Shown here: positions 1-64,000 of the stretch, piece by piece
Layout: each line of letters opens with the position of its first letter
How positions within the stretch are numbered: the first letter of the stretch is position 1
Assembly: GCF_024713975.1 (NCBI RefSeq)
Contig: NC_091100.1
Span: 22,519,501 to 22,583,500, forward strand
Length of the DNA stretch: 64,000 nucleotides
Origin: Paralichthys olivaceus
Taxonomy: Eukaryota > Chordata > Actinopteri > Pleuronectiformes > Paralichthyidae
Direction: 5' to 3'
Made by a program: the position numbers and the translations under genes
The notes under the pieces: model-generated
Database searches by the model: none
Seen by the model: only the letters and a program-made list of their open reading frames with translations
What the model was told of the DNA's origin: nothing

Positions 1-405
1 TATTATACATTTTTTCGACATAGGATACTATTTTAGTAGAGAAGTAAGTCTATCAGAGGTGTGAGCAGCACGAACACTACAGTACTCAAAATTCTTACTT
101 TGAACAATTTCACACATGGGCATATGTTCTTTTAGTCATCTCTCTAATCGAAAGAATAATAATAATCATAATAACAATTATGATTATGATTGTGATCATT
201 ATTATTATACCACAGCTTAGTTGAATTGGTGAATGTGACAAGTTCTTTAAAGCTTGGAAAAATGCTCAATGCAAAGTCTACTGTGTGAAAAGGTGCCCAC
301 CCCAAATTTCTAATTGCCCTCCCAATCTGACCAGTCTTGATCCTAGTCCTGTCCTATAATGACTTCACAGTTCTGTTAACCATCATCTTTCCTTTTGCTT
401 CTTAG

Positions 406-1844
406 GAGAAACAAGTCGAGAGACAGATCTGCGTTCTTCCTCTCTCGCTATTTTCCTCAGCTGCCTGCTGTGTTTTTTCTTCTGTGTGTGTTTCACCTGT
501 CCTGTCCTCCCTCTGCAGTATGTCACCTTTGTCCTGCAGGTCACCAGCAGCTCCTTCTTCTACGGAATCCATCAAGCCTTCATCAGCATTGCGTATGTGC
601 TTATTCTTCCACAGAAAATTCAGTCAGTGACATATCTTATCAATCAATCCGATACTCTCATTATTCTTTAAACTGCTCTCTCCTGCTGTCTTCCCCTCTA
701 CCCCCTATGTCCTCTCAATCTCTTGTAGCTTCCCTGCATCTCACTTTGGGAAGATGTCCGGGATTGCAATGTCTTTATCAGCTCTGGTGCTGTTTATCCA
801 GTTTCCTTTGCTAAACCTCATCCAAAATCAGCTGCATGGTGACCCGCTCTATGTAAGTGTGCATAGCTTGTGTGATTTTCTATGGAACCAGTTTAATAAC
901 AAGTCTCACTCCATCTCCCTACCTTCACTTTCTTTCCTTCTCTAAGGTCAATATCGGCGTCACCTTGGTGTCTCTGCTCGCCTTTATTCACCCAGTGCAT
1001 GTTAGCCTCTACTGCAGAGAGCTGGCCAAGCAGAGGAAGAATTCACAACTTACCCAACAGTAAGTATCCCTTTTTCTGAACTATTGTTTGAGGACAACAC
1101 TTTGTTATTTCAGGGGTGGCTGTGGCTAAGGGATAAAGTGGTCATCCTCCAACCAGAAGGTTGGCAGTTTGATCCCGAAGTGTCCTTGGCCAAGATGCTG
1201 AACCCTGAATAGCCCCTCAAAGATGTTGAATGCATTAATTGGAAGTTGCTTTAGATAAAAGCATCAGCTAAATTACAGGTAATGTTATGTGTTTTATTAA
1301 ATGCAAGACTTGAATGTCAAGACTATCACAATCAATTCATCACAGCTGACAAAATGTCAGTCTCAGAGCCAAAAGCTATCAGATTAGCCTGGGGGGGTAA
1401 CTGATAATATCTGGAGGTTTACACTGTTTACCCTCTGACTATTTTATTTTCATCACCAACAAACACCAGCAAACATTTGCATTTGCATTTGAATGGAGAT
1501 AAATTAAAAAGCAGAAAGCTGATGCATTTCAGTCAAAGTGTTCCCTCCCCTTTTGCTCCCCACACGGACTGTGTACCTGCAGGCAACCAAAGCCTGCATC
1601 TTAAAACATGACTGGTCAAACTAGAAATGGAAACCAGAAGACGGCTGGCCCCTAAAACCGTTTACTTAAAAAGACAGCCCAGATCATCAGTCTTAACTCC
1701 GTCATCTAACATAACTGCTGATTCGATTTATTTTCAACAACGTTTCTCTGTTTCCTTTCCACATTAAGATCTCTCAGACCCTCTGACCAGCTGCTCTCGG
1801 CTGTCCCATCGTCGAGGTCGGAGGTTCAGGATGATGCTGGATGA
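406..1844 (+). CDS. slc43a3: SLC43A3-type nucleobase transporter, 3' end only (upstream tandem copy)
   Basis: These are the last four coding exons of a membrane transporter: 406-592, 729-852, 947-1059 and 1769-1844 (stop TGA 1842-1844), all with AG/GT borders and continuous phase. Readable segments include VTFVLQVTSSSFFYGI, FPASHFGKMSGIAMSLSAL and VTLVSLLAFIHPVHVSLYC. They correspond to the last membrane helices of the 12-helix SLC43 family. The closest match I know is SLC43A3 (ENBT1), a facilitative purine-nucleobase transporter of the plasma membrane. The first two exons have exactly the lengths (187 and 124 nt) and phases of the matching exons of the complete gene downstream, so this is a tandem paralogue with diverged sequence. 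Its tail differs (ending SRSEVQDDAG) and is encoded by an extra last exon. The 5' exons lie before the window and nothing exonic is seen in 1-405. Substrate is inferred from family only. Confidence 0.85.
1114..1278 (+). repeat. tRNA-derived SINE-like element, degenerate
   Basis: Lies in the last intron of the upstream transporter gene. It begins with a tRNA-like A-box region (GTGGCTGTGGCTAAGGGAT) and has a B-box-like GGCAGTTTGATCCCG. These are followed by the phrase 'tgtccttggccaagatgctgaaccc' in slightly varied form and a tail near 'gataaaagcatcagctaaat'. I recognise this layout from dispersed SINE-like repeats common in percomorph fish genomes. It is diverged, so it is presumably old and inactive. 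Confidence 0.6.
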
Positions 1845-4249
<2,405 letters not shown>

Positions 4250-4421
4250 AAAGTTTAATCCAGCTGAGACCCGTTGTCCCCCGGAAGAGCTGATGTGAAA
4301 CTCAATCTGCTCAGCCAGGCATTAAAGAAAGAGACAAATAGAAAAGAACAAGCAAAACCACTATTGTCTCAGAGGAAGAAACGTATACTGGACGATCAGC
4401 CGTGGAGAGAGGACGTGAAGC

Positions 4422-7400
4422 ATGCAGGGGTACACGGTTGGCACCAGGTTGCGCTACCGGCTGACTCTGGCCACGGGGATGCTGGAGTGTCTGTGCTTTG
4501 CCGGTGTTGTGTTTGGTTATGCCTCCCTGGTGTTTGTGCTGAAGGAGGAGGGGTACTTCAGCCACCTGTGCGACACTGTCCCTGGCACCAACGGCACGCT
4601 GAACAGTACAGGTGAGCATCTCTGGTATTTTGGTGTCAGAGGTGATCATGCTGGGATGCTTATTCTAGCAGACATCCATTTTTTCTTCAAATTAAGTTAT
4701 TGAGTGTATTTCTTATGTTGTAAATTTTCTTTTAAATGAACAGAAATCATCACTTGAATATAAAATGAGAAAGAATATCAAGTATTTACAAAATCAAGGC
4801 ACTCATATCTTTGGAGCTAAAAGTGCAAATACCCCCAATGAAAGCTGTGTCAATGCTTTTCCACCACTTGGGGCAGAAATACACAAAAGCACACATGCAC
4901 CTTTGCCAAAATATATCCTCTGCTAATGATGTCAGTGTTTGGAAAATCGATCTAGGATCACAGATTAATCACCTCCCACTACTGTATCATTAGCTTTATC
5001 TGCAAAGACATGTGTGGTACATCCTGATTACCTCTGTGCCGCTGAGAGAGACTGACCATGAGACATAAAGCAGGGCTGTTTGTTATGACTGCTTGTTGAT
5101 ACTGTACTTGCTTTTTAATATTTAACTAAACTTCTTGCATCTTATCAAAATTGCACCTAACATATGAACTACTCTCCTGCACACGTCAAGTCATTGCTTC
5201 CTTTCTTCTGTTTTGTCTTAATAATGTATTTATCATCTATGTTTGGTTTTGTCTCACAGACTGTAGCAGACAAGATGAGCGGTTCTCTCTGGTTTTCACC
5301 ATCGCCTCATTCCTCAACAACTTTAATATCGTCAATGGCTACCTGTTTGATCGATTTGGCACCATGGTGACCAGGCTGCTGGGAATGTGAGCTCCTGACA
5401 TTTTCTAAATCATAAACCGCAACAGTTCAGGCTGCAAATGTGTAGCTACCTGTGTATTATTATTAACATACTGGTTTAACAAGTTACCTGACAAACATAT
5501 GCTATCTTTTAAAATCCTATATTCCTCATGAGTTGTTTAAGAGACTGTATTCACACCTCCGAGAGCATCCCGAGATAAATGGTTTTGAAGTTTATATTTA
5601 GCAGTGAAGGCAGAGAGCAAATCTATATGGGAAACGCTCTGGCCTGTTTGAATTTCTATAAACCAATTACAAGTGTGGATTATGATGCAGGGATTGTGCC
5701 CCAGCACTCACCAACAAAAACGGTGGAAGAATTGGTGACTGTGACTTTGCACCGTTGACAAATCTTAAAAACTTCTAGCCATTTTTACTGTGTAGTTTGC
5801 CAGCTCGGAGGTTGTTTCCTGTAGCAGAGTGGATATTGACAGAAAGCTGAGATAAGGAGAATACTACATTAAGACATGTGACCCACAGTTGGCTGTCAGA
5901 CCATAAAGAGGCTAATTCTCTGAACTGGGTTCCTCCTCAAACCATTTGCACACAAAGGTGAAGTGAGACATGCTGACCACTGGTGCTTTTGTGTTCTACA
6001 TTGACAAGTGAGGTTACTTATTCGTTGCTCACGTGTTTGGATCATGTGACGGAGCATACCACCCCCACCCAATATGGACATGCCTGCTCTAAATAAAGTT
6101 TTGTCTCTCTCCAGATGTTTATACACCACTGGAACCCTTCTTGTTGCCTTCTCGAGTGCAGGTAATTGCACACAAGAGCACACATGAGTTAACACGACCA
6201 CGGGTGATGGGTAACATCATAAAATGGGTCAGCAAACTTGGAGAGATATATAGAGGGCAGGGGTCCTCCCCCAGAGAAAAAAATTTATTTAAACCAAATG
6301 TTGTGCATTTTTTACACAACTCAAACTCACCTAATACAGTGTAAAGCTAAACTAAATGGGTGAACATTAGAAGAATGTCTGCTTCATTATATTCATAAAA
6401 ACATTATTTATCCTATATGGCAGTTTAGTTTGCAGACTACCAGGTCATCTTATGATTAAATAAGAAAAGAAAAGGGAAATGGCCTCACAACACGTTACAA
6501 TACAATAAGACTAAGGTCAAATCTGAGTGTCACTATTCACTGTGGTTGTGGTCGTAGTGGCAGCTGTTCTCATAGCACCACTAGTTGGTGGAGATCAGAA
6601 CTTCAGAAGCAGAACAATAAAGCTACACATTTTCACCCAACCTCTCAAACCACTTCTGAAAGTGAGCCTGCCGCTCTCATTCATCCTCTATGAGAAAATG
6701 ACATCATAAACAATGAGGAAAGCACAGTGCTTATTACACAGAGTGATCCTCAGATTCACAAATAAATATATCCAAAGGCTGAATAAAATAAGTATGGTAA
6801 AAGAACAACTTTAAAAAATTCACAAAACGCTTTATGGAGATTTTTTGGCGCAAAATGTGGTGAAATGTTGCTGTTAGCGTTGTTGCAATAATAAGACTTT
6901 ATGCTTTAACTTATCTGATGGATGATGAAGTTCAATGAGTTTAACTTCCGTTGTCCCGCAGCATTTTCAGAGCTGCTCTTTCCAGCCTTGCCCTGCATTG
7001 CTATGGGAGGAATTCTGCTCCTTCTAACTAACATGCAGGTGAATACTCCATAGTGTTCCTGCATAGTGGGTGTGTCTTAGCATAGAACACATTAATTAGA
7101 CACCACACACTAATGAACACTTCAACAAGCTGATAGCTTTGTATTGGTGTGTGTCTGAAAGGTGGGTAACTTGTTCCCAGTTCACCGCTCGACCATCATC
7201 ACGCTCTACAACGGTGCCTTCGACTCCTCCTCTGCTGTGTTTCTCATCATCAAGGTAAAACAATGTGTTACCTCCCCCAATAAGATGATTTCACCCCTGT
7301 CCATTTGTTTGTGGGTTAGTCGGTTTGTATGTTTATTAACAGAACAGATTTTCACAAAACTCGGTGGAAAGCTGCATTTTACAGAACAGCAGCAGAAATG

Positions 7401-10400
7401 TGTGGATTTAGGTCCTTTGCATCAAACCCAGTTTAATTTGTGGTTTGAAATGCACCTGAATGACACCATCTGAGGCCAAGGTGCTCTGTACCTCTTTGAC
7501 ATACATGTGTGTATTTATTTTCATGTGTTTTCAGGTTCTGTATGAACAGGGAATCTGTCTTCGCTCCTCCTTCCTTGTTATGTCCATCTGCAGCATCATC
7601 CACCTGCTGAGGACCTTCCTGCTGATGCCCAGAACCCACATACCGCACCCTCTGCCACAGTACTACACCTATGGGTGAGCACATCCCATAAGCTTTGGGA
7701 CGACAGTCCTTCATCTTCATTGATGAGACATGACAAATAAAGCTATTCCCCTTTTTTCCTGATGCTGAGACTGAACTGTGGAAAGGCCAACACTTACAAT
7801 GTGGAGCAGTTTGAGAAGATGAGGGCCAACACACCACCCGCAGTTGAGGATGGGACAGAAGCCCAAGACTCTGCAAAAGGTACCCAACCTGGTTGTTGCT
7901 TTCTTCTCTTCAACGGCCACAATGTCAAGTGTGGAGAATATGGTCGGATACTTGAGGAGCAGTGTTAAAAACTAAGAAAAGCTTTTTTACATGTTCCAGT
8001 GCAGAAAACAACCAGAGGTATCACTGACAATACTCTGAGCCAATGAGCCAAACGTACTCAGCACCTTACGAGACAAAAACACCATATGAGACAAAAACTA
8101 AAACTTCCTTGGGCACTGAACCCCTTAAATATAATGAGATATTCCATGAAGTCAGTTTTCATCTAGCACAGACTTGATGTCTCATGTGTTTAGTGACAAG
8201 CTTCCGGAGCTGCGTGTTGTCTTGGTTCTTCCTGTGGCACCTGCTGTGGCTGTCCATCATGCAGCTGAGACACTACCTCTTCATCGGCACACTCAACCCC
8301 ATGCTCAACCGCCTGGCCAACAACGACCCCGACCTGGGTAACTGACATCACTGACACTCTGTAGCTATTTGAACATTTCTCCTTCTTCTATCTCTTTTCA
8401 TTCTCTCCTCTACTTGTCACCATCCAACACCAATCCAAGTGTCTCCATTTCAATGCTTCTCTCTGTGGTTGTTTCCCTCTCATCACATCTCCTTCAGTAA
8501 GTCAGTACACCAACGCTTTCGCCATGACCCAGGTGTGTGGAGTGCTGTGTGCTCCCTGGAACGGACTCATCATGGACAGACACAAGGGAAAGCCTCTAGC
8601 TCCTGGTAAATCAGTGACAAGTGTTCTAACTGTGTGTGTGCGTGTGTGCAAATGCAGCAAATGCACTTACTTCTTCTTCATTTTCCCTCCTGCAGGAGAA
8701 AGCGAGCAGGAGGTGGACCTGCGCTCCTCCTCTCTGTCTCTGTTCCTGACCTCCCTGCAGTGCCTGCTCTTCTCTGTGTGCGCCACCATTCCTCTCCTCC
8801 ATCTGCAGTATCTCACCTTTGTTCTACAAGTCCTCAGTCGCTCCTTCCTCTACGGAGGGAACGCAGCCTTCATTAGCATCGCGTGAGCAGCCATCACATA
8901 CACAACAAATAAAAGAAAACAACTTACAACCACAGCAGAAAACACAAACCTGGTTGAGGCCAGTCCAGCAAAGTAACAATCACAATGCAGGGACCATTCG
9001 TATATGAACAGATCTGCTCTTGATTTGTGTACGAGTGATTTCTGAGAACTTGCTGCATTCACCAATTTTCTAGTATTTTGAACTTTCTTAGAGGTATGAA
9101 CAGAATATATGAGTAATCCAGACCTGTCATAGGAGTATTCAGATCAGGTTTTTCACTCATGTATCCTATATTCAATTAGTTTGGGACAATTCTAAACAAA
9201 TATATACATTATACCTCATCATTTGGTTTAACTCTGCTGTTCAAATTATAAAGTAATCCTAATACATTAATTTACCTGCTGGGTGTCCTGATGGTCAGGG
9301 ACACCACTTCTTTGTGTGGCAAACTTGTCCAGACAGCATGAGTCTTGGAGAAAGTGTGCAGAGAGATGGCTAGTTTGACTCGTCGGTTGTTAATAGCTGC
9401 GATGTAAGCTGTTTTCAGATCATGACCCAGTTGACTGATGTTTTGACTCCCTCCCTCTGTCAGTTTTCCAGCGTGTCACTTTGGGAAGCTGTACGGCCTG
9501 GTGATGTCCATGTCTGCTGTCGTCTCTCTGCTGCAGTACCCCTGCTTCGCCCTCGTCACAGGAACTCTGGATGGAGACTCCTTTTATGTAAGAGTGTAGT
9601 GGTCAGTGAAGTTATTTCAAAATGTCCAGAAGGATGACAAATTAGAGGAAAAAAGAGGTGTCATCGTGAGGTGATGGGGCCCTTTGTCCCAAAACAACAG
9701 TTTCAGTGAAGCTTGGTGTTGAATCTCAACTTACCTGGACTCTACTAGAGAGCAGCATTCTTCCAGAAGGTATTCCCTCATTTGATGTTTTGATGATGGT
9801 GGTGGAGAGCTCTCTCTAAGGGTCAGTATGTACTCTTTGTTAACTACACGTACGCAAGATGCAGTACCCACATGAAGGATGGGGCAGTATCTGGTCCTTG
9901 ACAGGGTCAGCAGGCTCATCATCAGGGACATGTCACGTCAACAAAACTGGCAAAACTACATGGGTAGAACAAAAGAAGTGAACTGGCTTCAGATTTTAAG
10001 GATCTGACAAACAAACACGGATGTGCTTTTTCTGTCTATATCTAACGTTAGCAAAATGTTGATGTCCTCAAGTGTCGCCATCTTGGTTCATGTTTACCGG
10101 AATCCTTCAGTAACACACGTAGTACTTATGCAAGCACAGTTGGAACAAGTTTATCGTGGGTCTTACCCTGCAGTCCAAATTCTCCAATAGGTGTCGACTT
10201 TTTAGTCCGATGCATGTCCTATTTGCAAACAAGGCGGAGTTTATGACCTATATTGCAGCCATAGAGATGCTTTGACTTCACATTTGGGGAGTTGTCTATT
10301 GTTCATCTTTACATACAGTCTGAGCTTTAGGCCTACAAGCGTAAGGTAAGTGTAACTGACATCAGAAGAAGTAAACTAATTATTTGCGTGTGTGTGTGTT

Positions 10401-10554
10401 CCAGGTGGACATCGCTCTGACTTTCCTCACGCTGCTGGTGTTTATTCATCCCCTCTACGTCTTCATCCACTGCAGGAAACTCACTCACCACAGGGCGTTG
10501 AATGCGCAGACTGAAGCCGCTAATGGCTCCAAAGTGTTTGAAACCATGTTGTAA
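4422..10554 (+). CDS. slc43a3: SLC43A3 / equilibrative nucleobase transporter 1, complete
   Basis: Twelve coding exons: 4422-4611, 5260-5386, 6115-6161, 6962-7038, 7162-7254, 7535-7674, 7770-7879, 8194-8337, 8498-8605, 8696-8882, 9464-9587 and 10405-10554 (stop 10552-10554). Phases agree at every junction and sum to 498 aa, against 491 for human SLC43A3. The start is the first ATG in a probable 5' exon opening after the acceptor at 4249, and it precedes a hydrophobic first helix ([17 protein letters not shown]). Diagnostic segments are [51 protein letters not shown] and [19 protein letters not shown]. The family is 12-helix major-facilitator-like; SLC43A3 mediates facilitative transport of adenine, guanine and hypoxanthine at the plasma membrane. 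The variable hydrophilic loop (exon 7, about residues 226-263) is short of recognisable motifs. It is the second of two head-to-tail copies. Confidence 0.93.
7300..7390 (+). repeat. Dispersed teleost repeat fragment (intronic)
   Basis: A stretch within an intron of the complete transporter gene reads like 'ccatttgtttgt...cagattttcacaaaactcggtgga'. It resembles the fragment at 29745-29880 and a repeat phrase common in fish genomes (opening with a Thr/Gly-like 'gtttgt' run and ending 'catgaaacttggtgga'). The fragment is old and short, and the element class is not determined. Confidence 0.4.
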
Positions 10555-11724
10555 AGGGGTAATTATGCAGATGTTTTAATCTCTGTCAAGATATTTTACA
10601 CTTCTCTGTCTTGTTTTGTTCATTTTTTTTTACTAGAAAATAGATCACTATACTTTTTATAATTAGTTTTGTCCTACTGCATTGATATTTTGAACATTTA
10701 TTGAGAACAGATACATGTTTTTTTTATATTTGTACAATCAAAAAAGTATTAAATGTAAAATGTTTAACCAACATTGTATTTGAGTGCTTAACTGACGTTT
10801 CTACACTTCACTATGCAGTATACTGTTTATATTTATATATGTAACTACAGTATACAATATACTGTATAAATAATGGACTGTGTTCCATGTTTATACACAG
10901 AATATAGGGTGACCAGGTGTCCATCTTTTTGCGTAGCATTTTTATCCCTTCTCCCATGTCCCACAAACTGAGATGATGTCCCGCATTTCGATTGGCTTCT
11001 CACAGACTTGTCTAAAATCTGGCTTTTACTCAACCGCTGTGAAGAAAGCAGGGAAAGCTGTCATCAAGGGGGTCTTTCTTTGCACGCACAAAGTCAGAAT
11101 TTATGCTGATTTCGAGTATAATGGCGAGCACAGCCAAGAAAAGGAAACACAGCTACAATAAAGACTGGGAAGCAATGTACAACTGGGTGAAGCTGGTGGA
11201 GGGTGATTCTCACAGACTTTTTCAGCTTTACTGACAGAGTTCTTTTTCAGTTTCCCACAGGGGAGAATACGATGTGAAGCAGCACAGCACGATTTTTTAC
11301 CGCCACACATCTTTGGTAATGCGTCCCGCCTCGTTCCACACAAACATATTCTTTACCCTACATTTGTTTTGTTGAGATCTGGTCACCAAACTGCATATCA
11401 TTCATGATTAAATGAACTCAAATGAGCTAGAATAGTTTTTACTTACAAAAGTATGCAATGTTTACATTACAGCAAGACAAATACATGTTAAATAAGGAAG
11501 ATTCTAAAAACACTATGGTGTAAAACAATAAAAGTAGGCTGTATATAATGTAGAACTGAAAAGCGCAATACACTTCTTAATATAACCTTGTGAAGTACAG
11601 CAGATCTACAGTAACAAGCAGTAAACAAGTTCCTCAACAATTTTACATGAGGCAGCAAATTTGACTCAGTATAAGTCATTTTTTTATGATCAAACTGTTT
11701 ACCTGGGATCTTAAGGACCAGTGT

Positions 11725-12065
11725 AAAGGCCCTGTTCAGACCTGGTATTAACATCCGTCCTGAATGATGCGATCTAAAGTGGTCACAGGAGACACATTCG
11801 AATGTCAGGTGTGAACAGAAGAGCCTGTCAACATGTGGCCGCTGTGTGAGTGAGATGCGTCCTGGGCCACGTTGGAAGGACCACCTACTCAGCTGGTGCC
11901 TTTTAAACGCATTTTTAAGCTTCTCTGTGCTCTTAAGTCGATGTGTGTGTGGCCACCTGTGTCATCTCCAAATGAGGTCTGAGTGATCAGGACACATCTA
12001 GGTGCTTTCACACATGAACGAGTGCTGATCACTTGCGATCTGACCACTCAGGACAGATGTTAGGA
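11725..12065. repeat. Foldback (MITE-like) DNA transposon remnant
   Basis: The left arm near 11747-11790 (taacatccgtcctgaatga, then a GATC-containing stretch) is matched in inverted orientation near 12015-12062 (ending cactcaggacagatgtta), with a spacer of roughly 225 bases. The outer phrase 'ggccctgttcagacctggt' recurs inverted at 33800-33832. Related internal phrases recur at 14040-14170. This pattern indicates a non-autonomous DNA transposon family; the superfamily is not determined. Confidence 0.6.
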
Positions 12066-13207
12066 GAGTGTAGGAGAACCTGCTGTGGCCTTCAGGCACC
12101 GTCAAGACTCTCTCTATAACCATAGTTTGGTCAACAGTATGGTGGGCTACTGCACCAGATATGGATATGAAGGGCTCATTCTGAGGTGAAGAAAACATGA
12201 TTCTTAGTTTCAGGTGATTCTACACTAATAAAAACATCACTATCAATGTTAATATTGTTTTTCATTTCTGCTGACACACCCTCCTAATTCCTTCACAGGG
12301 GTCGTTTCATTTACTGAAACAATTGTTGAATTCCTTCTATATAGAATATTATAATATTCTGTCTTTGGAGAACACAAAACAAATGCAACAGTTTAGTCAC
12401 AAGGTGGAACTTTCACACGATACAACCACAGAGTTTGACAGTCTACACATGTATTGTCATTTATACATCATATGTTTTTTTGGAATTTGGCATTAAGGAT
12501 TAAAAAAAATAGGAATACCTTTCAATCTACTGTATTCAAACAAAGTAAGGCACTAGATACTACAGAGTTCTTAATACACAGAAGAAACTTAACTGTAAGT
12601 CAGTCGTACAGTTCCAAACTATACTCGCGAAATAAAGTGATGTTCGAATACAGATTTTTCTGCATCCAGCTGAAAGGGGAGGAGGGGTCTAAAAGTTCAG
12701 TTTCTCTCTCATCTATTTTCAAAGACCTCCAGAATTTTTCCTTTCTCTTTTTTTCCCCAGTTCATCATGAACACACCAAAAACTGAGGCACTCTCTTACC
12801 TCGCTGTTTTGCAAAATTAGCGCGTTCACACAGGTGTTTCTTTTGAATCATTGCTGATCAGAGCCTTTTGGGCCTTTGCATGACTGTGATAAACATTTGG
12901 ACTGAAAGAAATGAAAGGCTGGCACAAGTCTTCAGCTGGGGAGACACACCTCTGAAGCAGAGTCAATAGCCAGAAGTTAGCGAGCGAGTCACAGAAAAGT
13001 CAACTTCCAGCAGTTGTGAGTCAGTGCACGTTCATCTGTTTAGTGGCCGTAGCTTTGAGGAGACCACTGAACGGAGGGTGTGGGATGTATTGGTGTTATT
13101 TCTTTAAAGTATAGCCTGCTCATGCTAGCTTTTCCAGGATTATCAACCCTAGCTTTCATTGGGGGCTTTGGTTTATAGTAATAATCCAGTTTAAATCTGG
13201 ATAAGTT

Positions 13208-13210
<3 letters not shown>

Positions 13211-13282
<72 letters not shown>
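13211..13282. repeat. (TG)36 microsatellite in a 3' UTR
   Basis: A pure 72-base TG run, read as (CA)n on the - strand. It begins 10 bases after the stop codon of the PR/BED/hAT gene, so it should be transcribed in that gene's 3' UTR. Confidence 0.97.
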
Positions 13283-13284
<2 letters not shown>

Positions 13285-13292
13285 GCGTGCGT

Positions 13293-16200
13293 TCATAGGA
13301 CCTTTTCACTTCCACTGTTCTTGTCATCGTTCCTAACTGCTGTTTGATCAGCGTCACACGTGGACATGTGGTTGTGGTGCAGGAAGAGGATGGCGTCCAA
13401 ACTTTCTGGTGGAATGTTGGCTCTCTTTCTGTACATGGTTCCCACTCCTTCCCGCAAAAAGTCCAGTGCGGCATTGCCTGCCACGGCGGGAGCGGCCAGG
13501 TAGGCCCGTGCAACTGTTGCCAATAGTGGAAACTGTACAGCCTTCGTCCTCCACCACTGCAGAGGCTCCACTCCCAGCGAGGCCCCCTTACTTGCCCTGA
13601 AGACAGACATCTCCATGTCTACAGACTCCTCCACAGAGCTCTTCTTGCTCCGGGGGGTCGAGCAGAACAGGTCTCCCAGCAGGAACTCCATACCAGAGAG
13701 TGCACTCTGGGAGCCCGGCTCCTCGTTCTCATCTGCCTCTCCAATGTCGCTGTCGTCGTCCTCATCGTCGACCTCTCTGAAGTTGATTGGGCGGGAGTCT
13801 TTGAGGCGTTTGCTCCTCCGCAGGAAGTCGCTATCTGACGCTGGCGACCCAGGGGAGGAGCTTCTCTTGCTCTGGCTCTTACAATGGCTCCTCCTCATTT
13901 CCTCCTTCGCGATCCTGACGGCCTCTTTCTTCAACCAATCAAATGTAGCCGTCTGCTCCTAGAAAATATTCACAACAGAAGTTTAGTGTTATCCTTAAAC
14001 AAATCAAGTGGCTGGTCTTTTGTATGTTGTGCAGCCCCATTTACATTCACACAGTGAAAATAATGGGTCCACATGCGTCCCAGACCACCTTTGAATGCGG
14101 TTTGAGTGATCAGATCTCAGGACGTATTGCTGTCCACTTGTGATCTGATCTGGGCAAACGTACTGATAGTTTCTCCAGGAGCACTAACACCACAACAGCA
14201 GTCAATAAGGCACAGCAGCAACTCTCCTTCCACTGCTGGTGACTTTCTACCACTTTTCCATTGTGCTGATGTGTTACATCTCCACATGATCATTAACTTG
14301 GCCCCGAAAATCTATCCATTTATTCATCTATCCCTAAAACGTTCAGGGATCAGGAAGGTTATTGTAGTTAATCCTGATGGGAACCAAATTAACTACATTT
14401 AATGGCAAATATATAAATAGTTGTCAAGTCATTTCATTAAAAACTGATGCTACACGTTAAGTCAGTTTACTTCATTCTGAGGACATCCACTGTCAGCACA
14501 AAATTTCATGGTGAACAAATCAAGCTTTGCTAGTGTGGTTGAAAAAATTCCAGCGATACCAGGCCCCAGCTATTCACTAACCAGTCCCCTTCATTTAAAC
14601 TGACTCACCTTTTCCTCCATGAAGCCCAGCCCGTGGAACTGTGGGTCAAGGGAACATGCCACGCACAGAACCCTGTTGACCACAGGGTTGTCGTAGCAGC
14701 TCGACAAGTTTCGCCTCATCATCCTCTTCACTTCCTTTAAGATGGATAACGAATCTCCTGGCCGGGAGACGAGGTGGCGGGAGAGCAGGCCGATGAGAAT
14801 GGGTTTGATGAGGGACAGACGAGGGAAGGCCTCTTTGGCCAGGGTCCGACAGGCCACGTCCAGAGGTCTGAGCACCAAACACAGATCCTCCAGGACCTTC
14901 CAATCAGAACGCATTGTGAGGTTTGCTGAGGACGTGTTGGAGGTGGAGTTTGCGTGGCAGATGCCAGATGAACTGGTTTCTGAAGCAGCGTCTCCTTTAG
15001 ACAACTCCTGCATTTTCGTCTCTTTTATTACATCACAGACAAGGATTTTATGTTTGATGAGCATGCTCAGTAGAGGGTAGAGCTTATTCCACGCTGGCCG
15101 ACAATGAGCCCACGACTTCAGCTCGGCCTGTTCCTGTCTCGTCAGCATCTGCAGCAGACTCTGGACATGAAGCTGAAATGAGCCTCTGGTTTGAGCAAGC
15201 GGCAGGAACAGTGTTGATACAATACCCTGAAACTGGCAGAGGGTCTTGGAGATGACATGATGTGACATCACTTCCTCGATGCATTCCTGCACAACGCTGA
15301 AGAAACACGGGATAGATGGAAGCCCCTCACTGGATTGGCTGCACTCAGAGCCATGTGGTTCCTCGGGTGACACGGATTCATCCCTTTCAAGAAATGTTGT
15401 TGAGTTTGGGTGAGGGACGCTTACGACCACCTCTCCACCCTTCTTCCCTTTTATTGTGCCCAGCCTCATTATAAGCCTTCCTTCCCCTCCCAGCAGCACC
15501 AGATTAGGCTGAGAGATCCCCCACTCCTGTGCCATCACTTTGACTTGTGCCTCCACTGCTCGCAGGGTGTAGTCGTTCACCCCACTCTCCATCAGTCTTT
15601 GGGTTGCCAGGGCCAGGTTCTTAGACATAAATCTGGCGTCTATGCAGTGTGCCCAGATGGTGAGGTACCTCTCGGGGTTGCCCTGCCAGTTGTGAGACCA
15701 AATGTCCACACTTACAGTGACAGAGTGATAAACTTCCCTATGATGGCCGGGAGGTCGGCCGCGCCTCCTGGGCTCACACTCGATGGGAGCGGTGTAGTCA
15801 GATATGTCCTCGTTCTCTCCACCTACTGTTTTCCTCATCAGCAGCTGAGACAGCCTCGCCTTGCCCTTGGTGTGGTGTTCTCTCAGGAGGTACTCAAGCT
15901 GACACGGTGACGGCAGATCCTTGCAGGAGGGCAGGAGGGTGAGGATCAGCTGTTTGAAGCCCTCCCCTTCCACCAGAGCCGGGGACTGGAGATCCATGAT
16001 GAGGAAGTTGATTATGGCATGGGTCACTTGAGTAGACAAAACCAGGGGGAATGTGTTGACCAGGCTGTTGTTGCCCATCAGTGACTGAGGGTGTTGTGGT
16101 CCTGTTGAAAAAAGAAAGAAAAGAAAATCTTTAATCCCCAAATAATCTTCCACAGTTTGACAGCACATTTCAACAAAGCCTGTTCAGATGGTACAAATAA

Positions 16201-18193
16201 GATTCTAACTTAAAAGCCTTTTTTTCCCTATTATTTATGTCTATTTAGTTTTTTATAAATTTATTTTAGAGATTTGACTTTGCGTATCAGCCGATAACGA
16301 AAACCAATCTGATGCTTTAGAGTTTGCTGTTTGAGTTCATCCTTCTTTCCCAGGCTTTATGAGATTGCTACGAGTGCCGCCTCTCAAAAGAGACCTATTA
16401 ATTACTAGAAATCACTTCTTCTTCACTTCTAAAAAAAACGTATTGGCCCGTTGCTGCGATTTATCAATGTGTCCACCATATTGGTTTGGGCAAGACTAAA
16501 ATGTCAAATAATACAAGTAAATGGGGGAGTTACAGCTTCTCTGGATAAAAAGCACAGTGAATTTAACATTTCAAAAAGTAATTTGTGTTTGTGATCTGTA
16601 TACTTCAGCTATAATCGCTGCTGAGCGTTCATGACCAACAGTATAATCATGGTTGCTGTTACAGTTTCCTGAGGGAGCATTACTAACATTTGACTTGTGC
16701 TCAGTTTTACTTTATCCTCCAAATTAGATCGTTTGGCTCAACTCTTAGTTTGAAAATAAGTGCTAATCTTTTTGCTCTGCTGGATTTTGTTGTGACAATG
16801 GTTCTCAGAACCCAGCATGTATTCGGGTTTTCCAAAATGATCGAGAAATCTTAAAAAATGAGGTTCAAGTCGTAACAAACCAGAATTTGCAGATAACCTT
16901 GCTACGTTGTCACTGCACCTCCTCTACAGTGTTAGCACTATTTGTTACCCGTTATCAGAAGACCCCGCTCCTTGTTGCCGTCACGTGTTCTGATGTGGTG
17001 CTTGCTGGTCAGGTGGTTTTGGAGGTCCGCTGCTCCTCCTGCGCAGCTCACACGCTCCCCACACAGCTTACACACCACGCTGCTCCGGTCCAGAGGCCGA
17101 CCAGTTGGGTCCGGCTCGAACCCAAAAAAGTACCATGGGCTGTGTTGCGTGACGTTTGGGCTACTCAGCAGTTTCTCCGTTCCAGGCATAAAATCGTACT
17201 TTTCCATCAGCTGGGAGCTGGGGAGCGGGAAAGACATGATGGAGGTAGAGGGGAAGGTGGAGCCAGACAAGCCCCCCGGATCAATAGCCGAGTCTGGATT
17301 TGACACTGTCGTCACGTCACTGATGACAGGCATGGGGCTCTGTGATTGGCTGTGATCTGACCAAAGGGAAGTGCTGCTGGGCTCCGGGAGGGTGACCAAC
17401 TGGATGTCTTGCAGGAGGCGCAGAGCCGTTTCCTTTTCTCCGATTTCACATTTTACATTGTCGCCTGTATTGACCCGCGAAAAAACAGAGGAACAGGATA
17501 TTGACAAGATATTCAGCAAGTTACACATCACAACCGACATCAGCTGAAACATTTAGGTTACAAAACAATTTGGTTCAGCAAGTCTGTAACTATGACATGA
17601 CAGGAAGCCAGTGGGACAGAACTCACCCATCCCGAGGCCCAGCAGGGTGGCATAATCCTTCCCAATCCAGACTCTGAGCTGTGCTCCCTCTGTGACGGGC
17701 TGGGACACCTTGTAGTAGATGTGACGGTAAAACTGGAAGACAAATAGATTGTGCTCCTCCTCATTGCTCGTATATGTTACATACCTACAACACAGAGAAA
17801 ATACAAACAGTGTCTGTGTGAGAGCATGACTCTGACAAATAAAGCTAAACATTAAATTAGGGCTGAAACGAGTAACTCAAGTTACTCGAATAACTACAGC
17901 TCAGTGCTGTACAGATTGGCACATCTGTGTTGACTGGTTTAACATCCACAATGTCCTTTGACACTAAACCCTTAGCCTTGTTGTCAGGTGATAATACTCT
18001 GCTGCTCTGCTGCTTCATGGAGCAGACGCTTCTTGAGTTTCATGCAGCTTCAAAATCAATGTTGCTGATACACAAAAATTAGCTAAATAGGTTTATAAGT
18101 TGTCTACCAAAAATTCAACAGATGGTGAGGCCAGTGGGCAAGTTATGTCATCAGTATGCACCTGATTATCATGTTATCATGCCGCAGCCCCAA

Positions 18194-18245
<52 letters not shown>

Positions 18246-20823
18246 TTTTTTTTATGTACTTTGTAAATTTTATCTTTTTTATCAGATTACTCAATAATCT
18301 ATAGAAGGACTGCAGGACTATTAACATTAGTGAAATAAATACAAACTACCCACCTCATCCAATTGGATTTATTTTCATCAGAAGCGTCAATGTAGATGAA
18401 GGAAGCATCATCTCTAATCTGGAGATAGAAGCCAGCTTTACTTGAACAATTTTACACTGAATTTTTCAACACAAACTACAAAGAACCTGATGGTTGTAGA
18501 TCTGACTGAAGCACAAAACAGGACTATTATTTGTAATAACTTGATTTTAAACTGCCTCATGATTCGACTCGTATACTTACAGCCCAGGCGTATTTGAGGC
18601 TGTTCGGCATTTGACCCCTGCACATTTCTCCTACGTAGGGCCCAAACATGACACCTTGCTGGAGGTGACACTTGGCGTACACTTTCACCTCTCCCATCGG
18701 CTCCTCGCCAGAAGATCCAGGACCAGACATGAGAGACCCATCCTCCCCACACAGGCACAGGCAGGAAGGCAGGGACAGCACTGCTCGAGAGGGGCCGCCG
18801 TGGAGCCAGGGCTCCCCGGGCGGCAGCACCGCATCCGGGACGTAGTTCTGATTTGAAGCGTTCTGCAGAAATGGAACATCCTCAAAGTATTCTTCATGGT
18901 TGAGATCGAAACCTAGAACATAACAGAATAATAAATCCAATACTGAAGTGAGGTGGGATATGGTATGACGATCCTCTTTACGGAGCATGTTCTAGCTTGG
19001 TGTTTTGTTTTAAAACTAGAATTACTGCCCTGTGGTCGTGCACCTCCGTCAAACAGAACAGTTGCAGTCTCATTAAAAAAAATCCAGAATCACATGAGGC
19101 CAGTGTGGCACTTGGCCAAACCTAATCAGCCTGACAACTGATCAAAATGTTCAGATACTTCCAAAAGGCAGACTTGTTATATCATGTTCAAGAGCAAAAA
19201 TATGTTCTGTGAGGTCACTGTTACTTTGACCTTGTAACAATTAATTCCAGCTCTCAGTGCCATAAAACTGGCAACCCCACACAACTCTTCTTTGCCGTTT
19301 CGCACTGATCACAGTTTCCTCTGCAAAATGAACATAGTGGAAACCCTGGATCAACAGAAGTGTGTCAGTGGCCTGTTCAGCTCTATCTTCTCTGCTGTGG
19401 CCAGGTTCACCTGCAGCCACTGAGACTCTGCCAGTGAAGCAGTTCACAGCCCATGTCGTCCACTCCTTCATAATCTGATTTATTTCAGTCCTGCTGTCTT
19501 CAAGCTCCAGCTCCAGATCTCTGGTGGGATGCTTCATAACTCAACCTGTATTTTGTGGCTGAGGTTTGCTCTGATTGAGTAACCACATGCAAACAGATTG
19601 GAGTCTGGATGTTTGTGCTCCTGCATTGTCAGGGAATTTATTAATTCATTAATATTCCCTATGACTTATATTATGCCTGACCAAAATTGTGTTCCACAGA
19701 TGGTTGACCTGAGAGGTCTGACGGCATCTGTAGGAATGCACTCGATTAGAGCGTTTATGTTTTGTATCAGGAGTTGCCATCCTGTCTCTGGTGTTGTGAT
19801 AAGGTGAACCTTGAGAGTCTGCACTCTTGTAACGACGATGGCATCCTGACATAGGAAGAGCCTGCAAAGAAAGTCCAGAGGCTCTCCAGAGTTCAGTGCA
19901 TGTCTGAAAGAAGCTTTATAGTGACCTGCATTTCTATCCCTCCCTTTTGTGTATAACAATGAAATGGTTCTATTGTACTTCAAGCTTTTTGGTCCTGATG
20001 TACATTAGACCACGTTGTAATAAACTTATACATTTAAATAAGGAAAACTGGGCCACATTGAGTTCACTCTTTTCTCCATAATTGTGAACACTGTTTAGAA
20101 ACTCAGCCATCTTTCACTCATCCTTCCTGTTTGTTACCTGGTCAGCCTCAGTAACACAGGCCTGAGGGGGGATGTAAACCCAGTCGGTGTTTAGAGTATG
20201 GAGGTGGTCTGCACGCATTTGAATACGCAGCCTACATTCTTTATCTGATACAATGCATTCATTGATGTGACACATTAATAACATCGTTCACTGCTGCGAC
20301 ATCACATGTTTCTGCTGAGTAAAACAACTACACGTGGTGTGTGTGTGTGTGTGTTAGTGTGTGCTCGTACAGGAAGACCACCAGACCCAGGGGCTGTGTT
20401 TCTCCACCTTCAGCCGCTCCCTATACAACTTTATGAATCACGCTGCACATGCATTTTGTCACTTCAGATGAGATGCATGTGGGAATTACAATGGCCGTCA
20501 GTGCTGTGAGGCTAAAATGTGATGCACACTTCCACCTCCGTGAGTGCAGCCACGCCACATCACTGACTGTGTGTGAACTCACCTGGAGACTCAACCAAAG
20601 CTCCAGGGGTCGTGGGGGTAGAGCTCTCGAAGAAATCTGCTCGGTGTCTTCTCTTCAGGTGACTTCTGAGGTTGGTGGTGTTTCCACCTTTCGCCAGCAC
20701 TATTTTTCTGCACAGGCGACACACGGCCTCTCCGGAGTTCAGCGGCTGCCCCTTCTCGTCCGCCTTCAAACCGAAGTACAGCCACACGATGGATTTGCTC
20801 CTGGGTTTACTGATGAGATCCAT
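13293..20823 (-). CDS. BED finger - PR/SET - BED finger - hAT transposase-derived fusion protein
   Basis: Seven exons on the minus strand: 20823-20583, 18912-18581, 18418-18354, 17784-17627, 17464-16949, 16101-14609 and 13958-13293. Phases fit at all six junctions and give about 1156 aa. Domains in order: BED zinc finger, about residues 11-64 (C35, C38, H55, H60); PR/SET domain, about 121-262 (GPYVGEM, DASDENKSNWMRYV, then VWIGKDY); second BED finger, about 373-422 (C397, C400, H416, H421); AT-hook-like RRRGRPPG near 549-556; hAT RNase-H-like region with SVDIWSHNW (D570) and YLTIWAHCID; an acidic stretch near 998-1015; hAT dimerisation region, about 1068-1133 (LQWWRTKAVQFPLL, ending FLHHNH). 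The start chosen is the ATG just before BED 1 (context GAC-ATG-G); an in-frame ATG at 20970 is possible. Probably a nuclear DNA-binding regulator. I know no named PRDM or ZBED protein with this order. Catalytic sites look degenerate, so enzyme activity is doubtful. Confidence 0.85.
14035..14215. repeat. MITE-like fragment in an intron
   Basis: Located between the last two coding exons of the fusion gene. Phrases such as 'ccagaccacctttgaatgc' and 'cttgtgatctgatctgg' resemble the internal part of the foldback element at 11725-12065, so this is probably another degenerate copy of that family. Confidence 0.45.
18195..18238. repeat. (CA)22 microsatellite
   Basis: A pure CA run of 44 bases in the intron between the two exons that encode the second half of the PR/SET domain (18354 and 17784). 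A short AT/T-rich tail follows it. Confidence 0.97.
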
Positions 20824-23790
20824 GTCTCCGTGTGTCTCCGCTCCTCCGCGTCGGAGGCAGTCAGCGCTCCACTGACAGCAGGTAGAGAAAAACACGTCAG
20901 GACAACAGCCGCTGGGTTTCGAATGCGCGTCTACTGGTAGTGTTACGGTACAGATGCTGGGAGTGGTCAAAAAGGACGAAAGGCCTAATTCAGCAATTCT
21001 TTCTTTTTCTAAGCTGATGAAGAGGAAAATAACAATTAATGCACATTATGTGAAGTTCCATCAAATCAAATAAAAGTTAGTCCAATGTAGTGTTTATTTT
21101 AAAATGGATCTCAAGAGTTAGAATAACAATAACAACTATTAATATTATTATTAATACTAATTATATTATCGTTAATGTTATTATAATTGTTATTCTTATT
21201 ATATCATTATTATTATTATTACTACCAAACCAGTTATTACTAATATATTTTGTTACAATATATTTTAAGTGATATTAAACTTGTGCATTTTACACACACA
21301 CAGTATATTATATATATATATATATATATATACATATTACTGGCATCATGTGTATGTAACCATGTATGTATGATTTCTATTTTGAATATATTTTTGCTTG
21401 TGTTCCAATCTGTTACTTTAATGATGTTTCTATTCTCACTCTTGTCTTTATTGCTGTCTTTATTGATGTCCCCATTGTGCAACTAATAAAGTATTATTTA
21501 TTGCATTATAAACACATTTCTTCATGTTGCACTGAAAACTCCTTTGTAGGTGACTTGAACATCAGTTCCTGTTCAAGATGACTCTTAATATACCTTCCCT
21601 TCAATTTTACTATACAGCTTTCATAAGGTTTAAGGAGAAAATCGGCTGAATTGACAGTTTGAAACATACATAATGTCCTCATATAAAATATTACCTCTAA
21701 AAAAAAACCTTAATAGGTACCATGAGACCTTCAAAAGATTCCTCCTTAAAAATATATTCATAGAAAATGTAAAATAAGATCAAATGAGATTACAGGATCA
21801 CATTACCTAATCCAGTTGAAATATTTTCTTAAATAATAGTACATAGAATTTACATGTCTGAATATTGTGTGTTTAGATATTGGATAATATGACATAACAG
21901 AACAAAACAGTGCTCTGTTATGATAGTGGGTACAAATTCAAATATCTTTTAATGTATTATATTATAACAAACATATATTGAAAATGATACATTAACTCCT
22001 TTTTTTTAAGGCAAAAATGTATGCTCAATGCATAGTCAATGCAAAAAGGTCTAGAAGTGCTGGAGCCAATGATACTGCTGTGCAGTCTGATGTTTGTGGT
22101 TACAATGGATTCACTGCTGCTGTCTATAGATTGAACTAGATAGTGTCTGGAAAAACACAAAACTGTATTGTAAAACAAATACTGAAAGAACAAATACAGC
22201 TGACAATAGCAGGCCTCTGGCCTTTGAGTTTGCAGACTCTCGCTCTCTTCTCTTGCTGTATATCTGTGTATATCCACTCTTTATTATAACTGGACTATAA
22301 TATGAGAGTTATATGTGTGTGCTTTTCTTATTTGCACAGGATATACGTGACAATCAACTATCAACTAATCACAAAAACTAAGGGTGAGAGGAACAGGTTC
22401 TTGAAACCCAACAATGAAAAGTCACTAGTGATGTAGTGAATAGTAAACGATGATGCTGACAGGGAATCAGACTAACAGACACTGTGTCATCGCCACTTTG
22501 TTTGTTGAAAAAAAACATGTTCACTTCTTGTTACCTATAAAACAAAGACGTTGGTCATATATCTGTGTTCCACAATTGTGTATTCAGATTACATCTATTT
22601 TTCATGAAGCACTGTAACATTCATTAACACTATGCAGCTGACAACTGCCTTTATTACTGAGGCAAATCACTGAGAGAGGAAATGTCTTTATTATCCTAAT
22701 ACAGGCAGTGCTAACGTTGGTAAATTAAACGTGGTTAATTGAGGCAGAAAGACAAAAACAGCATCACATAACTTCAGACCAGAGGGTCAACAGTAAAACA
22801 TGAGCTCCTGTCCTGTCCCTATAGTCGCTTGTCTTTTTACAGATGAGAAAATGACTGTGATCATTGTGGCATATCGTTATTAATAATATTTTAGGTATTG
22901 AGTATTTGAAAAGGAGTGTGTATATATTGTTTTCAATGCACCGCAGATTAAAATTTAACAATTATGGAAATTGCTGAGTTTTTATTTTCTAAACTTTTTT
23001 GAAGTAGCCAAGACATGGGCCTGAACAATGCATTACCATGGTTGTTGGTCATTTTTACAGCCCCTGATTATAATATTAAAATACTCTGAAGTATTTGTTC
23101 TCATCACGAGAGAGGAACTCGGGTTCTTCTTCGTCTGTTTTGGCCTCTCCTATCACCCTTACTGTAACACATTGAATAGACAGGCATCACATCTTTTCAC
23201 AACACCACTGGTTTCCGTATAAGAGAATCACGCCGGTTGTCTCTATGCAGTGTTTTAAATGTGTGCCACATATATCCAAATGAGAGAATCTAAATCTACT
23301 CAAGCTTCATCTCGTGCCATTAAGGATTTACCTTGACGTGCAAACATCGTTATTATGGTGTGGTTCACTCATTCCATGGCTCTAACTGAGGATCAATACA
23401 AAATATAAACCCAACCAACATCCACAAACATCTGGAATCCACCTTTTCGACTCCACTGCGTGAAATCGTCAAACCTGGCAACAGCGCTGGTGTGACTAAC
23501 CACAGAGTCTCCTGCCTCCAGACCTCACTGCTGGGGAAGTGCTGCTGCTGCCTAAACCTCTGCACGGCCATTGCTGCGCTTTAAAGGTAAGCTCCATTAT
23601 CATGAACATGGTTTTAATCAATCGAACAGCAATCGAATAACGCGAGGTTTATCAGGACGTTTGACGGGGAAACGTTGTCGGACTGTGTTCGATTCCTCGT
23701 CACACTCAGAGGTCACACAGTCTGGTCTGTTTCCCACACTTCGGTTTGAGTTTCTTGCTAGTACCTCCGTTTCACGGTTAGCTCACGCGG
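20824..23790. other. Intergenic region, mostly AT-rich
   Basis: It includes the upstream region of the fusion gene (moderately GC-rich from 20824 to about 20970) and then about 2.5 kb of AT-rich DNA with a (TA)n stretch at 21304-21333. No exon could be supported. A donor-like AAAG|GTAAGC sits at 23586/23587 on the + strand and might end an untranslated exon of the coiled-coil gene, but I found no strong matching acceptor. Confidence 0.4.
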
Positions 23791-23980
23791 TTAGCCACAG
23801 CTAACAACAACATGTCCGCGTGGACTCGCCGTAGCTGCTTTCTTCTTCTACGCCGTGCCGAGGCAGCGGTTGCCGTGGCGACCGCACTCACAAGTTGCGT
23901 AGCGGAAACTGAACTTTGAAGATGACTTCTTCAGCCAGAAGATAAACACAGACCTGGACTAAACACAAGCTTTAAGAACA
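23791..23980 (+). promoter_or_regulatory. CpG-rich promoter with RFX X-box-like site
   Basis: GC content and CpG density rise sharply here compared with the AT-rich flank. At 23869-23882 the sequence GTTGCCGTGGCGAC is a near-perfect palindromic X-box (RFX consensus GTTGCCATGGCAAC), 99 bases before the ATG at 23981. RFX factors drive ciliary and spermatogenic genes. The role here is inferred from the motif and its position. Confidence 0.5.
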
Positions 23981-26179
23981 ATGGCGTCCTGCTTGGTGCC
24001 GGACCTCCCCGCCGTCATGGTCGCCCTCGAACATCTAAAGGAGCTGGACAACGCGCTGAAAGAGGAGGGAGTGCCGTTCGCACCAGAGGCCAGCCTCCAC
24101 CTGGCAGAGCTGACCGCTGCCGTCACCGACCTGGAGTCAGACCGACGTGCAGCCCACGAACATTTAGAGGTGGAAACCATAGAAAACAGCAAGCTGCGAC
24201 ACCAGATAGACAACATACGTGATCGAATGAGCCAGGAACTCATGGCCGACGTGGCAGCAGCCCGAGCATCCAATGCTGAGGAGATGGAGCTGCTGCACAA
24301 AGAGCTGAGCATGGTGTCCCTGCTGCGAGAAGCTGCTGAGAAGAGACAGGGAGAACTCCTGAGCCAAAATGAAGCATTGCGTCCTCACAGGATACGAGAG
24401 AAGGCCGAGCACGAAGAGGTCGTGGCTGTTCTGAATGATCAGATATCCCGAAAATACAGCTTGCAAATGCAACTCGACCAAACACTGGGGCGGAGAGAGG
24501 AGCTGAAGATCTGCATCGCTGCTGTCAAACAAGACAAAATATCACTGGAGCAAAACATGGAGCTGGCGAGAGAAGCTTTCACTGTGAGGGAACGCAACTT
24601 GTCCGGGGACAGGAATCAGATGGACGAGAAAGTCAAGCAGCAGAAACAAGTGATCAGGAGGAGAAGAAGAGAGCTGGGGAGAGTAAACAGCAAGAAACAA
24701 GAGAGCCATGGCCGCCTGGAAGAGCTCTCCGCTGATTCGGCCAAGATAGAGGGCAACCTACAGAGACTGACAGTATCTCGGTGCCAGTTTGAGAAAGAGC
24801 TTGAAGGTGAGACTCAAAGGCGTCAAGACCTGAGGCAACAGAGAGAAACGCTGAAGAAGGAGTTGTGTGATTTAGGAGAAGCGTTCAGCCTTACCATTAA
24901 GAATCTAAAAGAGAGAATCACTGCAGCGGAGAGCAAAATAGAGGAGGGTCAAGCATCAAGGTGTCTCTGTCAGGACCACCTGGCTCATATCCATGAGATA
25001 TTCAAGCGACAGCATGGGGAAGAGAGCAAAGTGAGGGCAGAGCATTCCCGTGCATCACAGCAGCTGGAGCGGTCCAGGCTGCAGCTGGAGGAACGCATTG
25101 CCTCCGTGGTGAAACACAACAAGGAGATCAGAGAGATGGACAAGCACATCAGAGAACTTCTGGAGGCTGACACCATCAACAAGCGTGTGTTCGAGAGGAA
25201 TCAGGAGGAGCTGTGTGCCAACGTGGATACGGAGAAGACGAACATCCGCCATCTCGAGGAGGAGAGGAACAGGCTGAGGAGACTTCTGGAGGAGGCGAGA
25301 AGGGCGCAGGAGGAACACATGGCGAAAATGACCTCTGGCATCACCAGCGCAAGGAGGCGCTATGAGGAGCTGCTGCAAGAGGAGGCAGCGCTCCAGCAGC
25401 GCCAGCCCAAGAGCACAGATGCCGACCTGCTAATGAACCACGTGACCCAGTGTGCAGCAGAATACAGACAAGTGGAGATTCAACTCCATCAGGAGATTGA
25501 GCAGTGCACCGCAGAGACTGAGGGCATCACAAGGAGCAACGAGGAGAAGCAGAGGTTGGTGGAGGAGAAAGAGGAGATGCTGAAGGAGGTGGAGGCCAGG
25601 TGGAATGAGGAGCAAAGCCGCCACCAGAGGCTGAAAACGCTGACCTCCGAGCTGAGGCAGAGGAGGGCTGAGCTGGAGCTGTCCATTCAGGGGCTGAAGG
25701 AGAAAACCATCTTTCTGCTTCAGCCCAAAGAGGAGATGAAGGTGGAGCTGGAGGAAACGCGAGCACATCACATGGATGTGCTCTCCAGACAGGCCTCAGA
25801 GCTGAGGGCTGTGGAACTGAGCATCTATGACACCAGTGTGATACTGGAGCAGGTCAGAGTGGAGAACAGCAGGCTGCATCTCTGCATCAGACACATGACG
25901 GAGGAGGTGAACAGAGTCAGGTGGAACAAAGACAGACACTGGCAGGAGGTTCACCAGTTCCACCGGGACAAACGGGCCTTGTTTGAGACGTTACAGGAAG
26001 CATGGAGGGAAGATATATTGGTAACGGAGGACTGTCAGAGGAGTGACGGTGTTCTGCTGGTGTGTATGAACACTCTGCTGAACCATCTGAAGACTAGGAG
26101 ACAGCAGTTGGGACATGTCAACACACTCCTACACCAGAAAATGCTGCATTTCAGCAGAAGACTGGGAGATCAGACATAA
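23981..26179 (+). CDS. ccdc175: Coiled-coil protein, probably CCDC175, intronless coding region
   Basis: A single uninterrupted frame of 732 codons with stop TAA at 26177-26179. After a short N-terminus (MASCLVPDLPAVMVALEHL) the protein is almost entirely charged heptad-like coiled coil rich in Glu, Arg, Gln and Leu, with no signal peptide or membrane segment. The opening (EHLKELDNALKEEGVPFAP, then ESDRRAAHEHLEVETIENS) and the overall length resemble CCDC175 as I remember it; human CCDC175 is about 790 aa. That assignment is by recollection and is moderate. Human CCDC175 has many introns, so a coding region without any suggests intron loss or a retrocopy that gained a promoter. An X-box-like motif upstream would fit expression in ciliated or germ cells. 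AATAAA at 26747-26752 is a candidate polyadenylation signal. Codon use and frame integrity argue for a functional gene. Another long coiled-coil family is the main alternative. Confidence 0.7.
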   Translation: MASCLVPDLPAVMVALEHLKELDNALKEEGVPFAPEASLHLAELTAAVTDLESDRRAAHEHLEVETIENSKLRHQIDNIRDRMSQELMADVAAARASNAEEMELLHKELSMVSLLREAAEKRQGELLSQNEALRPHRIREKAEHEEVVAVLNDQISRKYSLQMQLDQTLGRREELKICIAAVKQDKISLEQNMELAREAFTVRERNLSGDRNQMDEKVKQQKQVIRRRRRELGRVNSKKQESHGRLEELSADSAKIEGNLQRLTVSRCQFEKELEGETQRRQDLRQQRETLKKELCDLGEAFSLTIKNLKERITAAESKIEEGQASRCLCQDHLAHIHEIFKRQHGEESKVRAEHSRASQQLERSRLQLEERIASVVKHNKEIREMDKHIRELLEADTINKRVFERNQEELCANVDTEKTNIRHLEEERNRLRRLLEEARRAQEEHMAKMTSGITSARRRYEELLQEEAALQQRQPKSTDADLLMNHVTQCAAEYRQVEIQLHQEIEQCTAETEGITRSNEEKQRLVEEKEEMLKEVEARWNEEQSRHQRLKTLTSELRQRRAELELSIQGLKEKTIFLLQPKEEMKVELEETRAHHMDVLSRQASELRAVELSIYDTSVILEQVRVENSRLHLCIRHMTEEVNRVRWNKDRHWQEVHQFHRDKRALFETLQEAWREDILVTEDCQRSDGVLLVCMNTLLNHLKTRRQQLGHVNTLLHQKMLHFSRRLGDQT

Positions 26180-29108
26180 AACTGATCTGAGTTGATAGAA
26201 CACAAGTTCCTTCACAAATACTGTCAAGTGTCCACATGAATTCAAAAACATATTGAAGATGGAAGCAACAAGAACATACAGACATCTGCTCAATTTATTT
26301 TTAACTAGTGCAGTGCCCACTCAGAGCCTGCCTGTGTGGAATGGGTTGTTTTCTTGGCCTGTTGCCTGTGAAACCTTTAAGTGACCTGTGGCAAGTGAAG
26401 AGCGGCTACAGGACACATAGAGCCTCCATAGAGCCCTGATTACAATAACTTTTTATATTGAATTATTTTATTTCTAGATTTCCACAAAAGACCCTGTGGT
26501 ATGAAAATCAGAGGTTAAATAATATAATTAATGATGACTGAATCCCTTTCTAATTGCTTTAGTCTCTCAGTCCTTAGGCTTAAAGTCTTAAATGTATTAA
26601 AATCCTATGTACTAGGTCTTAATTATGTCAACATTTATTTAGCGCTACATCCGTCATGCTTTCAAATATCTTTTTTAAGAGAAATGTTTTGTTGGACTAT
26701 CTGTATTGTAGCTCTTCCTCAACTATACAAATGTGAACATGCTGTAAATAAAACCACAAACAAGACCAACATGAAACTGATAATTGATCGTCTACAAACA
26801 CAAACTGATCTCAGTGCACTCAATCCTGAACGAAGCCTTACTTCAGAAATATTTGTGTGGTGGTTCTCCCATGACAAATCCACCTGGAAGCATTGGTGCC
26901 AAAGTAAAATACTCACTTTCTGTGCAGTTGAAAAGCCAAAACCTTATTATGAAGTAATAATACATACAGGTTAATACAAGTTATACATAATAATTATTAA
27001 TACATTTGTATTAAGTGCATCTTAACATAAGACACATGAGAGTGAAAGTGTTTGATTTGTGTTTGAAATGACTTTGTTTCTCTTCATATATATGTGATTG
27101 AAATGACTTTTCTTTATTGCTTTTTATGAGGATATCTTGGATTATTTATATGAAATTAAAAAAGTTATTACTCACAATCAACATGGTGTTTTTACTTTTG
27201 CTGTTATTGTGACGTTTGTTAGTCAAATTTAAATATACTCGTATTACTCTATCCTCTAAATGTACAATATGTTTAGTGGAGATTATTTAGCGTCTCATTT
27301 ACATTAGGTGTAAACATGCAAAAAAAGATCCAGACATCCATCAGTAGTTTTCCAGTGGCCATGATATTTTTGCTTGATTCAGTGTCTGACAGTGAACGAT
27401 CTGTTTCTCTTTCCAGACTTCACACTGCCACAAGTCTGGTGAAACATTCTGTTCCTGCCCTGCTCCGACCAGCAGGTGGCAGAAGGAGACAGGACTCGTT
27501 TTTCCTCTGTGACCTTGCCCTGCAGTTACAGGGTCAAACAACCTCCCACTCTGCTCAGAACAAAAACACAGACTCATGCACACAGAGTTACGCTGCCTGC
27601 TTCTGTCTCACACGCTGTTAGGACAACGTAAAGACAAATAAAGTAGAGCTGAAAAACTAGGACGCAGCAGCAGCAGTAGTGGAGCCAAGGGAAACCACCA
27701 GTTTATTCTCCTAAACAAGGTAAGACTGCAGATAAACACGAGGTAAACTTTGCCCTGAACTCCTTTGTGCCATGTCACCATGGAAGCTGTAGTATCTGTT
27801 GCTTAATAGTTTGTTATATTTTTAGCTATACAGTTATTTTCATGTACTGTATTCAACGTGAATGATCTGCAGTGATCGCTCAGCCACTAGTTATAACAAG
27901 TCATGTAGGGATGGTCCATAGTCAAGTCTTAACTCATCTGAATTCTTTTTTTGCACAGACACCAAATATCCTGTTCTCTGAATTAAGACCTCACTGGTTA
28001 CACACAGAAATCACTACCAAAAAATGTGATGCTCAGAATATTGACAATGCGATTCTGCTAACTTAGGTTTCACAGAGAGAAGGGTTTTGAGAAAGATCAC
28101 CAGACAGTCCAAGCGAAACACTAATGATCAGGACAATCAGTCTTTAAACTAGAATTACACTCAATAGAGCGCAGGCTTCCACAATGTTTCAAAGAGTGAT
28201 GCACTTCCTGAATCTGTTCCTTTGTCCAGATCTGTGCCAAAATGTATTTCTGTCCAGTGGCTGAAAAAGCCTACCCCTATGAAAATCCTCTAGAGTCAGA
28301 TTTTTATTTGGATCTGCCTCAAATTGCACACACTCGTAAATACCAGTCCCCTTAATTTACTTCATCAAGATCCATACATGACTACCTGGAAACTGCTTTG
28401 TGCACATAAACAGATCTCCAGCTCTGAAATAAAGAACACTTAAAGAGTTCATTACGGCAAAATAGATAGCAGGTAACTATAGTGATTCACATGCCGTCTT
28501 AGAATCTCTTCTTGTAAACTACTGCCACTTTTCATTCACGCAACATAAAATAAAGTGGCTGTAACACCGTGAACTTTCCGAGCCTCTGTAATGTCCATGT
28601 AATCAAACCACATTTGTAAGTATGCAACAATCCTGTCTGTTATTCAAAGCGGCCATCTTGACACAAACAGCACCTTTATACCGTAGATTGTGTTGAAACA
28701 GAGTTTGCAGTGAAGGAGCTTCTGTGTTAAAGGTCAGAGAGCAAAGAGCAATTCAACACCACAAACTAGACGGAACGTACCATTCACTTTCACGTCTGCA
28801 ACACGCCACACATGTTGCAATGACGGTGTCATTTGGAGAGTACTGTGTTTTTAAATAAGGCTTGTTTACAGTTCAGTTCATTGCTCGTGATATATATGAC
28901 AAACTTGTTTATTGCCGTATCTATTTTTGTGTTACCCACCCACGCTGTTAGTGTGGTTCTAGGCGGGACAGTGTTGGTCTGTGACCTTTCTGATTCAAAA
29001 AGAGAAAGTGTTTTCAGATATTGATTCTAACTTTATACAACATTATTGTGATATTACAGCAGTAGTGCTTTCTCAGTTAACAACCAACATGATGAAAACA
29101 GCCTTCAG

Positions 29109-29111
<3 letters not shown>

Positions 29112-29177
<66 letters not shown>
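29112..29177. repeat. (CA)33 microsatellite
   Basis: A pure CA dinucleotide run of 66 bases, with a second short imperfect CA cluster at about 29293-29314. Confidence 0.97.
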
Positions 29178-29179
<2 letters not shown>

Positions 29180-29744
29180 CTCACACTGTAATGTAATGAG
29201 GCAGCTGCCCTTCAATGTGGAAATGTCAGTATGCCACCAAAGGATACAGTGACAATACTGAATCTGACCTTCTGACCTATACTTTCTCAAATACACACAC
29301 ATACACACACACACATATAAAGTTGTGTCTCCAGGACTTCAGAGGACATTACATTGACTTCCATAGATTTCCTGGACACTTAACCTAACCTAAATCAGAG
29401 TTTCTACTTAGATCTATAATTTACATAATGGACCCATAATGAAAACAATTCCCCCCAAATTTGACTGTGTACACAGATGTAGGTCTCCACAACATTAGTA
29501 ATACCTGGGCCACACACACAGGTTATAGAAGGTCTCGCTCTTGACTCATGCGCCAGTCACACCACTGCAGTAAATTATTGTGCCTGGAGGTTTAAGAGCT
29601 TGTTCACAGGATGAGCTACACTGAACTCTAAGAAGCAAGCATGCACACGTACAGACGCCAGTGAATGCTCCTTCAGTCTGTTTGGACGTCATTCGCTCAT
29701 GGTTCTTGTGAAAGATTACATCAGGAGGTCATCAGTTGTTTTTG

Positions 29745-29880
29745 TCACTGACTGTCAGCAGGATTACTCTAAACCGACTGACCTCATTTCCATGAAATTT
29801 GGCGGAATGGTGGGACATGACCCAAAGACGAATCCATTCCATTTTTTAGATGCAGATAAATGGGCAGATTAAAAAAGTTT
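29745..29880 (+). repeat. Dispersed teleost repeat fragment
   Basis: Contains 'gtcagcaggattactctaaa' followed by 'tttccatgaaatttggcgga' and 'gggacatgacccaaag'. The order of phrases matches a repeat I recognise from many percomorph genomes and the fragment at 7300-7390. The element class is not determined. Confidence 0.5.
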
Positions 29881-30359
29881 TCACTTTCTTTTCCATGGCG
29901 AGACAGGGCGGAGAGGTAGGTGCTCTCTGAGCGCCCGTCTAGTTTACAATGGCTCTGTGTGTGTGGGCGCTGACACAGACTTCAAAACAACACAGTGGAA
30001 AATCAAAACATTTGCTCTCTGCAATATTGAGTTGGGTTAAAGGATCCAGAGAGAGGAGTAATGTGGCTCTGCAAGTAAAACCTCACAACTGTTTTTATCA
30101 CAAAAGACACTTGAGAGAGTAAAATTGTTTCTTTTCTAAGAGAAACAGGCAGAGCTTTAATTAAAATGCAGTTAAAGTCACAAACGCTATCTGCATTTTG
30201 TTATAATCCAAAGATAATGGTCTGTGATTATATAGAATTATTCTATGATGACCACTCAAAGTGTTTTCAATATATAGTTGTTTCATTCACACATGGTACA
30301 TCTATGTACTATATAAAGCACTTTATCTGTCAGACATCACTCATACACTGCCACCAAAG

Positions 30360-30470
30360 CCATTATAGAGGCAATTTCCCCAAGTGCACTTTGGCAGGGA
30401 GAGGCAGACTGGTATCGAACTAGCGGCTGTTTTGGTTAGTGGACAACCCACGTAACCACATTACCAGAGG
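30360..30470 (-). repeat. tRNA-derived SINE-like remnant
   Basis: Read on the minus strand this shows 'gggttgtccactaaccaaaa' and a B-box-like 'gctagttcgatacc'. This is the same general layout as the SINE-like element at 1114-1278 but in the opposite orientation and more diverged. Confidence 0.4.
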
Positions 30471-30831
30471 ATAAATTGTTGTGAATAGTTGTTGGGATAC
30501 ACAGTAGTTGGGTCAAAATCACAAATGTTAACGTCATGGTTGCAGTTTGCAAGAAAAACTGTGGAAATTGTGCTCTGTGGAAAATAACAGTGAATGCTGA
30601 TGCAGCTGTAAACAGTGTCGTTACAACAGAGGAAGTTATTATTGCATGACACATACACAAGGCATGTTTGTGCAGTGACACAATCATTGTGCAAATGTAT
30701 GTTGTTATGGTTTGACACAACACATGACGTGCTTATATGTGTGATTTGGGTTTTTGCTGTACAATCAGACTGAGCAAGTGTGTCCAGGTCTCCAAATAGG
30801 TCAGAGTAATGAGTCATGGTTCTCAATTTAA

Positions 30832-30995
30832 TTCAGTATCATATAGTGCCAAATTACAAAGATATTATCTCAAAGCACTTTTCATATTAAGGTTGACACC
30901 TTATGAAATTATAGAGAAACAGTTCCCACAATGAGCAAAAGGAGCAGTATCAGTGAAGAGAAGTCACTCCCTTTTAACAGGAATCTTATCAGCAT
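30832..30995 (+). repeat. Dispersed teleost repeat ('tagtgccaaattacaa' type)
   Basis: The phrases 'tagtgccaaattacaa', 'ttatctcaaagcactttt', 'cagttcccacaatgagcaa' and 'ctcccttttaacaggaa' occur in that order. This is a very common dispersed repeat in fish genomes. It is a diverged copy. Confidence 0.6.
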
Positions 30996-31216
30996 TCAAG
31001 TGTCTGCCACAGGTGCGTGCGTGTGTGTGTGTGCACACACTCTTCACAGATACTGATCTGTTTGCTCATCGTGGGAACTGTAAGTTTCTCTATAATTTCA
31101 TGTGGTTTCCACCTTAATATCCACACACGCATGTGGTTTGGATTGTGCAGTGTGGCCCACCCTGCCTCACCAGCATGTAAAACTCCATATGGCTTGATGA
31201 TGTCTAAACTGCCTAA

Positions 31217-31282
31217 TCTCTATCCCCCTCTCTCTCTCTCCCTCCCTCCCCTCCCCTCTCTCTCGCTCTCTCTCCCTCCCTG
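31217..31282. repeat. CT-rich pyrimidine tract
   Basis: Low-complexity CT/CCCT run immediately 5' of the presumed noct core promoter. It may be a polymorphic simple repeat; no function is claimed. Confidence 0.85.
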
Positions 31283-31285
31283 AGG

Positions 31286-31325
31286 TTTTATATGGGCGGT
31301 AGTGAGCAATGACGCGTCAGATGTC
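31286..31325 (+). promoter_or_regulatory. noct: Presumed noct core promoter with TATA-like box and CRE-like palindrome
   Basis: A TATA-like TTTTATATGG lies at 31286-31295 and a perfect 10-base palindrome TGACGCGTCA at 31310-31319. The palindrome is made of two CREB/ATF half-sites (TGACG/CGTCA). It sits where transcription would start relative to the TATA-like box, about 160 bases before the proposed ATG at 31479. The transcription start is inferred, not seen. Confidence 0.4.
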
Positions 31326-31478
31326 TGCGTTTACTCAGAGACAACACACTGTCACTGTGTTGAGCTCAGGCAGGAAGCTGTGATCACAGGATAGATTATC
31401 AGGCAGTTGCAGGTATTGTTATCACCGGCTTTGAGGACATTTTAGTGAAGAGCAGAGAAGACATAGCTGTGGACATCG

Positions 31479-34400
31479 ATGGAGACTATGGGTAAGAGGC
31501 AGCTGTTCTTCCTTTTACTGTAGATGAGGGCGTGTTTGGAGGTACAGTATGTGTCACATACATGACTGATGTCATTGGAAGTCTACAAAATCTAATCCGA
31601 GGTGGGGGGTGTTGACGTGACAGCAGGGTATTGTATATGTGATGATGCTGTGGAACTCATGCATATGAATAAACATAGAGCCACAATTATTAACTTTCAT
31701 ATCATACATAGAAACCGGGGGGGGGGGGGGGGGGGGTGATATGTGGAAAGGAGCCGTAGTTACTGTCCTGATATCTCTCACACACAGAACAGGATCATAC
31801 ACACGGTCAAACAGTACGTGGTCACTCCTTTTATAGCCATATAGTTCTGGTCCAGAGGAGCAGAGGAGGAGGTAGTCACTGTTTCACAGTTTTCATGAGG
31901 TCAGTGTCAGATTTGTGCACATGAACATTATTTTATAATTATAATAACACTATTGTTATTTTTAAAGGTTTGAAGAACTTGTTGGATTAATCGCTCTTTT
32001 AGAAAAAAGTAAAATTAGGGCGGGCTGGAATTTAGAGAATCAAAGAGCACATTTTAAGTAGTTTTTGTACAGGCACTCATGGAGGCATCAACCACAGGAA
32101 CAGATGGCATCTGTGTGTTTGTGTGTGTGTGAGAGAGAGCGTGCACGTGATGGTGCATATTATTATCATGGTGTGAAAAGTGAAACCTGCCTCCCTCTGG
32201 TGCTGCTCTGATGAAAACACTGTGAGAGTTGATTCATGCCATTTAAAGCCGCTGCATATCTTCTGATCAAATGACAGTGTGTATGTAATGTGTTAGTAGA
32301 GATGAAGCCACAGGGGTAGATCCAGCAATAGATTGTCACTTCCTTTAACAATGTTTTATGACAAATACATCCTTTAGGTTATCAGACCACTTCCTGTTGT
32401 ATACCGATTATAACAATAACTTCATTCATAAAGCACATTTCAAAACAGCCGTTGGAAAGTGCTTCACACAGGACAGATAAACTCCTCAAAGGCCGTGTGT
32501 AGATTCATTGTTTCCAAGTTTATGAAGTGATGATATGTAGCTGTTGTGTTTAGAGCTTGTTCGCACGTGAGCAAAAAAACGTTATTAGAGGTTAAACTGT
32601 GAGACTAGAGTGGAAGGAGACTTAACGGGTCAATGTCAGGCCTGTGATGTGACGTCTGTTCTAACTGTTGATATTCTGATCGTCGTCATTAGAGGCTGCA
32701 CTAATGACTTAGTTCAACTGCGAGAAGACCGATGTTCTTAGAGGAGGTCAAAGGACAAACATGTCTTCTTACTGAGACACGCAGCAGAAATAACTAAGAC
32801 ATCACGTGAAGTGAAAAAAACCCAAACGGTCATAGTTCTTGCTCAAGATGACGGATGAGACGGTCTAGTAGGAAGTAACTCCCTGATCTGATCTGAGCAG
32901 GTTGACGAGCACTTAGTGAACCATCTGAGGATTTGTAAAAGAACACCAGCTGCTATTCAGATGTACATATCATTCAATTTAAAGATTTGTGTTTGACATT
33001 TAAAAAAAAATCTATGTGTGTTTTCCTCGTCACCAGTGTGTCCGATGGGTGGAGGAGCCACCAGGCTGTACAGCGCCCTGACTCACGCCATCAGCAGCAG
33101 CTCTCCTCCCCCACTCCCTCCCTCCCACCCGGACCCCCAACAGCCTGCGAACACAAACCTGGATCCAGACTTCTGCCCGGTGACTCCTCCGCTTCTCTCC
33201 TGTTCACAGTGAAGTTCACACTGAGATGAAATTAATATTAGCTAACATGCACGTCCTGTCTGCTTGCAGGAGCAGAGGGGGTCCCCTGTATGTCCCCCTG
33301 ATCCAGTGGAGCTGCTCCGACAGTGTGAGGAGGCCCTCAGGGACCGACCACCTCGCCTCCACAGGAAGTTTATTAACCTTAATAATGGAGACAGCGCCCC
33401 CAGCAGCCCCATTAGGGTGATGCAGTGGAATATACTGGCACAAGGTATATGGATTTTATATCGCATCACACTGGACTCTAATTTCTGATATATTAACTTG
33501 GATTTAAAAAGGATCTTTCTGAATGTAACAGAGTTCTGGTGATTAAACTGTACCAGGTCTCCTTCTCATTCCTGGTAATTTAACATATTGTTAAGTTGGA
33601 GATATCAGGATGTTTCCTCCCCTTCATTTGCTTCCATCCATTTTAAGCAAGACAAAGCTGCAAGAATTAGTTTTTACTACGGATAATATAAAACTGGTTG
33701 CTCATAGGTGACTGTTTTTCACTCTTTTTCCTTTTACCTTTAATGTGAGGTGTGAACAGATGAGCTTGGGGCTGACCCTTGCGGTCTGATCTCTTAGGAC
33801 TGATGTTAAAACCAGGTCTGAACAGGGCCTAGGAAGCATCGTTGTTTTAAGCTACAAACTGAAACCAGATCTCTCTCTTGTTCTCCTGTTCTTCAGCTCT
33901 GGGTGAAGGACTAGACAGTTTTGTCCAGTGTCCCCTGGAGGCCCTCAGCTGGTCCCGCAGGAAATACCTCATCTTAGAGGAGATCCTCACCTACCGACCT
34001 CATATCCTGTGTCTGCAGGAAGTCGATCACTACTACGACACCTTCCAGCCGGTTCTGGCCGGCCTAGGTTACAGCAGCAGCTTCTGCCCCAAACCATGGT
34101 CGCCCTGTTTGGATGTGGAGGGCAACAACGGCCCGGATGGCTGCGCACTGTTCTTTGATCAGTCGCGATTCGAGCTGCTGGACAGCATGAACATACGCCT
34201 CTCTGCCTTGAGGATCCCAACCAATCAGGTGGGTTAAAGTCCACTGTCTCTCTGTAGAACGCTTCTCAGAGGCACCTCTAACACACTGCTGTTCTGCCAC
34301 AGGTTGCTGTAGTGACGATGCTTCGTTGTCGGAGCACGGCGAGATGCGCGTGCGTGGCAGTGACCCACCTGAAAGCCCGCGCTGGCTGGGAGTGGCTGCG

Positions 34401-34824
34401 CAGTGCTCAGGGCTCCGACCTCCTGCGACACCTCCAGAATCTGGTCCAGAAACACGCCGGCGGTCCCACGGGTGACCTCAGCTCTGACATTCCTCTGCTC
34501 ATATGTGGCGACTTCAACGCAGTCCCAACTGAGGAGGTGTACCGGCGCTTTATCACATCACCTCTCAGTTTGGACTCGGCCTATAAGAAACTCAGCAAAG
34601 ACGGTTTGTCAGAGCCAGAGTACACGACGTGGAAGATCCGGCCGACAGGGGAATGTTGTAGCACTCTGGACTACATCTGGTACAGTCGGGACACACTGAG
34701 AGTGGACGCTGTGTTGGACATGCCCACTGAGGAACAGATTGGACCAAATAGGCTTCCATCCTTTAGTTATCCGTCTGACCATCTCTCTCTGGTTTGTGAC
34801 TTCAGCTTTAAGGAGGAAGAGTGA
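31479..34824 (+). CDS. noct: Nocturnin, NADP(H) 2'-phosphatase of the EEP family
   Basis: Five coding exons: 31479-31491, 33037-33179, 33270-33444, 33897-34228 and 34303-34824, in phase throughout, giving 394 aa. Nocturnin belongs to the exonuclease/endonuclease/phosphatase fold and removes the 2'-phosphate of NADP(H); it is rhythmically expressed in vertebrates. Active-site elements are visible: MQWNILAQ (N106), LQEVDHYYDT (E152), THLKAR (H243), CGDFNAVPTEE (D291) and PSDHLSLVCDF (H381). From VCPMGGGATRLYSAL onward it aligns with human NOCT, but exon 1 supplies only four whole codons (METM) in place of the human mitochondrial leader. This transcript therefore probably makes the non-mitochondrial form. 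The exon 2 donor (CCCG|GTGACT) is weak but is the only one that keeps phase. The first intron is about 1.5 kb and holds a poly-G tract. It converges with elf2. Confidence 0.95.
31717..31736. repeat. Homopolymer G20
   Basis: Twenty consecutive G residues in intron 1 of noct. The length is prone to sequencing error, and the tract is a potential G-quadruplex former on the + strand (non-template strand for noct). Confidence 0.9.
33742..33832. repeat. MITE-like fragment in noct intron 3
   Basis: Its right edge, read on the minus strand, gives 'aggccctgttcagacctgg' followed by 'ttttaacatcagtcct'. This closely matches the left edge of the foldback element at 11725 in opposite orientation. The other edge has 'gtgaggtgtgaacag', a phrase also present near 11805. 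It is a short copy about 65 bases upstream of exon 4. Confidence 0.6.
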
Positions 34825-35182
34825 GAGCGAAGTGATGATTCTGCTCATGAGAAGGGACGACGAGTCAAGACTGGCTCCTGGTGGTTTTGCTCCACGAGCA
34901 GGCGCACGTGAGACGCCACGTGTAAGTGAAACGATGAGGATGAAGACAGGAGGCCGAGAAATCAGAGTGGGAAGCGGAAAAAGTCGGAGATTGTAATGAC
35001 AGTGAAGTTGCACATTGTAACGCTGCAGTGATGCTGCCATCTCCCGAAACTGTGACACTGTGAAACTGTTCTCCACAGCAGCTCACTCACAGTGAAAGTG
35101 ATGAGTAGGAGTTTTTTCTTTTGTTCAAATCAAACTGTAGTAAACGTGTTACACTCTGCTCATGTGCTACAGAGTTGATGAG

Positions 35183-35188
35183 AATAAA
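35183..35188 (+). terminator. noct: noct polyadenylation signal AATAAA
   Basis: Canonical AATAAA about 360 bases after the noct stop codon, followed within 30 bases by a T/GT-rich stretch (ctgctgtggttctg, then ttctttttct). This is the expected downstream element. Confidence 0.65.
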
Positions 35189-37921
35189 GTATTTCTGCTG
35201 TGGTTCTGATTACTGTTCTTTTTCTATTATTTCTCTCAGACTTCCCTCTCATGGTTTGATAATTATTTAGGTGGTTTAGGAATTAAAAAGCTGATTCACC
35301 GAAGTGACTGAAGAATACTTTCTCACCTCCAGGGGTCATAGAAAATGCATATTGAAGTTACATATATAATTGTATATATATATTTTTTTCTTTTATATAA
35401 TTTTATATACAAATTCTATGCATAATGTAAAGTTAGAAAATTATAAACGCAATGTGTCTTTCTGGATAAAGACAAATCCAATGTCATTGATTCAATTACT
35501 GATGCATTTGAACAGAACAGAACGAGTCCCGATAAAACTTTTTACTGCTCTTTTTTTATTAGAGGGAACTGGCCCTTTAAAGATCGCTCACTGATTTCAT
35601 TCTCCTTAAGTGTCTATTAAGTGTGCTCAGATGGTAATCAGGTCTGTTAGACTGGCAATAAGACCACTCCCTGTTCAGGTACTGAAGTCCTTCCACAGTT
35701 TGAGATCACCACGTGATGTTCTTGTTTTCATTTACTCTCTGTGGAGAAGTCACACTGTGTGACATCTGGAACCTACAGTACACTTCATTTAACCAAGAGG
35801 AAACAGTCCTGTTTGCTTCTCGCCCTGTTTCTAACGATGACATTGCAACAGTTGATTACACTGATATCTGTTGACACATATTTGTGTTACTAAAGTCTAT
35901 TTTACAATGAAACTTGGAAGGACGACTAGGGAAGCCACGTTTTGGTCTGGATCAGTGGTTTTCTTTTTTTTACCTCTAACATTGTGAGATGGGATGCTTT
36001 AAAAAATGTTCCTTGATTTCTCAGAATAATCAGATGGATCAGGTGTATTTAGGGGACTGATATTCATGAGTGTGAGAACAGTGTTGAGGAGTGTGAAATC
36101 TAGTGCAGATCCCCAAAGAATCTGGATCTAGTGACTGTTGGGCCTTGGCGAGGTATCTGCCGTTCTAGTTTCAGAGATGAATGTTATCAGTTGACTTTTG
36201 GATCAGTAAGAAATGATTTATCTTCTCTCTGAGCTCAAACTGGAAGTTAAAGCGTGCAAAGTAACCACAGACGTCATCACTGATAACAAATGCGGTTAGT
36301 CAGATTTGATTTTCTTATATGTAGTTCACTTTTAGCTTTTTAACCCGAATCAGTTGCAGGTTGGGAAAGAAATAACAAGTTTTAAGTAATAAACTTCCCA
36401 AGTAGGTAAGATGACGTAAAATACCAAGAAGTAAATGTTTTGTACGCACACACACAGCAGCGTGTCTGTTGCAAACCTTTTGTTTTTTTATATTTCAGTA
36501 AAATCTACTTTCATACACTTTGAAACAAGAGTACAACAAAATAGAATATACTTCAAATGTTGAATATACAAACAGTTCAGTCCGAACACAAACATCTTTC
36601 TATTGTCCCTTTTTTCAGATTAAAATAAAATAAAAAAAGTAATGAAATATTAAGCCAAAATGGCAGAGACTCTATTATCTGGCAAACTGTTTTACAGGCA
36701 TAGTAAAGTGACGTGGGATCTACAGTGGTTTCATTGTCAATGCAGCCATTTTGCATAAACTTATTTTTAATGCCCCTTTTTTAAAAAGTAAAATAATTTC
36801 ATGACTACATTTTTTTACATACATTGATATTACTTTTTGGTTTCTTTATTCTTTTTGCTCTTATTCACGTTCTTCGTTGGGATGAGGAGAGCGAACGAAA
36901 AACAAGTTTTAAGAATTGAGATGTAGCCAAGATTTTTGGGGTCAGATACAGGATTAACTCATGACTACAGATTTTCCTGAAGGTTGGAAGCGCACTACAA
37001 ACAATCTGTTCATGGATCTACAACGTGTTATTGGTCGACGGCTCGATAAGAGTCGGGGAACCGATGATTAAACAAATATTAGATCCGCTCGTTTCAATAA
37101 TACTGTGCTTGGTACAAGGTATCAAAACACAAAAACTAATTTCTGTTTACTGTTCAGACAAAATATGAAAAAAGAAAATTTGAATTTAAATCTAAGGCTG
37201 TTCTGTTAACTTTAGCTCCGTAAACTGTATAGTAGATATATATATATTTATATAAATATGTACATACACAACCATGGTCTGTATCTTAGGGCTTCTCTCA
37301 GCACCTCTATCACTAGTGTAGCACCACAAACACTTGATGCACAGTGATGAACGTTTTCATAACAAGTTGCTGGTTTTAACATCCGTGGAGGAAAAAATAG
37401 GAAACAAATGTCTACAAAAGTTTCATTACAGCCTCCACATTTAGTTTTTTTCTTCTTTGATAGTTCATATTTTGCTCGGTTGTAATTATTTGCTGTTTTG
37501 TAGTGTTTGCTTTTTCTTCTTTAATATTTTTAAACGGTTTTTTTTTTCTCCAAATTTGAGTCAGTGATGGTGATCTATTTAGAAGGCAGACATTGTAGTG
37601 ATCACGGTTGGTCCCTTAACCTTTCCCAACAACTTCCTTTTAAAGTCTTTGTGTATTCCTATGTTGAAGGATCCAGTTAAAGTTTCGAACACAACGCTCC
37701 AAGGGCGTCGGTGACGGCGTGATTTGTGAAAGAAACAGACGTGGTTCCCTTTCAGTCCGAGGCAGCAACAGGGAAGAATTGAAGACAGGTTGAGGACTAA
37801 AAACAGGCCTTCAGACATCTTTAAAGTCTCAGAGACTGCTGCTGGTTATCACAAGAGTAAAAATGACTTCAGACATGTACAAACTAACCCTCTCTGGCAG
37901 AGATGGGTGCTGGGAAATGTT
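35189..37921. other. Convergent intergenic spacer and elf2 3' UTR
   Basis: AT-rich sequence between the noct 3' end and the elf2 stop codon (37922-37924, minus strand). The elf2 3' UTR probably runs through the T-rich stretch up to about 36.5-36.8 kb. TTTATT (AATAAA on the minus strand) occurs near 36844 and is one candidate end. No other gene is supported. Confidence 0.4.
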
Positions 37922-49271
<11,350 letters not shown>

Positions 49272-49282
49272 GACTCATGCTC

Positions 49283-50949
49283 CTGTGGGGTCACACAGCC
49301 AGTGATTTGCCACAGCTCCTCCAGTCTGGTGGCCTCTACCTATGTGGTGAACAACAGCCCCTAGAGAGATGAGAAGAGACCTTGATGAACAAAATGAAAA
49401 ACATTTGGCCCTGTTATACCTTTTATAACTTGTGATGGGATCTCACTTCCCTGCTCTGTGTGCAAATAAGCATGTAAATCACTGCTGTATGAAAAGACAA
49501 AATGTGTTTTCACCGGTCCAACTATGACAGACAGGTTTATGTGTTTGTGTGGTGTCTGTGGGAGGGAGGGAGGGAGGGAGAGTCTGACTGTGGCCAGAGT
49601 GACGTGATGATGTGTGGTCCGCCAGATATCAACAGCGCCTCTGTAATGCAGCAATGTCAAAAGTGAGTTGAACTGAAGTCTCCCTATTTGCCTGTTCACT
49701 GTGTTCAGAGGAGTGTTTCAGAGTCGCTGATGTGTAGCTGACAGTGGATTAAATCCTCCTATGCAGAAAATGAGGGTACCTGTCAAAAAACCAATTTTTC
49801 CTTTTGGGAAATTTGTTACTGTACAGATCTGAGTGCTGACAATCTTCTCATAAAACTCTTGGCAAGACAAGTGAATACGTGTTGATTTAAAGAATCATGA
49901 ATAATGATGCAACAGTGTAGAAGTTTCCCCACCAGGTAAAAAAAACCTCACATATTACACCAGACATTTTACAAGCCAAGACATGAATGTAATCAATACT
50001 TCAGGTCAGCCTCTCTCTTGCCGTGCACTTGATGGTGTGTAGATTATAAGTGTTACTTCCAGATGCTGTCATGGTCATCTGATAGTTTTAGCAGATTTGC
50101 CTCATTAATGTTATCAAATTTGAACTATTGCCATATGGACACTAAGTTTTTTTACTGTGACAATCCTCCAGCTTATTGGTCGACTCTCCTCTTTTACATG
50201 ATTATAGGTCTATAGAGTGGCAATTTGGGGTTCATTACATTTTTCCCAAGGCAGAATGGGAGAGACTGTGATCAAACCCCCCCACAGCCTCCCATACTTA
50301 CTACTCTGTAATGTGACTCTGCTTTGCTGCACAGCAGAAACTTTCAGTGTATAATTGAAGCATCTTACACTATTGAAAACTAATAGTTTATTTAGGTTTT
50401 TATATTAGTTGAACATGGGCACAATAGCTGATATGTAAAAATGAAATAAATGGGTTTGTTGTCGATACAAAAGGAAATGGACAGGTGAAGCCAGTGGGCA
50501 AGTTACGTTACCAGTGTGTGTGTGACTGAACATAATCTAGAATCAACTATTGAAGTATTGGCACATCTTGACTACTCATGCTTCTTTACAATTCTCCACA
50601 ATTTATACAAAATAAAAGTAATGAAAGCAAAACATAACTGCAATGTACTTCTTCTGTCCTGACTGTAATCCAGCAACTCATTATGGGCCTGAGATCTCCT
50701 GGATGTCAACCCTTCTTGTATTGGCCCACAGGAAGCATCTGTCTGCTTTTACAGGAAGAAATGCACTGACAGGAATCCAAATCATTCCATCAAATACACA
50801 GTTTGTCCAGTGGACGACTGAGGCAGGCTGGACTGGAGCCATGGTAACAGTTGCTAAGAACCACAGGGCGTTCAGTTCCTGTTCTGTGCTGCCGTGCATT
50901 GTGACAATAGGATATAAGTCAAAGGTAAGGCCCAAGGAGGGATGGGTTA

Positions 50950-51031
<82 letters not shown>

Positions 51032-54000
51032 ATGTTGACTACTCCACCCACTATTGCTTGGTTTTTAAAGGACTGTCTTTGCCACTGACCTACTGAGATT
51101 TGATTTGGTGCATTGTTGCAGTGGTCACAGCTTTCAAAATGAGGTTAAAAAATTACAATACTATTTAATGTGCTGGTAAACTGGTGTGTGAAACCCCTTC
51201 CTGTGCTACATCTTAAGTGGCTGATCATTAAATCTCTCTCTAGAGCAGCAATGTAAGTGGGGCTGTATTATGGCAGAGATAACATTTGTTAGGAATGTGG
51301 AGTCTTTTTCTGGTCTAGCTGAAACCAAATAAAACACAAAGGCAAATTATCGCAAGCTACAAATATTCCCATCTACACCTAACTAGCTTACTACATCAGT
51401 AACCAGCAAAATCCATTGCCAAAAAGAATTGAGAAGCTGCTGTTCTCTATCAGTGTCTGATATCAGATGACCCAACAGCAAACTCCATAGAAGAATGGAA
51501 AGCTTAGAAGACGTAGCGACTAAGTAAAGCAAACAGGGTGTAGATCACTTGAAGCACTGATTGGTCCGGTATGTGCAGGTGACAGTGTTTGAATTACTCC
51601 CTGTACGCTCTTTTTTTGTATCTTTATACAGCTACTTCCATCACTTGTCATATATAGAAGGAAATACACCACTGCATCTCTGCCCTCTGGATAACCCCAG
51701 GCTTTTCACTCTGGCATCAAGTGGTTCATCAGAACCGCTAACACTTTGCCTTTACACAATTAAAACATACTGGTCCAGAGCTTGTTCAGCTCAGGGTGGT
51801 CACCCTCTGCTTAAAGATAATCTTACAAAAAAATTCTTGAAATTCTTCTGCAGGCACAAGGACCGGGATTAGAGAGGACATTCTCACTGGCACTTCAGTT
51901 TCTCAACCTTTTTCAAAGCAAAAGTTGGACCATAATGCTAAATAATCCACAATATAAATTCATGCATGGTCCCTGGCATGTTGTGGCCAAGGCTGGGGGT
52001 GTTATGTTTCTGCTTCTTCAAACTTGGCAAAAACTTCTACTTGGACTCAAGGTTTAACTGATTAGATTGTGGCAGTCAAAAGGTCAAGGTCACTGTGAAC
52101 TCAAATAACTCAAGAATTCACAATTAATAATGTTAAAATACACTTCATACATTTCACTAAATGTATTCTAGGTCTTCACTGCATATGTTACATGAGTATG
52201 AACAGACCTGCATGTAAACTGCAATTTGACTGTTTGGTGAAGGCGAGGCAGTGATTGCAGTTAATTTTGTATAAACCTTAAGCAGCCTGAACATGCAGCG
52301 CCCTTGGTGTGTATGAGCACATGCTCAGTTACTTGACCCCTGCATAATGGATGAACCAAGCTGTGCCAGTGCTCTCTTTGCTACTGAGACCAACATGCTA
52401 TCAGCTCGGATGGAAACCCTCTGGTCAATTATTTAAACACATGCAGCAAGCGCTCATCTACAGAGCTGTACATACTGTTCATGGGGGAGCATCCCAGAAA
52501 ATCTCAACAGAAAAGGTTGGCACAAGTAAAATGTTCAAGACCACATAGGAATAAACCAACTGACTCTAATCTATATTTCTGCTCATCTCACATTCAAAAA
52601 AATCTTTTCTAATATTTCATGCTTCATCTGATGTTTCACGGTCTTTGCTCCCTGGCTCAGAAAGAAACTAACCAGATAAAAGTAAGTACAAGTGCTGCAC
52701 AATGTGTTATTTTCCTGCTAAACTGACAGAAGTTATTATGCAAGCTCATAGTCGAGTTAAAGATTGTGACACACTGGGTTTTTTTTTGCAGCAGCAGCAG
52801 CAGCAGATCATTTCGTTAGATTGACACAGTCTATTGTATGTGTGTGTGTTCCCTTGGTCAACAGTGATCGGGCATTGAAATGACAGTTTGCTTTACTAGA
52901 CCCTTCATTAAAGTCGCAGGTGGGGAACATCTTGCCTTCACATACAGTCGATGATACAAGTCATAAATACAAAAAAGCTATTCAGCAATACAGAAACTTC
53001 GAAAAGCAGATGCAGAATGTTGCAGTTTACGAGACAAATTATTTTTTGTTTAAGCAGAAGACAAGTCAGTGTGTTTGCACAGATACTGTCATAGTGATTA
53101 AAGGGGAAATGTCAGAGTCATTACAGCTGGAACCATGCAGCTAACCTGGATGAGCTCCAAGGACAAAATGCTCTTTGATAAAGTAAATGACAAAGTTTTG
53201 GTGTTTAACAGCTAGCTTCTACAAGACCTCACTCTAATGGAAACTATGAAGCTACAAGATGTGTGGGGAGCGAGAAATTAGCCATGAAGCTGAAACTTTT
53301 TTCAGAAGGAGCTGCTGTGGAGCTGCTTAAAATATTTTTCAGACATTTTTCTCAAGGAACCATTTCCCGTTTTTTTCTCTGGGGCTGCGATGATACAACA
53401 AACACACTTCACAGTTGAGTTTCGTACAAGGTGAGGATTTGTTGGAGCAAATGTTTTGGCTAGAACCAGCAGTGAGTCACATCACCAACATCATCACTAG
53501 CATATGACATCGGAACCATTTCCAGCCATTGCCTCAGATAGGTCACTGTGTTCAATAATTTAGTATGGCATGGAGCTTCACATGTATGCAACATACATCC
53601 TGCAGGGAGACTTCTGAAAAAAAATATTAACACACACACACACAATGCAAACACACATACAGGATGTGTCAAGGTTGGAGTTTCTTAATCAGCATTTGCA
53701 GGTTGTGTTGTATCAAACAAGTATAACAGGAACTTCTGGATGACTGCGAACACGTGGCTGCTTTGTCGCTTCTCAGCTCAAACAAAATGAACAATGAGCT
53801 TGAATGATAGCTTGAATTAAAACCATTTCAAAAAACGAATATTTTAGAAACCAGCAGCAGATATGTGTCATGTTAAACCGTCATTTTACAGGTCAAGAGC
53901 AGTCCATCAATGTGACCTTTGTTCTCCTTACAGCTAGCTACAAGTCATGTTGGTATTAAGATTGTAAATGTCCCTGCTCCAATTAGAGTACATAATTGTG

Positions 54001-56525
54001 GATGAGAGACAGCTACGTGTCTACATGTTCAGTTCACTTATAACTTTTGATTAAAAGGCTGACAAGCAGTTTGTTGCCCTAGTTCATGGTGAATCAGTAA
54101 CAGTCTCAGGACTCCGCAAGATACAGCACAGTCATCCTGACAGGCCATGTTTTTCACAACGACGTCCCACAGAGCACATCAAAACAAAACGAAAGAGGAA
54201 AAATGTAAAAACTTGCCTCGGCACAGAAAAGTCCATGTGACCACGCTGGCGTGCATCTTTAATCCACAAGGAGACAGGGTGTGAAGGAATGAGTGATGTT
54301 TTCTCAGCATGGTAAGAGAAAGGAACAGAACAGTTTCTCTGACTCTCTCCCACACCTCCTTTGTCTGACATCCATCCATCCATCGGGCCAACCATCTCAT
54401 TTGCCTGCCTGCATGTTCCCTGGGTGGAAGGAACCTCTCACAGCGACGCAGCACTTCTCAGACCCTGCCCTGAGCTCGGATCACATGACGAGGGCGGGAC
54501 ACACACGCAGACACACACACACACACAGACACACACAGACAGAGTCACATGATCTTTCAACAACAGAGCTTTTGTTCCAAGTAACTGGGGCTGCCTTGTG
54601 CCCTGCCCTCAACCAACACACACGTGCACACACACACCAGTGACACAAAAAGCTAATTCATTACTTGATATCAATTTAGCCTATTCACACGTCACTCTCA
54701 ACACAACTTGGTTGTTTTAGCGTTGTAGTTCTTTTATATTATTTCTCTCAGGACTCAATATTCAGTACATTAGTTGTAAGGCTGGTTCCTTGTGACCGCA
54801 GTTCCCTGAAGGGTCTAGGATATGAAATGTTAAATGGTCTGGGTCAAAACAAGGCTCATACATCTGAAATGTTCCTTTAAACAATATAAACTAGACTAAA
54901 AATGAGAGCAGTGAATGGTAAAAAGAATGCAAAGGGAATAGATGCAGTAACAAGCAGAGACATTGTTTATGATGTACACATGAAATCAATGCAGCATCTC
55001 TCTCACATCATTCTTGACCTCATAATGTTTCCCATGGAGATTAAAGAAATTCATGACACTTGACCTAATTTTTCATTATACATGTCAAACCGCAGCTAGT
55101 ATCTGTATCAGGTTTCAATAGAGCTGTTATCTATCTTCAGCACAGAGCACTCACACACAACCCTGTCGACCCCACAAAAACCTTCAGACCACAGTTCAAC
55201 TGCTGGGTCAGACTGCAGAATCTACCGCCTGAGCAAAAGGCAGACAGGTCAATCATTCACCAGCACAAAGTAGAGATTCTACTATACAGGTCGGGGTCGA
55301 CAACCTGGTGAATATATATTGTGGCTGAACTTGAAGACATCGATGATTTATCTTTAAAGATATTCGTAAAGATGTCATTGGAAACTACACCGTCTACTTG
55401 TATAACATGGAACTTTGCAACATTCACAAACCAACAGAAGGATTTCCTACTAGATGATAGCTGATTGGGGAAAAGGATTGTGATTGCCCACAGCACTGTG
55501 GCCTTGCATTGGTTTTCTCTGACTTCCTCCCACAGTCCAAAGACACGCATATTTGGGTGAGGTTAAAGCTGTTAAACTGTACTGGGTTATACTGAGAGGT
55601 GTTCCTACTATTTTGATAAACATAATAGTCATGGGATGGACACATTATTAGCAACAACTCTCAATATAACCCAGCTCAGGTATTTACTATCATTATTATA
55701 ATAAATATAACTCAGCAGTGATGTGGACATTAGAGGGTGACTGGATGACAGAATATCATACTGAACTGAGTCAGACAACAGGCACAGCACTGGACATTTA
55801 AAATACTCAAAAGGCTCTATCAAATATTTTTTTGATGAACAAGTATTTTGACATCTCAAACTAGAATACACTAAATCACATGCACATCAAGCAGAGGGAC
55901 CTGTTTGTACAAGCTTTATTCAAGGAGCTCTTAACAAAGTCTTAGCATGTTGACTGGCTGCCACCAGCATCTCTGGCCTACTTCTCACCACCTGTTACCA
56001 TATCACACTATAGCATTGCTCTCTCTACTTACTCAGCGGGACCAGTGTGAGTTCAGCATGTTGACACTAATCTGGTTTGCTCGTGTTAATACCTGAGACA
56101 CATGAAAAACAGGTAACGAGGTCAGAGGCACAATCAAAGTTGGCTCCTGATGATAACCCTCTGCTCTCAGCCGCAGTTCGTCCTGGTGACACATGAGCCA
56201 CTGACTGGACACGAACCTGCGGTGAAACACAACATGCACCACCAGCAGCCACTGTGCCTCCGGTACCTCTGCTCCTCAGTGCACCTCCTGTCAGCAATGC
56301 ATGATCACCACACTCCTGCTGTTCAGTTATTCACCAGCACTACAACCTGCTGTTCACAAGTGCTGTGCAGAGCACGTCGCACTCATGACCAACAAACTGA
56401 CAGTTGACATGAACTTAGCTAGCGTTAGCACGCTGGTTTAGCATTGCGAGCAAAACGAGCTGTCACAGAAAGCAACGCGACAAACCATGTGGCTAATGTT
56501 TGCTAGTCGCGTAGCGTCACTTACC
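49283..56525. other. Long 5' intron of elf2
   Basis: About 7.2 kb between the presumed untranslated first exon and the first coding exon. It contains a (GGGA)n run at 49560-49580, a CA microsatellite at 50953-51028, a (CAG)6 run at 52789-52806 and assorted CA-rich patches near 54505-54540. No exon, RNA gene or intact transposon was recognised. Additional untranslated exons cannot be excluded. Confidence 0.45.
50953..51028. repeat. (CA)38 microsatellite
   Basis: A pure CA dinucleotide run of 76 bases in the long elf2 5' intron. Confidence 0.97.
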
Positions 56526-56880
56526 GGCTAACACCGTTAGCTTCTTCTTCCTCCTAACGAGAACAAAGTTCGTTGACACGGAGCAGCCTGACGTTAGCCG
56601 TGGCTAATGGGAGTTTGCTCCGTGCGTGTGACATCCAGGAACCCCTCTCCTCCTCCTCCTCGTCCTCCCCCTGTTCTCGACCCTCAGCCGGAGGAGTCCC
56701 GCCGCCGCTGCGTGTGTTCGGGTCGCGGAGCCCCGGTGGAGCCCGCAGGCAGACGGACCGTGTGAAGAGCCCGCTGCTCCCGGAGCTTCACGCGGGACAG
56801 AGTGCGGAGGAGAAGCCGAGACTGAGTCCACTTGGTTCCTCCGCTTGTTAGGGCAAATAAAACTCGTGACGTCACGTCGA
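56526..56880 (-). promoter_or_regulatory. elf2: elf2 distal promoter and untranslated first exon
   Basis: A strongly CpG-rich block contrasts with the surrounding AT-rich DNA. On the minus strand a consensus donor (AGCCG|GTAAGTGACG) falls at 56526/56524, so the first, non-coding exon probably ends at 56525 and splices to the exon opening at 49282. A perfect CRE palindrome TGACGTCA lies at 56867-56874, at the expected upstream position. The transcription start is inferred. Confidence 0.6.
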
Positions 56881-57179
56881 ATCATAAACAACCAGCGCTC
56901 CACAGAGTAAACGCCCCCCCCCACACACACACACACACACTTAACTTTCATGTGTTTTGTTTTTTAATAGAAATCCATGTTCAGATTTTAAAAGAATTGG
57001 TTTCTTGCTTTTCTTTACTTAAAGTGCATCGAGGTTAATGATCGTGAGGATCAGAAGTTACTCATTGAAAACTAGACAATCAAATAAGAAGTGATCTGTC
57101 TCCTTTAGGTGGTCAATAAACTAGATATTCACTGTGAGCAGATAATACCAAACACTGCAAAACTGAGTCAGGGTTTATA

Positions 57180-58263
57180 CATCTTTTTATTTAAAGTGCC
57201 TATGTAGACACAATCATGACAACAGATACACCGCAATTAAATGAAACTAAGCAAAAAAAATGCATTCAAGTTAATTATGATTATATGTCGTTCAGCTACA
57301 ATTATAAAACAAAGCATCTGGTACTCTGAGAACTGGAGGGATGATACGGTTAAATAAAATGATCTAATGAAAAGGTACAAATCAACTTGTATGAAATTTA
57401 ACCTACTTGTGATCTGTCTATCAATCTTTTGTCACAGAAAATAAATACAGACAATAACACAAAACAGAAAATAGATATGCACCAAATTATGGGCAATCTA
57501 AATGTATGTTTGCCTTCAAAGCAAATATTAACATTAGTGTAACAGTCTTCACTTGTGTTTAAGTTGTTTTCTGCTATAACTGAATCAATTACTATAAAAA
57601 ATAGTGTCTCAGTGAAAGTATAGTGGTTGTAAATGACCTTAAACCAGAGTTTACAGACACAACTGCTCCTGGCTTCTACTCTTCCACCCTCTCTCATCTC
57701 TCCCCTCTTTTCCACCCACCTCTGTCCCCCATTTTTCCCTCCGCTCACCCCAACCAGTCGAGGCAGATGGCCTCCCACTCTGAGTCTGGTTTATCCCCAT
57801 TATGTTGACTTTTTTCTCCGTCTCCATCTCTCAAGATAGTGATGCCTGCAACTTCCTTTGAACAATGACAAAAGTGATGAAAAAACATATCTGGTTCGGG
57901 ATAATTTCAGCTGGATAGTTGCAAGCCCTCATAGAAATGAACCTGTAAATATTGTGAGGACAACACTTTTAACAACGACAAACCACTTCCACTGCCTATT
58001 GACTTTTGTCCCATTCATGAAAAGCTTTGCAACAGTGGCACCTAGAGGACAAGAGACGTTATGGGAATCAATTCACAAAAACTAACACAGACTGAACAGT
58101 AACAGAACAGAAAGGAAACAGTGTAATACTTTTTCAGAAAGGAGACTTAAGTTAGTTAAACCTGTGGCTATAGTTCTCTTCACGTTGTTTTCATGTGGAT
58201 CATCATCATCGGGGCCTGACTGACAGAGAGGCTAGAGCTGCAGAAGGCACACTGTCTGTCCGG
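57180..58263 (-). other. mgarp: Probable 3' UTR of the mgarp-like gene
   Basis: Follows the stop codon at 58264-58266 on the minus strand. TTTATT at 57186-57191 reads AATAAA on that strand and is a candidate polyadenylation signal. It lies only about 300 bases upstream of the elf2 CpG promoter, so the two genes would be closely head-to-tail. Confidence 0.4.
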
Positions 58264-61037
58264 TCACGACTGGGCTGTCACCACCACCATCGTCGTCTCT
58301 GTGCTGCCTGCAAAAGAAACACACCCATTTGAATAATATAAATATATTTGTTTCATTTACACAGCTTTATGATTTTGCACTTATCTTAAGAGTTTAAATA
58401 AGTAGAATGGACATTTGTCACAAATCCGTGTAGCCTCGATAACTTGCATTATGGTACTTATACTTTCTGGAATAATCAGTTTCATCGAGCTGTCTGATAA
58501 TGCTACTTATCCTAAAGATGTCCATTCTACCATCTCTAGTTCTACAAAGACAGCTGTATTTATCGTTGTGCTGCTTTTCAACTGGTTACCTTCTTAACTG
58601 TACTATTACATCACTGAGCAGCTTTTTACAGTCCAGACAGACACCTCTGGCTCTGTGGACACAGGCAGAAATACATCTGGTCAGAGCCACACACACCGCA
58701 GACTCAGATTATCTGTTTTCTTTAAAATGGATGAAGTGAACAGCGGTAATGTGAATATCAAATTAGCAAAATGTATTATGTGTTTCAATGTGATGCGTAA
58801 CTTACATTTATCTTCATGAATAACCTCACAGACTGCAATGTGTGTTTTGGCAATGTTTTTTTCTGTATATAGCATATCTATACTTTTCTCCCCATGACTT
58901 AAAATATCAGAAAATTGCAAATAAAAATGGATGCACTTAATATTTTTACATCTGATGCTCAGTCTATGTGTTTCATCACACCAGCCATCACGAAGCATTC
59001 ATTTATAAGTCCTTAGTAGTCATTAAAGATAAATGTCAGCTGAGCACAAGAGAAACACAGGTTGAATAAATGTTCTGCTTGGCCTACACAGTTTTTTGGG
59101 AGACTGGGCCTGTATCCCCTCTGAAACCTTCATTTAACACTACAGTCAGGTTTGAGTTCATGTTGGAAAGCGGATCATCTTTGTAAACTTTTTATGACGT
59201 TGTTGAAACATATTAACCCATGCTTGTCATTACTTGAGTGAAGTAAGTAGTTATTAGTTACACTACGAGTCAGTGTGTCTTTACTGTGTTACTACTGACT
59301 GAAAGTTTTCATGTCAAACAATTTTGTCTTCCTGGTTTAATGTAATGAAAATAGCCCACCTATTTTGCATTAAAATGTCAATGCAAACCATATAATAGGA
59401 CATTTTAAGTATTTATCAACAATTGTAAATTTACATAAGACAGGTTTTATGTCATTACAACAGTATTTGACTATATTGTCATTCATTTCTGTTTATCCTC
59501 CAACATGTGATGTCCACATGAGGCTTAACACAAAATAAAAGAATGTATAGCTGCTTACAGCTACATTACAATCTTCCAGACACAGTACTTACCTCAGTGA
59601 ATTATTTTTCAAGCATTGTCTAGTACAAGCTCTAACAATGTGTAATATCTCTGAAATCTGAAAAACAGAGTTAAAGGTACATTATCTCTATTTGACATCC
59701 CTCTTTGGGATGATAACATTTCAGCACAGTCCAGCCATTACTGATTGGTTCATTATTTCCAAGCCCCAACAATTCCCAGTTAATTATTAAACTGTACTGT
59801 GCTGACTTCCTTGCCTTAGATTTAACAAACCAAGATAAATATATTTGGTAATTTACAGGTAAGGCTAAAATAGGTATGGGGTGTTCAAAAACTCAAAGAC
59901 TGGCAGCCTGTGTGTTCTTACTTTGTCCCTCCACGTCCGACACCACCTCCATGGCCACATGTGTTATATCCACTGCTCCCTCACTGACCAGCTCCTCTTC
60001 TAAAGCAGCCAGTGGCATCACCTCCTCTCCAGCTGAGGGAGCAGAGTGGCAGGAGTGGCAGTGTGCTTCCTCATGTGCTGGAGCCTCTGATGCAGATTCT
60101 GGTTCAGCAGCAGAAAGAACTTCTAGATCCGCTGTGGTTGAGGCTGCAGCCAGCTGAGCCGTGTCCACGACTGCCACAGCTTCACTGTGTGTTGACACCA
60201 TTTCATCTCCGTCCTCTGCTGATGCTTCATCTGTTGTTTCTGCGGCCGGTGTTATCTCCACTGGTGACGTCTCATTCAGTGGAGCAGCTTCTGCAGCGGT
60301 GTTGGCCTCTTCAGCAGCTGTTATGTCCTCTGATGTAGCTTCTTCCACAGAGGCTTCAGCAGGTGAAACGTCCTCAGTTGTATCTCCAGGTGAGGCCTCT
60401 GATGCAGCTTCTTCCACAGAGGCTTCAGCAGGTGAAACGTCCTCAGCTGTATCTCCAGGTGAGGCCTCTGATGCAGCTTCTTCCACAGAGGCTTCAGCAG
60501 GTGAAATGTCCTCACCTGTAACTTCAGATGCAGTTTCTTCCACAGAGACTTCAGTGGGTGAAATGTCCTCAGCTGTAACTTCAGGTGAGGCCCCTGTAGA
60601 AGAGACAGCTTCCTCTGGAGCAGCTTCAGGGCCTGGCACCTCATCCTCATCGCTGACCTCTCCCACCTCCACTCCATGGCCTGAAACCTCACCTTCCCCT
60701 GGAGGAGATGCAGTTGCTTCCTCCTCTGCAGGAGCAGGAGTCTCCTCAGTCATCCCCTCTTCAGCAGATGGAGCTTCAGCCACTTCCTCATGAGCACCAG
60801 CCTCTGCAGACTTCAGCTCCTCCACGATCACTACTTCAGCTGCCTCCTCAGCTGCTTCCTTTGATACCACCTCTGTGGTCACTTCCACCACCTCCAGGGT
60901 GGGTTCCGAATCTTTTCCATCCTCCTCTATTTGTCGGACAGATTTCACCAGACTCGTCTCACCAACAGAAGCGGCTGCGATATCAACTGTGGAGCCAGCC
61001 AAGATCTTCACAGCTGTGAGCAGATCTGGCAGAGACT
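58264..61037 (-). CDS. mgarp: MGARP-like acidic repeat protein, 3' exon set B (partial)
   Basis: Two exons on the minus strand: 61037-59922 (acceptor phase 1) and 58307-58264 (stop TGA), joined in phase to end QSSTETTMVVVTAQS. The large exon encodes about 371 residues very rich in Glu, Ala, Ser, Val and Thr and poor in aromatics, so it should be disordered. It contains near-identical 23-residue repeats (consensus beginning EDVSPAEASVEEAASEASPG, then DTA). MGARP is an outer mitochondrial protein with an N-terminal membrane helix and a Glu-rich tail, linked to mitochondrial transport and steroidogenic tissue. Only the tail is visible here. The name rests on composition and on the order noct-elf2-mgarp with matching strands, not on alignable motifs. 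The 5' exons lie beyond the window. The open + strand frame over this exon is an antisense shadow. Confidence 0.6.
60337..60580 (-). repeat. Coding minisatellite, 69-bp unit
   Basis: Three copies start at 69-base intervals (plus-strand landmarks 60337, 60406 and 60475), followed by a diverged, shorter copy at about 60532. The unit keeps the frame and encodes 23 residues of the mgarp-like protein. Confidence 0.85.
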
Positions 61038-61987
61038 CTGAAATAGGGAAGGAGAACAGGAAGTGATGGCATGAGTTGAATTGTATCTGATATACACAGT
61101 AACGTATTTGCACATATACATATCTACTTACCTAGAGCAGAAGTCTATCACTGGACAGTCTACGTTCACCACAGCTTCAGGAAATGCTCTACAGGAAGAT
61201 ATCTGCCCAGTTCATGCTCCTACTTTTCAAAAGTGTCCTGAGACAGTAACAATCTCAGATACAGAACATCCTGTGAGCAAGCTTAACACTTTAAATTGAC
61301 AGCACTGACTTTCAAAATAAGGTACCCAACAAATTACTCGCAAAACTCTGGATGGACACATTTCAATGATGTTCAGTTTTTAGTAACAATGCATTTATGA
61401 TTTGCTAGATACAGTAGTAAACAATGTACTGGGAGTCACAGGTATGGTTTGTCACTCATCTGTCACTCAACCCTGGCAAACCACCAGGACATCCTAAAAA
61501 TGAACACTAATCTTGGATTAGTCTTAAACTGTCTGAGGCAGCTTTGAACTGCACAATGCAAAAAAAGGGATACAAGTCTGTGATTCAACTATGAACTTAT
61601 AAAGAAATCATTCAAGCTGTAAACATTAGTAAAGGTGAGGCAGTTCTAGGATACAGTATCGTGTATCAGGCAGAACAATTCTTGAAATCTTAGTTTTCCC
61701 CACTTGAATGCAAAGGAGCATGAACATGGCACAAGGATTTTTCAGGAAAGAGAATCTCTACAAAGAGGGAGTTTCTATATCTACAGAATAATTCAGTTAA
61801 CATTTCACATTCATCTAAATAAAAATGTGTTGAATGTATGCAAGTCATAAATTAGCCCTAGACACATGAGATAATGTTTGGACAAAACCTGCCAACATTT
61901 ACATGCAGGTAAAAATATCATTTATGCATACATGCCCCACACAATAAAAAAAGAGTGACTTCAAACTTATGTATCATCCAGTGATGC

Positions 61988-61993
61988 TTTATT
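61988..61993 (-). terminator. Candidate polyadenylation signal for exon A
   Basis: TTTATT on the + strand is AATAAA on the minus strand, about 1 kb after the stop codon at 62998-63000. It would allow the upstream Ala-rich exon to be a true terminal exon. Confidence 0.4.
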
Positions 61994-62997
61994 CTTTGAA
62001 CACTTATATTTGTTAATGATAATGACAACTTTCAATGCTCAGACACAGAAGTGAATCTATTCTCTTTTCAATAGTGTTCCCTGAAAGATTAGTATCAGTT
62101 ACAGAGACCAGACGGAGCAGGAGAGTCTTCAAAACACTTAGAAAATGGCCTTCTGAGAAAAGATCTCATCATGATGCAGATACATGAAAGCGCAGCTATA
62201 GACATAACTAATGAACGCAATTATGGAAATATTTGAAAAAAGAAAAAAAAGAAAGAAAATCACATTCTAAAAAGGAGAGAATATCTTAAACTCTGAGGGG
62301 AAAAAAACAAAACAGTTCCATAGGAGTCAAGAATGGCTGGAGAAGAAACACGGACTGGTTTTGGTCACACTTCAGGGTGAAAGAGTTAAATGTGAATGAA
62401 ACAAGTCGACTTCCTGATCCATCTCCCTACTGTCTGCACACTAACCCTGATCCAAGTAAAAAGATTCATGCAACATTCTGTAGCTGGAAGTAAGTGCTTG
62501 CTGAGCAGAGGAAAGTCAAGTGCAAAGGAAACTGAAAGAAACAAAACTATTTCAGACGGTTAAGGCCACTTAAAAGATCATTTTACAAAAGAACATTGGT
62601 TACCGACTCTGTTCACTCCCTTATATCACCTGCTTCAACACCATCATCTGTACAGTAGCCAAACCATAATGTGAATCAGCTCTGCGCTTTTGAAGTGAAT
62701 TCCTATAGAAAGTGACTTTTCCAAATTGAATCTGTTCAGGCAGCCTGATGCAGAATGTTATGGTTTGGCTCTAAAAGTTGGGGGGAGGTCAAGGGAAGAA
62801 AGGCCCAAGAAAACTGGACTGATGAACCCCAAACTGTTATTCACTCACTGACTGAAGTGAAAACTGAACAATGTTTTTACCTCTTTACTGAAACAGGGGT
62901 TCATGGGTCGTTTTTTTTCCTGGGCCCAGAGAGGTGGGACACAGCACAGCTAACCTAACCCTCCTTTCAGGCCGAACTATAACGAGCCTTCAGAGCA

Positions 62998-63578
62998 TTA
63001 AGCAGCCACCTCTGCAGCAGGGGCTGCCTCAGCCTCAAGGGCTGCAGGTGCAGTCTCTGCCTCAGCGGGTGGGACTTCAACTACAACAGCCGTACCATCA
63101 CTCTCTGCTGCAGGGGCTTCCGTTACTGGGGCCTCTGTTGCGGGGGCCTCGACGGCTTCTGTTGCGGGTGCCTCAGCTGCGGGGGCCTCGACGGCTTCTG
63201 TTGCGGGTGCCTCAGCTGCGGGGGCCTCGACGGCTTCTGTTGCGGGTGCCTCGACGGCTTCTGCTGCGGGGGCCGCTGCGGCTTCTGCTGCGGGTTCCTC
63301 GGCTGCGGGGGCCGCTACGGCTTCTGCGGCTTCTGCTGCGGGTTCCTCGGCTGCGGGGGCCTCTGCGGCTTCTGCTGCAACTTCCGGAACAGCTTCAGGG
63401 ACGGCCTCTGCAGGTGGAGATGGGGCAGCTTCTTCTGTGGCCGCTGGCTCTGCTGGAGCCTCGATAACAACCACCTCAGCAGCGGCCTCTGCTGCTACCT
63501 CTGCAGGAGCGGGAACAGACTCGGCTGCTGCGGCCTCCTCCACTGGGGCGGGTTCAGGTGCAGGAGCTGCTGCCTCAG
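62998..63578 (-). CDS. mgarp: MGARP-like Ala/Glu/Pro-rich 3' exon A (partial)
   Basis: One exon on the minus strand from an acceptor (TTCTTCCTCTTCAG-like context) at 63578 to stop TAA at 62998-63000. It encodes 192 residues, nearly all Ala, Glu, Pro, Val and Thr, with 13-residue repeats (AAEAPATEAVEAP). Its acceptor is in phase 1, the same as the acceptor at 61037 of exon set B. An unseen upstream exon could therefore splice to either, giving two C-termini. Alternatively these are the ends of two tandem genes. No domain can be recognised. The frames read on the + strand (Leu-rich or Ser/Ala-rich) are shadows. The call as mgarp depends on synteny and composition. Confidence 0.55.
63141..63280 (-). 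repeat. Coding minisatellite, 39-bp unit
   Basis: Copies start at 63145, 63184 and 63223 on the plus strand, exactly 39 bases apart, GC-rich and nearly identical, with partial copies on both sides. They encode 13-residue Ala/Glu/Pro repeats. High identity suggests recent expansion. Confidence 0.85.
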
Positions 63579-64000
63579 CTGAAGAGGAACAGAAACACGT
63601 GAACGTAACATTCTTTGACATCTCTGTAACTTGTTACATGCACCTGATGTAATGAAAATGAGAGCTTGGAAATGTTTTCTGGACCTGTTTGGATCAGTAT
63701 TTCAAATATTCCTGTGGATAACTGACAGAAAGTCTGATCATCTTTGCTGCTGTAGATACAGTTGGGGGTAAATCTCTTCTCATGTGCAAACTTCAGTGAC
63801 ACTAAGATTATCATTTGGGCCTAAATGAACTTTGGAGTTGAGATAATTAGATGAACATGTCCGTAATGAGCTCTACAGGACTGAGAGGTCAAACTGTTCT
63901 TCCAATGACCTCAGCTACCTCTGATGACCACACAGAAATCCAGAGACAAGGGCCAAATATCTGAAGCTGACCATTGGCAGAAATAAAAATGTTGCACCTT

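Follow-up and report, generated by a model that had tools for sequence, protein, structure and literature searches.

Gene structure

The window (the whole stretch of 64,000 nucleotides that was analysed) carries NOCT and an ELF2-like gene, which we take to be neighbours in human too. Between positions 20823 and 13293 of the minus strand it also contains one gene model of seven exons, in which a BED finger, a PR domain, a second BED finger and a hAT transposase body follow each other in a single reading frame. The exons are arranged as follows.

Exon 1, 20583..20823, minus strand: start codon, then BED finger 1 (residues 13–61, about 20787–20641); ends in phase 1
Exon 2, 18581..18912, minus strand: a linker, then the first half of the PR domain, with GPYVGEM; phase 1 at its start and phase 0 at its end
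Exon 3, 18354..18418, minus strand: middle of the PR domain (IDASDENKSNWM); ends in phase 2 within the Arg codon of WMR
Exon 4, 17627..17784, minus strand: end of the PR domain (HNLFVFQ...LRVWIG), with Ile253 at the PRDM9 Y357 position; ends in phase 1
Exon 5, 16949..17464, minus strand: linker that follows the PR domain, then BED finger 2 (about 17138–16995); phase 1-1 exon
Exon 6, 14609..16101, minus strand: hAT transposase core, 497 open codons, with the first catalytic Asp motif kept (SVDIW)
Exon 7, 13293..13958, minus strand: acidic insert and hAT dimerisation domain (residues 1059–1131, about 13589–13371), with Ala1099 at Hermes E572; stop codon

All introns are of the GT-AG type, and the exons join in frame without internal stops into 3,471 nt that encode 1,156 amino acids and a stop codon. 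This is in agreement with the sequence-only reading of this DNA, which had proposed seven minus-strand exons with phases fitting at all six junctions. Using a simple donor matrix, the donors of exons 1–6 rank 1, 12, 3, 4, 23 and 2 among the 487 GT dinucleotides of the region; most of them score well, that of exon 5 being the weakest. In-frame ATG codons are found immediately 5' of both exon 2 and exon 5, so that shorter transcripts are possible. Around the start codon (21000–20600) the GC content is 0.55 and the CpG observed/expected ratio is 0.83. No AATAAA or ATTAAA signal is present within 13292–10801.

The lengths of the open frames of exons 5–7 were compared with those in 300 single-base shuffles. 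The longest frame of exon 6 (497 codons) far exceeds the shuffle mean of 109 and maximum of 235, and that of exon 7 (221 codons) exceeds the shuffle maximum of 155, while that of exon 5 (171 codons against a maximum of 168) is by length alone barely above chance. When 5% of the coding positions were substituted at random, 0.5% of 200 simulated copies stayed free of stops, and at 10% none did. As the frame is open even though the hAT body is far from the other copies found, this simulation argues for constraint.

Domain content and copy number

Pfam finds zf-BED on two stretches (E = 1.6e-14), PRDM2_PR on residues 152–262 (positions 9–121 of the 123 of the model, E = 1.6e-32) and Dimer_Tnp_hAT on residues 1059–1131 (E = 5.1e-7). 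The two BED fingers, the near full-length PR domain and the hAT dimerisation domain that had been recognized by eye are thus recovered by profile searches. Sequence searches of the PDB also support the domain assignment, with PRDM9 and PRDM11 among the matches. The C2H2 ligands of BED finger 1 appear intact by reading (CRLC...HLKRRH), and a sub-threshold zf-Di19 match (0.038) overlaps BED finger 2. The SET model reaches only E = 0.0035, compared with 1.6e-32 for the PR model, and we therefore set aside a generic SET enzyme. No KRAB, SSXRD or C2H2-array family is among the six Pfam families found at E values of up to 1.

The hAT core encoded by exon 6 is matched by no Pfam model. Its earlier assignment was nevertheless borne out by hhalign, in which the region between BED finger 2 and the dimerisation domain shows similarity to this genome's hAT elements. 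The C-terminal part aligns with E = 3e-17 and the N-terminal part more modestly (E = 6.6e-6, probability 85%); crossing the pairings gives E values of 0.41 and 0.46.

The complete fusion occurs at one place in the 588-Mb assembly in a protein search in which 40 of 281 candidates were scored. Among the matches listed in that search, the others are 27–37% identical over the hAT part and 43–51% over the BED part; the other PR loci of the genome, described below, are not on that list. The DNA of exon 6 has a single match in the genome in a search that skipped very common words, and it has no relatives in the viral contigs or prokaryote genomes searched. The hAT dimerisation model, on the other hand, has at least 150 matches in the genome (all of the 150 scored, from 378 candidates). 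A search of 11500–22500 for inverted repeats with arms of at least 14 nt gave 106, and the longest 25 of these have CA-repeat arms only.

Origin and catalytic state of the PR domain

The 28 PR matches in the genome were grouped by us into 18 loci. A phase-2 intron at the site NWM-AG|G is found in three of these: the present gene, locus C7, with PRDM11 as its best PDB match (5.3e-70), and the PRDM9-like locus C21, with PRDM9 as its best PDB match (1.4e-43). Fourteen loci read through this site without an intron and the remaining one (C23) is unreadable there. The PR exons have the phases 1-0-2-1, as in PRDM11 and PRDM9-beta, and both the start and end phases of exon 2 equal those of the matching exon in C7 and C21. 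The 3' end of the cassette falls about 10–11 codons short of the C7 and C21 boundary, in the same phase. Identity amounts to 53 of 144 aligned residues with the PRDM11 locus and 51 of 148 with the PRDM9-like gene. A tree of 13 PR sequences, with one of its ten inner branches starred, leaves the nearest PRDM open, and affinity was therefore judged by the intron. Because the phase-2 intron is common only to this gene, PRDM11 and the PRDM9-like gene, the PR part is, on the strength of its gene structure, a three-exon cassette of the PRDM9/PRDM11 type with phase 1 at both ends. We infer that the intron within NWM-R marks a PRDM9/PRDM11 subgroup.

In the alignment with PRDM9, the positions of Tyr276 and Tyr341 are kept (GPY and IYY) and that of Tyr357 is occupied by Ile253. 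Judged by the change at Tyr357, the PR domain looks dead as an enzyme. Baker et al., in the part of their work available to us, judge that PRDM9 orthologues with changes at the catalytic tyrosines probably do not function as PRDM9 does, and note for PRDM7 that the loss of a single tyrosine is no proof of lost methylation.

The hAT body

For the DDE comparison we used what we take to be the catalytic triad positions of Hermes. Ala1099 occupies the position of Hermes Glu572, the final hAT catalytic site. When exon 6 is aligned to the elements, neither a TTDN-type second Asp nor the CxGH motif is recognizable, and an ungapped reading of this alignment places a possible Glu at the second catalytic site. 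The Arg that precedes the Trp of the TRW motif is also absent. In the N-terminal element rows the second Asp is kept in all four (as TTDN in three and HDN in one), as is CxGH, and RW is kept in all seven aligned rows that cover it. Glu-Arg is found at the last catalytic site in five of the nine C-terminal rows; in the other four it is changed or disrupted, or the row ends earlier. From these positions the hAT enzyme looks dead and was probably left unable to cut DNA. A generic transposon copy is disfavoured by these lost residues together with the single copy.

BED fingers and a route to the fusion

The two BED fingers share 21 of 59 alignment columns. BED finger 2 scores 32.9 bits against BED finger 1 and 32.0 bits against the best transposon BED finger and is thus about equally close to both, which speaks against a recent tandem duplication. 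The PR cassette and the exon of BED finger 2 are both of phase 1-1 and the exon of BED finger 1 ends in phase 1, an arrangement that fits exon shuffling. It had been suggested earlier that duplicated BED exons came to flank a captured PR exon set: the capture fits the exon phases, while a plain BED duplication is opposed by the scores of BED finger 2.

Interpretation

The intact frame, the single place in the genome and the decayed catalytic residues support a host–transposase fusion, and the gene is likely a host gene that derives in part from a transposon. We consider it fairly probable that it is a domesticated fusion, expressed as one transcript, that encodes a dimerising, DNA-binding, non-catalytic chromatin factor. 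PR exons of the PRDM9/PRDM11 type would have been set between two BED exons, ahead of the hAT body. The BED fingers would bind DNA, possibly sequences descended from the ends of hAT elements, and the hAT dimerisation domain would form dimers or larger assemblies. The PR domain, having lost a key tyrosine, may recruit or read chromatin partners rather than methylate, and the protein as a whole would be a transcriptional or chromatin regulator incapable of transposing. We infer that the fusion is ancient and under selection. More tentatively, it is conceivable that a gene of the PRDM9/PRDM11 lineage had its usual flanks, including the zinc-finger array, replaced by the transposon-derived DNA-binding and oligomerising body. 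The result would be a chromatin factor conserved in fish, with a non-catalytic PR adaptor, whose role is to coat or silence the relics of its own hAT family.

The sequence-only reading had a chromatin-type domain gain transposon DNA targeting. The fusion itself is supported, but given the Ile at the PRDM9 Tyr357 position we do not favour a reading in which an active methyltransferase is targeted. We regard a PR domain that still methylates histones under the guidance of the transposase part, as in SETMAR, as unlikely. The kept GPY and IYY tyrosines and the precedent of SETMAR, a SET–transposase fusion described as bound to transposon ends in the part of PMC8327481 available, are in its favour; the Ile, and the doubts of Baker et al. 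over orthologues changed at such residues, weigh against it. It is similarly improbable that two adjacent genes, a short BED-PR gene (exons 1–4) and a ZBED-like BED-hAT gene (exons 5–7), were wrongly joined. The join of exons 4 and 5 is predicted from the reading frame, and an ATG-initiated open frame (17552) precedes exon 5 in phase. The intron between them, however, measures 162 bp, with an in-phase exon 4 donor of rank 4 among the 487 and an exon 5 acceptor in phase, and could hardly accommodate the end of one gene and the promoter of another; the PRDM9 and PRDM11 matches moreover extend into the first residues of exon 5, though they are weakly alike there.

A recently inserted hAT element with a frame lying by chance beside PRDM-like exons, or a decaying pseudogene, is very improbable. 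Elements of this kind are common in the genome, as the matches to the dimerisation model attest, but exon 6 DNA has its single match, the 3.5 kb frame is free of stops, an intron splits the hAT body between exons 6 and 7, and the frame has been kept while the catalytic residues are gone.

Comparison with known systems

The domesticated fusion that we favour resembles SETMAR (Metnase), a host gene that unites a SET-type methyltransferase domain with a DNA transposase; here the union is predicted from the reading frame. According to the available parts of PMC8327481 and PMC12062965, SETMAR combines a SET histone methyltransferase with a mariner transposase in primates, whereas here a PRDM9/11-type PR domain is combined with BED fingers and a hAT body in a fish.

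With the ZBED genes (ZBED1, ZBED4, ZBED6 and ZBEDX) the present gene shares BED fingers and hAT parts, both a BED finger and the hAT dimerisation domain being found by Pfam. Two BED fingers also occur in ZBED6 and in frog ZBEDX, and a conserved DDE motif, not intact here, is described as common to ZBEDs (PMC3606216, as far as available). PRDM does not appear in the available main text of that paper, and the first part of its section 4 names no PR or SET domain. The accessible main text of PMC10027918 likewise contains neither PRDM nor SET domain, that of PMC12062965 neither PRDM nor PR domain, and the available part of PMC2200798 lists 58 zebrafish SET genes, among which no BED or hAT fusion is named and setmar is given as SET–mariner. 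Among the matches listed in searches of the open-access literature, there is no published record of the BED-PR-BED-hAT architecture.

PRDM proteins normally reach DNA through C2H2 fingers, while PRDM11 is without a C2H2 zinc-finger array. The present protein has the PR domain of the family and no such array; it has no match to KRAB or SSXRD, lacks the Tyr357 of PRDM9, and differs from both PRDM11 and PRDM9-beta in its BED and hAT flanks and its earlier-ending last PR exon. The order BED, core and dimerisation domain is that of Hermes and of the hAT elements of the same genome. The gene differs from these in its missing catalytic residues, its introns and its one copy found; an active hAT transposon would have intact DDE residues and multiple near-identical copies.

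With its PR domain borne by BED fingers and a hAT body, the gene would add to SETMAR a further, separately arisen case of a SET-type domain joined to a transposase, one for which the exon phases offer a concrete exon-shuffling route. If the DNA targets of the fusion protein are hAT ends, they would be predictable and testable in fish cells.

Gene structure and domain composition

As the sequence-only reading had proposed, the seven minus-strand exons of the predicted BED-PR-BED-hAT fusion gene join in phase; the introns are GT-AG, and the exons give a coding sequence of 3,471 nt (1,156 residues) that starts at 20823 with the first ATG of its open frame. GC is 0.55, 0.43 and 0.65 at codon positions 1, 2 and 3, and 0.40 in the introns compared with 0.55 in the coding sequence. 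Ranked among 487 GTs using a simple donor matrix, the six donors take places 1, 12, 3, 4, 23 and 2. The longest open frames of exons 6 and 7 (497 and 221) far exceed those of 300 shuffles (at most 235 and 155), while that of exon 5 is barely above chance (171 versus a maximum of 168 in 300 shuffles). The gene may well already have an automatic name in public annotation.

Pfam confirms two BED stretches, a PR domain (residues 152-262) and a hAT dimerization domain (1059-1131) in one frame. In the PDB the PR part is closest to PRDM9 (8.6e-20), followed by PRDM11 (7.1e-17) and PRDM2 (1.6e-16); the exon 1 BED finger (BED1) matches ZBED1 (3e-6) and the C-terminus weakly matches Hermes (0.03). No Pfam model matches the hAT core. 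Frames of hAT elements of the same genome match the hAT body down to 1.5e-16 in phmmer. In hhalign, the C-terminal and N-terminal parts align with element profiles at 3e-17 and 6.6e-6, compared with 0.41 and 0.46 for the crossed pairings. Since the profile rows were hand-picked (4/5 and 3/3 included), this is a test of the chosen set.

Catalytic residues and proposed mechanism

With PDB entry 4ijd numbered, as we assume, from residue 195, Tyr276, Tyr341 and Tyr357 of PRDM9 lie in GPY, IFY and VWYG. The fusion protein has GPY, IYY and VWIG at these positions, and Ile253 therefore replaces Tyr357, as VWIG aligns with VWYG. The hAT part retains the first catalytic Asp motif (SVDIW), while neither a TTDN-type Asp nor a CxGH motif is recognisable in the alignment with same-genome elements, where all four N-terminal rows keep both the second Asp (TTDN in three, HDN in one) and CxGH. 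From an ungapped reading of the alignment, a Glu may occupy the second Asp site. Ala1099 aligns with Glu572 of Hermes, which we take to belong to its catalytic triad. Glu-Arg is found at this last site in five of nine C-terminal element rows, the other four being changed, disrupted or ending earlier; the separate RW motif, present in all seven rows that span it, is AW in the fusion gene. Judged by these residues, both enzymes, PR and hAT, look dead.

In Hermes, the BED fingers of several dimers jointly bind the transposon end (PMC10368747), and SETMAR binds relics of its transposon, with better-kept ends giving stronger repression (PMC8327481). By analogy with both, we infer that the fusion protein could bind DNA, assemble and repress: as a dimer or a larger complex it would attach to DNA, and its PR domain, which would not be catalytic, would thereby be delivered to chromatin.

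Origin of the PR cassette

Exon 1 ends in phase 1, the PR exons 2-4 form a 1-1 block and exon 5, carrying the second BED finger (BED2), is a 1-1 exon. These phases are compatible with a gene with two BEDs that received a PR block in a phase-1 intron, and also with a PRDM duplicate that gained BED and hAT exons; the data do not favour either. The sequence-only reading had suggested, as one of two versions, that duplicated BED exons flank a captured PR exon set. The phases agree with such a capture; against a plain BED duplication, BED2 resembles the BEDs of transposons no less than it resembles BED1.

A family search gave 28 PR matches in the genome, which we grouped into 18 loci. A phase-2 intron splits the Arg codon after NWM in the fusion gene, in the C7 gene (best PDB match PRDM11, 5.3e-70) and in the C21 gene (L049/L055, C21 at about 4.164 Mb; best PDB match PRDM9, 1.4e-43). 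The site is uninterrupted, in one frame, in 14 other PR loci, and locus C23 could not be judged. With splice sites read by eye, the fusion gene, C7 and C21 have the same phases: 1 at the PR start, 0 after the first PR exon, 2 at NWM-R and 1 at the end, although in C7 and C21 the final boundary comes about 10-11 codons later than in the fusion gene. The C21 gene, with zinc-finger-like frames downstream, has Phe and Pro at the positions of PRDM9 Tyr341 and Tyr357, changes also reported by Baker et al. in swordtail PRDM9-beta. A tree of 13 PR rows left the nearest relative of the fusion gene's PR part undecided.

Copy number and constraint

Searching the genome with the whole fusion protein gave one complete place among the best 40 of 281 candidates scored. 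This search is not a full census, other PR loci being absent among the matches listed; a second complete copy should stand at the top of the ranking. The other matches among these 40 are 43-51% identical in BED and 27-37% in the hAT part. A DNA search with exon 6, skipping very common words, gave one match. Under simulated random change, the frame stayed stop-free in 31%, 9% and 0.5% of 200 runs at 1%, 2% and 5% change, and in none at 10%. The stop-free frame argues for constraint, on the basis of a simulation that is no dN/dS.

Genomic neighbourhood

Around the fusion gene there are 106 inverted repeats, and the 25 longest show CA runs only.

Features neighbouring the fusion gene
23981-26179, plus strand: intronless coiled-coil frame, 732 residues
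34282-34824, plus strand: NOCT (nocturnin) exon (PDB Nocturnin, E 4.1e-69)
39265-39831, minus strand: exon of an ETS factor resembling ELF2 (PDB Elf-2, E 1.9e-18)
59893-61131 and 62998-63633, minus strand: frames rich in Ala, Glu and Pro that contain internal repeats and have no Pfam match

The coiled-coil frame lies upstream of the fusion gene, head to head, and is possibly a retrogene. It has no Pfam match, and NCBIfam gives only generic SMC-like and helix-rich matches far under the cut-offs; it may resemble CCDC175. NOCT and the ELF2-like gene lie farther out. A minus-strand frame at 37922-38518, without a Pfam match, may be the last exon of the ELF2-like gene. The Ala/Glu/Pro-rich frames may be MGARP-like, as their location beside ELF2 suggests.
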